Shown here one piece after another: positions 1 through 64,000 of a stretch of DNA of 64,000 nucleotides (position 1 is the first letter of the stretch; the number at the start of each line of letters is the position of its first letter). The position numbers and the translations under genes are program-made. Source of the DNA: Sphingomonas sp. HDW15A (GTDB lineage: Bacteria; Pseudomonadota; Alphaproteobacteria; Sphingomonadales; Sphingomonadaceae); the NCBI RefSeq assembly GCF_011301715.1, contig NZ_CP049870.1, forward strand, positions 1,364,001-1,428,000, written 5' to 3'. The notes under the pieces are model-generated. The model was not told the origin of the DNA and searched no databases. It saw nothing but the letters and a program-made list of their open reading frames with translations.

Positions 1-13
1 GGGATTCAAAGCC

Positions 14-334
14 ATGATGGGTTTCACTTCCGACCAGTGGGTTATCGTCACGCTGGTATTCGTTCTCGGTCTGCTGATCGGCGGCTTCCTGTTCTCCGGC
101 GGGGGCCGCAAATGGAAACATCGCTACAAGGCGGAAGTCGCCCGCCGCGAGGATTTGGAACGCGTGCACAGCGAACGCGAGGCGCATTGGACGGACCAGG
201 AGAAGGAATGGCGCGAGCGGGATTCTCTTCGCGGGGCTGCCCTGAAGGATCGCGAAGGCGACGGCGTTCGCGACAACGGTGATCCGGTAATCGACCGCGA
301 CCGCGACGGGATCGACGACCGTCGCGAAATCTGA
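14..334 (+). CDS. small membrane-anchored protein with Asp-rich tail
   Basis: I do not recognise this 106-residue protein as a named family. Residues about 9-30 form one hydrophobic membrane segment ending in a Gly-rich turn. A charged helical stretch (about 35-75, rich in Glu and Arg) follows. The last 30 residues are Asp-rich, with D-x-D-x-D-G spacing (DREGDGVRD, DRDRDGIDD) like the calcium-binding thrombospondin type 3 / EF-hand-like repeats. Two adjacent ATGs (14 and 17) could start it. It is convergent with glyS. It is probably anchored in the inner membrane; calcium binding is only an inference from the Asp pattern. Confidence 0.6.
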   Translation: MMGFTSDQWVIVTLVFVLGLLIGGFLFSGGGRKWKHRYKAEVARREDLERVHSEREAHWTDQEKEWRERDSLRGAALKDREGDGVRDNGDPVIDRDRDGIDDRREI

Positions 335-370
335 GTAGCGCAGCAGCGTCCGGGGGAGGGTGCGAGCAAC

Positions 371-2404
371 TCAGCCTTCGATCTTGCTGAAATCCGCGAC
401 GGCGTGAACGGCGTCGCGGAAGCGGGCGAGCAGATTGAGTCGACGGGCGCGAACGCCCGCGTCTTCGGCATTGACCGTCACCTTATCGAAAAAGGCGTCG
501 ATCGGCGCGCGCAGCGACGCGAGTGCGGTCATTGCCGAGGTGAAATCCTCGACTTCGATCGCGGCGCGGGCCTTCGGCGCGGCGGCATCCAGCGCGTCGG
601 TTAGCGCCTGCTCTTCCGCTTCCACGCCAGACGCCGAGGCAGCGGATGGGTCCCACTTTTCCTTCTTGAGGATATTCGCGGCGCGCTTGTAACCGGACAG
701 CAGGTTGGTCCCCTCGCTCGTCTCCACGAATGCCTGCAGCGCCGTCACCCGCGCAAGCAGGCGGACGAAATCGTCCTCGCCGCCCAGAGCGAACACAGCG
801 TCGATGAGGTCGTGACGGACACCCGCCTCGCGCTGCTGAACCTTCAAGCGGTCGGCGAAGAATTCCAGCAAGTCGCGCGAATTCAGGTCAGCGCCTTCGT
901 CACCAAGACCTGCCTTCGCAAGCTCAAGCGCATTGCCCAGGCGGATCCGAGTGCCGTTTTCGAGGATGGTCAGGATTGACTGGAGCGCGGCGCGACGCAG
1001 CGCAAACGGATCCTTCGACCCGGTGGGGCGAATGCCGCGTGCAAAGAATGCGCAGAGGGTGTCGAGCCGATCGGCCAGCGCAACCGCAGCCGGGATGCAG
1101 CCTTCGACCGTGGCCGCATATTGCTGCTTGAGCGCCGAAACCACCCCTGGCTTTTCGCCGCCGCGCTCAGCGTAATAGCCGCCCATGACGCCCTGCAGCT
1201 CAGGGAATTCGCCAACCATCCCCGTCGCAAGGTCGGCCTTTGCCAGAAATCCGGCACGCCGCGCCGTCTCAGGGTCGCGCTCCGGAAAATAGCGCTCGGT
1301 CAATCCAGCGGCGAGTGTCGCAACGCGATCTGCCTTGGCACGGAGCGAGCCCATGCCCTCGTAAAACAGCATACCCTCAAGCTTCGGCAGATGATCTTCC
1401 AGCGGGACCTTGAGATCCTGCTCCCAGAAAAAGCGAGCGTCCGAGAGCCGCGCGGCGAGCACGCGGGCGTTGCCGACGCAAATCGCCTCGCCGCCGTCAT
1501 TGGCGTCGATGTTGGCGACGCAGACGAAATTCGGCGCAAGCTTCTCGTCGCCGCCGCGCATGACGAAATACTTCTGGTTGAGGCGGGCGGTGAGCTGGAT
1601 CACCTCCTCGGGAACGTCGAGGAAGCTAGGATCGAACGAGCCCAGCAGAGGCACCGGCCATTCGGTGAGCCCGGCGTTCTCGATGACCAGCCCCTCGTCC
1701 TGCACCAGATAATAGCCGGCATCTTCGGCAAGCTCGTTGGCGCGGCTGCGGACGATCGCCTCGCGCTCTTCCTGATCGACGATGACGTGGCAGGCGCGCA
1801 GCTTTTCGACATAGTCGTGTGCGCCGCCGATGGTGATCGGGCCGGGATGGTGGAAGCGGTGCCCGACGGTCGCGGCGCCGCATGTCACTCCCTCGATCTC
1901 GACAAACACGATGTCTTCGCCAAGCAGTGCGACGATCGAATGGAGCGGGCGAACCCAGCGCAGCGACGCTGTTGAGGCGGACGGCGCACCCCAGCGCATC
2001 GACTTCGGCCAGGGGAAATCGCGGACGATCTGTGCAACGCGGTCGGCCAGGACCTCAGCCGTCGCGCGGCCGGGCCGCTCGATGACAGCGAACCAGGTGC
2101 CGTCGCGGTCCTGAAGCTGATCCTGGGTAAGCCCCGTCTTGCGCAGGAACCCTTCGAGCGCCTGCGGCGGCGCCGACGTCCGCGGTCCCTTCAGTTCCTC
2201 GCTCACTGCGTCCGTGGCGAGCGGCAGCCCGCGCGCGATCAGCGCGAGGCGACGCGGCGTCGAGTATGTAACAATGCCTTCATGGGCGAGGCCGGCGGCC
2301 TGAAGCCCTTCCGCGAACATGCGCGCAAGGTCGTTGCGGGCCTTGGCCTGCATCCGCGCCGGGATTTCCTCGCTGAGGAGCTCAAGCAGAAAATCGGCAC
2401 TCAC
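371..2404 (-). CDS. glyS: glycyl-tRNA synthetase beta subunit
   Basis: This is the large subunit of the bacterial alpha2beta2 glycyl-tRNA synthetase, which charges tRNA-Gly with glycine in the cytoplasm. The 677 residues match the usual length. The N-terminus ([14 protein letters not shown]) is the classic GlyS opening, and the motif [11 protein letters not shown] in the second half is family-typical. The C-terminal region corresponds to the DALR-like anticodon-binding domain. It starts 4 bp inside the end of glyQ (ATGA overlap), so the two subunits are translationally coupled in one operon, the standard arrangement. No truncation is seen. Confidence 0.98.
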
Positions 2405-3258
2405 GCTTCATACCCCTTGTGTGCCATCCAAGCGGCGCAAGCGCCCTTCGCGAGATCGCGGACCCGGCCGATATAGGCCTGACGTTCGGCCACGGAGATG
2501 ACCCCGCGCGCCTGAAGTGTGTTGAACACGTGGCTAGCCTTGATCGCCTGCTCGTAGGCGGCGATCGGAACGCCCGCCTTCAGGCTATTCTCGCACTCCG
2601 CAGCGGCTTTCCTGAAAAGGTCGAACAGCGCGTCGGTATCGGCGACCTCGAAATGCCATTTCGACATCTGCTTTTCGTTTTCGAGGAAGACGTCCCCGTA
2701 GGTCACGCCTTCGTTGTTGAAAGCGAGATCGAAGACATTGTCCTTGCCCTGAATGTACATTGCGAGGCGTTCGAGCCCGTAAGTCAGCTCGCCGGAGACC
2801 GGCTTGCAGTCGAACCCGCCGACCTGCTGGAAATAGGTGAACTGCGTGACTTCCATCCCGTCGCACCACACTTCCCACCCGAGGCCCCAGGCGCCCAGAG
2901 TCGGGCTTTCCCAATCGTCCTCGACGAATCGAATGTCGTGCTTCAGCGGATCGATCCCAATGGCGTCGAGGCTGCCGAGATAGAGCGCCTGAAGGTCGGC
3001 CGGGCTCGGCTTCAGCATCACCTGATACTGGTAGTAATGGCCGAGCCGGTTCGGGTTCTCGCCATAGCGCCCGTCGGTCGGGCGCCGGCAGGGCTGGACG
3101 TAGGCCGCCTTCCAGGGATCCGGGCCAAGCGCGCGGAGAACCGTCGCCGGATGGAACGTCCCTGCCCCCATTTCGAGGTCGTAGGGCTGGAGAATCACGC
3201 AACCCCGGTCGCCCCAATATCGGTGCAAGGTGAGTATCAGGTCCTGGAAGCTCAGCAT
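2401..3258 (-). CDS. glyQ: glycyl-tRNA synthetase alpha subunit
   Basis: This is the catalytic alpha subunit of heterotetrameric glycyl-tRNA synthetase. I chose the ATG at 3258 ([15 protein letters not shown]), giving 285 residues, because it aligns with the usual GlyQ start. A longer open frame reaching 3330 adds 24 residues that do not look conserved. Family motifs are visible: [31 protein letters not shown] and [18 protein letters not shown], all part of the class II aminoacyl-adenylate site. It is first in the glyQ-glyS operon. The upstream intergenic region is shared with a divergent XRE regulator and carries repeated operator-like sites. Confidence 0.98.
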
Positions 3259-3311
3259 CGTGCCGCGGGCTTTGGCCGATGGACAGGCGTTGGGCAAGCC
3301 ACGGGCACCAA

Positions 3312-3388
3312 TGTCAGGATATGGCGACAATTTGTCAGGTAGTATTGACAGTCAGCATATCATTACGTTATGTCATGTTAACCTGACA
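3312..3388. promoter_or_regulatory. three copies of TGTCA-N8-TGACA operator-like palindrome
   Basis: Three 18-bp sites share the same arms and spacing. They lie at 3312-3329 (TGTCA...CGACA, one arm mismatch), 3333-3350 (TGTCA...TGACA) and 3371-3388 (TGTCATGTTAACCTGACA, palindromic over nearly its full length). They sit between divergent glyQ and the XRE gene. The first two start 21 bp apart (two helical turns) and the third 38 bp further on. A TTGACA at 3345-3350 could be the -35 box of a promoter reading toward the XRE gene. I infer autoregulation by the XRE protein; control of glyQS is also possible. Confidence 0.55.
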
Positions 3389-3410
3389 CGAAATCGGTCG
3401 GAGATGAGGT

Positions 3411-3620
3411 TTGGAAAATCGACTGCGCGTGCTTCGCGCCGAACGCGGATGGAGCCAGGCGGAGCTTGGCGGCCGGATTGGCGTGTCCCGCCAGGCGGTC
3501 AACGCGATCGAGACTGGCAAGCACGATCCGTCGCTTCCCCTCGCCTTCCGACTGGCCCGGCTGTTCGAGCTGAAAATCGAGGAGATCTTCGATGACGGGG
3601 GTGACAATGACCAAGGGTGA
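3411..3620 (+). CDS. small XRE-family helix-turn-helix regulator
   Basis: This 69-residue protein is almost entirely one HTH_3 (Cro/CI-type) domain. Its helix pair reads SQAELGGRIGVSRQAVNAIETGK, and the Pro-Ser-Leu-Pro-Leu-Ala-Phe stretch is typical of the minimal YgzD-like regulators. It has no ligand or dimerisation domain beyond the HTH core. The start is a TTG with a GGAG about 8 bases upstream; no ATG fits better. It overlaps the next gene, which encodes a membrane protein. Small XRE plus membrane protein is a common two-gene arrangement. It probably represses its own promoter through the three palindromes upstream. Confidence 0.85.
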   Translation: MENRLRVLRAERGWSQAELGGRIGVSRQAVNAIETGKHDPSLPLAFRLARLFELKIEEIFDDGGDNDQG

Positions 3621-4037
3621 AGGCGAACTTTTGGAAAACCGCAGCCGCCGCAAGTTCTGGCGTGTCGTCGGCTTCATTACCGTCGCCGGGATGATCGTCG
3701 GCGCGGTGACCGGTTTCTTCGGCGGAATTAACGACGTCCCGATCGAGGAGGTGTTCACAACAATTCCCGATTGGGGCGTGATTGCCCTGCTCGCCTTCGC
3801 CCTGATGACTTTCACCTGGGCTGCTGGGCATTTATGAAGACGATCGACGAGGTCGAACTAGCAGATAATCTGTGGGGTTCGACCGTGAGCTATTACGCCT
3901 ACGCGGTACTGTTTCCGTCCTGGTGGGTGCTCGGCCGGGCGGACATTACGCCTGAACCCAACCACTGGATCATTTTCTTTGTCTCACTGGCCGCTGGAAT
4001 GGCGGTCTACGGCTATCGCAAGTGGCGAGCGCGATGA
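3592..4037 (+). CDS. small integral membrane protein, apparent frameshift near 3826
   Basis: Two overlapping frames together look like one 148-residue, four-helix membrane protein of unknown function. The first (3592-3837, 81 aa) has two helices and ends ...TWAAGHL. The second continues from 3834 with an acidic linker (KTIDEVELADN) and two more helices, ending YRKWRAR. Adding one G to GGG at 3826-3828 fuses them into ...WAAGAFMKTIDEVELADN. Alternatively they are two genes coupled through ATGA at 3834-3837. I favour the fusion because nine other genes here show the same defect. The start has GAGGAG 6 bases upstream. It overlaps the XRE gene by 29 bp, so they share an operon. Confidence 0.6.
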
Positions 4038-4087
4038 GCTTGGAAGTCAGCCATCATTCACAACAACGAGCGCTTTCTAGGGGAGTC

Positions 4088-4990
4088 ATGACCATGCGTT
4101 TTCTTCGTTCGCTTACCGCATCCGCAGCCGCGCTGCTGATCGCCCAGCCAGCTTTGGCCCAGGCCAAGCCTGACCTCGACCCGGCCGTCTGGCTGGTCAA
4201 GGACGCGGACACGACCATTTACCTGTTCGGCACCGTTCACGCCCTCGACGGCAAGGGCGACTGGTTCAACGACGAAGTGAAGGCGTCGTTCGACGCTTCG
4301 CAGGAACTGGTACTGGAAATCATCACCCCGGAAGACCCGGCGGCGGTCGCGCCGCTAGTCAAGAAGCACGGCATCGACACCAGCGGCAAAACGCTGACGT
4401 CGAAGCTTTCGCCGAAGCACCAGGCGATCATGGCCGAGCGCCTGAAGACGTTGGGAATGCCGGCCAATGCGCTCGACATGTTCCGCCCCTTCTTCGCGGC
4501 GATGACCCTGACCGTGATCGACATGCAGGCGATGGGCATTGACCCGAACAGCGGCGCTGAAAAGGTGCTGACCAAGGCGGCCAAGGACCGCAAGATCACC
4601 ATCGGCGAGGTCGAATCGATGGAGCAGCAGATGATGATGCTGAACGCACTCGACGAAAAGGAGCAGGTCCGCCTGCTCGAAAAGACGCTGGAGGAATCGA
4701 CCGAGGCCAAGGAAACGCTGGGCAAGATGATCGCAGCCTGGGGCAAGGGCGACGCCGAGGGCGTGGCGTCGGTCCTCAACGAAACCAGCAAGGAGAGTCC
4801 GGCGCTCTACAAGTTGCTGCTGACGGACCGAAACAAGGCCTGGGCCGAGTGGGTCGACAACCGCCTCGACAAGCCGGGAACGGTATTCATGGCGGTGGGC
4901 GCCGGCCACCTCGCCGGACCGGACAGCGTTCAGCGCTTCCTTAAGGATCGCGGGATCGCCAGCAGCCGGATTTCCGCACCAGCCAATTGA
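4088..4990 (+). CDS. TraB/GumN-family secreted protein
   Basis: This 300-residue protein is exported. A signal peptide (RFLRSLTASAAALLIAQPALAQA) is followed by the TraB/GumN domain (COG3735). Family hallmarks are present: the N-terminal IYLFGTVHALDG motif and the C-terminal FMAVGAGHLAGPDSVQ motif, whose conserved His and Glu residues are thought to form a TIKI-type metalloprotease-like site. I chose the ATG at 4088, which has AGGGGAG just upstream; an in-frame ATG at 4094 is also possible. A second family member follows 200 bp downstream. Family biochemistry in bacteria is poorly known, so the substrate is unknown. Confidence 0.88.
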   Translation: MTMRFLRSLTASAAALLIAQPALAQAKPDLDPAVWLVKDADTTIYLFGTVHALDGKGDWFNDEVKASFDASQELVLEIITPEDPAAVAPLVKKHGIDTSGKTLTSKLSPKHQAIMAERLKTLGMPANALDMFRPFFAAMTLTVIDMQAMGIDPNSGAEKVLTKAAKDRKITIGEVESMEQQMMMLNALDEKEQVRLLEKTLEESTEAKETLGKMIAAWGKGDAEGVASVLNETSKESPALYKLLLTDRNKAWAEWVDNRLDKPGTVFMAVGAGHLAGPDSVQRFLKDRGIASSRISAPAN

Positions 4991-5016
4991 TCGAATTGTC
5001 TACGGTCAAAAGCGAG

Positions 5017-5044
5017 CGGCGCGTCCTAAAGGGGCGCGCCGTTT
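5017..5044 (+). terminator. intrinsic terminator after first TraB/GumN gene
   Basis: Ten-base-pair GC stem (CGGCGCGTCC at 5017-5026, GGGCGCGCCG at 5032-5041, one G-T pair) with a 5-base loop, then a short TTT tract. It lies 27 bp after the stop codon. The remaining DNA up to 5197 shows no gene. Confidence 0.6.
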
Positions 5045-5196
5045 GTCCATCTGAGTGGCGCAATGGCCACGCCCTACCAACAAATGCCGATAGCCGCCTC
5101 GGCTCATCGCATTCATCACATGTTTAACCCGTTGATTACCTTGACTGGAGCATAAGGTCTGTCAGTTTCGGCAAGGCATCAACCCGGGGGGATGAG

Positions 5197-6074
5197 ATGC
5201 TTCAAAGGCTGAGTTTCCTCAAGGGCCCAAGGGCCCGTCGACAGATCGGCGGCCTCGCCTTCGCGGGCTACTTGCTAGCGCGGCGCCCCTCCTGGCGCGG
5301 CCCGCCTTGCCCGATCCCGCAGCGTCGCGGCCAGCAGCAGGCCCGGCGATGTGGGCGATCAGTGATGAGGACACGACCATCTTCCTATTCGGAACCTTTC
5401 ACGCGCTCGATCGCGACACAGGCTGGTTCAGCAACATCGTCCGCGCTGCCTTCGATCACTCCGAGGAGCTGGTGCTGGAAACAATCGTGCCGAGCGACCC
5501 GGCCGAACTGTTCGCCTCCCTGAGCCGACAGTCGCTGACGGGTGAAGCGAAAGCCGGCCAGCCGGTCATCGCGACGAGCCGGCCGAACTCCGGCTTCGTC
5601 GAGACCTCGACCCAGGCCATGTCCGCCGGAAGGTCGGTGGGCATGAGCGTCGATCATGGCGCCGACTCCGTTCTTCGCCGCGAAGCCGAGTCGGAGGGAA
5701 AGCGAATCGGCGGCCTGGAGAGTTTCGACTTCCAGTTGGCGATGTTCTCGTCCCTGCCCTCGCCGCCCCAAACCGCTGACGCGGGAGGCAACGGGAGCGA
5801 TATGGCCGCCGCGATGCAGACCATGAAAATGGCCTGGAAACGCGGGGATTCCTCCCAGATCGCTGCCGTACTGGGAACGATGGAGCAGCAGTCGCCGGAA
5901 ACTTATCGCCGCCTTTTCGCCGAGCGCAACACGCGCTGGGCGGAATGGGTCGCGCGGCGCATGGAGCGCCCGGGCGTGGTGTTCGTCGCCGTCGGATCGG
6001 GTCACCTCATAGGCCGCGACAGTGTGCAGCAGCGCCTGACCGAACGCGGGTACCAGCCGGTCCGCGTCAGCTAG
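5197..6074 (+). CDS. second TraB/GumN-family secreted protein, apparent frameshift near 5265
   Basis: The TraB/GumN core is open from 5307 to 6074 (AMWAISDEDTTIFLFGTFHAL ... FVAVGSGHLIGRDSVQ), but in that frame only a TTG start without a signal peptide is available. The ATG at 5197 begins a signal-peptide-like sequence with paired Arg (RARRQIGGLAFAG) in the other frame. Adding one G to GGG at 5265-5267 joins them into a 292-residue preprotein whose hydrophobic run ends LLASAAPLLARPA. It is a tandem paralogue of the gene ending at 4990. Its middle region is shorter and more divergent. A sequencing error is likely; a decaying paralogue is the alternative. Confidence 0.75.
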
Positions 6075-6192
6075 AAGGACGAACCCCCACTGCCAACTTG
6101 CTTCCACGGCACGCTTTCCCTATAGGCGCGCGCAGCCCGGCCGTGATCATCCCTGGAGGCGTGGCGGGCGTAACCGATAAAGGAAACGTGAA

Positions 6193-6879
6193 ATGAGCGA
6201 ACAGCTGACGCTGCCCGCCGAAGCGCGCGACCGGGCTGGCAAGGGAGCCTCCCGTGCACTGCGCCGCGAAGGCCGGGTCCCCGCCGTGATCTACGGCGAC
6301 AAGAAGCAGGCCCTCTCCGTCCATGTGGAGGAGAAGCTGCTGAACAAGATGCTGCAGACGGGGCACTTCATGAACACCGTCGTCATGATCGACGCCGGCG
6401 GAAAAACCCACCGGACGCTGCCGAAGGACGTACAGTTTCACCCGGTCACCAGCCGCCCGATCCATGTCGACTTCCTGCGAATCGGCGAGCACAGCACTGT
6501 CACCGTCGCGATCCCGGTGCGCTTCGACAACGAAGAAGCATCGCCGGGCCTGAAGCGCGGCGGCGTGCTCAACGTCGTCCAGCACGACATCGAGCTGGTG
6601 TGCGACGCCTCTCACATCCCGGATGAGATCCACGTCGATCTCACCGGTCTCGATATCGGGGACTCGATCCACATCAGCCAGGTGACCCTGCCCAAGGGCG
6701 CCAAGCCGGCGATCGACGACCGCGACTTCACCGTCGCCACCCTCGTCGCCCCGTCGGCGATGAAGTCGGAAGAAACCGAAGCGGCGGAAGCCGGCGAAGT
6801 CCCGACCGTTGGCGAAGAAGACACCGACGCTGGCGAAGGCGAAGCCAGCAGCGAGAGCGAAGGCGGCGAGGAGGCCTAA
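6193..6879 (+). CDS. rplY: 50S ribosomal protein L25 (Ctc form)
   Basis: This ribosomal protein binds 5S rRNA. The 228 residues comprise the N-terminal L25 beta-barrel ([26 protein letters not shown] is the signature, residues about 9-35), the extra C-terminal beta domain of the Ctc/TL5 form (about 100-190), and an acidic Glu-rich tail. Such tails are common in alphaproteobacterial L25. GGAAACG lies before the ATG. It is followed by an intrinsic terminator and then pth. The rplY-pth pairing is conserved in many bacteria, which supports both calls. Confidence 0.97.
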
Positions 6880-6909
6880 GCGCACTCCCGCACCTTCGAG
6901 GGCAAGAGC

Positions 6910-6939
6910 GCCCGTCCCGATTGCGGGGCGGGCGTTTTT
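6910..6939 (+). terminator. intrinsic terminator between rplY and pth
   Basis: Stem GCCCGTCCCG (6910-6919) pairs with CGGGGCGGGC (6924-6933, one G-T pair) across a 4-base loop and is followed by GTTTTT. It probably attenuates transcription from rplY into pth. Confidence 0.8.
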
Positions 6940-6957
6940 GTTGAAGGTACGCTCACC

Positions 6958-7526
6958 ATGCAAATCTGGGTCGGCCTTGGAAATCCCGGCGCGCAGTATG
7001 CGCTGCACCGACACAATGTCGGCTTCATGGCGGCCGACATCATCGCCGAGGTGCACGGCTTCGGCTCGTGGACGAAGAAGTTTCGCAGCTTGATTTCAGA
7101 AGGTCGGATCGGCGGGCAAAAGATCCTACTGGTGAAACCACAGACCTACATGAATGACAGCGGCGACGCGGTTCAGCAGGCGCTTCGCTTCCACAAGCTG
7201 AGTGTGGATTCGCTCACCGTTTTCCACGATGAGCTCGATCTCGCGCCCATGAAGGTCAAGGTGCGCACCGGCGGGGGCTGGCGGGACATAACGGCCTCCG
7301 CTCGATCAACGCATCGCTCGGTCCGGAGTTTCGGCGCGTGCGGATCGGCATCGGTCACCCGGGAAACAAGGCGCTCGTCACCAACTATGTGCTGGGCAAC
7401 TACGCCAAGAGCGAGATCGAAGCTCTGTCCGATATGCTGGGCGCCATCGCCGCGGAGGCGGAGTGCTTGGCAATTGGCGACGACGTGCGCTTCATGAGCG
7501 ACGTTGCACTGAGGCAGCAACAATGA
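6958..7526 (+). CDS. pth: peptidyl-tRNA hydrolase, apparent frameshift at 7273-7277
   Basis: This essential enzyme frees tRNA from peptidyl-tRNAs dropped by ribosomes. The first part matches Pth: [20 protein letters not shown] holds the catalytic His, and [13 protein letters not shown] and HDELDL are family motifs. The reading frame then breaks just after KVRTGGG and resumes one frame over as ...[22 protein letters not shown]. Adding one G to the GGGGG at 7273-7277 restores the conserved [12 protein letters not shown] and a normal 189-residue enzyme. Because the gene is essential, a base-call error is more likely than a real mutation. Its repaired stop overlaps the next ATG (ATGA, 7523-7526). 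Confidence 0.93.
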
Positions 7527-8110
7527 GGCATTTGTTCGCTACGCCGCTCTACGAAGATTGTCTGGCGGATGAGGCGCTGCTCGCGGAGCTCGCACATTCC
7601 ATCCGCAGCCTCGCCGAGGACGACGAGGCGGGGAAGCGCTGGAGCCGCGAACACGCCTACAAGGGCTACACCAGCTACGCATCGCTCGACGATTTGCCGA
7701 GCAGAGACCCGGCCTTCGCGGACCTTAAGCGCGCGCTCAACCGTCACGCTGCCGCCTTCGCCAAGGCGCTGGGTTGGGCGGTGAAGCCGAAGCTCGACAG
7801 CCTGTGGGTCAACATGCTGAGGGGCGACGGGCATCATGGCGCCCACATCCACCCGCACGCGATTCTGAGCGGCACGCTTTATGTCGAAACACCGAAGGGC
7901 AGCGGCCCAATCCGCTTCGAGGACCCGCGCCTTCCGATGATGATGGCGGCGCCGATGCGTGTCCCGGATGCGCCGGAGCAGCTCCGGCAGTTCGTTGATG
8001 TCGAGCCAGAGCCGGGCCTGCTTCTGATGTGGGAAAGCTGGCTGAGGCACGAGGTGAGACCGGGCAAGGGCCGTGGCGAGCGGCTGAGCGTCAGCTTCAA
8101 TTTCGCGTAA
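7523..8110 (+). CDS. putative 2OG-Fe(II) oxygenase (TIGR02466 type)
   Basis: This 195-residue protein resembles the TIGR02466 family of putative 2-oxoglutarate/Fe(II) oxygenases. [18 protein letters not shown] contains candidate iron-binding His residues, and a distal His-x(n)-Arg segment (WLRHEVRPG...RLSVSFN) matches the jelly-roll C-terminus with its 2-oxoglutarate-binding Arg. The start ATG at 7523 overlaps the repaired stop of pth; a longer open frame from 7463 runs inside pth and is not needed. Its substrate is unknown. The last 14 bp overlap the end of the convergent DUF1971 gene. Confidence 0.82.
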
Positions 8111-8372
8111 GCGCGGGCTGTTCAGAGTAGAATTCGACCTGCATTCGCATCGGGCCGACCGGCTCCACCCAGTGAGTCTCCTGTGGGGCGATGAGGCCCG
8201 GCGAGTCCGCGCTCAGTTCCTGGGTCAGGCGACCGGGAAGGTGCAGCAGCAGCTTCCCTTCAAGCACCCGGACGATGCCCCACGCACCCGCCTTTGTGCG
8301 ATGCTCCCGCCGCAACGCGTCAGGCAAAGACTGGGCGTCGAAGATTGGAGTGGTTCGATAAGGCTTCGTCAT
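8097..8372 (-). CDS. DUF1971 / YeaR-TehB-like cupin protein
   Basis: The 91-residue protein has the DUF1971 fold: a short cupin-like domain (residues about 25-85: [16 protein letters not shown] ... [17 protein letters not shown] ... MQVEFY) like E. coli YeaR and the N-terminal part of some tellurite-resistance TehB proteins. E. coli yeaR is induced by nitrate and nitric oxide under NsrR and NarL. Here it is the last gene of the putative NO-response operon, overlapping the alternative oxidase gene by 4 bp. Its biochemical role is not established. Function within the NO response is inferred from context. Confidence 0.83.
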
Positions 8373-9055
8373 GCCGCCAGCCGGATTCCGCTTTGATGCG
8401 GCGGCGACGGCGCGATCCGCTCCTGATCGACCGGAAGCCCGGCGAGCTCGTTGGCGAAGCCGTGATTGACGTCGCGGTGGTGCGCCTCATCAGCCCGAAC
8501 GACGAGCACCACGTCGCGCAGGGTCGCACCGTCAGGCAGGCCCCAGTAGCGCCGGGCGATTTCCGGTGCGGGCACGTTGGGCGAGCGGCCTTCGTCGATT
8601 TCCTTCAAATATAGAGTGTAGCTGAGCACCGCTTCCTCCTCAAAATAGCCGACGACACGGTGGGCGGTGCGGGCGCTCACGAGGTAGAGCGCGAAGAAGG
8701 CGACATAGAAAACCCATTGAACAGCGAGGATCACGAAACGCTCGAACACGCTTGGCTTGGCGACCTCGATGAACGTCATGAGATGCATCCGCTCATTTTC
8801 CGCTTCGTCCATCAGAGTACGGATCCAGCCCTTGTCGTCGCACATTCGGCGGAGGCATTGGAGGTGGTTGATGGTGGCGCCGACCATACCCGGGACCGCC
8901 GCGACCGTTTCGAGCACGATCGCGCGGTGCCCGTAACGCTTGGCGAAGAACGTGTCCGCGCAGAAACGCAGGGTCTTGGTGAAGCCGTAAGCGATACGGT
9001 CCGAAGCGCCCTTGGGCCGATGATGAACGCTGGAATCAACAAACGGGGCAGACAT
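8369..9055 (-). CDS. aox: alternative oxidase (cyanide-insensitive ubiquinol oxidase)
   Basis: This 228-residue di-iron protein oxidises ubiquinol directly with O2 without pumping protons. All four signature stretches are visible: [33 protein letters not shown] and [12 protein letters not shown], supplying the Glu and His iron ligands. A hydrophobic region ([19 protein letters not shown]) gives interfacial membrane binding. GAGGAG precedes the ATG. Alternative oxidase resists nitric oxide and cyanide, which inhibit haem-copper oxidases. Here it follows a globin gene and lies near a divergent nsrR, so NO-triggered expression is a reasonable inference; Vibrio fischeri aox is controlled by NsrR in this way. 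Confidence 0.95.
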
Positions 9056-9067
9056 CTGACAACTCCT

Positions 9068-9448
9068 CTATGCGGCGGCGGCGGCGCGGGGTTCGGGCTT
9101 GAAGAACAGGCCGAGTTGCAGGCTCTCGGAAATACGCTCGGCCTTTGCGATGACGGCAGCCGCTTCGTCCGGATGAAGCTCTTCGCGGGCCGTGCACTTC
9201 CAGATCGCAATCCACCGCTCGAACATTCGCGGCTCGATCGACGCGACATGGCGCAGGTGCGCGGCCATCGGGCTGCCCTTGTAGCGGCCGCTGCAGTTCA
9301 TGACGGAAGACCAGAACGCGCCAAGCTTTCGAAGGTGCTCGGGCCAGTCCTGAACGGCCGAATTGAACAGCGGGCCGATCGACTCGTCGGAGCGAACCTT
9401 CGCGTAAAAGCGGCCAACGAGCCGCTGGAGATCATCGTCCGCAATCAT
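9068..9448 (-). CDS. group III truncated haemoglobin
   Basis: The 126-residue sequence matches the TrHb3 (group III) truncated globins. Features are LVGRFYAKVRSDESIGPLF, WPEHLRKLGAFWSSVM, GRYKGSPMAAH and the following region with the proximal His candidate (HLRHV), then FERWIAIWKCT. Related Campylobacter Ctb is induced by NO via a dedicated regulator and affects respiration under low oxygen. Here the gene overlaps the upstream membrane gene by 4 bp (ATGA) and precedes the alternative oxidase by 12 bp, so all are co-translated. A role in binding or detoxifying NO or O2 is inferred. Confidence 0.92.
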   Translation of the reverse strand: MIADDDLQRLVGRFYAKVRSDESIGPLFNSAVQDWPEHLRKLGAFWSSVMNCSGRYKGSPMAAHLRHVASIEPRMFERWIAIWKCTAREELHPDEAAAVIAKAERISESLQLGLFFKPEPRAAAAA

Positions 9449-9882
9449 AGATTCACCATCGCGACGATGCCGATGCAGAGCACGGCGAAGGCGAGCAGGA
9501 CGGGGACGACGAACATCTGCACGAGGGCCCCGGCACCGGACACCGGCCCCGTATAAGTCTGCATCCCCTGATCGAGGAAGCGAAGCAGGCTGGGCCGGTC
9601 GCGTGTCTTCCTCTCTTGCTTCAAGAAGATCGCCGGCACTGAGAAAAACGCGGCCAGGAATACAAGGTCCACAGCGATCATGAATGGTCCCGCTCCCGCA
9701 TTGGCGATCGTCAGCGCGAACAATGCGACGATCATCACATAAACACCGACAAGTAGCGCCCCAACCGATGCAGGAACATCCGGCACCGCGGTTTCCGGCT
9801 TCGGATTTGGCAATATCGTGGCGAGCGCGCTCGGATCGACGAGATCGAAAGTCTGCGGCCTATCCAGCTGTTCGTGACGCAT
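9445..9882 (-). CDS. unknown three-helix membrane protein in NO-response operon
   Basis: This 145-residue protein is not one I can name. After a polar N-terminus of about 40 residues there are three predicted membrane segments: ALLVGVYVMIVALFALTIA, FMIAVDLVFLAAFFSVPAIF and a C-terminal one ending LAFAVLCIGIVAMVNL. The loop between helices 2 and 3 is basic and polar (LKQERKTRDRPSLLRF). It is the first gene of the operon reading away from nsrR, and its stop overlaps the globin start. Its position suggests a role in the NO or respiratory response, but nothing in the sequence shows a catalytic or haem site. Confidence 0.75.
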   Translation of the reverse strand: MRHEQLDRPQTFDLVDPSALATILPNPKPETAVPDVPASVGALLVGVYVMIVALFALTIANAGAGPFMIAVDLVFLAAFFSVPAIFLKQERKTRDRPSLLRFLDQGMQTYTGPVSGAGALVQMFVVPVLLAFAVLCIGIVAMVNL

Positions 9883-9947
9883 TGTTTGGCCCTCCCTGGC
9901 CCGACTCAGAAATCATGTACTGGGAGAACATCTATTAGCGGCTGGAA

Positions 9948-9972
9948 AATCATGCAACAAAAATATATGATT
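9948..9972. promoter_or_regulatory. candidate NsrR operator
   Basis: A 25-bp imperfect palindrome, AATCATGCA-N7-TATATGATT (7 of 9 arm positions match), lies 5 bp upstream of the nsrR ATG in the A+T-rich gap between nsrR and the divergent globin/AOX operon. Its size and A+T-rich character fit Rrf2/NsrR operators. A second related half-site (AATCATGTA at 9911-9919) lies closer to the operon start. NsrR binding here is an inference. Confidence 0.5.
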
Positions 9973-9977
9973 ATGAA

Positions 9978-10415
9978 ATGAAGCTCACCCGCTACACCGA
10001 TTACGCCCTGCGCGTGCTGATGCACCTGGCCGTCCAGCCACGACAGCTGACTTCAATCAGCACCATCGCCCGGTCCTATGGAATTTCGCAGAATCATCTG
10101 GTGAAAGTCGTCCAGGACCTTCGCGTTGCCGGGTTTGTCGAGGCTGCCCGAGGCCGGACCGGCGGAATCCGATTGGCCCGCCCGCCCGAGGAAATCCGGC
10201 TTGGAGAAGTTGTTCGTCACACCGAAGAGGGCTTCGACCTGGTCAATTGCGCAAGCTGCCTGATCGCCCCGGCTTGCGCTTTAACCGGGGCCCTTCATCA
10301 GGCACTCGGGGCGTTCATGGCCGTGCTGGATGGCTACACAATCGCCGACCTCACCAATACGCGCTCCGAAGCCTTGCGCAGACTGCTTGCGATCCCGGGC
10401 GCGCAAGCGGCATAG
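9978..10415 (+). CDS. nsrR: Rrf2-family NO-sensing repressor NsrR
   Basis: The 145-residue protein starts KLTRYTDYALRVLMHLA, the NsrR/Rrf2 winged-helix signature, with a recognition-helix region ISQNHLVKVVQDLR and the wing GRTGGIRLARP. Three Cys in NCASCLIAPAC (C-x2-C-x5-C) match the position of the NsrR iron-sulphur ligands, though the first gap is shorter than in E. coli (C-x4-C). The tail (LDGYTIADLT) is also NsrR-like. NO destroys the cluster and lifts repression. It is divergent from the globin/alternative-oxidase operon with an operator-like palindrome between them, the expected layout for a local regulator. Confidence 0.9.
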   Translation: MKLTRYTDYALRVLMHLAVQPRQLTSISTIARSYGISQNHLVKVVQDLRVAGFVEAARGRTGGIRLARPPEEIRLGEVVRHTEEGFDLVNCASCLIAPACALTGALHQALGAFMAVLDGYTIADLTNTRSEALRRLLAIPGAQAA

Positions 10416-10500
10416 TTTCCGGCCGCTTGCCCCTACCACGCTGGCATTTGTGCCCGGGGATGCGTATCGGGCTCCAAACTTCCAGACACGAGTGGAATTG

Positions 10501-11601
10501 ATGGGTTTCAAATGCGGTATCGTCGGCCTGCCCAATGTCGGCAAGTCGACCCTGTTCAATGCACTGACCGAGACTCAGGCGGCGCAGGCGGCCAATTATC
10601 CTTTCTGCACGATCGAGCCCAACGTCGGCCAGGTCGCTGTGCCCGATCCGCGACTCGACAAGCTGGCGGCCATTGCCGGCTCGGCGAAGATTATCCCGAC
10701 CCAGCTGGCGTTCGTCGATATTGCCGGGCTGGTAAAGGGTGCGTCCAAGGGCGAGGGCCTGGGCAACCAGTTTCTCGGCAATATCCGCGAGGTGGATGCG
10801 ATCGTCCACGTGCTGCGCTGCTTTGAGAATGACGACATTCAGCACGTCGAGAACAAGGTCGACCCGATCGCAGACGCGGAAGTGGTCGAGACGGAACTCC
10901 TGCTTTCGGACCTCGAGAGCCTGGAGAAACGCGTCCCCAACCTGGTCAAGCGCGGACAGCAGGGCGACAAGGAATCGAAGATCGCGGCCAGCGTGCTGGG
11001 CCAGGCGCTGGAACTGCTTCGCGAAGGCAAGCCGGCGCGGCTGACCCAGCCCAGGGACGAGGAAGAAGCGCGGGTCTTCTCGCAGGCGCAACTGATCACA
11101 GCCAAACCCGTCCTCTACGTCTGCAACGTTAATGAGGACGAAGCCGCCGAGGGCAATGCCCATAGCGCCGCCGTGTTCGAGAAGGCCAAGGCCGAGGGCG
11201 CGGAAGCGGTCATCGTTTCGGCAGCGATCGAGGCGGACCTCGTCGGCATGGAGATGGACGAGCGGATCGCCTTCCTGGGAGAGATGGGTCTTTACGAGAC
11301 CGGGCTGACCCGGGTCATCCGCGCCGGATACGACCTGCTGCACCTTATCACCTTCTTCACCGTCGGACCAAAGGAAGCGCGGGCCTGGACCGTCGAGAGG
11401 GGCTCGAAGGCACCGCGAGCGGCGGGCGAAATCCATACCGATTTCGAGCGCGGCTTCATCCGCGCCGAGACGATCGCTTATGAAGACTACATTGCTCTTG
11501 GCGGCGAAAGCGGCGCGCGCGACGCAGGAAAGCTTCGTCAGGAAGGCAAGGAGTATGTCGTGAGAGACGGCGACGTGCTGCACTTCAAGTTCAACGTTTG
11601 A
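10501..11601 (+). CDS. ychF: redox-regulated ATPase/GTPase YchF
   Basis: This 366-residue Obg-family P-loop protein is universally conserved and linked to translation and stress. G1 is GLPNVGKST, switch II is [20 protein letters not shown], and the G4 position reads NVNEDE instead of NKxD, the known reason YchF prefers ATP. A C-terminal TGS domain is present ([17 protein letters not shown] ... [10 protein letters not shown]). I chose the ATG at 10501; the frame stays open upstream to 10330 but that part is non-coding in character. Its TGA overlaps the start of the next gene (TGATG). Confidence 0.97.
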
Positions 11602-13328
11602 TGTCAGCCGATCCCGCAGCAGCCGAGCGGGAGGCGCGGAAGGCGCTGGAAAAGACGCCCAACGATGCGCGTGCTCTGCTGAACCTCGGCAAAGCGTTGC
11701 GAGCGCAAGGGCGCGACGCGGAAGCGGCCGAGTCCGAACGCAAGTCCATCGCGGCATCGACCCGCGATGCGCGGCATCGCCGAGTCGCCGAAGCGATGAG
11801 GGCCGGCAAGACCATCGAGGCCAACCAGCTGCTGCAAAGGCTGGTCGAGGAAAATGGCGAGGACGTCCTCGCACTCATGCTGTTCGGGTCGCAAGCGAGC
11901 AAGGGGCGCCAATATGAGCTTGCCGACCAACTCCTCTCGCGCGCCGTGGCGCTGGCGCCCGCCGATCCCAATGCCCGCTTCGCGATGGCCGATCACCAGG
12001 TGCGAACGAAGCGTTTCGAAGACGCGCTGGCGACGCTCGCGGCCCTGCCCGATGAAATGCGGAAGTCCGAAGGCGCGCAATCTCTGGAAGCGGAGTGCCT
12101 GGGCGAGCTCGGCCGGGTCAAGGAGCAGCTCGTCTTGCTTCGCGACATTGCGGCGTCGAGCGCCAACCCGCTGCAATACAATTTGAGGATCGGGCATGCC
12201 TTGCGAACGCTCGGGCGGCAGGAGGAAGCCGGCAAAGCCTATCGCGCCGTGATTGCTCAAATTCCGGCTGAAGGCACGTCATGGTGGAGCCTTGCCAACC
12301 TCAAGACGACCAAATTCACCGAGGCCGACATCGCCGCGATGCGGGCCGGGCTAGACCACCCAACAGCGCCGGTGGAAAATCGCATTCGCCTCAACTTCGC
12401 GCTCGGCAAAGCCTACGAAGATCGCAAGGACGCGGCGAACGCGTTTCGCCATTACGACGAGGGCAATCGCCTTCGCCGGTCGATCGCGCCCTATGATCCG
12501 GGCGCAATCAGCACTTGGGTGGATGCCTGCATCGCGACGTTCACGGCGGAGTTCTTCGCCGGCCTCTCACAGGGCGGCGATCCTTCGAACCAACCGATCT
12601 TCGTCATCGGCATGCAGCGGTCCGGATCGACGCTCGTCGAACAGATCCTCGCCTCCCATCCCAAGGTCGAGGGAACGTCCGAGCTCAACGAGCTGCGCTT
12701 CATCGTTGAGGCCATCCACCAGCAAAAACCGGTAGCACTGGAAAAGGCGATGGCCGCATTGTCACCGGACGAGCGACGCCAATTCGGCGCCCGCTATCTT
12801 GAAACGACTGCAATCCACAGGCGTACCGACAGGCCGCGCTTCACCGACAAGATGCCGAACAACTGGCTTCACGTCGCGCTGATCCGATCGATCCTGCCCA
12901 ACGCCAGGGTCATCGACGTTCGCAGGAATCCGATGGACTGCTGCTTTTCCAACTGGAAGCAGCTCTATGCACGGGGACTGGACCACAGCAACGCGCTAGA
13001 AACGATGGGTCAATTTTATGCTGACTATGTCCGGCTGATGCGTCATTACGATGCGGCGCTTCCCGGCTTCGTCCATCGCGTCATTTACGAAGAATTGGTC
13101 GCTGACGTCGAAAGCGAGACCCGGCGGCTGCTCGACTATCTGGGTCTCGAGTTCGACCCGGCCTGCCTTCAGTTCCATTCGACCGAGCGCCCGGTACTGA
13201 CCATCAGCGCCGGGCAGGTGCGTGAACCGATCAATCGCAAGGGGATCGACGCCTGGCACCCGTTCGAGCGCTATCTGGAACCGCTGAAAGCGGCGCTCGG
13301 CCCTGTAATCCAGGAGTGGCGGATATGA
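11601..13328 (+). CDS. TPR-repeat sulfotransferase
   Basis: This 575-residue protein has an N-terminal half of tetratricopeptide-type helix pairs (about residues 1-280) and a C-terminal Sulfotransfer_3 domain. The PAPS 5'-phosphosulfate loop is IFVIGMQRSGSTLVEQIL (about 330-348). Further typical stretches are FTDKMPNNWLHVALI and ARVIDVRRNPMDCCFSNWKQ. This architecture is common in Sphingomonadales and resembles animal tyrosylprotein sulfotransferases in the catalytic part. The acceptor is unknown. It starts with TGATG overlap at the ychF stop and ends with ATGA overlap into the MaoC gene, so three unrelated genes are translationally coupled. Confidence 0.9.
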   Translation: MSADPAAAEREARKALEKTPNDARALLNLGKALRAQGRDAEAAESERKSIAASTRDARHRRVAEAMRAGKTIEANQLLQRLVEENGEDVLALMLFGSQASKGRQYELADQLLSRAVALAPADPNARFAMADHQVRTKRFEDALATLAALPDEMRKSEGAQSLEAECLGELGRVKEQLVLLRDIAASSANPLQYNLRIGHALRTLGRQEEAGKAYRAVIAQIPAEGTSWWSLANLKTTKFTEADIAAMRAGLDHPTAPVENRIRLNFALGKAYEDRKDAANAFRHYDEGNRLRRSIAPYDPGAISTWVDACIATFTAEFFAGLSQGGDPSNQPIFVIGMQRSGSTLVEQILASHPKVEGTSELNELRFIVEAIHQQKPVALEKAMAALSPDERRQFGARYLETTAIHRRTDRPRFTDKMPNNWLHVALIRSILPNARVIDVRRNPMDCCFSNWKQLYARGLDHSNALETMGQFYADYVRLMRHYDAALPGFVHRVIYEELVADVESETRRLLDYLGLEFDPACLQFHSTERPVLTISAGQVREPINRKGIDAWHPFERYLEPLKAALGPVIQEWRI

Positions 13329-13795
13329 GGTCGGAAGATCTGGTTTATTTCGAGGACGTCGAACTCGGAGCGAAGACCGTGTTCGGCCATTACGACGTCA
13401 CCCTTGAGGAAGTCCTCGAATTCGCACGTAAATACGACCCGCAGCCGTTTCATTTGAGCGACGAGGAAGCGGCCAAGACTCACTTCGGCCGGATCGCCGC
13501 AAGCGGATGGCACACCTGCGCGATGGCCATGGCCGTAATCGCCCGGAAGGTGGTGGAAGAGAAGCAGGCTGGCCTTGGTGCGCCTGGAGTGGACGAGTTG
13601 CGCTGGCTGAAGCCGGTCTATCCCGGCGACCGGCTGACCGTGACCGGGACGGTCGTCGACAAGACGCCGTCCCGCTCAAAGCCGGAGATCGGCGTGATCC
13701 GCACGGAAACAGTGGTCACCAATCAGGACGACATGCCGGTGATGCGCTACACCTCGATCGTAATGATGCGCCGACGGCCCGGCACCGGCAACTAG
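13325..13795 (+). CDS. MaoC-family (hot-dog fold) dehydratase
   Basis: The 156-residue protein is a single hot-dog domain of the MaoC/(R)-hydratase type. The catalytic region reads YDPQPFHLSDEEAAKTHFGRIAASGWHT, with Asp and His at the expected active-site positions, followed by the conserved LRWLKPVYPGDRLTVTGTV. Relatives hydrate enoyl-CoA or act on acyl groups; the substrate cannot be told here. The ATG at 13325 overlaps the sulfotransferase stop (ATGA); a GTG at 13316 is a less likely start. It is convergent with apt, overlapping by 4 bp. Confidence 0.92.
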   Translation: MRSEDLVYFEDVELGAKTVFGHYDVTLEEVLEFARKYDPQPFHLSDEEAAKTHFGRIAASGWHTCAMAMAVIARKVVEEKQAGLGAPGVDELRWLKPVYPGDRLTVTGTVVDKTPSRSKPEIGVIRTETVVTNQDDMPVMRYTSIVMMRRRPGTGN

Positions 13796-14331
13796 CCGCC
13801 GGCAAAATCGATAAGTGCCCGGCTGTCGATCCCGGCGTTCTTCAGCCTCGCGCCGCCTTCAAGATCGGGAAGATCGATAATGAAACGCGCGCCGACGACG
13901 ATGCCTCCAGCTCGCTCCACCAGCCTCGCAGCCGCGAGCGCTGTGCCGCCGGTGGCAAGCAAATCGTCGACGATCAGAACCCGCGCGCCGGGGGCGCAGG
14001 CGTCGACATGCATGGCCAAGCGGTCGCGGCCATATTCCAGCGCATAATCTTCGGCGATGGTCGCGCCAGGCAGCTTCCCGTCCTTTCGGACGAGAAGGAG
14101 CCCGGCGCCCAGCTTGACCGCGAGCGCGCCGCCGATCGCGAACCCGCGCGCTTCGATGGCAGCGACGAGGTCGACGGGTTGGTCGACCGTCTCAGAAAGC
14201 AAATCGACCGCAACGGCGAGCCCGACGCGGTCGAGGAATAACGTGGTGATGTCGCGAAACTGAATCCCGGGCTTGGGGAAGTCGTTTATCGTGCGGACCA
14301 GCGCCGCCAGGTCGGCAGCGCTGGTCGTCAT
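13792..14331 (-). CDS. apt: adenine phosphoribosyltransferase
   Basis: This salvage enzyme makes AMP from adenine and PRPP. The protein is 179 residues from the ATG at 14331; the frame extends upstream to 14544 but that part runs inside petC. The PRPP-binding loop is RVLIVDDLLATGGTALAAA, and the N-terminus (LVRTINDFPKPGIQFRDITT) and AIEARGFAIGGALA are family-typical. It lies 5 bp downstream of petC in the same direction, so it probably shares the cytochrome bc1 transcript. It complements the nucleoside salvage genes at 33-43 kb. Confidence 0.96.
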   Translation of the reverse strand: MTTSAADLAALVRTINDFPKPGIQFRDITTLFLDRVGLAVAVDLLSETVDQPVDLVAAIEARGFAIGGALAVKLGAGLLLVRKDGKLPGATIAEDYALEYGRDRLAMHVDACAPGARVLIVDDLLATGGTALAAARLVERAGGIVVGARFIIDLPDLEGGARLKNAGIDSRALIDFAGG

Positions 14332-14336
14332 CGCAC

Positions 14337-15268
14337 TCAGCCCTGCACCCCGGCCTGCGCCTTGGCGCGGGCGTTCTTCGCTTTGTTCTTGGGATCGAGC
14401 ACGCCCGTCTTGCGAACGCCGCGCTTCGCCTCCGCCCACACGTTCTGATAGGCGAAATAACCAAGGATCGTGCCGATCAGAAGGAAGATCAGGACGGTAA
14501 TTCCGGTCCGCTTGCGGGCCTCGAGCTTGGGCTCGGCAGTCCACAGGAGGAAGGCGCTGACGTCCTTCGCCATCTGGTCGACGGTCGCCGCAGGCGCCCC
14601 CTCACCCTCGTAGCTCACCTGTCCGTCGGCAGTGAGCGGCGGCGGCATGGCGATATTCAAGTTGGCGAAATAGGGGTTGTAGTGAAGACCTTGCGGGGTC
14701 TTCGCTGCCGGGAACTTCTCGAGCAACTCGGCCGGTTGGTTCTGATAGCCAGTGAGCAGCGAGTAGATGTACGCCGGGCCACCTTCGCGAGCCTTGGCCA
14801 TCAGCGAGAGGTCAGGCGGAAGCGCATTATTGTTAGCCGCGCGCGCCGCAGTCTCGTTGGCATAGGGACTCGGGAAACGGTCGGATGGGACGGCCTTGCG
14901 GGTCGCCGGCTCGCCGGTTTCCGGATTGGTCGTGGGGACCTCGATCTTCCACTGCTCGGTCGCGTAACCCTTTATCTGGCCTTCGGTGTAGCCGAGGTCG
15001 GCAAGGTTGCGGAATGACACCAGGCTGATGGCATGGCACCCGGCGCACACTTCTGTGTAGACCTTGAGGCCGCGCTGAAGCTGGGCCTTGTCGTAATGCC
15101 CGAGCGGACCATCGCTTGAGAGCTTCAGGTTCTTCGGCTCGCGATGGAATTCATGCTCCGCGCTCGCCTCGGCGGGGCGGAGAAATAGGTCTTCAGGTCG
15201 GTGCCGAAAGCGAACAGCGAGGCAACGACAAAGCCGAGACCGACGAAGAAGCCGAGTATCCGGACCAT
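14337..15268 (-). CDS. petC: cytochrome c1 of bc1 complex, apparent frameshift at 15174-15177
   Basis: This is the haem-c subunit of ubiquinol-cytochrome c reductase. Haem attachment is CAGCH (about residue 75 after repair), the probable axial Met is in NIAMPPPL, and one C-terminal membrane anchor (GITVLIFLLIGTILGYFAY) holds it in the inner membrane. The signal peptide (VRILGFFVGLGFVVASLFA) starts at 15268 but is in a different frame from the haem domain. Adding one base to the G4 run at 15174-15177 gives ...FSAPAEASAEHEF and a 310-residue preprotein. Without this the complex would lack c1, so I treat it as a sequence error. It is third in petA-petB-petC-apt. Confidence 0.92.
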
Positions 15269-15283
15269 CTGATCAAAATCCCT

Positions 15284-16579
15284 TTAGTTCGCCGGAGCCG
15301 TCTGGCCGAGCGGCGACGATTCCTGCTTCTCCCCATGCAAAACGCTTTCCGAAATCGAGTTCGGCAGTGGGAGAGTCCGCTCGAACTTGCTGACCAACGG
15401 CAGGATGATCAGGAAGTGCGCGAAATAATAAGCCGTTGCCAGCTGGCCGAGAGCGACGTTGAGCGCATTGATCTCCGCGCCGCCGATGTAGCCGAGGACG
15501 GCGATGTCGAGCAGGAGGATCCAGAAGAAGCGCTTGAACACCGGCCGATACGACCCTGAGCGAACCGGCGACTTGTCGAGCCACGGCAGGAAAAACAGCA
15601 GCAGGATCGATGCGAACATCGCAAGCACGCCCCAAAGCTTCGCATCGATCCACAGGAAGTTGAACGTGAACGAGCGAAGGATCGCGTAGAAGGGCCAGAA
15701 GTACCATTCTGGAACGATGTGCGCCGGGGTCGCGAGCGGATTGGCCGGGATGTAATTGTCCGGGTGGCCAAGCGCATTAGGCATGAAGAACACGACCAGC
15801 GCATAGACCGCCAGGAAGCCGCCGGCGAACCAGCCGTCCTTCGCGGTATAGAACGGGTGGAAGGGCAAAGTGTCCTTCTCGCTCTTGACGTCGACGCCGG
15901 TCGGATTGCTCGAGCCCGGAATGTGCAGCGCCCAGATGTGGAGGATCGTGACGCCGGCGATTACGAACGGCAGCAGATAGTGAAGCGAGAAGAAGCGGGT
16001 CAGCGCGGCCTGGTCCGGAGCAAAGCCCCCGAGCAGCCATACACGGACCGGCTCGCCGACGATCGGGAAAGCCGAGAAGAAGCCGGTGATGACCTGCGCA
16101 CCCCAGTAGCTCATCTGGCCCCAGGGAAGCACGTAGCCCATGAACGCGGTCGCCATCATCAGCAGGTAAATGACGAGGCCGAGCATCCAGACCAGTTCGC
16201 GCGGCGCCTTGTACGATCCGTAATAAAGGCCGCGGAAAATGTGGATGTAGACGACGATGAAGAAGAAGCTTGCGCCGTTGGCGTGGGCGTAGCGAAGCAG
16301 CCAGCCCGCATTGACGTTGCGCATGATGTGCTCGACCGAGTTGAAGGCGCCGTCGGCGGATGCATAATAATGCATCGCCAGCACGATCCCGGTGATGAGC
16401 TGTACGGTCAGGAAAATCCCGGCGAGAACGCCGAAATTCCAGAAATAGTTGAGGTTGCGCGGGACGGGATAGCCGCCGCCGATCGCACCGTAGACGAGGC
16501 GCGGAAGCGGCAGGCGGTCATCGAACCATTTGCCCAGCTCGGTCTTGGGTTCGTAAGGACGGGCCCAGGAAAAACTCAT
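15284..16579 (-). CDS. petB: cytochrome b of bc1 complex
   Basis: This 431-residue integral membrane subunit holds both b haems and the quinone sites. Eight membrane helices are expected, and the haem-ligand His residues are visible in MHYYASADGAF..., YAHANGASFFFIVVYIHIFRG and the H-x(13)-H pair around FSLHYLLPFVIAGVTILHIWALH. The Qo-site PEWY motif (VPEWYFWPFYAILRS) is intact. It lies 13 bp after petA and 15 bp before petC, all in one operon. The protein delivers electrons from ubiquinol to c1 and to the Rieske centre in aerobic respiration. Confidence 0.97.
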   Translation of the reverse strand: MSFSWARPYEPKTELGKWFDDRLPLPRLVYGAIGGGYPVPRNLNYFWNFGVLAGIFLTVQLITGIVLAMHYYASADGAFNSVEHIMRNVNAGWLLRYAHANGASFFFIVVYIHIFRGLYYGSYKAPRELVWMLGLVIYLLMMATAFMGYVLPWGQMSYWGAQVITGFFSAFPIVGEPVRVWLLGGFAPDQAALTRFFSLHYLLPFVIAGVTILHIWALHIPGSSNPTGVDVKSEKDTLPFHPFYTAKDGWFAGGFLAVYALVVFFMPNALGHPDNYIPANPLATPAHIVPEWYFWPFYAILRSFTFNFLWIDAKLWGVLAMFASILLLFFLPWLDKSPVRSGSYRPVFKRFFWILLLDIAVLGYIGGAEINALNVALGQLATAYYFAHFLIILPLVSKFERTLPLPNSISESVLHGEKQESSPLGQTAPAN

Positions 16580-16592
16580 CGAACGTGCCCCT

Positions 16593-17156
16593 TTAGCCGA
16601 TGGTCACGACGGTGTCGGACGTAAATTGATATTCCGGCACCTTCAGGTTGAGCGGCGCCGGGCCTTTGCGGATTCGCGCGGCAGTGTCGTAGTGCGAGCC
16701 GTGGCACGGACAGAAATAGCCGCCATATTCGCCGCGATTCTCGCCCTCTCCAGTGCCCAGAGGTACGCAGCCCAGGTGGGTGCACACGCCAAGCGTGATC
16801 AGCCAGTTCTCCTTGCCCGGCTTGGTGCGCTCGGCAAGGGTCTGGGGATCTCGAAGCTCTCCGAGAGGCACTTTGTTGGCCTCCTGGATTTCCTGCGGGG
16901 TCAGGTTGCGGACGAAGACCGGCTGCTTGCGCCAGATGGTCTTGATCGCCTGGCCCGGCGCGATCTTGGAAATGTCGACTTCCGTTGAGGCCAGGGCGAG
17001 CACGTCCGCCGACGGGTTCATCTGATAGACGAGCGGAGCGATCGTCGCGGCAGCGCCGACGCCCGCGAAACTGACTGCGGCAATGTTGATGAAGTCACGC
17101 CGACGAAGACTGTGATCAGCCTCCATCGCGGCTTGGGATTCTTCCACCGTGGTCAT
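16593..17156 (-). CDS. petA: Rieske iron-sulphur subunit of bc1 complex
   Basis: The 187-residue protein starts at the ATG at 17156, preceded by AAAGGG. A twin-arginine signal anchor (RRRDFINIAAVSFAGVGAAA) shows Tat export with the anchor retained. The [2Fe-2S] cluster motifs CTHLGC and CPCHGSHYD supply the Cys and His ligands. It is first in petABC-apt; the promoter should lie between 17156 and 17340, a gap shared with divergent trmL. Confidence 0.97.
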   Translation of the reverse strand: MTTVEESQAAMEADHSLRRRDFINIAAVSFAGVGAAATIAPLVYQMNPSADVLALASTEVDISKIAPGQAIKTIWRKQPVFVRNLTPQEIQEANKVPLGELRDPQTLAERTKPGKENWLITLGVCTHLGCVPLGTGEGENRGEYGGYFCPCHGSHYDTAARIRKGPAPLNLKVPEYQFTSDTVVTIG

Positions 17157-17339
17157 GCTCACCCTTTGACCTGTTGCTTTGGCCGGCCCGAAAAGGCGCG
17201 GATACGACACAACGCACCGGGATACGGCGCGTAAGTTGGCGCGCTGATAGCGCCTCGACCGTCAGTTGCAAATGCCGAAATTGGCGATTGCAGGCTTAGG
17301 CTTGCGGCGCAGTTCGCGCTTTCCTAATCGACCAGCACA

Positions 17340-17789
17340 ATGCGCATCGCCCTCTTCGAACCGGAGATCGCCGGCAATGTCGGGGCAATCATGCGGCTCG
17401 GCGCCTGCCTAGGCGTGCCGGTGGACCTTATCGAACCGATGGGATTTGCGTGGGACGACAGGCGGGTACGGCGGACGGCGATGGATTATATCGACCATGT
17501 CGATGTGAGCCGGCATGACGGATTCGATGCGTTTCGAGGCGTCACACCCGGCCGGTTGGTCCTGTTCACCACCAAGGGCCGCTCGAGCCTTTACGATTTT
17601 CGCTTCGACGCGGGCGACGTTTTGATTTTCGGCAAAGAAAGCGGCGGCGTCCCGCCCCATGTGGCCGAGCAATGCGATGCCGCCTTACGGATTCCACTGA
17701 GACGCGAAGCCCGCTCCTTCAACCTTGCCACCTCCGCCGCGCTCGCCGTCGGAGAGGCGCTACGCCAGACTGGAAAGCTACCGCAATGA
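17340..17789 (+). CDS. trmL: tRNA (cytidine/uridine-34 2'-O)-methyltransferase
   Basis: This SPOUT-class enzyme methylates the 2'-O of the wobble nucleotide in certain tRNA-Leu species. At 149 residues it has the minimal SpoU domain of TrmL with no N-terminal extension. The knot motifs are PEIAGNVGAIMRLGACLG, VLIFGKESGGVPPHV and IPLRREARSFNLATSAALAVGEA. Its stop overlaps the hemF start (ATGA), so they are co-translated. Trm-L/hemF adjacency occurs in other alphaproteobacteria. Confidence 0.93.
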   Translation: MRIALFEPEIAGNVGAIMRLGACLGVPVDLIEPMGFAWDDRRVRRTAMDYIDHVDVSRHDGFDAFRGVTPGRLVLFTTKGRSSLYDFRFDAGDVLIFGKESGGVPPHVAEQCDAALRIPLRREARSFNLATSAALAVGEALRQTGKLPQ

Positions 17790-18628
17790 AGCCCCTCGAC
17801 GAGCAGCAACAGGCCGCCCGCGACTGGTTCGAATCGCTACGGAACCGGATCTGCGCCGCGTTCGAAGCGATAGAACGCGAGGCGGGCAGCGACGCGTCAT
17901 TCGAATATCTTCCGTGGGACCGCGTCGACGACGGCGGCGATCCCGGAGGAGGCGGCGTCCGCGGCCAGATGAAGGGCAAGGTGTTCGAAAAGGTTGGGGT
18001 CAACGTCTCCACGGTGGGCGGCCAGTTCTCAGCGGAATTCGCGCCGCAGATCCCCGGCGCAGAGGAGGATCCCAGCTTCTTCGCGACGGGAATCAGCCTG
18101 GTCGCCCACATGGCCAACCCGCACGTGCCCGCAGTGCATATGAACACGCGTTTCCTGACGACGACGCGGCGCTGGTTCGGCGGCGGCGCCGACCTCAACC
18201 CGGCAATCCCATACGACGACGATACGGCCGACTTCCATGCCCGGATGCGCGCGGCCTGCGCGGCGCACGACCCGACCTTCTATCCGCGCTTTTCGAAGTG
18301 GGCGGAGGAATATTTCTGGCTGCCCCACCGCAACCGGTCGCGCGGGGTCGGCGGGATCTTCTACGACCGGCTAGAGGATCATTTCGACGCCCATTTCGCA
18401 TTTACCCGAGATGTGGGCGAGGCGTTCCTAGACATCTTCCCACAGATCGTCCGCCGGCGGATGAACGCGTCATTCACCGACGCCGACATGGAGCAGCTGC
18501 TGGAATTTCGCGGACGCTATGTCGAGTTCAACCTTCTCTACGACCGCGGAACCTTGTTCGGCCTCAAGACCGGCGGAAACATCGACGCGATCCTGATGAG
18601 CCTGCCGCCACTTGCCCGCTGGGCCTAG
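17786..18628 (+). CDS. hemF: oxygen-dependent coproporphyrinogen III oxidase
   Basis: This enzyme decarboxylates coproporphyrinogen III to protoporphyrinogen IX with O2 in haem synthesis. The 280 residues start at the ATG overlapping trmL; an open frame from 17672 runs inside trmL. The family signature WFGGGADLNPAIPYDDD and the conserved PRFSKWAEEYFWLPHRNRSRGVGGIFYD and EFNLLYDRGTLFGLKTGGN are intact. It acts in the cytoplasm. Haem supply fits the neighbouring bc1 operon. Its end overlaps the convergent membrane gene by 4 bp. Confidence 0.97.
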   Translation: MKPLDEQQQAARDWFESLRNRICAAFEAIEREAGSDASFEYLPWDRVDDGGDPGGGGVRGQMKGKVFEKVGVNVSTVGGQFSAEFAPQIPGAEEDPSFFATGISLVAHMANPHVPAVHMNTRFLTTTRRWFGGGADLNPAIPYDDDTADFHARMRAACAAHDPTFYPRFSKWAEEYFWLPHRNRSRGVGGIFYDRLEDHFDAHFAFTRDVGEAFLDIFPQIVRRRMNASFTDADMEQLLEFRGRYVEFNLLYDRGTLFGLKTGGNIDAILMSLPPLARWA

Positions 18629-19458
18629 GCCGGCTTGCTGTCGACGTGCGGAACACTCGCCACGGTAGAGAGCTGGGCATAGATTCGCGCAGACATGGTG
18701 GCGAAGACAAGGACCAGTCCAGCATTAGCCGCGCCGATGAGCAATCCGAGGAACAGCGCCGATAGATTCATCGGTTCGGGCGTTCCGAGCACGGCAATAA
18801 TCACCCCGCCGAGCACGAAGCTGACCGCGGCCATGACCAGCATGGCACCGATTGCCAGGATGACGATGTAAGCGAACAAGCGCCAGAAATGCCCTCGGGT
18901 CAGGGTCCAGCTTCGCTTCAGGATTGTCACCGGATTATCGCTTTCGGCGATCGCCACAGGCGCCATCATCGTGAAGCGGATGGCGAGGAAAAGAAACAGG
19001 AGAATGGCGACGAAAAGAATCGTCAGGGTCGTTCCGTCGACTTCGCCGGCAGCAAGCCGTGCCTGAAGCTGCGCGGCATCTTCCGGTGAAGTCGTGGCGC
19101 CGATAGCGATAACGACCAGTACGAAAAACGGGAGGACGAACAGGAGGATGGCGCCGAGCGCCGGGAGCAGCTTACGCAATCCTGCGCCAATCGCCTCGCC
19201 GACCCGCAAACCCGGGCGAAGTGCGACGGCCGTGGTTGCCAGCGCACCGACCTGCATTATGAGACCCATGAGCAATTCGAGCAGGCTTCGCCCAGCGTCA
19301 ACCTGGGCAGCAGGCTCGCCTGGAACAGTCGGGCTGACGAGATTGGCCAGCGCAGTCGGAAGAAGCACGAGCGCCGCGACGATCAAGCTCATCAGCTTGC
19401 CATCGCGTTGCACGATTTCGCGGGTCTCATCCCATGCCCGGCTGATCGAAAGCGCCAT
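18625..19458 (-). CDS. polytopic membrane protein of unknown function
   Basis: The 277-residue protein has about six hydrophobic segments and resembles the glycerophosphoryl-diester-phosphodiesterase-type membrane domain proteins common in sphingomonads, but with no catalytic domain. Segments include [36 protein letters not shown] and [19 protein letters not shown]. The conserved-looking motif [27 protein letters not shown] lies between helices. No partner gene points to a role. Confidence 0.7.
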
Positions 19459-19545
19459 ACTTCGGTTCCTCCCCTACGCCGTCCTTATGATGTCGATACC
19501 GACACCTTGCAATCATGCCTCGGCAAGGCCCATTTCGCGAGGACG

Positions 19546-20208
19546 ATGGAAATTGCGCAAGGAATCGAGTGGAAGGTCGCGCCCGGCCTGACCGACTATT
19601 CGGAGGCACTGGCCGCGATGGAGAATCGCGCCGCGGCAGTCCGCGATGCCGGAGCACGCGAACTGGTCTGGCTGGTCGAGCATCCGCCGTTGTTCACGGC
19701 AGGGACCAGCGCGGATGAATCCGAGCTCATCAATCCGCAGCATTTTCCGGTATTCGAGGCCGGCCGCGGCGGTCGATACACCTATCATGGGCCCGGCCAG
19801 CGCGTCGTCTACCTGATGCTCGATCTTGACCGGCGTGGCCGCGACATCCGCCGATTCGTCCATTCGCTGGAAGGATGGATTATCGATTCGCTCGGCCTGC
19901 TAGGGGTCGAGGCGCGCCGCGAGCCCGGACGGATCGGCATCTGGACAGGGCATGGCGCCGAAGAAGCGAAGATCGGTGCGATCGGCGTGCGAGTGAAGCG
20001 ATGGGTGACGCTTCACGGCATTTCGATAAACGTCGCGCCAGCGCTGGATCATTTCCAGGGAATCGTCCCGTGCGGCATTTCGGAATTCGGCGTGACGAGC
20101 CTGTCGAAACTTGGGATCGATGCCGATATGGCCGCGCTGGACGCGCGATTGCAGGCCACTTTTCCCGCTTTTCTGTCGAATTTGCAGGGGTGTAACAAAG
20201 AGCCTTGA
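19546..20208 (+). CDS. lipB: octanoyl-[acyl carrier protein]:protein transferase
   Basis: LipB moves octanoate from ACP to the lipoyl domains of 2-oxoacid dehydrogenases and the glycine cleavage system. At 220 residues it starts at the ATG at 19546 with GAGG upstream; the frame is open from 19408 but lies over the divergent membrane gene start. Motifs are [18 protein letters not shown], the catalytic Lys/His region [20 protein letters not shown] and the catalytic Cys in IVPCGI. No lipA is in the window. Confidence 0.96.
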
Positions 20209-20293
20209 GGCAACCAAGGCAACCGACTATTGTCCGCCTCGATTTGGCAATGCGGAGTTCCGCTCCAGATCGGAAAAATCAAGGGAGTTTTGA

Positions 20294-20539
20294 ATGCGTG
20301 CTCTTATCCTGGTCGCCACGGCGGCCCTGGCAGTGTCGGCTTGCAGCAAGAACGACGCCGCTGAGAATACCATGAATGTCGACGAAACCATGACCGCTGA
20401 GAACGTCATGACCGACGACACCATGAATGCGGACGCGAATGCCGTTGACGCCAACATGACCATGAACGCCGACGTCAATGCCGTCGACGCCAATGCGACG
20501 GTTGACGCCAACGCCACCGCGACCAACAACGCGATGTAA
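20294..20539 (+). CDS. small Asn/Asp-rich lipoprotein
   Basis: This 81-residue protein has a lipoprotein signal (LVATAALAVSAC, lipidation Cys about 16) followed by a very low-complexity mature part built from Asn, Asp, Ala, Met, Thr and Val (repeats like NADANAVDAN). Such acidic low-complexity lipoproteins are frequent in sphingomonads; their role is unknown. It is followed by a strong terminator, so it is a single-gene transcript. A related-looking lipoprotein lies next to it. Confidence 0.75.
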   Translation: MRALILVATAALAVSACSKNDAAENTMNVDETMTAENVMTDDTMNADANAVDANMTMNADVNAVDANATVDANATATNNAM

Positions 20540-20579
20540 TTTGGCGACGCCTCCGGAAGCGGGGGCGTTGGCAATTGAA

Positions 20580-20615
20580 GAGGCTGCCGGTACCAACCGG
20601 CGGCCTCTTTTTTTT
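20580..20615 (+). terminator. strong intrinsic terminator after Asn/Asp-rich lipoprotein
   Basis: Stem GAGGCTGCCGG (20580-20590) pairs with CCGGCGGCCTC (20597-20607, one G-T pair), loop TACCAA, then eight T (20608-20615). Confidence 0.9.
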
Positions 20616-20635
20616 GCCCGCAAGGAAATGATTCG

Positions 20636-20998
20636 ATGCGCCGTTGGACTTTCGCTCTTGCCGTCATCGCACTGACCGCCTGCAACAAGGAGCAGGCGTC
20701 CCAGGACGTGCGGCAAACGGACCGGGAACTGGCCAGCGACGACCTGACCGCGAATGACCTGACCGCCATCGATGCGGCGAGCGCCGCCGATTCGAACATG
20801 GCGGCGGACATCGACGTCGCCAACATGGCGCTTAATTTGGATGAGGATGAGGGCGGGAACGCGACGCGCGAGTCATCGGCGCGCCGCTCCGTTCCCGCGC
20901 GAAACGGGGAAGCCCCGCGCAACCAGTCCAGCGAGAGCGAGGACGCCCCGGCGAATAATGAAACGGCCCCGTCACAGCCGGACAACGGGGCGAATTAA
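20636..20998 (+). CDS. acidic low-complexity lipoprotein
   Basis: This 120-residue protein begins RRWTFALAVIALTAC, a lipoprotein signal with the lipidation Cys near residue 16, and continues as an acidic, Asn-, Asp-, Ser- and Ala-rich sequence without recognisable domains (ASDDLTANDLTAIDAASA). It lies downstream of a strong terminator and therefore needs its own promoter, for which the 20 bp between terminator and start leave little room. It is convergent with queE, overlapping by 4 bp. Its composition resembles the lipoprotein just upstream, suggesting a duplication or shared type. Confidence 0.65.
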   Translation: MRRWTFALAVIALTACNKEQASQDVRQTDRELASDDLTANDLTAIDAASAADSNMAADIDVANMALNLDEDEGGNATRESSARRSVPARNGEAPRNQSSESEDAPANNETAPSQPDNGAN

Positions 20999-21626
20999 GC
21001 GAGTCCGACCAGCTTGTGGGTCTGGAGCGAAAGGCGCCAGCGCGGGCGCTCCATCGCAAGCCTGATCGCCGCCTCGACGGCCGCCAGCCGGTCGGCGCAG
21101 TCCATCGGCTGAACCAGGAAATTGGCGAAATCCCAGCTTTCGAGTTCGGCGGGGTCGATACCTTTCTGGGGCCAGACAAGCTTTAGTTCGTCGCCAGAGC
21201 GCTGGACGACCAATGTCCCAGCTTTCGGGCTGATGCATAGCCAGTCGATTCCGGGGACGGCGGGCAAGGTCCCGTTGCTTTCGACCGCTACGCGGAAGCC
21301 GCGCGAATGCAGGGCGTCGATCAGGAGCGAATCGATCTGGAGCATTGGCTCGCCGCCTGTGATCACGACCAGTCGATCAGCCGTTCCGTCGCCCCAAATC
21401 GCTTCCACCTGCGAAGCGAGCGACTCGGCGTCAGCAAATTTGCCGCCCGCTTCCCCGTCCGTGCCGACAAAATCGGTGTCGCAAAACGTGCATTGTGCAG
21501 TCTCCCGATCCTGCTCCCGCCCGCTCCACAGGTTGCAGCCGGCGAAGCGCAGGAAGACGGCGCGGGCGCCCGACTGCACGCCCTCCCCTGCAGGGTGAGG
21601 AAGCATTCCTTGACCGCATAGGTCAT
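20995..21626 (-). CDS. queE: 7-carboxy-7-deazaguanine synthase, apparent frameshift at 21585-21588
   Basis: QueE is a radical SAM enzyme converting carboxytetrahydropterin to 7-carboxy-7-deazaguanine in queuosine synthesis. The cluster motif is C-x14-C-x2-C (CNLW ... CTFCD), a known QueE variant of the CxxxCxxC site. The N-terminus MTYAVKECFLTLQG is in a different frame from GVQSGARAVFLRFAGCNLW onward. Adding one base to the C4 run at 21585-21588 (G on the coding strand) restores the usual LQGEGVQSGA and a 210-residue enzyme. Its ATG overlaps the queC stop, so queC-queE are coupled. Confidence 0.9.
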
Positions 21627-22303
21627 GATGCCGCGGTATCGACGAGACCGGCCTCGGCGAAGCCTTTGGCGCGGAGCCGGCATGAGTCGCAGTGGCCGCA
21701 AGGGCGCCCTTCTGGCGTTGGATCATAGCAAGACCAGCTCATTCCGGGATCGAGTCCGAGCCGGTGCGCTTCGCGCGCGATATCCGCCTTCGTCATGTGC
21801 AGAAGCGGCGTGTGGACGGTGAAACGGTCCCCTTCAACCCCGGCCTTGGTGGCAATATTGGCCAGATTCTCGAAGGCCGCGACGAAAGCCGGCCGGCAGT
21901 CGGGATAGCCGGAATAATCGAGCGCGTTTACGCCGATGTAGAGGTCGCGCGCTTTGGCGGCTTCAGCCCAGCCGAGACAGATCGAGAGGAAGATGGTGTT
22001 CCGCGCCGGGACGTAGGTGATGGGAATGCCGTCACCCTCGACGTCCTTCGGAACATCGCCCTCCCCCGTCAGTGCCGAGCCGCCGAAGAGGCTCAGGTCG
22101 AGCGGAAGGACGATATGGCGCTTCGCGCCGAGCGTCCGCGCGATGTTCGACGCTGCCTCCAGCTCGATCCGGTGGCGCTGGTTGTAATCGATCGTCAGCG
22201 CGAGCAGGTCGAAGCCCGCCTCGCGCGCAAGGCCGGCGCAAACCATCGAATCGAGACCGCCGGAAAGCAGCACGACAGCCTGTCTTGTCTTTTGCATGGA
22301 CAT
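21623..22303 (-). CDS. queC: 7-cyano-7-deazaguanine (preQ0) synthase
   Basis: QueC uses ATP and ammonia to turn 7-carboxy-7-deazaguanine into preQ0. The 226 residues carry the PP-loop LLSGGLDS near the N-terminus and a zinc site CYDPTPEGRPCGHCDSC (C-x8-C-x2-C-x2-C). It directly precedes queE, its upstream enzyme in the pathway, with an ATGA overlap. queD and queF are not in this window. A transporter for the same pathway lies at 42.5 kb. Confidence 0.96.
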   Translation of the reverse strand: MSMQKTRQAVVLLSGGLDSMVCAGLAREAGFDLLALTIDYNQRHRIELEAASNIARTLGAKRHIVLPLDLSLFGGSALTGEGDVPKDVEGDGIPITYVPARNTIFLSICLGWAEAAKARDLYIGVNALDYSGYPDCRPAFVAAFENLANIATKAGVEGDRFTVHTPLLHMTKADIAREAHRLGLDPGMSWSCYDPTPEGRPCGHCDSCRLRAKGFAEAGLVDTAAS

Positions 22304-22334
22304 CGTGAGGGCGCCTCTAAGGCCCCTGCCCCCG

Positions 22335-22362
22335 AAAAAGAAGGGGCCGCCGAAGCGGCCCC
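22335..22362 (-). terminator. intrinsic terminator for the gene at 22443-22844
   Basis: On the minus strand, GGGGCCGC-TTCG-GCGGCCCC (22362-22343) forms an 8-bp stem with a stable TTCG tetraloop, followed by TTCTTTTT. It separates the periplasmic protein gene from queC. Confidence 0.85.
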
Positions 22363-22442
22363 AGTTGCGAACCTTGCGTCCGCTAGGGAGGAATGCCGGC
22401 CCTCATCGGGCCACTCGAGTCTCCTAGCGCGGCATGGTTAAA

Positions 22443-22844
22443 CTAACGCTTAACGACGGGGCAGTTGCCGGTCCGCCGGGCATGGATTGTGTAACCGAAC
22501 GGGAGGCCGTCCGCGATCCCTTGGGTCTCGATGCGGACGCTGCGCGGGGTCAACACATGAACCTTGCTGTTGCCGAAGCCGCCGTTCGAGCAACTATATT
22601 GAACGTCGGCCCGATCCTGCGTGCCGGTGAGCACGACGCGCGTGCATTGCGCGCGGCGATGCTCCCACTGGGTGAGGATGGCGGCGTCGGCCAGGCAATG
22701 GCGGCTTCCCCCCGTACCGGTGGCATTGGTGCTGACCTGCCATTCGCCGCTTCCGGACAGGGCCGACGGAAGGGACGCGGCGCCGGCAGCAAAGGCGGCT
22801 GGAACGATCGCGAGGAATCGAAATGGCAGTGCGAATCGCATCAT
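22443..22844 (-). CDS. small secreted protein, DUF3617-like
   Basis: This 133-residue protein has a signal peptide (RFALPFRFLAIVPAAFAAGAAS) and a mature part that opens GEWQVSTNATGTGG and contains four Cys at spacings that could form two disulphides, ending RRTGNC. The Trp near the mature N-terminus, paired Cys and closing R-x-G-x-C resemble the DUF3617 family of small periplasmic proteins common in sphingomonads. Role unknown. A terminator follows it. Confidence 0.7.
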   Translation of the reverse strand: MMRFALPFRFLAIVPAAFAAGAASLPSALSGSGEWQVSTNATGTGGSRHCLADAAILTQWEHRRAQCTRVVLTGTQDRADVQYSCSNGGFGNSKVHVLTPRSVRIETQGIADGLPFGYTIHARRTGNCPVVKR

Positions 22845-22878
22845 GAGAATTTAATTTGCGTTATCTCGGTTCGTCTTG

Positions 22879-23789
22879 TCAGCCCAAATCGGCCGGATCG
22901 ATCGGAAAATCGAGAGCGCAGAATGCGCAGTCGACACGAATGAATCCGTCCTCGCCGACCATCGCTGCGCGCTCCGCCTCAGGGAAACGAGCGATCACCG
23001 AGCGAACATAATCAGGGTTGCAGCGGCAGCCACGAACGAGAGCGACAGGCTCGAGAACCCGCACCTCCTCTTCCTCGTGGAACAGGCGCCAAACCAGTTG
23101 GTCGAGGGCGAGGCCGCGATCGGTCAGCTCTTCATCCTTGATCGAGCTGGCAAGGATCGCGACGTGCGGCCATTCGGGATGGTCGAGGCGGGTGTGCAGG
23201 CGCTCCCGGCCCTCTTCCCCTTCGGGAGATGCTGGACCATGAGGCCGCCGGCGACCCAACCAAATTCGTCATTTGCGACGGCCAGCCGAACAAGCGACGG
23301 AATCTGCTCCGACTGCGCGAAATAGCTTTGCGCGGCCTCGCCCAGACCCTCGCCTTCCAGGGGGACGATGCCCTGATAACGCTGGTCGCTGGCCGGCTGA
23401 TCGAAAGTGATGGCGAGATAACCCTTGCCGAACAAGGCAAAGAGGTTGGGATTGGGTCCGGCCTCGGCAAGTCGCTCCGGATCGTGACGGACGTAGCCGC
23501 GAAGCTGCCCGCCCAGATAGTCGCAGACCAGCAGGTCGACGATCCCGTTCTCGGTCTGGGCCTGGAGCGTGAGCTGGCCGCCCGGATCCTTGAGCAAGGA
23601 GCCGAGCAGAGCCGTCAGCGCCAGCGCCTCCGCCAGCAGCGACTCGATGACAGGCGGATACTGATGATTGGCGAGAATTCGGTCGAGGGTCTCGCCGATG
23701 CGGACGAGCCGGCCGCGCGCGTGGTGGCCGGGGATGGTGAAGCCCAGCGCCCGGTCAGTCGTCAGAGCAGCAGCGTCGACTTCGCTCAC
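22879..23789 (-). CDS. hslO: Hsp33 redox-regulated chaperone, apparent frameshift at 23217-23220
   Basis: Hsp33 is a holdase activated by oxidation. The N-terminal substrate-binding part (RGRLVRIGETLDRIL, LLGSLLKDPGGQLTLQAQT) and the C-terminal zinc switch (C-R-C ... C-A-F-C) are in different frames. Adding one base to the C4 run at 23217-23220 joins LMVQHLPKG to EEGRERLHTRLDHPEWPH and gives a normal-length 303-residue protein. Unrepaired, the protein would lose its redox switch. It overlaps the argD end by 4 bp, the known argD-hslO pairing of alphaproteobacteria. Confidence 0.92.
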
Positions 23790-24973
23790 GCCGCTTCCGG
23801 AATCCGATACTTGTCCGCGGCCGCAGATAGCCCGTGGACGAACTCGCGGATGTCGCCGTCGTCGATGGTCAAGGGCGGAAGAACCCGAACGACATTGTCG
23901 CCGGCCGCGACGAGCAGGATGCCCTCGCTCCGAAGCCAGTTCACGAAGGCCCGGCTGTCCGTCTTCATCTTGATGCCCAGCATCATGCCGAGGCCGCGGA
24001 CGCTTTCGAACAAATGGTCGTGATTGGGGATCATCTGTTCGAGTGCCGACCGCAGGCGCTCGCCCGTCTGCCGAACGTGAGCGAGGAACTCCTCATTGGC
24101 GACGACGTCGAACACCGCTTCGCCCGCCGCCATGGCGAGCGGGTTGCCGCCATACGTCGAGCCATGCGTGCCGATGACCATTCCGCGCGCGGCCTTCTCC
24201 GTCGCCAGGCACGCCCCCATTGGAAAGCCCCCGCCAATGCCCTTTGCGCTGGCGAGAATATCGGGCGTAATACCGTAATACTCGTAGGCGTAGAGGTAGC
24301 CGGTGCGGGCAACGCCGCACTGCACCTCATCCAGGACGAGCATCAGGTCATGCTCGTCGCACGCCTTGCGCAGGCCGGTCATGAATTCCTTGCTTGCCGG
24401 GCGGATGCCCCCTTCGCCCTGAACGGGTTCGACAAGGAAGCCGGCGGTATGCTCATCGATGGCTGCGAGCGCGGCATCGAGATTGTCGAACTCTACGACC
24501 TTGAAGCCGGGAAGAAGCGGAGCGAAGCCGTCGCGCAGCTTTTCCTGATCGGTGGCGCTGATCGTCGCCATCGTCCGCCCATGAAAGGCGTTCTTGAAGG
24601 TGATGAGATCATGCTTGTGCGGATTGCCGCCAGCATGATGGTAGCGGCGCGCGGTCTTTATGGCGCATTCGACAGCCTCCGCGCCGCTATTGGTGAAGAA
24701 CACCGTGTCGGCGAACGTATTGTCGACGATCCGCTGGGCGAAGGCCTCGCCCTGCGGGCTCCCGTAGAGGTTGGAAACGTGCATCAGCGTCTCGGCCTGC
24801 TTCTGGATCGCCTTGGTCAGGTGCGGATGGCCATGGCCGAGCAGGTTGACCGCGATGCCGCTGGCGAAATCGAGATATTTCTCGCCATTCTCGCCATAGA
24901 GATAGACGCCCTCGCCACGCACCGGCCGGACCTCGCAACGCGGGTAGACGGGCATGAGCGGCGTTATGGCCAT
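23786..24973 (-). CDS. argD: acetylornithine/succinyldiaminopimelate aminotransferase
   Basis: This class III PLP aminotransferase (395 residues) catalyses the transamination step of arginine synthesis, and often the analogous step of lysine synthesis. Motifs are FASGIAVNLLGHGHP, FTNSGAEAVECAIKTAR, LVLDEVQCGVARTG and the PLP-Lys stretch ILASAKGIGGGFPMGA. Length and motifs are complete. It heads the argD-hslO operon; in related genomes argF often lies between the two, but here it does not. Confidence 0.93.
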   Translation of the reverse strand: MAITPLMPVYPRCEVRPVRGEGVYLYGENGEKYLDFASGIAVNLLGHGHPHLTKAIQKQAETLMHVSNLYGSPQGEAFAQRIVDNTFADTVFFTNSGAEAVECAIKTARRYHHAGGNPHKHDLITFKNAFHGRTMATISATDQEKLRDGFAPLLPGFKVVEFDNLDAALAAIDEHTAGFLVEPVQGEGGIRPASKEFMTGLRKACDEHDLMLVLDEVQCGVARTGYLYAYEYYGITPDILASAKGIGGGFPMGACLATEKAARGMVIGTHGSTYGGNPLAMAAGEAVFDVVANEEFLAHVRQTGERLRSALEQMIPNHDHLFESVRGLGMMLGIKMKTDSRAFVNWLRSEGILLVAAGDNVVRVLPPLTIDDGDIREFVHGLSAAADKYRIPEAA

Positions 24974-25040
24974 GAATCACTCTCCTGGGATGGCTGGGAC
25001 GGCTTGATTTTCGCGCCCGCCTATATCGCCCCGCACGCCC

Positions 25041-25079
25041 AAAAGAAAAGGGCGGGATCCGTCTAGCGGACCCCGCCCC
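25041..25079 (-). terminator. intrinsic terminator for the secreted protein gene at 25110
   Basis: On the minus strand a 12-bp near-perfect stem (25078-25067 with 25061-25050, one G-T pair) and 5-base loop are followed by TTTTCTTTT (25049-25041). It closes the gene ending at 25110 and insulates argD. Confidence 0.82.
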
Positions 25080-25109
25080 TTCTTACGCATTACATTTTAC
25101 GCGTCACGC

Positions 25110-25574
25110 CTAATCGCGGTCGTAACCGCGATCGTCTTCGCGCCAGTCGTTTCGGCCGTCGCGATCCCGGTCCGACCAGTAATTGCGGTCGTTGCGGTTG
25201 TTCCAGTCACGCGCTTCGCGAAACACGCGCTGCTCGAGCCTCGCGAGACGGATGTTGAGTTCTCGGCTCTCGTAATAGCTAAGGCCGTTGGCGGCAGCGC
25301 GGCGCAGGCGATATTCGAGGTTCTGCGCTTCGTTGCGAAGACTCCGTGCCTCGCGGTTCGACAAGATATCTCTGCGATCGAGACGGACGATCTGCCGCTG
25401 GGCGCGGTCGACCCGCGCCTGGAGCGCACGGACATGGCCGTAATTGTCCTGATAGCCGTAACCGTTGCCATAACCGTAGCCATAATTGGGCTGCGGGGCC
25501 CACTGGGCAGCGGCAGGTGCCGCCAGGCCCAGAACGGTCAGGGCAGCGGCGGCGGTGAGAAGCTTGGTACGCAT
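25110..25574 (-). CDS. secreted protein with Tyr-Gly-rich and charged helical parts
   Basis: This 154-residue protein has a clear signal peptide (MRTKLLTAAAALTVLGLAAPAAAQ), a short Tyr/Gly-rich segment (NYGYGYGNGYGYQDNYG), a charged Arg-rich helical region (about 45-120) and an Asp/Arg/Asn-rich tail (DRDRDGRNDWREDD). Similar proteins are widespread in sphingomonads and of unknown function. It is a single-gene unit with its own terminator. The 224 bp between it and the ABC permease gene (25575-25798) contain no gene that I can support. Confidence 0.75.
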   Translation of the reverse strand: MRTKLLTAAAALTVLGLAAPAAAQWAPQPNYGYGYGNGYGYQDNYGHVRALQARVDRAQRQIVRLDRRDILSNREARSLRNEAQNLEYRLRRAAANGLSYYESRELNIRLARLEQRVFREARDWNNRNDRNYWSDRDRDGRNDWREDDRGYDRD

Positions 25575-25798
25575 ATTGGCTCTCCTTTCGAGCGTTGATG
25601 AGAACTTTCTAGGAGAGCGGCCTTGAGGCGGCGCTGAACGCGGCTGTCATCGACCGTTCAGCAGCCGAAACGTCCTAAGTGCTTGGTAGACCAATGCGTT
25701 GTCTGGCGTTCATCGAACCGGCGGGGAACTTGCCAGGATTCGGCGACCAACATTGTCAGGATTCCGAACCCAATCCTTTCGCGAATCCGCGAATCGAA

Positions 25799-26575
25799 TC
25801 AGTTCTTGATCTTCCAGCCGCTCCTGAGCAGCGAGTAGCAAGCGACGAACAGCGCGACATTGATGGCGGTGAGCACGGCTCCTCCAACCATCAACGGCGA
25901 GTCGGCCTCCCCCAAAAAGCCATGCCGGAAACCGGAGATGACGTAGAAGAAGGGATTGGCATGGCTTATCGCCTGAAAGGTCGGCGCCAGCGCATCGACC
26001 GAGTAGAATGTCCCGCTGAGGAGCGACAAGGGCGCGACGACGAAGTTCGTCACGGCAGCGGCGTGGTCGAACTTGTCGGCCCAGATTGACGTCATAAGGC
26101 CAAGGAAAGCCAGCATGAGCGATCCGGCGACGCCGAAGAAAAGGATGCTTAGCGGAGCGACTGGCGTGACGCTCACACTAGGCCAGGCAAGCATGACCAG
26201 CCAAACGGCGGATCCGACTAGAACGGCCCTCGTTACCGCCGCTCCGACCAGGCCTGCGATCAACTCGCCGACCGAAAGAGGCGGCATCAGGTAGTCGACG
26301 ATCGTTCCCTGCATCTTGCCGACCAGCAGCGAGAAGCTCGAGTTGGCGAAACTGTTCTGAAGCATTGCCATGACGATGAGGCCCGGGGCGATGAAATCGG
26401 CGAAAGGCACGCCCATCACCGTTTTGCCCTCGCGCCCGAGAGCGACGGTGAAGATGATGAGATAGAGGAGGGTGGTGATGGCCGGCGCCCAGATGGTTTG
26501 CATCTGGACCTTGAAGAAACGTCGGACCTCCTTGATATAGAGTGTCTTGAGGCCTCCCCAATTGACACCGCTCAA
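25799..26575 (-). CDS. ABC-2 type transporter permease
   Basis: The 258-residue protein has six hydrophobic helices of the ABC-2 membrane domain (COG0842). The N-terminus GLKTLYIKEVRRFFKVQMQT is typical, and helices include ITTLLYLIIFTVAL, GLIVMAMLQNSFANSSFSLL and the C-terminal VALFVACYSLLRSGWKIK. I chose the TTG at 26575; the frame is open to 27331 but that part lies antisense to gcrA. No ATPase partner is next to it in this window, so the exported substrate is unknown. Confidence 0.83.
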   Translation of the reverse strand: MSGVNWGGLKTLYIKEVRRFFKVQMQTIWAPAITTLLYLIIFTVALGREGKTVMGVPFADFIAPGLIVMAMLQNSFANSSFSLLVGKMQGTIVDYLMPPLSVGELIAGLVGAAVTRAVLVGSAVWLVMLAWPSVSVTPVAPLSILFFGVAGSLMLAFLGLMTSIWADKFDHAAAVTNFVVAPLSLLSGTFYSVDALAPTFQAISHANPFFYVISGFRHGFLGEADSPLMVGGAVLTAINVALFVACYSLLRSGWKIKN

Positions 26576-26701
26576 GGTCGCGACGCCGGGTTTGGCGTGG
26601 AGCCGCGATGCACCTTGCTCGTTGGGGACTGGCCGTTCATCGGGCAATCGCCTATCGGCACCGGCGGCGGCCCGCAACTCGCGACGGAGAATTTGTAGCC
26701 A

Positions 26702-27418
26702 ATGTCCTGGACTGAAGAACGCATCGACCGCCTCAAATCCATGTGGGCAAAGGGTTCGACGGCGAGCCAGATCGCCGAAGAGCTTGGCGGGGTCAGCCGC
26801 AACGCGGTGATCGGCAAGGCCCATCGCCTGGGCCTGGAATCGCGTCCTTCGCCGGTGAAACCGGGCGAGGAAAAGGAACAGGCCAAAAAGCCTGCCGCGA
26901 AGAAGCCTGCCGCTCCCAAGGCGGAGTCCGCTCCAAAGATCGAGGCCCCGGCCGCCGCAGCGGCAGCAGCCGACATCGCGCCAGGCGATGCCCCCTCCGG
27001 TGCCGGGCCGCGGTTCGCCCAACAATCGGCCCCGACAATGCCGCACCGTGCCAACCAGCCGCAGCAGCAGCTCGACCCCAACATGCAATATCGCTCGGTC
27101 GGGCCGGGCGGGTTCATCCGCCAGGGTCCCGGCGACACGCAGGCACCGATCCCGCCTGCGCCGCCACGTCGCCTGGTTCCGGCAAAGCCGAGTGCCGAAG
27201 TGGCCGACAAGACCAGCCTGCTCGACCTCAACGACCGAGTCTGCCGCTGGCCGATGGGCCATCCTGGCGAGCCGGATTTCTATTTCTGCGGCCAGCCGGC
27301 AAATCCCGGCTATCCCTATTGCGTGCAGCATTGCGGAGTCGCGTATCAGGCGCAGCTGCCGCGCCGCGACCGCCGTCCTCCCCCGCCGCTTCCGTTCGGC
27401 GGCCCGCGGGTCCGCTGA
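26702..27418 (+). CDS. gcrA: GcrA cell-cycle regulator
   Basis: GcrA is an alphaproteobacterial cell-cycle factor that binds sigma-70 and methylated GANTC promoter sites. The N-terminal DNA-binding domain is diagnostic: SWTEERIDRLKSMWAKGSTASQIAEELG followed by VSRNAVIGKAHRLGL. A Lys/Ala/Pro-rich disordered linker (about 55-150) follows, and the C-terminal sigma-binding part carries the conserved LLDLNDRVCRWPMGHPGEPDFYFCG with its Cys residues. At 238 residues it is somewhat longer than Caulobacter GcrA, the extra length being in the linker. Confidence 0.96.
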   Translation: MSWTEERIDRLKSMWAKGSTASQIAEELGGVSRNAVIGKAHRLGLESRPSPVKPGEEKEQAKKPAAKKPAAPKAESAPKIEAPAAAAAAADIAPGDAPSGAGPRFAQQSAPTMPHRANQPQQQLDPNMQYRSVGPGGFIRQGPGDTQAPIPPAPPRRLVPAKPSAEVADKTSLLDLNDRVCRWPMGHPGEPDFYFCGQPANPGYPYCVQHCGVAYQAQLPRRDRRPPPPLPFGGPRVR

Positions 27419-27444
27419 CGCAAATCACCAAGCCGCGTTGGGCG

Positions 27445-29382
27445 TCAGTTCGCCCTTCGCGCCTTGCCGGTGCCGCACGACGCCGGAATGGCTACCGGCG
27501 CTCTGCGCTTGATGCCTTCGGCCGCAAGCCGCGACTGCAAAATCGGAAACGGCCGAACGTCGAAGTTCGGATAAACGAGGTATTGCATCAGGGTCGTAAG
27601 GCGGTCCGGCCGATGCAGCGGTATCAGAATAGCCGTTGCCCGTGACTTCTCGCCAAGCAATTCCGCAGCTTGCCAGTGGCTGGATGTCGATGCGTCCTCC
27701 CCGTCGAGACGGGCAGCGATTTGGGATCCCCGAGTGCCACCGTCTGCACACTCCTGCCGGAGTTCTGCAAGAACCTTGTTTTCGACGGGCAGCTCGCTGC
27801 TCAATAGCCTGGCGAGCAGCGGCCGGGCTTCGTCGGGATAACCGCCGGCCAGCAATGCACGGTGCGATTGATACTGGATCATGACCTCATCGGGACTCCT
27901 GCGGAGCTGCGCGCGCGCCAACTCCACCGCCAGCGGATAATCGGTGGAAAGGACGGCGGCAGTGATGGCGCGCGACTTCGGCGAGCCGCTTTCCATAGAC
28001 AGTTGGTGAATGCGCCGGGCAATTTGCGCCATAAGCTTGCGGTTGTCGTTGTAGCCGGCGAGATTGACCGCCTCATCCCACGCTTCCAGGTCGCGCGGCC
28101 GCTCCTTGAGGTAAGTCAGCATCAGCCTCAGCGCGTCCCGGAATCGCAGGTCCATCAGTGCGCGTGCCGATCGATACCGGAATTGCTCAGGACGGCCGCG
28201 GCTGGCTGCAATCGCGGCGTCGACCCGCAATAGATATTCCTTTAGGCGCTGTGCTTCGGACCCTCTTTTCTCCGTGACTGTCGAACCGATGCGGGTGGCA
28301 TTCCCGAACCAGTCCTGGGCCGCTTTCCACTGGGCGGCCGCGAAGGCAGGATCGATGCTGCGGGCCCTCTCAAACGCTTCGTAAGACCGCCGCGCATTTT
28401 CACTGGCACCGGTGACAAGGCCCTGCTGCTCATAGGCAAGGCCCTTGAGATATTCGTCATACGCTTCGACGGACCGGGTGCCGAGATTGACCATCGCCTG
28501 AAGGCGGCTGGGACTCATTACCGTGTCGAGCGCCCGCGCGATGGCGATCGCGATGTCTTCCTGAATCGAAACCACGCCAGTCACCGGACGATCATAGTTT
28601 TGCGACCACAGATGGAAGCCATCGGACGTCCTGATCAATTGCGCGGTCACACGCACCCTTCCCCGGTCGCGCCTGACGGAACCTTCGAGAACGTGCGCTA
28701 CGTTGAGTCGTCGGCCGATCTCACGAACGTCGCCAGGCCCGATCGAACGCGTCGATGTGCGTGCGGCGACATGAAGGTCGGGCGTCCGGGCAAGGCTGTT
28801 GAGGATTTCCTCAGTCAGACCGGCGGCAAACCATTGCTGGTCGCGGCGCTCGGAAAGATCCTCGAACGGCAGCACGGCAATCGATTTCGGGTGAGCGGCG
28901 AGAGCGGCTTCAACGGACTGCGGCTGCTCGCCGGATCGAGACAGCACAATGACGGCGACAGTCAGCAAGACAATTGTCGCTGCCGCGATGGCAATTAGCC
29001 AATCTCGCCGGGAAGGGCGGACGGGGTGGCGCGCGGCGGGCACCGCGCTCGGGAAATTCTCTTCCTCCTGTACGGGCAGCAGGAAACGATATCCCCGGCC
29101 GTGCACCGTTTCGATGAAGGTGGGCGTGCGTGCATTGTCGCCAAGCGCCTGGCGCAATTCCTTGATGGCGGTGGTCAAAACCGCTTCGGACACGGCCAGG
29201 CTGGGCCAGACGCTGTCGAACAGCTCGTCTTTGGTCACCAGGCTTTGCGGGCGTTCCATCAAGGTCCGCAGGATGGCAAGCGCCTTCGCGCCAAGCCGGA
29301 CAGCGCTTCCGTTGACCCACAGACGCTCGTCACGCCGGTCAAGCCAGACAGGTCCGGCCACTAGGAAGCGTTGAAGCTCCAT
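27445..29382 (-). CDS. CadC-like winged-helix regulator with TolB-like/TPR periplasmic part
   Basis: This 645-residue protein combines an OmpR/CadC-type winged-helix DNA-binding domain (residues about 10-105: AKALAILRTLMERPQSLVTKDELFDSVW ... FIETVHGRGYRF), one membrane helix (WLIAIAAATIVLLTVAVIVLS, about 130-150), a TolB-N/adenylate-cyclase-like domain (SIAVLPFEDLSERRDQQWFAAGLTEEI) and a TPR-like C-terminus. It is therefore probably a membrane-bound one-component regulator that senses something outside the cytoplasm. The target is unknown. It is convergent with gcrA. The 285 bp upstream to 29667 hold its promoter and no gene. Confidence 0.86.
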   Translation of the reverse strand: MELQRFLVAGPVWLDRRDERLWVNGSAVRLGAKALAILRTLMERPQSLVTKDELFDSVWPSLAVSEAVLTTAIKELRQALGDNARTPTFIETVHGRGYRFLLPVQEEENFPSAVPAARHPVRPSRRDWLIAIAAATIVLLTVAVIVLSRSGEQPQSVEAALAAHPKSIAVLPFEDLSERRDQQWFAAGLTEEILNSLARTPDLHVAARTSTRSIGPGDVREIGRRLNVAHVLEGSVRRDRGRVRVTAQLIRTSDGFHLWSQNYDRPVTGVVSIQEDIAIAIARALDTVMSPSRLQAMVNLGTRSVEAYDEYLKGLAYEQQGLVTGASENARRSYEAFERARSIDPAFAAAQWKAAQDWFGNATRIGSTVTEKRGSEAQRLKEYLLRVDAAIAASRGRPEQFRYRSARALMDLRFRDALRLMLTYLKERPRDLEAWDEAVNLAGYNDNRKLMAQIARRIHQLSMESGSPKSRAITAAVLSTDYPLAVELARAQLRRSPDEVMIQYQSHRALLAGGYPDEARPLLARLLSSELPVENKVLAELRQECADGGTRGSQIAARLDGEDASTSSHWQAAELLGEKSRATAILIPLHRPDRLTTLMQYLVYPNFDVRPFPILQSRLAAEGIKRRAPVAIPASCGTGKARRAN

Positions 29383-29667
29383 CCCTCAATCTTCTACTGC
29401 GATTCGCCACAAGATGCGGGCCTTCGGGTTCCCCCGAACCCAGTCGCCTCAGAACTTCCTCAGATAATATAATCCACGGCATTTCGCGAATGTCTTAGCC
29501 AAAGGCTTGTTTTCCGTGAATTTTTTAACAACCGGTGCGGCTGGATGCGATCGCTGCAGCCCTCGCGAGAATTCAGGAAAGCAACAGGACTTGCGTTGCC
29601 CGCTCGCTGCAAAAGCCCGCTCGCATCGGCCCGTGGCTGGCCGACCGTTCAAAGGGAGAATCATAAA

Positions 29668-30441
29668 GTGACGGATAAAACTCAATCCGGAACAGGCGCA
29701 TTCATTTACGGGGTAGCCAGTTACGGACTGTTCCTCGCCGTGTTCCTTTACGCAATCGGATTCATCGGCGGCTTCTTTACTCCAACGATCCTCGATGGAG
29801 AGGCGACGCGGCCCGTGCTCGAAGCGCTTTCCATCGACTTGGGTCTGCTCACGCTGTTCGCGTTGCAGCACAGTGTCATGGCCCGACCGGCCTTCAAGCG
29901 CTGGTGGACTAAGTATGTGCCCGAAGCGATCGAGCGCAGTACCTATGTCCTGTTCAGCTCGCTGGCCCTCGTTGCCCTGTTCTGGCTGTGGCAGCCGATC
30001 GGCGGTGTCGTGTGGGCCACAGAGGGATTTGCGCGCAATGTCGTAATCGGGATCTACCTGTTCGGCTGGGCGCTGCTGCTCTATTCCACTTTCCTGATCG
30101 ACCACTTTGACCTGTTCGGTCTGAAGCAGGTGTGGCGACGTCTGAAAGGCGCAGAATATGTGCCGCCGCAATTCTACACGCCCGGCCTGTACCGTGTGGT
30201 CCGCCACCCGCTCTACGTCGGCTGGCTCACGATCTTCTGGGCGGCGCCGACGATGACGGTCGCGCACTTGGTCTTTGCTCTGGTGACGACCGCATACATC
30301 CTGTTCGCTATCCAGCTGGAAGAGCGCGACCTGGTCGACGCATTCGGCGACCGCTACGTCCGTTATCGGCAAAAGACGCCGATGCTGGTCCCAAGGATGT
30401 GGGGACAATCGTCAGAGCCGCACGAGACGGCCGAGGCCTAG
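29668..30441 (+). CDS. mddA: methanethiol S-methyltransferase (MddA, NnrU-like)
   Basis: This 257-residue membrane protein matches MddA, which methylates methanethiol to dimethyl sulphide. It has several membrane helices and the isoprenylcysteine-methyltransferase-like SAM site YRVVRHPLYVGWLTIFWAAP with the following EERDLVDAFGDRYVRYRQKTP. I chose the GTG at 29668, which has AAAGGGAGA upstream; the frame is open to 29545 but that portion is non-coding in composition. It stands alone between a regulator and hsp20. Confidence 0.87.
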   Translation: MTDKTQSGTGAFIYGVASYGLFLAVFLYAIGFIGGFFTPTILDGEATRPVLEALSIDLGLLTLFALQHSVMARPAFKRWWTKYVPEAIERSTYVLFSSLALVALFWLWQPIGGVVWATEGFARNVVIGIYLFGWALLLYSTFLIDHFDLFGLKQVWRRLKGAEYVPPQFYTPGLYRVVRHPLYVGWLTIFWAAPTMTVAHLVFALVTTAYILFAIQLEERDLVDAFGDRYVRYRQKTPMLVPRMWGQSSEPHETAEA

Positions 30442-30468
30442 CGCCCGACCGGCTTTAACGAATAATCA

Positions 30469-30497
30469 GCCCCGGCGGTTCTTCCGCCGGGGCTTCG
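30469..30497. terminator. hairpin between convergent mddA and hsp20
   Basis: Perfect 10-bp stem GCCCCGGCGG (30469-30478) / CCGCCGGGGC (30484-30493), 5-base loop, then TTCGTT. It can end transcription from mddA; the weak T tract lowers confidence. Confidence 0.55.
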
Positions 30498-30502
30498 TTC
30501 AA

Positions 30503-30985
30503 TCACGCGTCGACGGTCTCGTTCGCCTTCGCCTCGATCTGTTCGGATTGGGGCTCGGCGCCGCCAATCGAAATCTTGCGCGGCTTCATCGCCTCCGGGA
30601 TCTCGCGCTTCAATTCGATCGACAACAGACCGTCCTTGATGTCGGCGCCGGTCACCTGGATGTGGTCGGCAAGCGCGAAGCGCCGCTCGAACGAGCGGTT
30701 GGCGATTCCGCGATAGACGTAGTTGCGGTCGCCGCCATCGGTCTCCTCGCTCTTCTTGCCAACAACCAGCAAAACATTCTGCTGGGCGGTGATGTCGATC
30801 TCCTCCGGCTTGAAGCCGGCAACGGCGAGGTCGATACGATATTCATTGTCGCCGACCTTGACGAGGTCGAACGGCGGGTAATTTTCCCCGCCCTGGCCGG
30901 CCGTGCTGTTCTCGAGAAGGTCGAACAGGCGGTCGAAGCCAATGGTCGAGCGGCGGAACGGTGCAAAGTCAAAAGCAGAGCGCAT
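30503..30985 (-). CDS. hsp20: small heat-shock protein Hsp20 (IbpA-like)
   Basis: This 160-residue ATP-independent holdase binds unfolding proteins. The N-terminus (FDFAPFRRSTIGFDRLFDLLE) is IbpA-like and the alpha-crystallin domain spans about 35-130 (YPPFDLVKVGDNEYRIDLAVAGFKPEEIDI ... FERRFALADHIQVTGADIKDGLLSIELKREIPE). The tail carries KISIGG at the place of the I-x-I oligomerisation motif. The ATG has AGGAGG 7 bases upstream, which the leader can sequester, and a sigma-32-like promoter lies further up. Both suggest heat induction. Confidence 0.95.
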   Translation of the reverse strand: MRSAFDFAPFRRSTIGFDRLFDLLENSTAGQGGENYPPFDLVKVGDNEYRIDLAVAGFKPEEIDITAQQNVLLVVGKKSEETDGGDRNYVYRGIANRSFERRFALADHIQVTGADIKDGLLSIELKREIPEAMKPRKISIGGAEPQSEQIEAKANETVDA

Positions 30986-30992
30986 GATGTAG

Positions 30993-31023
30993 TCCTCCTG
31001 AGTTGAGCAACTGGGCGGGAGGA
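30993..31023 (-). promoter_or_regulatory. candidate RNA thermometer sequestering hsp20 ribosome binding site
   Basis: In the hsp20 mRNA leader, TCCTCC (31023-31018) is perfectly complementary to the ribosome binding site GGAGGA (30998-30993). Between them sits a second small hairpin AGTT-GCTC-AACT (31012-31001), which contains UUGCU, the conserved anti-Shine-Dalgarno element of ROSE thermometers. The structure would close the ribosome binding site at low temperature and open on heating. Pairing is seen in the sequence; thermosensing is inferred. Confidence 0.6.
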
Positions 31024-31087
31024 ACGGCCGCGCTGTTCAGGCCGATCCGACCCGTCGCCGGCCCCATGAAGGCGACCGGCGAGCGTG

Positions 31088-31117
31088 ATTTGGTTGCAAC
31101 AGAATGCATTTCAAGGG
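31088..31117 (-). promoter_or_regulatory. sigma-32 (RpoH)-type promoter of hsp20
   Basis: On the minus strand CCCTTGAA (31117-31110) matches the RpoH -35 box, and after 16 bases CCAAAT (31093-31088) matches the core of the -10 box (CCATNT) with one mismatch. Spacing equals the E. coli consensus. It would give a leader of about 95 nt, containing the hairpin before hsp20. Confidence 0.62.
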
Positions 31118-31166
31118 TCTGCACCGCTTGGCATCCGAACGCCGCGCCCCCTATAGCGTTCGACAA

Positions 31167-33152
31167 ATGTCCGACCTGTTCGAATCCGGAAATTCCGCAA
31201 CCCCGTCGACCGATTACGATGCTTCCGCAATCGAGGTGCTGGAGGGGCTTGAGCCCGTCCGCCGCCGCCCCGGAATGTACATCGGCGGAACCGACGAGCG
31301 CGCGCTCCATCACCTTGCCGCAGAAGTCATCGACAATGCGATGGACGAGGCGGTGGCCGGCCATGCCAGCCGGATCGAGGTGCAGCTGGATCCCGGAAAT
31401 CGGCTGACGGTGATCGACAACGGCCGCGGAATCCCGGTCGATCCCCACCCCAAATATCCGGGCAAGTCGGCGCTGGAGGTAATCCTCACCACGCTGCATT
31501 CCGGCGGCAAGTTCGAGGGTAAGGCCTATGCTACTTCCGGCGGCCTTCACGGTGTCGGCGTCAGCGTCGTCAACGCGCTTTCAACCGAGACGATCGTCGA
31601 GGTCGCGCGCGACAAGAAGCTCTATCGCCAGGTCTTCTCCAAGGGTCTCGCGACCAGCGCGCTCGAAGAGGTCGGAGCCGCACCGAACCGCCGCGGGACG
31701 AGCGTCACCTTCACACCGGACACCGAGATTTTCGGACGCGACGCGGTTTTCAGCGCCGAGCGGCTGTACAAGCTGGTCCGCTCCAAGGCTTATCTGTTCG
31801 CCGGGGTCGAGATCCGATGGCGTTGCGACCCGTCGCTGGCGTCTGACGCGGTTCCCGAGCAGGCCGTCTTCCAGTTCCCGGGCGGGCTTGCGGATCACCT
31901 TAATGAGCAGCTCGTCGACCGCGAATGCTTCACCAGCCCGCCCTTCTCCGGCCGGCAGGACTTTCCGGACGGGCAGGGCCGCGCCGAATGGGCCGTCGCC
32001 TGGCCGCTGTGGACCGACGGCGGAACCGAAAGCTATTATTGCAACACCATCCCGACGCCCGACGGCGGCACCCATGAAGCCGGGCTTCGCGCCGCTCTGA
32101 CCAAGGGGCTCCGCGGCTTCGGCGAGCTGGTCGGCAACAAGCGCGCAAAGGACATTACGGCCGACGACGTGTTCAACGGCATCGAGCTGATGCTGAGCGT
32201 GTTCATCCGCAACCCGCATTTTCAGAGCCAGACCAAGGACCGGCTAACCAGCCTTGAGGCCGCGCGCTTCGTCGAGGCGGCGGTGCGCGACCATTTCGAT
32301 CATTATCTGTCCGACAACATGGACCGCGGCCGCGCTTTGCTCGGCGCCGTCATTGAGCGGATGGACGAGCGGCTGAAGCGCCGCGCCGAGCGTGAGGTGA
32401 AGCGCAAGACCGCGACCAGCGCGCGCAAGCTGCGCCTACCCGGCAAGCTGACGGACTGCTCGACCGACGATGCGGAAGGCACCGAGCTGTTCATCGTCGA
32501 AGGCGACAGCGCGGGCGGAAGCGCCAAGCAGGCGCGCGATCGCAAGACACAGGCGATTCTGCCGATCCGGGGCAAGATCCTGAATGTCGCGTCCGCGACC
32601 GCGGACAAGATCCGCGCCAACCAGGAAATCGCCGACCTCGGCCAAGCGCTGGGATGCGGCATGCGCGACAAGTTCGACGAAAAGTCGCTGCGGTACGAGC
32701 GGATCGTGATCATGACCGACGCCGACGTCGACGGGGCCCATATCGCGACCCTGCTGATGACGTTTTTCTTCCAGGAGATGCCGGAGCTGGTACGGCGCGG
32801 GCATCTATTCCTAGCGCAGCCGCCGCTCTACCGCCTGACATCGGGCAACAAGTCCGCCTACGCGCGCGACGACGCGCATCGCGCCGAACTGGAGGCGACG
32901 GAATTCAAGGGCAAGAAGGTCGAAGTTTCGCGCTTCAAGGGTCTTGGCGAGATGAACCCGCAGCAGCTCAAGGAAACGACGATGGATCCGGCGACCCGCT
33001 CGATGATCCGAATCACGCTTCCGGCCGAATATCAGGATCGCCAGCCGGTGAAGGACCTGGTCGACCGGCTGATGGGCAAGAACCCGGAGCACCGCTTCCA
33101 GTTCATTCAGGAACGCGCGGCGAGTGTCGATGAAGGCATTATCGACGCTTAG
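31167..33152 (+). CDS. parE: DNA topoisomerase IV subunit B
   Basis: This ATPase subunit of topoisomerase IV decatenates daughter chromosomes. The 661 residues include the GHKL ATPase domain (EVIDNAMDEAVAG, DNGRGIPVD, SGGLHGVGVSVVNALS), the transducer domain, and the Toprim domain (LFIVEGDSAGGSAKQAR, ILPIRGKILNV, MTDADVDGAHIATLL). It lacks the GyrB-specific insert and the short length fits ParE rather than GyrB. I chose the ATG at 31167; the open frame upstream to 31104 overlaps the hsp20 promoter. ParC is not in the window. Confidence 0.96.
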   Translation: MSDLFESGNSATPSTDYDASAIEVLEGLEPVRRRPGMYIGGTDERALHHLAAEVIDNAMDEAVAGHASRIEVQLDPGNRLTVIDNGRGIPVDPHPKYPGKSALEVILTTLHSGGKFEGKAYATSGGLHGVGVSVVNALSTETIVEVARDKKLYRQVFSKGLATSALEEVGAAPNRRGTSVTFTPDTEIFGRDAVFSAERLYKLVRSKAYLFAGVEIRWRCDPSLASDAVPEQAVFQFPGGLADHLNEQLVDRECFTSPPFSGRQDFPDGQGRAEWAVAWPLWTDGGTESYYCNTIPTPDGGTHEAGLRAALTKGLRGFGELVGNKRAKDITADDVFNGIELMLSVFIRNPHFQSQTKDRLTSLEAARFVEAAVRDHFDHYLSDNMDRGRALLGAVIERMDERLKRRAEREVKRKTATSARKLRLPGKLTDCSTDDAEGTELFIVEGDSAGGSAKQARDRKTQAILPIRGKILNVASATADKIRANQEIADLGQALGCGMRDKFDEKSLRYERIVIMTDADVDGAHIATLLMTFFFQEMPELVRRGHLFLAQPPLYRLTSGNKSAYARDDAHRAELEATEFKGKKVEVSRFKGLGEMNPQQLKETTMDPATRSMIRITLPAEYQDRQPVKDLVDRLMGKNPEHRFQFIQERAASVDEGIIDA

Positions 33153-33284
33153 TCCGGGGGACGAAGTGTCAGGAACCCCTGTCATCGACGACTAGTTGAA
33201 ACGCAAACGGCATAGGGAGTCGCAGGCTTTTCCGGCGCCGCTGCACTTGCCAATCGCCGGAAGGTTCGCCAACCGGGGACTTTA

Positions 33285-34733
33285 ATGACCAGTATCGACG
33301 ATATTCCGCGCCTCCTGGATGAACTGGAGGCCATCTACGAAAAATCCGTCGCTAACCTGCGTGAGGCGCTCCGCCGCTTCGCCGAGGATGGAACTAGGCC
33401 CGAGCCCCGCGCCCGGGCGGACGGCATCTTCGCTTACCCCGAACTGCGCCTGCGTTATGACCCGGAAGGCGCTCCGCCAGTGTCGTCACGCGCCTTCGCG
33501 CGGCTGAACCAGCCCGGAACCTACATCAGCTCGATCGCGCGACCGAAGCTGTTTCGCGCCTACCTTGCTGAACAGCTGGAGCATTTGCTGCGCGATTACG
33601 AGGTCGAAGTCTCGGTCGCCCGAAGCCCGAGCGAAATCAGCTATCCATACGTCCTCGACGGTGAGGTCGACCTTGGCGGCCTGTCGAGCGCCGAATTGTC
33701 CCGCTGGTTTCCATCGACCGAGCTTGTTCACATCGGCGACGAAGTTGCGGACGGGGTGCTCGATCCGGCACTGCTCGAGGATCGCCCGCTCGCACTGTTC
33801 GACGGACCGCGGACCGACTTCAGCCTTGCGCGGCTGAAGCATTACACCGGAACCCCGCCCGAGGACTTCCAGCATTTCGTGCTGTTCACCAACTATGTCC
33901 GCTACGTCGACGAGTTCGTTCGCTTCGCGGTCGACGCCCTGCGGTGGGAGAACAGTCCCTTCACGAGCTTCACCGTTCCCGGAGCGACGTTCGAGCGCGG
34001 CGACCTCAACGACGCCGAGGCGCAGGTCGCGGCAGGCTCGTGGCGGCGGCACCAGATGCCGGCCTATCACCTGATGGCGCCTGGCGGCACCGGCGTGACC
34101 CTGGTCAATATCGGCGTCGGCCCCTCGAACGCCAAGACGATCTGCGACCATATCGCGGTGCTTCGCCCCGAGGCTTGGCTGATGATCGGGCACTGCGGCG
34201 GCCTGAGGCCGAGCCAGACGATCGGTGACTATGTTCTCGCGCACGCTTACCTGCGCGACGACCATGTCCTCGACGACGTGCTTCCGCCGGAGATCCCGAT
34301 CCCGGCGATCGCCGAAGTCCAGACGGCGCTGTTCGACGCCACGGTGAAGGTGACCGGCGAGGACGAGGACAGCGTCAAGAAACGGCTGCGCACTGGCACG
34401 GTCGTCACGACCGACGACCGCAACTGGGAGCTTCGCTACACGCTCTCCGCGCTGCGCTTCAACCAGAGCCGGGCGGTTGCGATCGACATGGAATCTGCGA
34501 CCGTCGCGGCGCAGGGCTACCGCTTCCGCGTGCCCTACGGGACACTTCTATGCGTGTCCGACAAGCCGCTTCACGGCGAACTCAAGCTGCCCGGTCAGGC
34601 CAATGCCTTTTACGAGCGCTCGATCAGCCAGCACTTGCGCATCGGCATCGAGACGCTGCACCTGTTGAAGCGCGAAGGCGAAGGCCTCCACAGCCGCAAG
34701 CTCCGTAGCTTCGACGAGCCGCCGCTGCGTTAG
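33285..34733 (+). CDS. amn: AMP nucleosidase
   Basis: Amn cleaves AMP to adenine and ribose-5-phosphate and helps set the adenylate pool. The 482 residues show the family layout: an Amn-specific N-terminal domain (about 1-180) and a nucleoside-phosphorylase-type catalytic domain (NIGVGPSNAKTICDHIAVL, GHCGGLRPSQTIGDYVLA, AIDMESATVAAQGYR, LLCVSDKPLHGELKLPG). It begins a stretch of nucleotide salvage genes. It is convergent with the 5'-nucleotidase gene, overlapping by 4 bp. Confidence 0.95.
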   Translation: MTSIDDIPRLLDELEAIYEKSVANLREALRRFAEDGTRPEPRARADGIFAYPELRLRYDPEGAPPVSSRAFARLNQPGTYISSIARPKLFRAYLAEQLEHLLRDYEVEVSVARSPSEISYPYVLDGEVDLGGLSSAELSRWFPSTELVHIGDEVADGVLDPALLEDRPLALFDGPRTDFSLARLKHYTGTPPEDFQHFVLFTNYVRYVDEFVRFAVDALRWENSPFTSFTVPGATFERGDLNDAEAQVAAGSWRRHQMPAYHLMAPGGTGVTLVNIGVGPSNAKTICDHIAVLRPEAWLMIGHCGGLRPSQTIGDYVLAHAYLRDDHVLDDVLPPEIPIPAIAEVQTALFDATVKVTGEDEDSVKKRLRTGTVVTTDDRNWELRYTLSALRFNQSRAVAIDMESATVAAQGYRFRVPYGTLLCVSDKPLHGELKLPGQANAFYERSISQHLRIGIETLHLLKREGEGLHSRKLRSFDEPPLR

Positions 34734-36475
34734 CTGGCGGGCGGCGTCCAGCCGGCTGGAGTGAGGTCGATCACCCGGCCCTTCTGCGGCACAGGCGGAC
34801 TGGATTTGAGGTACGCCTCGGTCGCATCTAGGTCGAGGCCGCCATCGACCGGATTGGTGCCAGCTGCCAGCGCCGTGAAACCGTCGCCCCCCGACGCGAG
34901 GAAATTGTTGACCGTCACGCGATAGGTCCGGGTAGGATCGATCGGCCTGCCGTCGAGCAGGATGCTGACGATCCGCTGCCCAGCCGGCCGCGACTTGTCG
35001 AACGAGAACCGGACGTTAGCCGAAGGCATGATGAGGTTCGGCCGAGCGACGGTGTTGGTGCCGCTGTCGAATTGCTGCTCAAGCACGGCCTTCACCTGCG
35101 CCCCCGTAAGGCTGATCGTGACCAGATTGTTGGCGAACGGCTGGAGCGCGAAAATCTGGCCGTAGGTGACCGTGCCGTCGGGGCCGGGAATGAGGTCTGT
35201 CCGCGCCCCGCCGTTGTTCATGAAGCCGAAGTCGGCTGCGCCCTTCGCAGGATTCCTCGCGACGAACAGCTGCCCGTCGGCGATGAATTCCGACGCCTGA
35301 GATTCACCGCTGATGCTGCCTTTTTCGAGCGGAGCGGAGAGTTTTCCGACTGGTCGATCCGCGATGACCGACGCTGCCGCCTTGTAGCGCTGGACGAGAC
35401 TCGCGACGCCGGGATCGGCAGCGAAAACGCGATAGGCCGGATTGAGCGGCGCTTGTACACGAGCGTTGTCGATCGGTTCGCCCTGCACAGGCACGAACTC
35501 GGCGCGCTGATCGATAAGCGTGCCATCCGGAGCGAAGCTCAATCGGATGTCGGTGACGAGCGCGCCATAGCGGCCAGCGCTGGTGAGGAGACGTCGGGCG
35601 CCATTGTTGGGCGGCCTTTGGCAGATGTAAGCTTGATGCGTGTGGCCGGAGACGACGAGGTCGATGGCCGGATCGAGCTTCGCCAGAATCGGCATGATGT
35701 CGCCGGACAGGCCCGGGCATGACGGGTCATCAAATTTTCCATCTGTCGCCCCGCCCTGGTGGATCAGCAAGACGATTGCCTTGGCGCCATTTTGCTTAAG
35801 GTAGGGCACCAAAGCATTTGCGGTGCCCGCTTCGTCAAGAAAAGCAAGGCCCTTCACGCCATCCGGAGAGACCAGGGTGCCGGTCTCCTTCAAGGTCATG
35901 CCGATGAAGCCGATGCGCACGCCTCCAATGTCACGGATAGCAGTCGACGGGAACAGGTTGTTGCTCCCTTCCAGCACGTTCGCCGCGAGATACTGAAAGC
36001 CAGCGCCCGTGAACGCTTCCAGCGCGCAGGACTGGCGCGTTTCACGCGCCTGCTTTTCGCGGCAACCTCCGGCCTGCATTCGCTTCAGCTCGGCAGGGCC
36101 GCGGTCGAATTCGTGATTGCCGACGGCGGCCAGTGCGAGGCCGCTGTCGCTAAGCGCCCGAACCGTCGGTTCGTCGTAATAAAGCGAGGACACGAGCGGA
36201 CTGGCACTGATGAGATCGCCAGCGGCGACGGTGATGCTCGCAGGCGTGCGGACTTCCCTCAATGCCGTCGCCAGATAAGCGGCGCCTCCGACCGGGACCT
36301 TGCCCTTCGATCCCTCATAAGCGAGGCCTGGCGGTTCGAGATTGCCGTGAAAGTCGTTGATCGCCAGGATTTGGACCTCGAGCGGCGGAGGCGGGGGTAC
36401 AGTCGGCGGCGGCGTCGGCAGCGACGAGCAGCTAGCGAGAAATGCCAGCGAAAGGACAGCGGCGAGACGACGCAT
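34730..36475 (-). CDS. 5'-nucleotidase/UshA-family metallophosphoesterase lipoprotein
   Basis: This 581-residue exported enzyme starts with a lipoprotein signal (RRLAAVLSLAFLASC), then a Pro-rich spacer, the calcineurin-like metal-binding domain (NDFHGNLEP, GDLISASP, GNHEFDRG, GHTHQ) and the UshA-type 5'-nucleotidase C-terminal substrate domain (ending NNFLASGGDGFTAL...). It probably removes phosphate from external nucleotides, giving nucleosides for the nearby CNT transporter. Start at 36475; the ATG at 36490 adds five residues before the signal. Confidence 0.93.
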   Translation of the reverse strand: MRRLAAVLSLAFLASCSSLPTPPPTVPPPPPLEVQILAINDFHGNLEPPGLAYEGSKGKVPVGGAAYLATALREVRTPASITVAAGDLISASPLVSSLYYDEPTVRALSDSGLALAAVGNHEFDRGPAELKRMQAGGCREKQARETRQSCALEAFTGAGFQYLAANVLEGSNNLFPSTAIRDIGGVRIGFIGMTLKETGTLVSPDGVKGLAFLDEAGTANALVPYLKQNGAKAIVLLIHQGGATDGKFDDPSCPGLSGDIMPILAKLDPAIDLVVSGHTHQAYICQRPPNNGARRLLTSAGRYGALVTDIRLSFAPDGTLIDQRAEFVPVQGEPIDNARVQAPLNPAYRVFAADPGVASLVQRYKAAASVIADRPVGKLSAPLEKGSISGESQASEFIADGQLFVARNPAKGAADFGFMNNGGARTDLIPGPDGTVTYGQIFALQPFANNLVTISLTGAQVKAVLEQQFDSGTNTVARPNLIMPSANVRFSFDKSRPAGQRIVSILLDGRPIDPTRTYRVTVNNFLASGGDGFTALAAGTNPVDGGLDLDATEAYLKSSPPVPQKGRVIDLTPAGWTPPAS

Positions 36476-36534
36476 CGACGAATGCTCCAATCAGTGATTG
36501 CGGCAACGCTTAGCCGCGGTCAGAAGACAATGCC

Positions 36535-36992
36535 ATGACTGACGATGAACTGGTCGCCGCCGCGCGCGACGCCGCTTTGAAGGCCTATGCCCCCTATTCC
36601 CGCTTTTCGGTCGGTTGCGCGATCGAAGGTGCGGACGGAACAATAGTCACGGGCGCGAACATGGAGAACGCCTGCTATCGACTGGGGCTCTGCGCCGAGC
36701 AAAGCGCGCTCACCGCTGCGGCGCATGCGTTCGGCCTTGGCAATGTCGCCCGAATAGCGGTCGCGGGGGCGACGGATCGGGAAGCGCGCTCAAAGGCGAC
36801 TCACCTGTCACGCCATGCGGCGGCTGCCGTCAGGCGATCCTCGAGGCTAGCCAGTTGGGCGGACGCGACATCGAGGTGCTCTGTGCGTCGGGCGACGGAA
36901 AGAGGGTCGAGCGGCATCGGCTCTCCGCGCTCATTCCCAACGGTTTCGGTCCGTCGAGCCTCGCTGACTCGGCGCGGGATGGCGCTTCCTAG
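36535..36992 (+). CDS. cdd: cytidine deaminase, apparent frameshift at 36765-36769
   Basis: Cdd deaminates cytidine and deoxycytidine. The first half is clear: YSRFSVGCAIEGADG and GANMENACYRLGLCAEQSAL (zinc Cys and catalytic Glu). The frame then shifts; the second half in the next frame has SPVTPCGGCRQAILE, the second zinc pair, and ends near 36992. Adding one G to GGGGG at 36765-36769 fuses them into a 152-residue enzyme (VARIAVAGGDGSGS). Real loss is possible because cdd is dispensable, but the pattern matches the other breaks here. Confidence 0.9.
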
Positions 36993-37882
36993 TGCATCAT
37001 GACTAGCGGAAGGTCACAGGCGTCCAGTAAAGTGCTTGTGACCCCGCCGAAGAAATATTGGCCGACCCGGCTGTGATTGTAGCTGCCCATGACGATGTAG
37101 GCCGCGTGATAGGCCTTGGCCTGCGCAACGAGCAGGGCCGCGATGGCGGAGCCATCGGCCGATCCCGGGGGTTCGATCGTCAACTCGGCATGTACGTCGT
37201 GCCGCGATAGATATTCGAGTAGCCGCGTGCCCGGAAATTCATCGCCCTTCTTCTCTTCGCTGGCCTGGATGATCCGGACGTTGCCGGCGACCTGGAGCAG
37301 GCCAATCGACGCGCGAACGGCATTGGCAGCCTCATAGCTTCCATCCCAGGCGACGACCGCGTTTCCGAGCGGGTCGAATGTCCCCCCATCACAGGCCGGG
37401 ACGAGCAACGGCGTCCGCGAGCGGTGAAGGATGTCGGCAAGCAGTCCCGAATTCGAGGGAAGCACATCGCTCTGGTGCGAATCTCTCCCAGTTACGACAA
37501 GGTCGCTTAGAGCGCCGAAACGCACGACCTGCGTAGCGATATTGCCGGTAACCTGCTCATAATCCCAGCTGACGTCTTCGGAACGCAATTCGTCCTCGAT
37601 CCGAGCGCGAAGCCGCGCCTCCTCCTCGTCGAGAGCGCGGATCACGTCGCTCATGACAAACACACCGCCGAAGGCATCGAACGCGACATACGCTTCGACC
37701 GGAGTGATGTGGACGCAATGCAAATGGGCGTCGCACGTCCTGGCGATCGACAGCGCCGCTTCAAGTCGCTCCCCAACCGATCGATCGTTCTGAACGTGGA
37801 GCAGGATCGTCTTGATCCCGCCGCGGCTTCGCCGGTCTGTCGATGACGGACGATCGAGGGTGACAGGCATTTCGCTGGTCAT
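36989..37882 (-). CDS. tandem universal stress protein
   Basis: This 297-residue protein contains two Usp domains. The first (about 20-150) opens GIKTILLHVQNDRSVGERLEAALSIA, and the second (about 165-297) opens GNAVVAWDGSYEAANAVRASI and ends with the nucleotide-binding pattern VMGSYNHSRVGQYFFGGVTSTLL. Tandem Usps of this size (UspE-like) respond to starvation and oxidative stress. It overlaps the end of the convergent cdd by 4 bp. Confidence 0.88.
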   Translation of the reverse strand: MTSEMPVTLDRPSSTDRRSRGGIKTILLHVQNDRSVGERLEAALSIARTCDAHLHCVHITPVEAYVAFDAFGGVFVMSDVIRALDEEEARLRARIEDELRSEDVSWDYEQVTGNIATQVVRFGALSDLVVTGRDSHQSDVLPSNSGLLADILHRSRTPLLVPACDGGTFDPLGNAVVAWDGSYEAANAVRASIGLLQVAGNVRIIQASEEKKGDEFPGTRLLEYLSRHDVHAELTIEPPGSADGSAIAALLVAQAKAYHAAYIVMGSYNHSRVGQYFFGGVTSTLLDACDLPLVMMH

Positions 37883-38042
37883 CGCCTTGCTCCTAGCGGC
37901 GGCAACCAGATCTTGGTGGCGAAACGGCCCGCCGGCGCCATTGTCGCGAGACTATTATCGCCATAGCAGAAATGAAACGCTTTGACCCCGATCAAATCCC
38001 TGTTCGGATTGCCAGGGTAAGCGGCAGTAGAAGGAGTCCGAG

Positions 38043-38429
38043 ATGCACGAGATCATCCAAAGTCCGAGCGACGTGGTTGCCGTGAAAATCAGCGGGAAGA
38101 TCACGCTCGATGACCTGAAGGCCATTATGGACCGACTGGACGAGGTCATGGCTGAGCATGAAAAGGTCCATGTCTTCGCCGAAACTCAGGGAATCGAGGG
38201 CGTGGAATTGAGCGCGCTCCCGGAACATATGCGGCGCGCCTTTCCGCTGTTCAGTCAGCTCAACCGGTTTGGACGGGTCGCAGTCGTCGCCGACCAGGCC
38301 TGGATCCGCGCCGGAACGCGGCTGGAAAGCGCCATGCTTCCGAACATCAGCTACCGAACCTACATGCCGGAAGAACGCGAAGAGGCTCTGGGCTGGGTGT
38401 GCGGGCCGGCGATGGCCGCGGCGAACTGA
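38043..38429 (+). CDS. SpoIIAA-like STAS protein
   Basis: The 128-residue protein is a single SpoIIAA-like (DUF3478) domain: VVAVKISGKITLDDLKAIMDRLDEVM, VHVFAETQGIEGVELSALPEHMR, VAVVADQAWIRAGTRLES. The family has an anti-sigma-antagonist/CRAL-TRIO-type fold but no known phosphorylated Ser role in most bacteria. GGAGTCCGAG lies just before the ATG. It is a single gene; the repeats at 38432-38501 follow immediately. Confidence 0.86.
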   Translation: MHEIIQSPSDVVAVKISGKITLDDLKAIMDRLDEVMAEHEKVHVFAETQGIEGVELSALPEHMRRAFPLFSQLNRFGRVAVVADQAWIRAGTRLESAMLPNISYRTYMPEEREEALGWVCGPAMAAAN

Positions 38430-38431
38430 AG

Positions 38432-38501
38432 TGACGGATGTCCCCCGGACATCCTACTTCACCAAATCGAAATGACGGATGTACCCGGACATCCTACTTC
38501 A
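38432..38501. repeat. two direct repeats with internal hairpin
   Basis: A 29-30 bp unit (TGACGGATGT ... CGGACATCCTACTTCA) occurs at 38432-38461 and 38473-38501, nearly identical. Each carries an inverted repeat GGATGTCC/GGACATCC (perfect in copy 1, one base changed in copy 2). Copy 2 overlaps the last codons of the convergent oxygenase gene, so copy 1 looks like a partial duplication of that gene end plus its terminator-like hairpin. Confidence 0.75.
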
Positions 38502-39447
38502 ATTTGATCTCGCGCAGCCGTTCCTGGAGGTATTCGTCGGCACTGATCGGCGCCCATTTCGGCTCTTCGCCCTGAGGCACGGTTCCGGGCAGCGCCTCGA
38601 TCAGGAAATCCGACCGGAAGTGAAGGAAGAAGGGCATCGAATAGCGCGCCTTCGAGGCCCGGTCGGGAGCCGGATTGATGACACGATGGCTGGTCGAGCG
38701 AAGCTTCCCGTTGGTCAGGCGCTGGAGCATGTCGCCGATGTTGATCACCAGCTCGCCTGGCTTCGGGCGGACGTCGAGCCAGCGGCCGTCTTTCGTCAGC
38801 AGTTGCAACCCCGCCTCCTCGGCCCCAAGCAGCAAGGTGATGGTGTTGATGTCCTCATGCGCGCCGGCGCGAATGTGGTTGCCGGTTGGCTTGTCGATCG
38901 GCGGATAGTGAAGCAGCCGCATCACGGAATTGCCGTCGCGAACGGTGTCGGTGAAAAATTCCTCGTCGAGCTTGAGGAAGCGCGCGACGGCGCGGAGGAT
39001 TTTCACCCCCGCCTCGTCGAATGCGGCGTAAAGGCGCTGGAAGGTTTCCTTGAAGCCGGGCACTTCTGACGGCCACAGGTTGTCCGGCATATGACCACGG
39101 AACCGGTGCCCTTCGGGAAGGTCGCGGCCGACGTGCCAGAATTCCTTGAGGTCGTGCGCCGACGCACCTTTGGCGGTTTCGATTCCGAACGGCGTGTAGC
39201 CGCGCGCTCCCCCGCCGCCTTCGACATGATATTTGCGCTTCACATCTTCCGGCAAGGCAAAGAACTGCTTCGCCTTTTCTTCTGCATCGTCGATCAGGTC
39301 CTGAGGAATGCCGTGGTCGCGAATGATCGCGAAGCCATAGTCGACGAAGCTGTGACCGAGCTCGTCTGAGAAGGCCTTGGGATCTGTGTCGGCATCCTTC
39401 AGAGAAACGGACGCAACATTGTCGCTGGTGATGATGTCAGTGCTCAT
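38494..39447 (-). CDS. isopenicillin N synthase-type 2OG-Fe(II) oxygenase
   Basis: This 317-residue enzyme has the DIOX_N domain (about 25-140: FSDELGHSFVDYGFAIIRDHG) and the 2OG-FeII_Oxy domain. The iron triad is visible as H-E-D in AGAHEDINTITLLLGA and the distal His in TSHRVINP, with the R-x-S 2-oxoglutarate site in ARYSMPFF. Such enzymes hydroxylate or oxidise small molecules; the substrate is unknown and no pathway genes sit next to it. Start at 39447; the longer frame to 39483 is less likely. Confidence 0.9.
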   Translation of the reverse strand: MSTDIITSDNVASVSLKDADTDPKAFSDELGHSFVDYGFAIIRDHGIPQDLIDDAEEKAKQFFALPEDVKRKYHVEGGGGARGYTPFGIETAKGASAHDLKEFWHVGRDLPEGHRFRGHMPDNLWPSEVPGFKETFQRLYAAFDEAGVKILRAVARFLKLDEEFFTDTVRDGNSVMRLLHYPPIDKPTGNHIRAGAHEDINTITLLLGAEEAGLQLLTKDGRWLDVRPKPGELVINIGDMLQRLTNGKLRSTSHRVINPAPDRASKARYSMPFFLHFRSDFLIEALPGTVPQGEEPKWAPISADEYLQERLREIKLK

Positions 39448-39504
39448 GAACGCGCCTCTACTCCCGCCGCCGTTGCCACGCAATTGACGGCAATCAAAGG
39501 CGAA

Positions 39505-40851
39505 TTACGGCATCATCAGTCCTGCGAGCGCCGCCGACATCAGGTTGGCTAGCGAACCTGCGAGCAGTGCCTTGAGGCCAAGTTTGGCGATAACCGGCCG
39601 CTGGTTGGGGGCAAGGTTGCCGACGACGGCTAACTGAATGGCAATCGAGCTGAAATTGGCAAAGCCGCACAGCGCGAAAATGACGATCGCCCGGCTACGG
39701 TCGCTCAGGGCTGCAGCGGCGCCCTGGGCATTGCCGAGATCGATGAACGCAACGAACTCGTTGAGAACGACCTTGGTGCCAAACAGGCCGCCCGCGACCT
39801 GCGCTTCGTTCCATGGAATACCGATGAGATACATCACCGGCGAGAAGATCGCGCCCAGCCCCGCTTGGAGGCTCCAGCCCTGCTGACCTACAGCCTCGCC
39901 GATGCCACCGACCACGCCGTTGACTAGAGCGACCAGCGCGACGAAGGCGAGGACCATTGCGGCGACCGCCACGGCTAGCTTGACGCCGGTTTGCGCGCCT
40001 TGCCCGGCGGCCTGGATGATATTGACCGGTTGCTCGCCCTCTTCGAAGCCGTGGACGTCCAGCTCGTCCTCTGGATTAGCCGGTAGGGCCTCAACCGGAC
40101 GCCCTTCCGGTAACATCGCCGCGGGTCCTTCGCCGCTGATCCGCGACTGCGGCAGCTCGACCTTTTCGGGTTCCGCATGAAGAACCGCGGGATCGTCAGG
40201 CATGATCATCTTGGCCATGAGAATGCCGCCCGGCGCCGACATGAAGGCTGCCGCTAGCAGGTAAGGCAAATATTCATTGCCGAGCAGCCCGGCGTAGGCA
40301 GCCAGGATCGTTCCTGCGACGCCAGCCATGCCGACGGTCATTAGCGTGAACAGATGGCTTGCGGGAAGCGCCGGCAGGTAGGGTCGAACGACGAGTGGAC
40401 TTTCCGACTGGCCGACAAAGATGTTGGCCGCTGCGCCGAGGCTCTCGACCCGGCTGATGCCGGTGACCCAGCCTATCGCTCCGCCGACCCAGCGAACAAT
40501 CCGCTGCATGATCCCAAGATAGTAGAGGATCGAAACGAGCGCGGCGAAGAAGACGATGACCGGCAGCGCGAGCAACGCAAAGTTCTGGCCGAGAGGATCG
40601 CTGGCGAGCCCACCGAAGAGGAATTTGGTGCCCTCGCCGGCATAACCCAGCAGCGCCGCGACGCCGTCGCTCATGCCTTGAATGACCGCGCGTCCGCCGG
40701 TCGTTCGCAGTACCAGGAATGCGATTATGGCCTGTAGGGCAAAGGCAGCCGCTACGACCCGCAACCGTATCGCCTTGCGGTTGGAGGAGAAAAGTACCGC
40801 AATAAGCAAGATGACGGCGATACCGATGACGCCGAGAAGGACGTGATTCAT
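39505..40851 (-). CDS. nupC: concentrative nucleoside transporter (CNT/NupC family)
   Basis: The 448-residue inner membrane protein belongs to the CNT family, importing nucleosides with H+ or Na+. The N-terminal domain, the gate region (VFFAALVSILYYLGIMQRIVRWVGG) and the C-terminal core (GTKVVLNEFVAFIDLG, ALCGFANFSSIAIQ) are all present, the latter holding the conserved N-E-F-V nucleoside-binding motif. An acidic loop insertion (about 245-300) is somewhat long. It starts at the ATG at 40851, just after the LOG and kinase genes in the same direction. Confidence 0.94.
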   Translation of the reverse strand: MNHVLLGVIGIAVILLIAVLFSSNRKAIRLRVVAAAFALQAIIAFLVLRTTGGRAVIQGMSDGVAALLGYAGEGTKFLFGGLASDPLGQNFALLALPVIVFFAALVSILYYLGIMQRIVRWVGGAIGWVTGISRVESLGAAANIFVGQSESPLVVRPYLPALPASHLFTLMTVGMAGVAGTILAAYAGLLGNEYLPYLLAAAFMSAPGGILMAKMIMPDDPAVLHAEPEKVELPQSRISGEGPAAMLPEGRPVEALPANPEDELDVHGFEEGEQPVNIIQAAGQGAQTGVKLAVAVAAMVLAFVALVALVNGVVGGIGEAVGQQGWSLQAGLGAIFSPVMYLIGIPWNEAQVAGGLFGTKVVLNEFVAFIDLGNAQGAAAALSDRSRAIVIFALCGFANFSSIAIQLAVVGNLAPNQRPVIAKLGLKALLAGSLANLMSAALAGLMMP

Positions 40852-40876
40852 GTGAGAACGCCCCTCCCCGGGCGAT

Positions 40877-41454
40877 TTACCAGACGATACCTTGGTTAGC
40901 GCTGGCGGCGGCTTCGTCCAGCATTTTGATTGCCTCAGCTGGTGTGTCGGCAACGAGCAATTGCTCGCGTCGCGCTGGGCTCAAGAATCCGGCATCGCGA
41001 ACATGGTCCATGAAGTCGGCGAACGGGCTCCAGAAATCGCCGACGTTCAGCAGGCAGAACGGCTTCGAGTGGTAGCCGAGCGCGTTCCACGTCCAGGCCT
41101 CGAACAATTCGTCGAGCGTGCCGATGCCCCCGGGCAGACAGAGGAATCCGTCGGCAAGCTCCGTGAACTTGGCTTTCCGCTCATGCATCGTCGTCACCTG
41201 GTAAAGCTCGGTGAGGCCAAGATGCGCGACCTCCTGCTCGACCAGCGCGTGCGGGATGACTCCATAGGCCTGGCCACCGGCTTCAAGGACGGTGTCGGCC
41301 ATGATTCCCATCAGCCCAAGACGCCCGCCGCCGTAGACCAGATCGATTTTCCGGCGCGCCAGTTCCAGCGCCAGCTCACGCGCCGTATCCGCGAACATTT
41401 CGTCGCTGCCCGGGCCGAGCCGCAATAGACCGCGATCCGTTTCAATGTGGTCAT
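40877..41454 (-). CDS. LOG-family cytokinin-type phosphoribohydrolase, apparent frameshift at 41412-41414
   Basis: LOG proteins hydrolyse nucleoside 5'-monophosphates (AMP-like, cytokinin ribotides) to base and ribose-5-phosphate. YGGGRLGLMG and the catalytic PGGIGTLDELFEAWTW are intact. The N-terminus MTTLKRIAVYCGSA is in a different frame from the rest (PGSDEMFADTARELAL). Adding one base to GGG at 41412-41414 joins them into a 192-residue enzyme. Its ATG (41454) overlaps the kinase stop (ATGA), so the two are coupled. It is the middle gene of kinase-LOG-nupC. Confidence 0.9.
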
Positions 41455-42437
41455 AGCCGAACAAGCGCTTTCAAATCCGCCTCCGGCCTCGCGCCGAAGT
41501 GCGATATGATCTCCGCTGCCGCCGTTGCACCCGTATGCAGGCATCGCGCAAGGTCGTGTCTGCGCGCTCTCGCCGCGAGAAAGCCGGCGGCGAACAGGTC
41601 GCCGGCGCCGGTCGTGTCGACGACCCGCTCAACCGGTGCCGCCGGGACCTCGACCCCCTCGCCATCGGCAAAGGCGATCGCGCCATGCTCCCCGCGAGTC
41701 ACAACCAGGCACGGCACCTTGTCGGCGACGCTCGCGATCGCCTGCCCCAACGATTGGTCGCCCGTGAGTTGCATCAATTCCAGCTCGTTGGCGAAAAGCA
41801 GGTCAATTCCGCGGTCGCGGATCATCTGGCTGAATGTCTCCCGCCGGCCCGGCATGCAGACGCTTTCGGACAGCGTAAATGCAATCTCGCGGTTCGCGGC
41901 ATGTGCGGTCTCGATCGCCTTGAGCATCGCAGCCCGCGGCTTTTCCGGTCCCCACAAATAGCCTTCCAGGAACAGGATCGCGCTATTGGCGATCTTGTCC
42001 GAATCCAGCGCGTCCGGAGTCAGCTCGTGACTTGCGCCGGGGCATGTGTTCATCGTCCGGTGGGCATCGGGCGTGACGAGAATCAGGCAACGGCCGGTCG
42101 GTTTCGAGCCGTTGGCAAGCGGAGGCGTATCGTAGTCGACCCCGAGCGCGGTCATATCGTGGCGAAAAATGGTGCCAAGCTGGTCGTCGGCGACCTGGCC
42201 GATGAAGGCGGCGCGGCCACCCATCGCGGCGATGCCGGCCATAGAGTTGGCAGCCGATCCGCCGCTGGTTTCCTGTGCCGTTCCCATCGCTGCATAAAGC
42301 CTGTCCGCGGCGTCGGTATCGAGCAGCTGCATCGATCCCTTGGGCAAATCGTGCTCGGCCAGGAAGGCGTCGTCGCAAGTGGCGATGACGTCGACGATCG
42401 CATCGCCAATGGCAACGATATCATATTGAGAATCCAT
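41451..42437 (-). CDS. PfkB-family nucleoside kinase (adenosine kinase-like)
   Basis: The 328-residue kinase carries the ribokinase signatures: GGSAANSMAGIAAMGG near residue 60 and DTTGAGDLFAAGFLAAR near 280, with catalytic Asp and anion hole. In alphaproteobacteria this subgroup is usually adenosine kinase, making AMP from adenosine; a sugar kinase is the alternative. Being coupled to LOG and followed by the CNT nucleoside transporter favours adenosine or a related nucleoside. It heads a three-gene operon. Confidence 0.88.
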   Translation of the reverse strand: MDSQYDIVAIGDAIVDVIATCDDAFLAEHDLPKGSMQLLDTDAADRLYAAMGTAQETSGGSAANSMAGIAAMGGRAAFIGQVADDQLGTIFRHDMTALGVDYDTPPLANGSKPTGRCLILVTPDAHRTMNTCPGASHELTPDALDSDKIANSAILFLEGYLWGPEKPRAAMLKAIETAHAANREIAFTLSESVCMPGRRETFSQMIRDRGIDLLFANELELMQLTGDQSLGQAIASVADKVPCLVVTRGEHGAIAFADGEGVEVPAAPVERVVDTTGAGDLFAAGFLAARARRHDLARCLHTGATAAAEIISHFGARPEADLKALVRL

Positions 42438-42520
42438 GGTTGGCGGGCGCTAGCGGTGGCGTCGGGGCCGGTCAATAAAAGGCTTGCGGGCGCGAAACGA
42501 GGCATTACCCATTCGCGGCC

Positions 42521-43182
42521 ATGAGCACTGAACCCAATCCCTAGCACGCGCGCCCTGGCCGCTGACCCCGTCGCTTTTTGCCTTCGCCATTTTCTATGGC
42601 GGGATGGTGTGCATCGCCGGGGTTCTCGGCAACAAGCAGGTGGCGCTCGGGCCGCTGGCGGTCGAAGCGGGAATCTTCGCCTTCCTGTTGCTGGTGGTCA
42701 CATCGAGCGCGGTGGCCGAGCTTCACGGACGCGAGACCGCGAACCGCCTTGTCCTGTGGGGTTTCGTGCCCCTGCTGATGTCACTCGGATTGACGCTGCT
42801 GGTGCTCGCCGTTCCGGCGGCCAAGGAAATGGATCCTGCTCGCCTTGGCGCGTTCGAGACCATGATGCTCGCGACGCCGCGAATCTGGCTCGCGGGGATC
42901 GTCGCCTACGGCATTTCGACCCTGCTCAACGTGACGATTTTCGCAAAGCTCAAAGGCCGCGAAGGCTCGCGGCTGCTGTGGTTCCGCTCGGCCGTCGCGA
43001 GCGTACTCAGCCAGGTGGTGGACACCCTGCTGTTCATATCGATCGCTTTCTATGGCGTGTTTCCGATCGCCGACCTGCTGCTCGGCCAGATGCTGGCCAA
43101 GGTCGTGCTTTCGATCGTCATGGTGCCGCCACTCATCTACCTCATGGTGGCAATCGGGAGGCGGCTTGATTCTCGGGCCTAG
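42521..43182 (+). CDS. yhhQ: queuosine-precursor transporter (YhhQ/QPTR), apparent frameshift at 42539-42541
   Basis: This inner-membrane protein imports queuosine precursors (preQ0/preQ1). Six helices are visible (SLFAFAIFYGGMVCIAGVLG, GIFAFLLLVVTSSAVAELHG...) and VLSQVVDTLLFISIAFYG is family-typical. The ATG at 42521 gives only MSTEPNP before a stop; adding one C to CCC at 42539-42541 continues as LARAPWPLTPSLFAFAIFYGG and yields 220 residues. Starting at 42604 would cut into the first helix. It supplements the queC/queE route at 21-22 kb. Confidence 0.88.
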
Positions 43183-43379
43183 CTGACACTCTTGTAATCA
43201 AACGTATTTCCTGCTGTAGGCCCGCGCGAGTCGGCGCGGCGGGTCACCCGTGGCCTCCGCGCAACGTTCTCGAAAAATCGTCGCAAGGCCATTCGTGGTC
43301 CGTAATCCAAGTGTCGCAATGCCGGTATAGCTGCGTTGCGAATCGCAATTCGTCGCACCACCCGTGGGGGGTTATCACC

Positions 43380-46079
43380 GTGAAAAAACTCATTCTTCTC
43401 AGCTCGGCTTCGCTTATCTTTCCTGCCGCCGCTTTCGCCCAGTCGGCCGGCACCCAGGATTTCGAAGAAGAAGAAATCATCGTCACCGGAACGCGCGTTC
43501 AGGAGGTCGGCGGCATCCAGGCGCCTGACACCTCGAAGGCCAAGGCGGTCATCACGCAGGAGTATCTGGCTCGCCAGAATCCGGGCCAGACCGTCCTCGA
43601 CTCGATCAACACCGTCCCGGGCGTCAGCTTCCAGAACAATGACGCTTATGGCTCTTCGGGCGGCACGCTCAGCATTCGCGGCTTCGATAGCTCGCGCATC
43701 AGCCTCACCTTCGACGGCATCCCGCTGAACGATTCGGGCAACTATGCGATCTATTCCAACCAGCAGATCGACCCCGAGCTGATCGACCAGGTCAACGTCA
43801 ACCTCGGCACGACCGACGTCGACTCGCCGACCGCATCGGCCGTCGGTGGCACAGTCAACCTGCGTACCCGCCTCCCTTCGAAGGAATTCGGCGCCCGCGT
43901 TGTCGGCTCGCTCGGCGAGTATGACTTCCGCCGCATCTTCGGGGTTGTCGACACCGGCGAGATCGGCCCGTGGGGCACCCGCGCTTTCTTCGCCGTATCG
44001 ACCGCCAAGAACGACAACCCGTTCAATAACTACGGCAAGGTCGACAAGCAGCAGTATAACGGCAAGATCTACCAGCCGATCGGCACCAACGGCGACTTCG
44101 TTTCGGTCAGCGGCCACTACAACCAGAACCGCAATAACTTCTTCGGTTCGGTCCGCCTTCGCCAGGACCTGACCCAGAGCGGTACGAACGGCAATCCGCG
44201 CAGCGTCCCGGATCGCTTCCCGAACAGCAAGAGCGACCGCGAATATGACATCAACTATCCGTGCACGATCGACCAGCCTCAAAACGGCATCCCCGATGAG
44301 CCGGGTTCCAACACCTGCGGCAACGAATTCGATCGGCGCTACAACCCGTCGAACACGGGCAACATCAAGGGCACGTCGCGCTTCACGTTAAGCGACGCCC
44401 TGACCCTGACGGTCGAGCCGAGCTATCAGTATGTGAAGGCCAATGGCGGCGGCACCACGACCATCCGCGAATATGGCTACGACATTTTCGATGAGAACGG
44501 CTCGGCTTCCGGCGGTCGTGACAACTGCTCGACGACCTCCGGTCCGAATGTCATCTGTGTTCCCGGCTATTATGGCGGCTCGCCTTACGCCGGCGGAGTC
44601 GACATCAACGGTGACGGCGACCTGCTTGACCAGGTTCGCGTGATCGCTCCGAGCCAGACTCGCACGCATCGCTTCGGCGTCATCAGCGGCCTTCGCTGGG
44701 ACATCAATGACGATCACACGATGCGCTTCACCTACACCTTCGATCACGCCAACCACCGCCAGACCGGCCAAGTTGGACTCCTCGCGAACAATGGCGAACC
44801 GCTCGACGTCTTCCCGGTCAACGATCCCGTTAACGACGTGAACGGCGTGGCCCTCCAGAAGCGCGACCGCCAGTCCTATGCCATCCTTCACCAGCCGTCG
44901 GCTGAGTGGCGCGGTGAGTTCTTCGACGACACGTTGACCGCAACCGTCGGCCTGCGCATGCCGTTCTTCACCCGCAAACTCGACAATAATTGCTTCACCA
45001 GCTCGGCATCAAACTCGTCGGGTGCATTCGTCGAATGCTCTGGCGGCAATGCGGCGATCGACGCGATCATCGCGGCCCGCAATCCCTATGTCGTCAATCC
45101 GACCACCGGCGCCATCAGCGGCTTCGCTCCACCGCAGAAGCGGACCCTGAAGTATGACGAGCCGCTGCCGAACATCGGCTTCGTCTACGACATTACGCCG
45201 GCGGTCAGCATCTTCGGCAATTACGCGCGCGGCCTGTCGGTCCCTTCGACCGACAACCTCTATGCGTCCTTCTACTTCCCGGAAGGCTCGGACGCGGCCA
45301 AGCCGAAGCCGGAAACAACCGACAGCTTCGATCTGGGCGCCCGTTATCGCAGCTCCAAGATCCAGGCCCAGGTCGGCGTCTGGAAGACCAATTTCAAGAA
45401 TCGCCAGGCGGTCAGCTTCGATCCGGAAGCGAACACCACGGTGTTCCGCAACCTCGGCGCGGTCGACAAGTGGGGTATCGACGGTTCGGTGGCTTGGTCG
45501 CCGTTCCGCCAGTTGACGCTTTACACCTTCGCGTCGTGGAACGATTCGGAGATCAAGGAGAACATCCAGGTGGGCTCGCTGCCGACTGGTGTTACCTGCG
45601 ACAACATCGATCAGGATACACCGCAAGCCCTTCGCAGCTGCGCTTTCACCGCCGGCAAGCGTGAGGGCGGTGCGCCGAAGTATAACTGGGGCTTCTCGGC
45701 CCTGAGCAGCCTCGGCCCAATCGATCTCGGAATTACGGCCAAGAAGACCGGCCCGCGTTACATCTATGACAATAACGCGCCGATGTTCCGTGGCGACGTC
45801 GACTTGACGGGCCCTTCCGGACCTCAGCGCATCTACGGTGCGACGGCTCCGTCCTACTGGCTGATCAACCTCGACGCCCGTTACAACTTCCGCATCCGCG
45901 GGCTCAAGGAAACCTACTTCCAGCTGAACGTCTACAACCTGTTCGACGAGGTCTACGTCGGCGGGTTCAGCTCAAACCTCAACCAGACGGTCAACTCCTC
46001 GGGCGTCTACGACAACGCTCCGTTCGCCCAGATCGGCGCTCCGCGCACCATCTCGGGCACCCTCAGCATCGCTTACTAA
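43380..46079 (+). CDS. TonB-dependent outer membrane receptor
   Basis: This 899-residue receptor starts at the GTG at 43380 (GTGGGGGG upstream) with signal peptide KKLILLSSASLIFPAAAFAQS. A TonB box-like segment follows (EEEIIVTGTRV), then the plug domain (VLDSINTVPGVSFQNNDAYG, LSIRGFDSSRISLTFDGIPL), and a long beta-barrel ending in an aromatic residue (ISGTLSIAY). The N-rich extracellular loops contain many Cys pairs (NYPCTIDQPQ ... NTCGNEF), unusual among TBDRs. The substrate (siderophore, sugar or vitamin) cannot be told. Confidence 0.92.
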   Translation: MKKLILLSSASLIFPAAAFAQSAGTQDFEEEEIIVTGTRVQEVGGIQAPDTSKAKAVITQEYLARQNPGQTVLDSINTVPGVSFQNNDAYGSSGGTLSIRGFDSSRISLTFDGIPLNDSGNYAIYSNQQIDPELIDQVNVNLGTTDVDSPTASAVGGTVNLRTRLPSKEFGARVVGSLGEYDFRRIFGVVDTGEIGPWGTRAFFAVSTAKNDNPFNNYGKVDKQQYNGKIYQPIGTNGDFVSVSGHYNQNRNNFFGSVRLRQDLTQSGTNGNPRSVPDRFPNSKSDREYDINYPCTIDQPQNGIPDEPGSNTCGNEFDRRYNPSNTGNIKGTSRFTLSDALTLTVEPSYQYVKANGGGTTTIREYGYDIFDENGSASGGRDNCSTTSGPNVICVPGYYGGSPYAGGVDINGDGDLLDQVRVIAPSQTRTHRFGVISGLRWDINDDHTMRFTYTFDHANHRQTGQVGLLANNGEPLDVFPVNDPVNDVNGVALQKRDRQSYAILHQPSAEWRGEFFDDTLTATVGLRMPFFTRKLDNNCFTSSASNSSGAFVECSGGNAAIDAIIAARNPYVVNPTTGAISGFAPPQKRTLKYDEPLPNIGFVYDITPAVSIFGNYARGLSVPSTDNLYASFYFPEGSDAAKPKPETTDSFDLGARYRSSKIQAQVGVWKTNFKNRQAVSFDPEANTTVFRNLGAVDKWGIDGSVAWSPFRQLTLYTFASWNDSEIKENIQVGSLPTGVTCDNIDQDTPQALRSCAFTAGKREGGAPKYNWGFSALSSLGPIDLGITAKKTGPRYIYDNNAPMFRGDVDLTGPSGPQRIYGATAPSYWLINLDARYNFRIRGLKETYFQLNVYNLFDEVYVGGFSSNLNQTVNSSGVYDNAPFAQIGAPRTISGTLSIAY

Positions 46080-46101
46080 GACGCTGGGACAGTCAAGGAA
46101 G

Positions 46102-46133
46102 ACGGCGTCGCCCCCGGGCGGCGCCGTTTTCTT
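46102..46133 (+). terminator. intrinsic terminator after TonB receptor
   Basis: Stem ACGGCGTCGCC (46102-46112) / GGCGGCGCCGT (46117-46127, one G-T pair), 4-base loop, then TTTTCTT. Confidence 0.85.
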
Positions 46134-46184
46134 AAGGGCGAATTGATTTTGCGAAAAGTGCGTGGCAATTCCGCGCTCGCCCGA

Positions 46185-46258
46185 GCGGGCGTAGCTCAAT
46201 GGTAGAGCAGAAGCTTCCCAAGCTTACGACGAGGGTTCGATTCCCTTCGCCCGCTCCA
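46185..46258 (+). tRNA. tRNA-Gly (anticodon CCC)
   Basis: A 74-nt tRNA with encoded CCA. Acceptor arms GCGGGCG/CGCCCGC pair perfectly, the D-loop contains AGCTCAATGGTAGAGC, the anticodon loop is TTCCCAA (CCC at 34-36), and the T arm is GAGGG-TTCGATT-CCCTT. It reads GGG glycine codons. It lies alone between the TonB receptor terminator and a convergent gene. Confidence 0.96.
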
Positions 46259-46297
46259 AGCTTCCGAAGGTCCAGCTAAACCAGCAGATCTTGGGGG

Positions 46298-47056
46298 CTA
46301 CATCCCGCCGTCAACGGGGTCGTATCCAAGCTCCGCCAGTTTCTCGGCAAGCAACCCGGCAGCGGACCGCGCCAGCTCCTCATCTTCGCTTCTGACGACG
46401 AAATTGCTTCCGCCGCGCCCGTCCTTGAAAAACGGATAGGAGCCGATCGAGATTCCGTCGGACGCGCGCTCGACGTCGCGAAGCATCGCGGCGACCTCGC
46501 TCTCCGGAGCCAGTGCGCCGACGGTCACGGACACCAACGGACGCCCGCCTTCGAGCTTTCCGGTCAATCCTTCCAGCATGCCCGCCGTCACCCATGGAAT
46601 GCCGGCCATGATGTAGACATTGCCGATCTTGATGCCCGGCGCTTTCGAAACAGGATTGTCGATCAGCTCCGCCCCTTCCGGGACCCGGGCCATTGCCAGC
46701 CGGCCTTCGTTGAGCCCGCCGCGGGTCGCGTAATAATCCTCCAGAAGCCGCCGCGCTTCGGGGTGGATGACCACCGGCAAGCCGAAAGCGGCAGCGATGG
46801 CGTCCACGGTGATGTCGTCATGCGTCGGGCCGATGCCGCCCGTCGTGAAGCAATAGTCGTAAGCGGTCCGCATGGCGTTCACCGCTTCGACGATGGCCTC
46901 CTCCACGTCCCCGACAACCCGCACCTCGCGAAGGCGGATTCCCTGGACGTTAAGCCAGGAACCAATCTGCGCAACATTCTTGTCTTGCGTTCGTCCAGAA
47001 AGGATTTCATCGCCGATCACAACAAGGCCGGCGGTCCAGATGCGCGTCTCGGTCAT
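46298..47056 (-). CDS. CinA-type molybdopterin-binding-domain protein
   Basis: The 252-residue protein is the N-terminal MoCF/competence-damage domain alone (COG1058), lacking the CinA C-terminal nicotinamide-nucleotide amidase part. Motifs are LVVIGDEILSGRTQDKN, FTTGGIGPTHDDIT and KAPGIKIGNVYIMAGIP. In full CinA this domain acts as ADP-ribose pyrophosphatase; the stand-alone form is common in alphaproteobacteria. A terminator-free 39-bp gap separates it from the tRNA. Confidence 0.88.
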   Translation of the reverse strand: MTETRIWTAGLVVIGDEILSGRTQDKNVAQIGSWLNVQGIRLREVRVVGDVEEAIVEAVNAMRTAYDYCFTTGGIGPTHDDITVDAIAAAFGLPVVIHPEARRLLEDYYATRGGLNEGRLAMARVPEGAELIDNPVSKAPGIKIGNVYIMAGIPWVTAGMLEGLTGKLEGGRPLVSVTVGALAPESEVAAMLRDVERASDGISIGSYPFFKDGRGGSNFVVRSEDEELARSAAGLLAEKLAELGYDPVDGGM

Positions 47057-47114
47057 GGCATCGTTGTAGCGCTCGCCTCCTCCGGGTCGAGAGGATTTGC
47101 ATCGGCGCCGCCAC

Positions 47115-47134
47115 TGTATTAGTCATACAATACA
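47115..47134. promoter_or_regulatory. 20-bp palindrome between CinA-like and DUF5694 genes
   Basis: TGTATT (47115-47120) and AATACA (47129-47134) are perfect inverted arms separated by 8 bases, just before the ribosome binding site of the DUF5694 gene. It could be an operator for the divergent pair. No regulator gene lies nearby, so the protein that would bind it is unknown. Confidence 0.35.
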
Positions 47135-47143
47135 GGAGGCCTC

Positions 47144-48196
47144 ATGAAGTACATTGCCATGGCTGCGGGGCTGGCGTTGTCTGCCCCCTCGCTCGCTCAG
47201 TCGCCACTTGGGCAACATGCTCCGGTGGCAGGCGCCCGATCTCAGGTGATGACCCTTGCGAGCACGCATCTCTCTGAACACAAGGAGTGGACCGCGCACA
47301 TGCTCGAGCCCTTGCTCGCCAAGCTCGCGTCGTTCCGCCCGACGATCATCACCCACGAGGGCGTGTCGGGCGAGCAGTGCGAGGCGATGCGCGCATTTCC
47401 GGACCTGTATGCGGACGCTTATGAGCAATATTGCTGGGACCCATCGCTGATCCGGCAAAAAACGCGCCTGGCCGTCCCGGAAGCGCTGCGCACGGTTCGC
47501 GAAACACTCGACGCCTGGCCAGACAATCCTTCGCCAGCCGAGCGAAGGCGCCTGGCCATGCTGTTCCTGGCAGCCGGCGACCGCACATCGGCCAAGGTCC
47601 AATGGCTTCGGCTCGAGCCGGTCGAGCGGGTCGCCAAGGACGGCCTAGATGACTCGATGGTCGAAATTCTTGAGCGGAAAGGAAAGGCCCTCAACGAAAG
47701 CTATGATGTCGCAGCGATCCTTGCCGCCCGACTCGGCCTAGAAAGAGTTTACGGCGTTGACGACCATACCAGCGACGGCGCGCTTGCTCATGAAGGCAAG
47801 GACTTCGAAGATGCGATGTCCGCGCATTTCACAGCGGCCCGGGCTTCACCCTTGCTGGCTGCCCACAAGGCCCGTGAGAGCCGCATCAAGGATGGCGCCG
47901 AGATGCTCTCTTATTATCGGGAAATGAATGCCCCCGGCGCTCAGAACGCGCAGATTCGTGGGGATTTCGGTGAAGCAATGGCCCAGCAAAGCCCGGGTAC
48001 GCCGGCGCGGCGTTATGTCGGCTGGTGGGACGTCCGCAACCTCCGAATGGCGGCCAATGTTCGTTCGGTTTTCGCTGCGAAGCCCGGAGCCAGGGTCCTG
48101 AACATCGTCGGGGCCAGTCATAAGCCCTGGTACGATGCGCTGATGGGAATGATGGCCGACGTAGAGGTCGTCGATGCGAGCGCGGTTTTGCGATGA
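47144..48196 (+). CDS. DUF5694 protein (TraB/TIKI-like)
   Basis: This 350-residue secreted protein has a signal peptide (YIAMAAGLALSAPSLAQS) and a DUF5694 domain, a relative of TraB/GumN. An N-terminal VMTLASTHLSEHKEW resembles the TIKI-type His motif, and the C-terminal ARVLNIVGASHKPWYDALM holds the GASH-type motif. The ribosome binding site AGGAGG is strong. Function in bacteria is unknown. It is followed by map; the stop TGA overlaps no start, but the gap is short (25 bp). Confidence 0.82.
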   Translation: MKYIAMAAGLALSAPSLAQSPLGQHAPVAGARSQVMTLASTHLSEHKEWTAHMLEPLLAKLASFRPTIITHEGVSGEQCEAMRAFPDLYADAYEQYCWDPSLIRQKTRLAVPEALRTVRETLDAWPDNPSPAERRRLAMLFLAAGDRTSAKVQWLRLEPVERVAKDGLDDSMVEILERKGKALNESYDVAAILAARLGLERVYGVDDHTSDGALAHEGKDFEDAMSAHFTAARASPLLAAHKARESRIKDGAEMLSYYREMNAPGAQNAQIRGDFGEAMAQQSPGTPARRYVGWWDVRNLRMAANVRSVFAAKPGARVLNIVGASHKPWYDALMGMMADVEVVDASAVLR

Positions 48197-48221
48197 CGCG
48201 CGACATGCCTATATGGATGCA

Positions 48222-49049
48222 ATGACCAATTACGTACAAGTTGCGCCCGGCGATCGCGCCGAATATCGCGATGGGACGATCAAGCTCCACGGGCCCGAAG
48301 GGTTCGAAGGAATGCGGAAAGCCGGTCGCTTGGCGGCCGATATACTGGACGCGCTGGTTCCGCACGTCGTTCCCGGAGTTACGACGCAGGAACTCGATGA
48401 CATCGTTTACCGCATGACGGTTGATGCAGGCGGAGTGCCCGCAACGCTCGGCTATCGCGGCTATACCAAGAGCTGCTGCATCTCGATCAATCATGTCGTC
48501 TGTCATGGGATTCCCAGCGAAAAGCCGCTGAAGGACGGTGACATCGTCAATATCGACGTCACTCCGACGCTCGACGGCTGGCACGGCGACACCAGCCGCA
48601 TGTTCCTGGTCGGCGATGTGCCGCTGAAGGCGCGGCGGCTGGTCGAGGTAACCTATGAATGCCTCATGCTTGGGTTGGAACAGGCGAAGCCCGGCAATCG
48701 GCTCGGCGATGTCGCCCACGCGATCCAGAGCCATGCGGAGAAGCATCGCTATGGCGTCGTCCGCGATTTCTGCGGGCATGGCCTCGGCAAGCTGTTCCAC
48801 GACTCGCCGGAGGTGATCCATGCCGGCCGTCCGGGAACCGGCGTCGAGCTGAAGCCGGGAATGTTCTTCACGGTCGAACCGATGATCAATCTCGGCAAGC
48901 CGGACTGCAAAATTCTCGAAGATGGCTGGACGGCGGTCACACGCGACCGGTCGCTGTCCGCCCAGTTCGAGCACTCGATCGGCATCACTGAAGACGGCTG
49001 CGAGATTTTCACCAAGAGCCCAAAAGGTTTCGACGCGCCGCCTTACTAG
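48222..49049 (+). CDS. map: methionine aminopeptidase type I
   Basis: MetAP removes the initiator Met from nascent proteins. The 275-residue protein starts at the ATG at 48222 (MTNYVQVAP), chosen because sphingomonad relatives begin similarly; the frame is open from 48174. The five metal ligands of the pita-bread fold are visible: Asp in NIDVTP and HGDTSRMF, His in CGHGLGKLFH, Glu in FTVEPMIN and in QFEHSIGITEDG. The C-terminal half is complete. Confidence 0.96.
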   Translation: MTNYVQVAPGDRAEYRDGTIKLHGPEGFEGMRKAGRLAADILDALVPHVVPGVTTQELDDIVYRMTVDAGGVPATLGYRGYTKSCCISINHVVCHGIPSEKPLKDGDIVNIDVTPTLDGWHGDTSRMFLVGDVPLKARRLVEVTYECLMLGLEQAKPGNRLGDVAHAIQSHAEKHRYGVVRDFCGHGLGKLFHDSPEVIHAGRPGTGVELKPGMFFTVEPMINLGKPDCKILEDGWTAVTRDRSLSAQFEHSIGITEDGCEIFTKSPKGFDAPPY

Positions 49050-49058
49050 GCGTCTGTC

Positions 49059-50191
<1,133 letters not shown>

Positions 50192-50200
50192 ACCCGGCAG

Positions 50201-50413
50201 TTGGACCAGGACCCCCGCCTCGCTTCCATGTCGCCGGATGAGCTGAAGCGGCTCATGCGGACGCTCGGTTACCGGACGCAGGGCGACCTTGCCACCGCAA
50301 TAGGGGTGTCGCGCTCGACGGTAAGCTTATGGCTGGAAGGCAAGGTCGGCGTACCGCGGCCTGTCGCGATGCTCTTGCGAATGCTGGTGCAGGCCCAGCG
50401 CCGGGCATTCTAG
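50201..50413 (+). CDS. small HTH regulator between glnB and glnA
   Basis: This 70-residue protein is a single HTH of Cro/CI type: [34 protein letters not shown], followed by [14 protein letters not shown]. It begins with a TTG at 50201 (9 bp after glnB) or an ATG at 50228; neither has a clear ribosome binding site, so coupling to glnB is likely. Insertion of a regulator into the glnB-glnA operon is unusual; it may modulate glnA. Confidence 0.7.
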
Positions 50414-50525
50414 ACCACGGTTTCTGGTCAAATATTCACGCTCGTCTTTCCCGAATCGGGCTGGTCTGGGATGCGTCCGGCGAAGCCGCGGCGAACGCGG
50501 CCGATTCCTCTATCGGGAGCGGGAC

Positions 50526-51938
50526 ATGGCGAGCGCGGCAGCGAAAATCCTCAAGATCATCGACGAACAGGAAATCGAGTGGGTGGATCTCCGCTTCACC
50601 GATCCCAAGGGCAAGTGGCAGCATCTTGGGATGGTCGCCTCCGCCCTCGACGAGGACCAGCTGACCGACGGCCTGATGTTCGACGGTTCGTCGATCGCCG
50701 GATGGAAGGCGATCAACGAGAGCGACATGATCCTGAAGCCGGACCTTGAGTCGAGCTACGTGGATCCGTTCAGCGCCACGCCGATGCTGATCCTGTTCTG
50801 CAACATTGTCGACCCGGCTACCGGCGAACTTTACGGCCGCGACCCGCGCTCGACCGCGACCCGCGCCGAGGCCTATCTCAAGGCGAGTGGTGTCGGCGAC
50901 ACGCTCTACGTCGGCCCGGAAGCCGAATTTTTCATGTTCGACGATGTCCGCTTCGAGGACGGCTATGCCGCCTCGTCATTCCGGCTCGACGACGTCGAAC
51001 TGCCGCACAACAGCGGGCGCGAGTATGAAGGCGGCAACCTTGCCCACCGGCCGCGCGCCAAGGGCGGCTACTTCCCGGTGGCGCCAATCGACAGCGCGGG
51101 CGACATCCGCAGCGAAATGGTCTCGACCATGCTGGAGATGGGCCTGCCCTGCGACAAGCACCATCACGAGGTAGCGCCAGCGCAGCACGAACTCGGCCTA
51201 ACCTACGGCACGCTAACGCAGACGGCGGACCGCATGCAGATCTACAAATATGTCGTGCACATGGTCGCCCAGGCCTACGGGAAGACGGCGACGTTCATGC
51301 CCAAGCCGATCGCCAAGGACAACGGCAGCGGAATGCACGTGCACATGTCGATCTGGAAGGGCGGCAAGCCCCTCTTCGCGGGCAACGGCTATGCCGGCTT
51401 AAGCGAAATGGCGCTGTATTTCATTGGCGGGGTCATCAAGCATGCCCGCGCGCTCAACGCCTTCACCAATCCATCCACCAACAGCTACAAAAGGCTGGTT
51501 CCAGGCTTCGAAGCTCCGGTCCTCCTCGCTTATTCGAGCCGCAACCGCTCCGCTTCCTGCCGCATCCCCTACGGCACCGGCGACAAGTCGAAGCGAATCG
51601 AGTTCCGCTTCCCGGACCCGCTGGCCAATCCGTACCTTGCCTACTCGGCGATGATGATGGCCGGCCTTGATGGCATTCAGAACCGCATCCATCCCGGCGA
51701 GGCGATGGACAAGAATCTCTACGACCTGCCGCCCGCCGAGTTGGTCAATGTGCCGACCGTGTGCGGAAGCCTGCGAGAGGCGCTGATCGCGCTGGACCAG
51801 GACCGCGCGTTCCTCACCAAGGGCGACGTGTTCAGCGACGACCAGATCGACGCTTACATGGAGCTGAAGTGGGAAGAGGTCATGCGACTGGAGATGACCC
51901 CGAGCCCGGTCGAGTTCGACATGTATTATTCCGGCTAA
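50526..51938 (+). CDS. glnA: glutamine synthetase type I
   Basis: GlnA makes glutamine from glutamate, ammonia and ATP. The 470 residues show the beta-grasp N-domain, catalytic motifs ([48 protein letters not shown]) and the adenylylation Tyr site NLYDLPPAE near the C-terminus, so activity is probably controlled by GlnE. Its ATG at 50526 follows GGGAGCGGGAC. glnB just upstream links activity to PII. Confidence 0.98.
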
Positions 51939-52025
51939 GGGCGGACCGTTAACCAACCCGGGTTAGCTGTTTCGTAACCCTCGCCTGCGCAAAATAGGCG
52001 CGACATGTCATGCGAGGTCCGATCG

Positions 52026-52949
52026 ATGAACAGCTTTCGCGCCGCGATCGAAGGCGGAGGCGGCTTTTCGCCTAGTGGTCCGTCCATGCCCGAAAAGCGT
52101 CCTTCCGGCGCGTCGGAGGAAGCTGGTCTGGGATCCGTTCCCGTCCCACGTTCGACCAAGCGCTCGGCCGATCATCGCGACGGGGATCGCCACCGGCTCT
52201 CCAGCGAGCAGGCAGAGCTGCTGGTGCGGGGTAAGAAGCGCACTGTCGAACTCGTGAACCTGTCGGGCGGCGGGGCAATGATTGCGACCGATGCTGATTT
52301 GCAGATGTGGCAGAAGGTCCACTTGGTCCTGGGCGGCGAATTCAAGATCGAATGCGCTGTGCGGTGGATTCGGGGCGGGCGGATAGGGCTCGAATTCGCA
52401 CACGAGACGCAGATCGAAGGTGCCTCCACGAAGCGCGACAGCATGCTTCTCGATGTTCTCAGGCGATCCTTCCCCGACATCAAGTCGGCACCGGCCGCGC
52501 CCATCACGGATAGCTCGCAGCCCAAGGGGGCGCTCAGTGTCGAAAGTCAAAAGCGCGAGGCCCAACGCCATCCGCTGATCTGGTCGGGCGAGATCCATTA
52601 CAACCACGACAGCGAACGAGTCCGCCTGCGCAACATTTCAGAGAGCGGCGCATTGGTCGAAAGCCCGAGAAGCTTTCCGATCGGTGCCGAGATCTTGCTC
52701 GATCTTGGCAATGCAGGGCAGCATTTCGCCAAAATCAGCTGGTCTCATGGCGACCAGATCGGCGTGAAGTTCGATCGCGCGTTCGATATCGGCCTGCTCT
52801 CCCGCAGCAGGCCCCAGGTGGCCGACCATCGCTGGGCGCGCCCGGAATATCTCCGCTCGCCCAAGGAGGCAGCGGATGCCTGGAACGACTGGAATCATTC
52901 GCCCCTTAGCGAAATCAAGGAATCGCTCGAGGGCTTCCTGAAGCGCTAG
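52026..52949 (+). CDS. protein with two PilZ domains
   Basis: This 307-residue protein has two PilZ-like c-di-GMP-binding domains (about 50-135 and 180-270). Each starts with a basic patch (DHRDGDRHRLSSEQAELLVRG; QKREAQRHPLIWSGEIHY) and continues with the beta-barrel core (VELVNLSGGGAMIATD; VRLRNISESGALVESP). The RxxxR and D-x-S-x-x-G ligand motifs are partly degenerate (N-L-S-G-G-G, N-I-S-E-S-G). An in-frame ATG at 52005 would add seven residues. Output is unknown. Confidence 0.85.
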   Translation: MNSFRAAIEGGGGFSPSGPSMPEKRPSGASEEAGLGSVPVPRSTKRSADHRDGDRHRLSSEQAELLVRGKKRTVELVNLSGGGAMIATDADLQMWQKVHLVLGGEFKIECAVRWIRGGRIGLEFAHETQIEGASTKRDSMLLDVLRRSFPDIKSAPAAPITDSSQPKGALSVESQKREAQRHPLIWSGEIHYNHDSERVRLRNISESGALVESPRSFPIGAEILLDLGNAGQHFAKISWSHGDQIGVKFDRAFDIGLLSRSRPQVADHRWARPEYLRSPKEAADAWNDWNHSPLSEIKESLEGFLKR

Positions 52950-54357
52950 GGATGTCGATTCGGCGGTGGATGATCGCCACCGGGTCCGAGTGAATGCGAA
53001 TCCAACGCGGATCGCGGTCGAGATTTGCAATCAGCTTGTCGTAGCGCGGCGGCAGAATCGACCATCCAAGGTCATAGCGGGTGATCGCGTCGCCGAGGGC
53101 AGCGCGATCGCCATCGACCATGCGCTGATAAGCGATCATGAATGCATCGCCGTAAAAGTCCGACCGCCCGTCGATGAACACCTTCATTCCCTGAAAGATC
53201 ATGGGACCGCCGAAGCCGTAGCCGTTGAGCATGGGCTTATCGCGGAGGTCGGCGGGTATGGCCGCGATTGCGGATCGCGGGTTCGCGCCATTCTCCGCAG
53301 GTTCGAGCGGGTTGGCCGCCCGGAACAGGGCCAGTGCGGCAATGGCGAAGGCTGTGCCGCCGATCGCAAGCCGGCGCTCGGATCCGGCGAATAGCGGAGG
53401 GCGAAGACTTTCCCGGATAAGCGAGCGCGGGACGATCATCGCCGCCGCGATCGCGAGCATGGCCTGATGGCGCATTTGGTGAAGCGCCATGGCGAGGAGA
53501 ACGAGTAGAAGAAACGCAATCAGTGGCCGAATTCGAAAGCCCCGCCAGAGCAGAATGAGGATAGTCGCCGCGAGCGCCACGAAGAAGAAGGGCGTGCGCG
53601 CCGGATCGCTCGGTCGCCACTCGACGATCAGCGGCAGCGTTTCGAGCTTTGAGACCGTCAAGGGATGGACGAAACCGTCGAGCCCGTTGGGCGTGATCAT
53701 CGCCCCGGCGGTCGCGAGAATCCCGAACAGAAGCCAGGCCCTGACCACCGGCCAATGCCAGCGCCGCTCCAGACAATGATCGAGGGCGACAAATCCCGCG
53801 ATTACGATGCCCAGCGCCCAGCTGCCGTGCAAGTTCGCCCAGGGGACGACCAACAGGGCTGCCGCAAGCGGCGGCGCTGTGTCCGCATCACGTGCGCGGA
53901 GCAGGATCGCGATCCAGCCGGCTAGCAATGGCCAAGCCAGCAGGTGCGGGCGCGCGAGCATCATAGGGATGAGCGCAAGGTCCATCAGCACGACTGTCGC
54001 CGCGATCCCCCACGGCCCGACATGACGCCGCCCTTGGGCTACGACGATCAGATGCAGTGCGACGATCGCCGCAGATGCCAGAGCCGCAACGCCGCCGAAG
54101 CCGGCCAGGCGGTACGCGGCGCCATAGAGCAATTGCGACATCCACTCGAACGTCACCCACTTCGCGCCCGGAAAGGTGAACGAAAACGGGTCCGCGACGG
54201 GCAACGCGCCGTGATCAAGAATCCATTGCCCCGCCGCGATGTGCCATCTCACGTCGCCGTCGTTGAAGATCAGCAGCGAGCTGCCGAGGATGAACGGCAG
54301 GACGATACCGAAAATCGCGAGCAGGAGGATTTCCGCCCGTCTACTTTCCCCCTGCAT
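52915..54357 (-). CDS. polytopic GT-C-like membrane protein
   Basis: This 480-residue protein has about ten membrane helices and an N-terminal periplasmic loop (DGDVRWHIAAGQWILDHGALPVADPFSF ... WVTFEWMSQ) with the arrangement of GT-C glycosyltransferases and PMT-type enzymes. The tail (FIDGRSDFYGDAFMIAYQRMVDGD) is soluble. It follows tamB by 3 bp in the same direction, an unusual neighbour. Its 3' end overlaps the convergent PilZ gene by 35 bp. Polysaccharide or glycolipid substrate is only a guess. Confidence 0.75.
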   Translation of the reverse strand: MQGESRRAEILLLAIFGIVLPFILGSSLLIFNDGDVRWHIAAGQWILDHGALPVADPFSFTFPGAKWVTFEWMSQLLYGAAYRLAGFGGVAALASAAIVALHLIVVAQGRRHVGPWGIAATVVLMDLALIPMMLARPHLLAWPLLAGWIAILLRARDADTAPPLAAALLVVPWANLHGSWALGIVIAGFVALDHCLERRWHWPVVRAWLLFGILATAGAMITPNGLDGFVHPLTVSKLETLPLIVEWRPSDPARTPFFFVALAATILILLWRGFRIRPLIAFLLLVLLAMALHQMRHQAMLAIAAAMIVPRSLIRESLRPPLFAGSERRLAIGGTAFAIAALALFRAANPLEPAENGANPRSAIAAIPADLRDKPMLNGYGFGGPMIFQGMKVFIDGRSDFYGDAFMIAYQRMVDGDRAALGDAITRYDLGWSILPPRYDKLIANLDRDPRWIRIHSDPVAIIHRRIDIPSASGSPRAIP

Positions 54358-54360
54358 CAA

Positions 54361-57300
54361 TTAATAATCCTTCGAAATCCGCACGTTGGCGCTCGTCCTG
54401 CCAATCGTTGAAATCGTCGAAAGGAGGGAGAGCCAGCGGGTGACCTGATATTCCACCCGGGTGGCGGAATAGCCCTGACCGTCGGTGATGACTTCGACGT
54501 ACAGCTTGCGACCGATATATTTCCCGGCGGAGATCGCGGTCCGCTGTCCGGTAGCGACATCCGCCGGGACGATCCTCAAGCGGTCGAGGCCGACTGCACG
54601 CCGAACGGCGTTTATGGGGTCGAGGCCTCCCGATCCGGACTGGAGGGAAGCGACCGCCGCAGCGAGCTGCACCGCCTCCGGCGGCGAGAGATTGGTAATG
54701 GAGGTGCCGAACAGAATGCGCGACAGCAATTCGTCCTGCGGCAATTGCGGAACGCTGGAGAACGTAATCTCAGGCTTGAGGCCGGTCCCTCGAACGAGCA
54801 CGGCCGCATCCAGCCCTGGACCTGCGCCTCGGCGCGAATGTCGAGCAGGGGATCGGGGGGCTTTCCCCGCGGAATCGGATGATTCCGCGTTCCAGGCGGA
54901 AGCCGCGCCCGGCAAATTCGTAATTTCCGCGAACGAGGTCAGCTCGCCCAGTCAGCCGCGGCGCGGAGACGTTACCGCCGATCGTCACGTCGGTCGTCCA
55001 GCGGCTGTCGATACCGAGCCCGCGGACAGTCAGTTCGCCATCGACTTTCAGGCTGAGATTCCAGGGTGCGAGCTGGCGAATCTCGATGATCTCGTCCTCA
55101 TCGCGACCGACATGGCGGACCTTCAGTTGCGGTACGCCCGAAGCCCCGGTCGCCTGCCCGAGCGTGAACCGGCCGCGTTCGAGTTTGAGCTGGCCGGAAA
55201 TATTGCCGCCGGCGCCATCCGAGCGAATGCGGATCGGCCCGGTCACCGTGGCCGCAAGATCGTCGCGGCCAAGCAGTTCGGCGTTGGTGACATTGAAATC
55301 GAGATCGAATGACGGGGAGCCGCCCGAGAAGTCTATGGCCCCGGAACCGCTTACGGTTCCGCCAGCCGGAGTTCGGCCGCCGATCCGGTCGATGATCAGG
55401 CGCGATCCGCCGAAACGGCCGGACGTTGCCACATTCTGCAGGACCATGCCGGTTACCGCGCTCTCGATCCTTGCACTCTCACTGCGGATCGAACCGCGGA
55501 TTGTCGGATCGACCAGACGTCCCCGGATATCGGCCCCGACCGCGATTGGACCGCTGAGATCGAACACCTCGACCCCAGAAAGCCGCCACAGGGTGTCCGC
55601 AGGGCCGGCGTAGCGAACCTGCAGAAACATTGGGGCGTTCATCAGCTCGGCAATGATCGGCCCGCTTCCGAGCGGCGCGAAGCGGGCCTGGGCACGCCCG
55701 ATGGTATTGCCATCGCTAACCGCCACCGCGCGCATCGCCGCCTTGCCATTCTCAAGCACCGCCGCGAGGCCAAGGTCAATCGGTTTGGATGAGAGAACGA
55801 GGCCGGAGCGACTGAGCCCCCGAACGCGGAGGTCGGCTCGGCCGCTGGGCCGTCCGCCGGAACCGTGCCACTGATAATCCAGTCGGCCGGTGGCAATTCC
55901 ACTGAGCCCCAGCCCGGGCCAACCGATGTCGAGCAACTGCAGCGGCATCGATTGCAACTGGGCGTGGATTTCAGGATTGTCCCCGGTCCGCCCGGAAAGG
56001 GTCCCTCGCCCGCCGCCGAACCGAACACGGGTCGGCGCCACCTGCCATCCGCCGGGCACGGCCGTAAACACGGCCGGGCTTTCAAGCGTGAGCGCGCGCC
56101 GGTCGATTTGGCCGCGGCCCGTGATGCTAATCCGGTCGGGCGTGACGTCGGCGAGCCCGACAAGCTCGAACGTCCGCCCGCTCCGCCCGGCGACGGCGGC
56201 TCGGACCTGGCCGCTGCCGTTGACCAGCCTGCCGCTCGCCGTGAGCCGGGCAATGTCGACCGCACCATAGGCAAGGCCACGCGCGATCACCGTTCCGTCC
56301 AGGGTGGTCCGGCCCTCAGCTAGGACTATCGTGCCGTCGAGCTTGCCGGAACGCACAGCGATTTCCGTCGCGCCTGGGATTCTCGCACCGCTCGCGGCCA
56401 GATGGGCTTCAATGGCCTGTGCGTCATCGACGGGCCGGAAGCCGAGCGTGCCCTGCAGCCCGCCGCCCGCCAGCCGGAGCGTTCCAAGGAATCCGCCAGG
56501 TTCCGAGCGCAGATCGCCTTTCGCGGTCGTCCCTGCCACCTCAAGGGCGGCGATCGAGATGACCGTCGGCGCGCCGCGCGGAAGGAGGACCCTTCCGTCC
56601 GAAGTGAACGGACCGAGCCGCGACGAGCCGCTAGCCGTATAGGCATAGCCTTCTGTGATCGGGTCGAGCACCAGCCGCATCGCACGGATGTCCATCGCCT
56701 CGTTCGGGCGGTCGAGCAGCAGCTCGACACGGGGACGCTCGATCCGCCCGTCGAGCACCATCCTCAGCGGACCATATTTCGCCTGCCGACCCGTCGCTTC
56801 GATACGGAATGTGCCGTCGCGACGCCGGATTCCGGACCCCGACAGACGCAGGGCAGGCGAATTGAGCTGCAGGTTCGTAAAGCGCAGGATTCCGTCGGGC
56901 AGACGTTCGAGATCGGTGGTCAGGTGCGGTAGCCCGCGTGTCAGGTCGCGGAAGAAGGCATTGTCGAGCCTCCGCACCCAGGCTTCGGCCTTGCCGACGA
57001 CGCGCGCCTTGCCGCCCGGCCCGGGAATCACCCGCAAGTCCGTCTTTACATCGACGATCCCGAGGCCCGGTATCTGATATCTCGTGAGTCCCCCGAAATC
57101 AGGAAGGTGAAGTCGCCGTTCCGGAGGTTGATAAGCAACGAAACATTACCGCTGAGCTTGTCGCTGGAGAGTTTAAGCTTGTCGCCGCGAACGAGGTCCT
57201 TGGAGACAAGCAGCAACCCTTCGATGCGGACATTGGCAAGGATCGCGCCAGCGACATCGCCGACCCCGGTTACCGCGCGCGCCGACAGCCGAAGCGGGAC

Positions 57301-58557
57301 GCGAACCGGCCACGGCGACCCGCGTCCCCTTCCCTCGGCCCGGACGTCGACGAACCCGACATTGTCGAACTTCACCCCCGGCGACGTGAGGCGATAGGAG
57401 TAGTCGGCCGTTCCGAACGCCCCATCGAGAGTTGCGACCAGCCGGATGTTTCGACCCGTCATGTTCTTGAACAGGTCGGGCGGACGGATGAGATCGGCTC
57501 CGATCCGGACATCGCGATAGCGGTTGCGCCCTAAATCGAGAATGCCGCGAGCGACCGCGCGAAGGGCCGGTGAGCGGAGCCTTATCTCTCCGTCGAGCAG
57601 CCGGTCCTTTAAGGTCGCCGCGCCGCGAACATTGATAACTGGCGAGGTCAGCCGGAGCAGCCGCCCCTTGAAGAAGTCCTGCGGCGCAATCCGGCCGCCA
57701 AGGCGATAGCGACCTTTGTCCGCCGCCAGCGCCAGCGAAACCCGGCGCTTTCCGCCAAGATCCATCATCGCCCGCCCGCGCCAGCGTTTCCAGCTTCCGT
57801 CCCCTTCGATCGAAAGTGCGATCGGAAGCTTCTTGCCGAGGATCGCCGGGAGCAGGCCATCGGCGGGCGCGTTGATCCTCGCGTCGAGGTCGAAGCGGTC
57901 GCGGTCGGGCTCCGCATCGAGCAGGAGCCGGAACCTGTCGCCGCCTTTCAGTCCACCGTCCAGGCGGACCATTGCGCGGCCATTGCGAACATCCGCCGAC
58001 CCGATCACGGCGCCGACCCGCGACTTTCCAGTCACCTCCCTGCCCAGTTCGAGACGCCGGATTGCCAGCTTGCCGATATGGATGTCGAAGCCCGGAAGGA
58101 TTGGTCCGGTCCGCCCAGTCGGGCGGAACTTGGGAAGCCGGCGAAGCGTCACCCGGTCGGACTCCAGCCGGTCGATGTGAAGCCGGTTGCCGAGCCACGC
58201 TCCCGGGGCCCAGTCCAAACGGATTTCGGGTGAGGTCAGGAAGATTCCCTGCGCATCGGAAACGCGCACGTTCTTCAGTCGCGACTCGCCGAATACGGAA
58301 CCGTCGATGCGGCCAATCTCGATCTTCAGTCCGGACCGCATCTCGAGGTTGGCAATTCGGTCGACGAGCCAACGGTGACCCGGGGCCGTGTCGAGGGCGA
58401 CGAGCCCAAGACCGATCAGCATCAGCAACGCGAGGAGCAGCACTGCAAGCTCGGTGGCGAGGCGCTTCGCCCAATGCCTCTTCAATCGGACCTTGCGGAC
58501 ATCGCCCCCTGGTTGCTCGAAGAGGGCTTTTTCGGCCACGTCAGAATGCCTGGCCAA
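54361..58557 (-). CDS. tamB: TamB translocation and assembly module inner-membrane subunit, three apparent frameshifts
   Basis: TamB (DUF490) is a very large beta-taco protein that spans the periplasm, with TamA moving outer membrane proteins or lipids. The gene is broken in three frames: 58557-57046 (signal anchor ELAVLLLALLMLIGLGLVAL, N-domain), 57037-54860, and the C-terminal DUF490 signature (LSRILFGTSITNLSPPEAVQLAAAVASL) to 54361. One base missing at 57066-57070, one at the G6 run 54855-54860, one at CCC 54814-54816 explain all; repair gives 1,399 residues. It overlaps tamA by 17 bp. Confidence 0.9.
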
Positions 58558-60538
58558 GGGAGACCGTCACCGCGATCCGGCTGTCGCCGTTCTGGCGGTT
58601 GAGCGGCGTGCCGACATCGATCCGGATCGGGCCGAAGCTCGAATAATAGCGGAGACCGATGCCCGCACCGAACTGCCAGTCCTTGAAGCTCGGCAGGCTG
58701 CTCGTCGTCAGCGAACCGCCGTCGAGAAACGGAACGACCCCGAGATTGCCGCCCAGGGCTTTCAGTCGGAAGCGCCCCTCGAGGCTGAACTCGGCAAGGC
58801 TGCGGCCGCCGATCGGATCGTTGTCGATGTCGCGGGGTCCCAGTTGCTGGTAGCCGTATCCGCGCACCGATCCGCCCCCGCCCGCATAAAAACGCCGCGA
58901 GGGAGCAATGGAGTCGCGGTCCGCACCGATTATGGTGCCGAGCCTAACCCGGCCGGCTGCGACCGCGCGCTCCGAGAACGGAAAATAGGCGCTCGCATCG
59001 ACCTGGGCGCGGGTATAGCCGAACGTTCCGCCCTGGAGGCTGAGTTCCGGGCTGATCCGGCCGCCGAGGCGGAAGCCACGAGTGGGGTTCAGTAGGTCGT
59101 CGCTTCCGTCATAGGCCAGGCTGGCCGGGACCGCGCCAATGAAAAAGGTTCGCTCCCTTTCCTCGCCCGTCGCCTCGATCGTGTCGCGCTCCTCCGACGC
59201 AATGAGTTCGCCGCCAAGGCTCCACGTCCATTTCTTCTGCCAGATGAAGTTGCTCTGCCGCTCGATCCCGCCCGACAGGCTGAATGTCTTGGCCTCAAAG
59301 GCGTCGCGATCGACATGGCTTGCCAGGATCTGCGCGTTGAGGACCTGGTCGCGCCGCTTGAAATTGTTGCGGCGGAAGGAAACGGCGCCCAGCTGTTCCT
59401 GCGTGCCGGCAACTGCGCGGACCGTAACTGCGCCTTCGGGATTGAAGAAATTGCGGTGCTGCCAGCTTGCCTCGGCGCGGACACCCTCGCCGGTGCCGTA
59501 GCCCAGCTCGCCGGCAACGGTCCGCATCGGCGCCGGCTCCAGCTTCACTTCGATATCGGCCACCCGCCCGGCGTCGCGAGGAACGACCTTCGCCTCGACC
59601 GAAGCGACCAGCCCGGTAGCGACAAGGGCGCGGCGAAGGTCGTCGACGTCCGATTGCTCGAACAGGTCGCCTTGCTTGAAGCGGGCGATACGCCAGACAT
59701 GTCGGGCTGAAAACGGCGGCTGGCCGCTCACTCGTATCTCGCCGAAATGCGCGACCGGCCCGGGCTGGACTGGCAGGACGAGTTTCGCCGTCGCATTCAC
59801 ATGATCGACGACGATGTCCTGCTCCCCGATCTCGGCGGTGGCGAACCCCTGCTCGCCGAGCGCAACCTTGAGGGCTATTCCGGCAGCGATGACCTGACTC
59901 GCGATGACCGGGTCACCGGGCTTAACAGCGAAAGCTTCCCGCAACGTCCCGGCATCGCCGCCAGCTTCGGCCAAGCCCGGGAATTCCACAGTCTCGAAGC
60001 GAAAGCGTGGCCCCGGAGTCGCGCGCAGCTCAACCGCAATTCGATCGCCGTTGCGGTCGATCTCGGTTTCGACCTCGGCATCATAATAGCCTTGCGCTTG
60101 GAGCAGGCTCGTCAGCAGATCTGCGTCGGCGCGTGCGCGTCGGTCGATCTGCGCCGTGTTGGCCGGTTCATCGTCGTCCGCTTCAAGCGCGGAACGAGCA
60201 TGGAAGGCCTTTAGAAAGTCTTCGGTCGATGCCTCGCCGAGCCCGGTCAGGATCACGCCGTAACGGCGCGCCGCAACATTGTCCTCGATCGCTTCCGACC
60301 GGTCCTCGCCACTTGGTTCGGCCTGATCATCGACCGGCTCCAGAACCGGGTCGGGCGTGTTCATGTCCGGCCAGTCGACCCCCAGGTCGGGCATCGGGTC
60401 CAGCGGTGCTGACGGATCGAGCAGCGTCGGATCCTCCTGGTCGGCCGGCTGAGTAGAAGCAGGCCAGCTCATAGCCACACCACACAGGGCGAGCGCCACG
60501 AGGCGCCCCGCCGCGCCATGTCTTCCCCGGATCGACAT
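58541..60538 (-). CDS. tamA: TamA outer-membrane subunit (BamA/Omp85 family)
   Basis: This 665-residue Omp85 protein has a signal peptide, an acidic Pro-rich N-terminal extension (DPTLLDPSAPLDPMPDLGVDWP, about 30-70) not seen in E. coli TamA, three POTRA domains (about 90-330) and a 16-strand barrel ending with the Omp85 C-terminal motif IRIDVGTPLNRQNGDSRIAVTVSLGQAF. RRFYAGGGGSVRGYGYQQLGP is the conserved lid/VRGY region. It is translationally coupled to tamB. Confidence 0.94.
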   Translation of the reverse strand: MSIRGRHGAAGRLVALALCGVAMSWPASTQPADQEDPTLLDPSAPLDPMPDLGVDWPDMNTPDPVLEPVDDQAEPSGEDRSEAIEDNVAARRYGVILTGLGEASTEDFLKAFHARSALEADDDEPANTAQIDRRARADADLLTSLLQAQGYYDAEVETEIDRNGDRIAVELRATPGPRFRFETVEFPGLAEAGGDAGTLREAFAVKPGDPVIASQVIAAGIALKVALGEQGFATAEIGEQDIVVDHVNATAKLVLPVQPGPVAHFGEIRVSGQPPFSARHVWRIARFKQGDLFEQSDVDDLRRALVATGLVASVEAKVVPRDAGRVADIEVKLEPAPMRTVAGELGYGTGEGVRAEASWQHRNFFNPEGAVTVRAVAGTQEQLGAVSFRRNNFKRRDQVLNAQILASHVDRDAFEAKTFSLSGGIERQSNFIWQKKWTWSLGGELIASEERDTIEATGEERERTFFIGAVPASLAYDGSDDLLNPTRGFRLGGRISPELSLQGGTFGYTRAQVDASAYFPFSERAVAAGRVRLGTIIGADRDSIAPSRRFYAGGGGSVRGYGYQQLGPRDIDNDPIGGRSLAEFSLEGRFRLKALGGNLGVVPFLDGGSLTTSSLPSFKDWQFGAGIGLRYYSSFGPIRIDVGTPLNRQNGDSRIAVTVSLGQAF

Positions 60539-60600
60539 GGCTCCAGCCTAGCTAGCGCGTTGAAGGGTGACTAGGGCCGGACGCCTTAAAACCGGCAATG

Positions 60601-60810
60601 CTAGTGGATGGAGCCGGCGACCTCGTTCGAGGCGAGCAGCGCCGAAAACCGCTCGATCTGCCGCCAATGGCAAAAATCAAGGACATTTTCCCGGTCACGG
60701 CTGGCATTGGCCCGCTCGGCGGCGACTGCCGGTGCGTCCTCCCCATGCTCGTCGAGGAGAACCATCGCGTCCTCAAATGCGGCGCGTCCGGAAAGGAAAT
60801 AGGAGGGCAT
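60601..60810 (-). CDS. small hypothetical protein (DUF6961-like)
   Basis: This 69-residue protein is not confidently named. It contains AAFEDAMVLLDEHGEDAPAVAAERANASRDR and FCHWRQIERFSALLAS, resembling a small family frequent in sphingomonads in which a His/Trp-Arg-x-Ile segment closes the domain. A GAGG lies 4 bases before the ATG at 60810. The opposite-strand open frames here are shadows. Function unknown. Confidence 0.6.
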   Translation of the reverse strand: MPSYFLSGRAAFEDAMVLLDEHGEDAPAVAAERANASRDRENVLDFCHWRQIERFSALLASNEVAGSIH

Positions 60811-60922
60811 GCACCTCGCTTTATACTGCAGGTGGTTTCCGCCGCCCGCAGAAACGGCGTCAACGCCGCGTCAACCATGACAGCCGGTGGAATCGTCGAC
60901 CGCCATCTGGCATGAGCCGGAC

Positions 60923-61093
60923 ATGGCCAACCATTCCCCAGCCGCTGGCGGCTTCTTCCTGATCGCGCCAATTGTCGCCGGTTTCGTCTACGGACTAACC
61001 ACCGGGGAGGCGATGGCCTGGACCTTTATCGGCCTGATTGTGGGGCTCGCCCTCGCGCTTATCGTCTGGCTGGTCGAGCGGCGCCGAAGCTAG
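60923..61093 (+). CDS. tiny two-helix membrane protein
   Basis: The 56-residue protein consists of two hydrophobic helices (GGFFLIAPIVAGFVYGLTTG, AMAWTFIGLIVGLALALIVWLVE) and a basic tail (RRRS). It starts at the ATG at 60923; a longer open frame from 60887 is less likely. It overlaps the end of the divergent/convergent S24 remnant by 4 bp. Function unknown. Confidence 0.65.
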   Translation: MANHSPAAGGFFLIAPIVAGFVYGLTTGEAMAWTFIGLIVGLALALIVWLVERRRS

Positions 61094-61249
61094 GCCACCT
61101 TGCGTCCGGCCCAGATGACGCTGCCGATGCAGTGGATCGTCTCGAGCGCGCAATCCGGCCAATCGGGATAGGCGGGATTGTCGGATTGCACCGTGAACGT
61201 CCGGCCGAGCGGATGGAGGGCCAGCTTACAGTCGCGGAGTGAGAATCAT
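61090..61249 (-). pseudogene. 5'-truncated S24 (LexA-like) peptidase fragment
   Basis: A short open frame (no start) reads ...RDCKLALHPLGRTFTV, then SDNPAYPDWPDC and finally IGSVIWAGRKVA before a TAG ending at 61090. This is the C-terminal half of an S24 peptidase (LexA/CI-like repressor): SDNPAYP and the terminal VIWAGR motif are characteristic, and the Lys near the start may be the catalytic dyad Lys. An ATG at 61249 overlaps the upstream gene but is in a different frame. The HTH and first half are missing. Confidence 0.55.
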
Positions 61250-61803
61250 GCCTGGCGTAACGATTGTCGGAGTTCTTCCAACGCGCGGCGGAGTGCGTCG
61301 GTCGCATCCATCGGGCGTGGGGGCGCCGATTCTGCCGTTCGGCCCAGGTGACGCTCGATCCGGTTGACCAGCTCACCGGGGTTGGGCTTTGCCGCGAACA
61401 GCTGGACAACCCGGGAATCGGGCTGGGGATGTGGAAGCGGATCGTCAAGGATCAGCTCAGCCAGCGCCTTTATTCCATTTTCGACAGGCAGGTCGAGCAG
61501 CAGGACATCGTCGCTCGCGACCGCCTCCTGCCACAATGAGTCGAGCAACAGTTCGGGGAAGTGCGCCGTATCAGACCGAAAAGCATAGGGTTTTGCTGCG
61601 GGTCGGATCCGCCGCGAAACCAGCTGCATGGTTCCTAGCCCGAGGGCAAAAACAAGGAGTGCTGCCACCGGGATTGCGAACTCGGGGCGCCAGTCGAGCA
61701 AGGGCGCCAGCCGGTATGCGGAATAAGCGGCGGCGGCGCCCGGAATCACGGCGGCTGCAAGATCGAACCATCGGTCGCTTTGAATTGGCGAGAGCACGGG
61801 CAT
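61246..61803 (-). CDS. membrane protein of unknown function
   Basis: The 185-residue protein has two N-terminal hydrophobic segments (LAAAVIPGAAAAYSAYRLAPLL and FAIPVAALLVFALGLGTMQLV) and a soluble cytoplasmic part with a Glu/Arg-rich C-terminal helix (ALRRALEELRQSLRQ). I do not recognise it. Its stop overlaps an ATG of the S24 remnant. No partner indicates a role. Confidence 0.65.
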   Translation of the reverse strand: MPVLSPIQSDRWFDLAAAVIPGAAAAYSAYRLAPLLDWRPEFAIPVAALLVFALGLGTMQLVSRRIRPAAKPYAFRSDTAHFPELLLDSLWQEAVASDDVLLLDLPVENGIKALAELILDDPLPHPQPDSRVVQLFAAKPNPGELVNRIERHLGRTAESAPPRPMDATDALRRALEELRQSLRQA

Positions 61804-61838
61804 TTACCCAGCCTAACGCCAAATCCTTGCCGACCGGT

Positions 61839-62375
61839 TTAGCTCTTCAACGCCAGTATCAGGGCTTCGGTGAAGGCCGGAACGTCGTCAGGATTGCGGC
61901 TGGTGATAAGATTTCCGTCAGTCACCGCTTCCTCGTCGATCACCGTCGCACCCGCATTTCGGAGATCCGTGCGTATGGACGGCCAGCAGGTGACCGTTCG
62001 ACCGCGGACGATATCAGCCTCGGCGAGAAGCCAGGGGCCATGACAGATCGCCGCTACAGGCTTCTTGTCGAAATGGAATTTCCTGATGATCGCGATAGCT
62101 TCGGATTCCATCCGCAACCGGTCGGGATTGCCGACACCGCCGGGAAGCAGTAGCGCGTCATAGTCCGCAGGATTGACCTCTGCGAGAACAATGTCCGCCG
62201 CGATCGTCTTGCCCGGTTCGTCATGGACCGTCGCCTGGATCGGGCGCTTCTCTATCGACGCGAGACTGACCCTTGCACCCGCCGCGAGAAGCCGTTCGCG
62301 GGGACCGAACAGCTCGCTTTCCTCGAAGCGGTCGGTAGCCATGATCAGGACGTGACGTCCAGTGAGATCGTTCAT
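61839..62375 (-). CDS. DJ-1/PfpI-family protein (type 1 glutamine amidotransferase fold)
   Basis: The 178-residue protein belongs to the PfpI/YhbO group: GRHVLIMATDRFEESELFGPRE at the N-terminus (active-site Glu) and AAICHGPWLLAEAD with the nucleophilic Cys in the elbow and the next His. Members act as deglycases, glyoxalases or peptidases under stress. It starts at the ATG at 62375; the open frame reaches 62408 but those residues look non-coding. Confidence 0.9.
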   Translation of the reverse strand: MNDLTGRHVLIMATDRFEESELFGPRERLLAAGARVSLASIEKRPIQATVHDEPGKTIAADIVLAEVNPADYDALLLPGGVGNPDRLRMESEAIAIIRKFHFDKKPVAAICHGPWLLAEADIVRGRTVTCWPSIRTDLRNAGATVIDEEAVTDGNLITSRNPDDVPAFTEALILALKS

Positions 62376-62431
62376 AATTTCGTTTCCTAGTCGGAATGAC
62401 GGAACCATCTGTTGGCCTCAGCCCTTAGGCC

Positions 62432-63463
62432 GTGACAACCAACGACAGGCTGTCAATGTTGCGCCATTCTTCCGACACCGAGCCCGGTTACACGCGCAAG
62501 CGAAAAGGGCGCTACTGGCAATATTTCGATGAAAATGGCGAGCGGATCACGGACCGCGACGAAATCGAGCGACTGAATTCAGTCGCACTGCCCCCAGCCT
62601 ACACTGACGCCTGGTTCTGCAAGGACGCTGACGGCCACATCCAGGCGACGGGCAAGGATGCCCGCGGGCGCAAGCAATATCGCTATCACGCGGACTTCCG
62701 CGCCAGCAAAGACGCGAACAAATATGACGGCTGCCGGGAATTCGGCGAGGCCCTGCCAAAGCTTCGGCGCAAGGTCGAGAAGGACCTGCGGAAACGTAAG
62801 CTCGAACGCGAGACCGTGCTTGCTGCGGTCGTGCGCCTGCTGGACCGCGAACATATCCGCGTCGGTAACGAGCAATATGCCAAGGCAAACAAGAGCTACG
62901 GCGCTACTACGCTTCGAAGCCGGCATCTCAAGAAAGTCGGCAGCAAGCTGAAGATGCGATTCACCGGAAAGCACGGCATCGTTCACGAGGTGACCGTCAC
63001 CGATGCCAATCTGAAACGCATTGTCCGAAAGTGCGAGGACCTGCCGGGCCAGCACCTGTTCCAATACCTCAATGGCGACGGGGAGCCGAAGGCCGTCACC
63101 TCGTCGGACGTCAACGCCTATATTCGTGAGGCCACGGGCTGCGATTTTACCGCCAAACATTTTCGCACCTGGGGCGCCAGTGTCATCTTTTTCGAACAGT
63201 TGCTCGAAAAGGCGGAGAGCAAGCGCATCAGCTTGAAGACCGTGCTTGAACCGGTGGCCGAGGCCTTGGGCAACACGATTGCGATGAGCCGGAAGAGCTA
63301 CGTCCACCCATGCCTAATTGACGCGCTTCAGGAGAACCCGGAAGACCCGCTCCGTGGATTGGAACGGCCCCGTGCGCGGCGGTGGTTGTCGAGCGCCGAA
63401 ACCGGCTTTCTAAAATTTCTGAAGAAAAAGCCACGAAGGAGCCGCCGCAGACGCACTGCTTGA
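62432..63463 (+). CDS. DNA topoisomerase IB (eukaryotic-like)
   Basis: This 343-residue type IB topoisomerase relaxes supercoils through a 3'-phosphotyrosine. Catalytic residues are visible: Arg in HIRVGNEQYAKANKSYGATTLR, Lys in FTGKHGI, Arg in KHFRTWGASV and Tyr in AMSRKSYVHP. The N-terminal DNA-binding domain (GRYWQYFDENGERI, LNSVALPPAYTDAWF) and a Lys/Arg-rich tail (KKPRRSRRRR) frame it. A GTG at 62432 or ATG at 62456 could start it. Confidence 0.94.
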   Translation: MTTNDRLSMLRHSSDTEPGYTRKRKGRYWQYFDENGERITDRDEIERLNSVALPPAYTDAWFCKDADGHIQATGKDARGRKQYRYHADFRASKDANKYDGCREFGEALPKLRRKVEKDLRKRKLERETVLAAVVRLLDREHIRVGNEQYAKANKSYGATTLRSRHLKKVGSKLKMRFTGKHGIVHEVTVTDANLKRIVRKCEDLPGQHLFQYLNGDGEPKAVTSSDVNAYIREATGCDFTAKHFRTWGASVIFFEQLLEKAESKRISLKTVLEPVAEALGNTIAMSRKSYVHPCLIDALQENPEDPLRGLERPRARRWLSSAETGFLKFLKKKPRRSRRRRTA

Positions 63464-63495
63464 ACCTGGGCGCTGCCTTGGCCATTGGAGGCCGC

Positions 63496-64000
63496 ATGAT
63501 CAGCTCGACCCCCACATTGACGGAAGCTGCAGACCGCACGGGTGACCTTGCCGAGCGCGGCGCTGCGCCGGTCTTCGAAATCGCAAAATGGCTTGGCGAC
63601 AACCTTCATGGGCTGATGATCGGGGCTCTGGTCGCCACCGGCATCGTCGGCGTCATGCTGCTGCTTCGGGCGCTTGGCCGAAAGATGCTGGAGGGCGACC
63701 CCGAATGCCGCCGCTGGCGGGGGATCATCGGCAACGTCCTTGCCCGAACAGGAATCCTGTTCATGGTTGCGGCGGCAATCGACATCGTCGTCAGTTACGC
63801 CCCGGTTCCGCCGAAACTCGCGCGGCTCGCAGACATCATTTTCATAATCGCCGCGGCCCTGCAGGTTGCGGTCTGGGCTCGTGAAATCGTCATCGGCGTC
63901 GTGAAGAGCCGGGTGGGCGAGGATCCGGGTGCATCGACGCTCGGCAATGCGATGTCGCTGATCCGGGTCCTGGTCAGCGTCGCCGCCTTTGCAATCGCGT
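63496..64000 (+). CDS. mechanosensitive ion channel MscS family, N-terminal part
   Basis: The gene begins at the ATG at 63496 and runs off the window end, so only the first 168 residues are seen. They comprise three to four hydrophobic segments (LHGLMIGALVATGIVGVMLLLRAL, ARTGILFMVAAAIDIVVSYA, LADIIFIIAAALQVAVWAREI) and the typical start of the MscS pore segment (SLIRVLVSVAAFAIA). A GGAGGC ribosome binding site precedes the ATG. It probably releases solutes on hypo-osmotic shock. Confidence 0.8.
   Translation, partial: MISSTPTLTEAADRTGDLAERGAAPVFEIAKWLGDNLHGLMIGALVATGIVGVMLLLRALGRKMLEGDPECRRWRGIIGNVLARTGILFMVAAAIDIVVSYAPVPPKLARLADIIFIIAAALQVAVWAREIVIGVVKSRVGEDPGASTLGNAMSLIRVLVSVAAFAIA

Follow-up and report, generated by a model that had tools for sequence, protein, structure and literature searches.

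An NsrR-type regulator divergent from membrane protein, truncated globin, alternative oxidase and DUF1971 genes in Sphingomonas sp. HDW15A: a probable NO-responsive respiratory operon

We analyzed a window of 64,000 nucleotides from Sphingomonas sp. HDW15A and found, at positions 8097–10415, a five-gene locus that probably (about 0.7) represents a nitric oxide (NO)-triggered "stay-breathing" operon, combining NO handling (genes M, G and D) with an NO-tolerant quinol oxidase (gene A). Gene content, active-site residues of the alternative oxidase (AOX) and the globin, operator-like sites and recurrent linkage support this reading at the sequence level. All five genes of the compact NsrR/globin/AOX/YeaR-like locus proposed in a preliminary description were confirmed, together with its overlaps and 12-bp gap:

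9978..10415, plus strand: R, Rrf2-family, NsrR-type regulator (PF02082, 124 bits)
9949..9971, no strand assigned: operator A candidate, nsrR side, ATCATGCAACAAAAATATATGAT (1 mismatch to WWSATGYN9RCATSWW)
9912..9934, no strand assigned: operator B candidate, operon side, ATCATGTACTGGGAGAACATCTA (exact pattern match)
9445..9882, minus strand: M, 145-aa membrane protein (three long helices in AlphaFold)
9068..9448, minus strand: G, group III truncated haemoglobin, 126 aa (PDB 2ig3, E = 1.8e-14)
8369..9055, minus strand: A, alternative oxidase, 228 aa (PF01786, 282 bits)
8097..8372, minus strand: D, DUF1971 protein (YeaR-like/TehB N-terminal-like), 91 aa (PF09313, 69.8 bits)

R is divergent from M-G-A-D, and the two NsrR-like operator candidates lie in the intergenic region. 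M/G and A/D each overlap by 4 bp, and the 12-bp gap separates G from A.

The best PDB match of R was NsrR 5n07 (65.4 bits, E = 4.8e-17). The earlier label of NsrR is plausible, but the score of R in the NCBIfam NsrR model (140.8 bits) is below the cut-off of 182, and we therefore describe R as NsrR-type rather than as NsrR. The RirA model gave 133.1 bits (cut-off 193), and the NsrR cut-off was reached by none of the nine regulators scanned. In several of these, the RirA score was nearly equal to or above the NsrR score (RirA higher in loci L144, L126, L167 and L283; NsrR higher in window R, L273, L277 and L288), and an Azospirillum Rrf2 protein scored poorly in both models. R contains three cysteines for an Fe-S cluster (Cys91-X2-Cys94-X5-Cys100) in a loop shorter than that of 5n07, a 2-5 spacing found in 6 of 83 regulators. 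In the 83-row tree, R belongs to a seven-row clade with other G-, A-, D- or hmp-linked regulators (support 99/90).

The NsrR-type palindromic operator consensus served for comparison of the intergenic sites. Operator A was the best-scoring site with a matrix learned on other promoters (p = 0.03), and operator B scored badly in the same matrix (−9.8 bits); the two are 37 bp apart, a spacing identical in L144. The strict operator pattern, which was written with operator B in view, matched twice across the 2.34 Mb genome, and its reversed control had no match. Upstream of 13 other regulators, our own choice and mainly AOX- or hmp-linked, it was present in eight cases and absent in five. The sole other genomic match falls within an open frame of 271 aa, so the strict pattern gave no second target, as a wider regulon would require, in the 2.34 Mb source genome. 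In a palindrome-only operator test, the window did not differ significantly from its shuffles (99/100 equally good).

A exceeded the PF01786 cut-off of 22.7 by far, matched trypanosomal AOX 3vv9 (E = 8.9e-56) and is single-copy, with one match in the genome. Residues E49, H91, E140, E190 and H193 were invariant in 12 rows, and E88 was changed in one other protein; window A retains four Glu and two His, which we take to be the di-iron ligands. Two COX1-type genes (haem-copper oxidases) are present as well. In other organisms, AOX is reported to be an NO-insensitive quinol oxidase.

The assignment of G as a group III truncated haemoglobin was borne out, with the Campylobacter protein 2ig3 as closest solved relative (next match E = 0.012) and key residues kept: Y15, H38, H64 and W79, presumably the proximal and distal residues, were invariant in 14 rows. 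The Pfam Bac_globin model, which is general and not group III-specific, gave 17.7 bits (below the cut-off of 21). Plasmid relatives of G, among the matches listed, were 51–60% identical; most carry the name group III truncated hemoglobin, and some are annotated as TatC or hypothetical; a G match was absent from 59 of 71 genomes of the genus. Excerpts of one study report that a globin 64% identical to Ctb reacts with NO (rate 9.4e5 per M per s, 20 °C) and, when overexpressed, complemented an E. coli hmp mutant; they also report that deletion of the H. pullorum truncated globin left NO sensitivity unchanged, as cited there for C. jejuni (PMC5577044). The lack of an NO-sensitivity phenotype in these two deletions counts against the NO reading, as does the missing G match in most genomes of the genus.

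D scored 69.8 bits against a cut-off of 23.1, with PDB matches to the TehB entries 3m70 and 3dl3 and a likeness to E. coli YeaR at the family level; H24, K27, G29, W31 and H67 were invariant in 27 rows. For M, the AlphaFold model placed long helices at residues 38–62, 65–89 and 116–144 (mean pLDDT 76.5, pTM 0.55), in agreement with the three-helix membrane protein previously suggested. No Pfam or NCBIfam model matched M at E ≤ 1, and 135 proteins, M itself counted, were homologous at E ≤ 0.001; alignment with M of G-M-D operons revealed invariant Y48, G112, Q122 and P127 (48 rows). M points to an unnamed membrane-protein family, often alongside G and D; M itself had no match at E ≤ 0.01 among 72,556 plasmid records.

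The preliminary description had suggested a search for conserved co-occurrence, and linkage was indeed found in 196 genomes of the order: G lay within 3 kb at 40 of 44 D places, and G and/or D within 3 kb at 15 of 36 A places (neither at 21), the A linkage being spread over seven genus labels. One AOX row (G030, a 76-aa match in a 1312-aa frame at E = 4.7e-4) was left out of this count. By our estimate, a gene placed at random in a 3–4 Mb genome would come this close to another ~0.2% of the time; the linkage counts thus led us to reject a chance gene order. Clusters held 44 of 80 G places in these genomes; 14 globin clusters contained AOX, whereas 16 G-M-D and 12 G-D clusters did not. The exact order M-G-A-D occurred in the window only, among the 196 genomes and 174 loci, and 164 deduplicated loci yielded 36 different gene strings (single genes included), with shuffled order and lost members. 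Both locus tallies are biased, because most loci were selected on the presence of G, A, D or M; the 196-genome count and the outside-family AOX count are less so. Outside the family, A linkage was rare (4/36 places), in a count restricted to globin rows with E ≤ 1e-10 (21 weaker rows removed); four partial AOX rows were kept in the AOX listing. The named-genome scan covered the best 80 of 123 confirmed loci, and 10 plasmid records were examined (AOX matched 22 records, globin 181).

The gene orders found included R-G-M-D, A-D-G-M, R-G-A-D-hmp (conjugative plasmid) and A-G-nirK. A conjugative plasmid of Sphingomonas paeninsulae carries R-G-A-D-hmpA with a NorB-type gene close by, and Rhizorhabdus wittichii pSWIT01 carries AOX-REC-G-D-"nitric oxide dioxygenase" beside a PAS kinase/LuxR-type pair; both share the G, A, D core with the window but lack M and have different or extra regulators and haemoglobins. 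Swit_5299 is the only gene of the pSWIT01 cluster mentioned in the excerpts of the RW1 paper (PMC4123721). Further afield, we observed Rrf2-AOX-G-nirK in Azospirillum, AOX-TehB (with DUF1971)-Rrf2 in Legionella adelaidensis, and in Chelatococcus an AOX gene adjoining pseudoazurin with nirK near.

The combination is a variant, NO-responsive aox, truncated-globin and DUF1971 genes being already known separately; our searches of open-access literature gave no bacterial operon that unites AOX with a truncated globin, which does not prove that none has been described. In E. coli, yeaR-yoaG places a DUF1971 gene under NsrR/NO control, like the setting proposed for window D; to our knowledge it has another partner gene and no linked globin or AOX. 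According to excerpts of a regulon study, Vibrio fischeri aox is an NsrR-regulon member, as proposed for window A, although these excerpts do not mention linkage to a group III globin, M or DUF1971, and the Legionella pneumophila glbN-lpg2536 operon, the sole NsrR target there, is an NsrR-controlled truncated-globin operon that differs from the window in pairing a cyanoglobin with a ferredoxin reductase, without an oxidase (PMC1274295).

A close likeness with a recorded NO response is the SGRAN_3393–3396 region of Sphingopyxis granuli TFA, which also has a divergent nsrR. Published excerpts report SGRAN_3394–3396 as the most NO-induced operon (142–229-fold up with DETA-NO), the divergent nsrR as 5-fold up and aox (SGRAN_1792) as also NO-induced; they call SGRAN_3394 "preprotein translocase subunit TatC" and describe the operon as protein traffic (PMC6472365, PMC7713065). 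Sphingopyxis granuli NBRC 100800 carries R-G-M-D, and a Sphingopyxis relative in UniRef is named "Preprotein translocase s...". SGRAN_3394–3396 is thus apparently G-M-D, an identity taken from the NBRC 100800 sequence, and the protein-traffic description apparently arose because the globin was misnamed TatC. Unlike the window, this operon has no AOX gene, and its regulator falls in another clade (NBRC 100800 sequence). That the NO induction was measured on this other operon weighs against extending it to the window.

Under the NO-triggered reading, R would hold the operators in the divergent promoter when NO is absent, repressing itself and M-G-A-D, and NO damage to its Fe-S cluster would release repression. 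AOX would then continue quinol oxidation with O2 while NO blocks the haem-copper oxidases; G would consume or bind NO, most likely by O2-dependent conversion to nitrate, M would perhaps hold G near the membrane, and D might be a small helper. A more specific version, in which M docks G (and D) at the inner membrane such that NO is destroyed beside the quinol oxidases while AOX carries electrons, appears doubtful at present. The hmp, norB-like and nirK neighbours, the operator-like sites and the TFA response favour the NO-resistant respiration module of the preliminary description, but "self-contained" was too strong, because the M-G-A-D operon includes neither a globin reductase nor an NO reductase.

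There is an even chance that these are independent NO-stress genes, held together by a shared regulator and a mobile cluster only, with G, M and the oxidase lacking functional contact. This alternative fits most of the NO-triggered reading and conflicts with it only over docking and any cooperation. The shuffled order and member loss among the 164 loci agree with it, as do the AOX-G-D clusters on conjugative plasmids, whose co-transfer alone could preserve clusters; against it stand the M/G and A/D overlaps in the window and those of G with D at other loci (e.g. L123, L130 and L139), and such overlapping frames suggest coordinated dosage, though not contact.

An iron or Fe-S/oxidative-stress operon, with a RirA-like R, and with AOX and a peroxidase-type G relieving stress while haem enzymes are iron-starved, is improbable. 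The similar RirA and NsrR scores, all below cut-off, would suit it, as would the peroxidase activity reported for a truncated globin of Roseobacter denitrificans (PMC4319818); however, NO genes (hmp, nirK, norB-like) adjoin in several relatives, the operator-like sites fit ATGY-N9-RCAT, R is closest to NsrR among PDB entries, and the presumed sister operon in TFA is strongly DETA-NO-induced.

It is very unlikely that G captures O2 and passes it to a low-affinity AOX, with M docking and NO as inducing signal only. In favour of this, AOX is counted among low-affinity oxidases in excerpts of PMC6431628, a title cited by PMC5577044 has the C. jejuni group III globin "implicated in oxygen metabolism", and G and A are adjacent in several gene orders; against it, G and D are missing within 3 kb of 21 of the 36 AOX places in the order. 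Group III globins generally release O2 very slowly, which would suit an O2 donor poorly. With 28 G-D or G-M-D clusters lacking A versus 14 globin clusters containing it, the earlier proposal of an O2 hand-off from globin to oxidase is unsupported, as is any special service of the one to the other, and no linkage pattern supporting such transfer was found in the 196 genomes.

The NO-triggered reading joins AOX, truncated globin and DUF1971, whose bacterial roles are unsettled, in a single module that recurs next to NO-linked genes and in part on conjugative plasmids, and offers an explanation for the most NO-induced operon of S. granuli TFA. If the docking version were true, the locus would be a respiratory NO-immunity cassette in which parts and regulators can be exchanged and whose core of globin, oxidase and DUF1971 also travels on plasmids. 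Group III globins and DUF1971 proteins thereby gain a testable setting.

The operon and its divergent regulator gene comprise the following features, named hereafter by letter:

9978-10415, divergent from M-G-A-D: R, Rrf2 regulator (NsrR-type)
9445-9882, minus strand: M, membrane protein, first operon gene counted from R
9068-9448, minus strand: G, group III truncated globin, second operon gene
8369-9055, minus strand: A, alternative oxidase (AOX), third operon gene
8097-8372, minus strand: D, DUF1971 protein, last operon gene

The M/G, G/A and A/D spacings are −4, 12 and −4 bp, and the end of D shares 14 bp with a 2OG-Fe(II) oxygenase-domain gene that converges on it (7484-8110). The host genome (single contig, 2.34 Mb, 99% complete; the window spans its positions 1,364,001-1,428,000) gave one AOX match and, in a COX1 search, two COX1 enzymes, one of which we read as cbb3-like because a cytochrome-c-like subunit comes next.

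Alignment revealed that the AOX keeps its di-iron residues, and residues 9-202 align with trypanosomal AOX in a PDB comparison. G scored below the general Pfam globin cut-off; its far best match among PDB entries was the Campylobacter group III globin 2ig3, and Tyr15, His38, His64 and Trp79 are kept in the alignment. Pfam assigned D to DUF1971, with two His invariant across 27 aligned rows. An AlphaFold model of moderate confidence presents M as a three-helix membrane protein; its fold search returned no match at E ≤ 0.001, and it received no family assignment. Tyr48, Gly112, Gln122 and Pro127 are the only residues common to 48 aligned rows of M, and a conserved haem/metal ligand set is therefore not apparent. 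A second M subfamily (~140-160 aa, same TxTG...Q..L.LP motif) lies away from globin genes, as the centre ORFs of Sphingomonadaceae loci L003-L006, L008, L009, L011 and L012. In two order genomes the position of M, right behind the globin, is taken by a 147-aa hydrophobic protein (L121 3425-3868; L122 3400-3843), unmatched by the M profile and, for the L122 copy, without a Pfam match.

The preliminary description suggested a self-contained NO-resistant respiration module. Clusters drawn from G, A, D and M recur in the order, class and genus. Across 196 order genomes, we found M in 61, AOX in 37 (36 AOX places once row G030 was dropped), globin in 76 and DUF1971 in 42. Clusters with members within 3 kb (a prime marks a reversed gene) were G-M-D (16), G-D (12), A-G-D (8), A-G (2) and G-A-D (2), with M-G-A-D (the window), A-D, G-M, A'-G-D and M'-G seen once each; M (54), G (36), A (21) and D (3) also occurred with no partner within 3 kb. 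In the class (357 genomes), G adjoins D at 14/29 D places, and G or D adjoins A at 5/39 A places; outside the host's own family, A stands beside G or D at 4/36 places under three family labels. Within the genus, 12/71 genomes had a globin match (10/53 among better genomes), in the arrangements A-G-D, G-A, G-M-D and A-D-G-M. G was present in 144 of 164 loci left after duplicate removal, a selected rather than random set, accompanied by R in 82, D in 89, M in 57, A in 33, and M and A together in 7. Across these loci the set of genes is thus mostly preserved, whereas their order and the regulator differ; among the 196 order genomes, M-G-A-D was seen only in the window.

The A-D-G-M order was seen in two genus relatives as well as in Citromicrobium bathyomarinum, Tsuneonella suprasediminis and an uncultured sphingomonad. 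It adjoins a gene for a 515-aa protein, the counterpart of a PAS histidine kinase in Qipengyuania. A receiver-like protein follows AOX in several of these loci (so named in RW1, without a Pfam match). In two Qipengyuania loci (L193, L194; ~950-7060), AOX, receiver-like protein, DUF1971 and globin genes lie directly upstream of Crp-type regulator and COX1 genes, with a PAS histidine kinase divergent (Pfam on L193 only). In another locus (L178, the same as L263), R-G-M is followed by an AOX match of no more than 70 aa (5004-5214), which seems to be an incomplete or decayed oxidase gene.

Several loci are plasmid-borne and, by neighbours such as hmpA, nirK and a NorB-like gene, point to a link with NO; 5/10 examined plasmid records are typed conjugative in PLSDB. 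A Sphingomonas paeninsulae plasmid carries R-G-A-D-hmpA plus a NorB-like gene. On Rhizorhabdus wittichii RW1 plasmid pSWIT01, a PAS kinase and a LuxR-type regulator precede A, REC, G, D and a globin, where G is named TatC and the last globin nitric oxide dioxygenase; a second plasmid with an RW1-like locus names its regulator FixJ. Further plasmid arrangements were Rrf2-A-G-nirK in Azospirillum (Rrf2 scoring only 38 bits on the NsrR model), G-D-hmpA-FTR1-GST-AOX, and A-TehB-Rrf2 in Legionella adelaidensis, with the DUF1971 domain within TehB.

In Sphingopyxis granuli TFA, nsrR (SGRAN_3393) is divergent from SGRAN_3394-3396, reported as the operon that responds most strongly to anaerobiosis or DETA-NO and assigned to protein traffic, with SGRAN_3394 as TatC. 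DETA-NO raised its genes 142- to 229-fold, against 213-fold for the lone gene ytfE; TFA aox rose 5-fold (RNA-seq) and 70-fold (qPCR) on addition of NO under anaerobic, nitrate-free conditions (PMC6472365, PMC7713065). We conclude that SGRAN_3394-3396 probably correspond to G-M-D, because S. granuli NBRC 100800, the same species, has R-G-M-D and UniRef names a Sphingopyxis G a preprotein translocase. Several records annotate sphingomonad group III truncated globins as TatC or preprotein translocase subunit, for example L167 4001-4492, CP000700 Swit_5297 (L274 6081-6464) and, in the literature, SGRAN_3394. The window operon differs from S. granuli R-G-M-D in regulator clade and in having A. In the regulator tree, R falls among G/A/D/hmp-linked regulators (7 rows, support 99/90), whereas R-G-M-D regulators form a separate clade (59 rows, support 100/99); the published NO response is therefore a cousin's, not that of the window operon, in which an M gene joins the AOX-type set. 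The three Cys of R follow the spacing CX2CX5C, which occurs in 6/83 regulators.

The 95-bp R/M gap contains two palindrome-like candidate operators 37 bp apart, A on the R side (9949-9971) and B on the operon side (9912-9934). Operator B matches WWSATGYN9RCATSWW exactly, and operator A with one mismatch. The strict pattern occurs at two places in the host genome, the second within an open frame; at ≤2 mismatches the 64-kb window holds 22 sites vs 9.8 expected, so mismatched matches alone mean little. Because the window site and an E. coli consensus both guided the wording of the pattern, the window match is not independent, whereas those at other loci are. Among a chosen set of 13 other regulators, it lies within ~250 bp upstream of 8 (locus L144 has two copies, also 37 bp apart) and is absent upstream of those of L146, L136, L128, L278 and L277. 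The weaker tests are in disagreement: a matrix learned on other promoters, whose common, related motif has GGTAT half-sites, gave p = 0.03 for the window via operator A and scored operator B at −9.8 bits, and a symmetry-only palindrome test on the window was negative.

There are separate precedents for NsrR-controlled NO-defence operons, for NsrR-controlled aox and for NO-induced truncated globins. The open-access literature searched yielded no earlier description of a recurrent module with M and D, partly on plasmids, nor an earlier reading of SGRAN_3394-3396 as G-M-D. The NO chemistry of group III-type globins is mixed: PMC5577044 reports that one such globin reacts with NO and that its overexpression complements an hmp mutant, yet truncated-globin deletions gave no NO phenotype. 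Judged from sequence, RirA-type iron control of the operon is possible. The most economical reading is an operon released by NO, whose products would both lower NO and include, in AOX, an NO-tolerant quinol oxidase.
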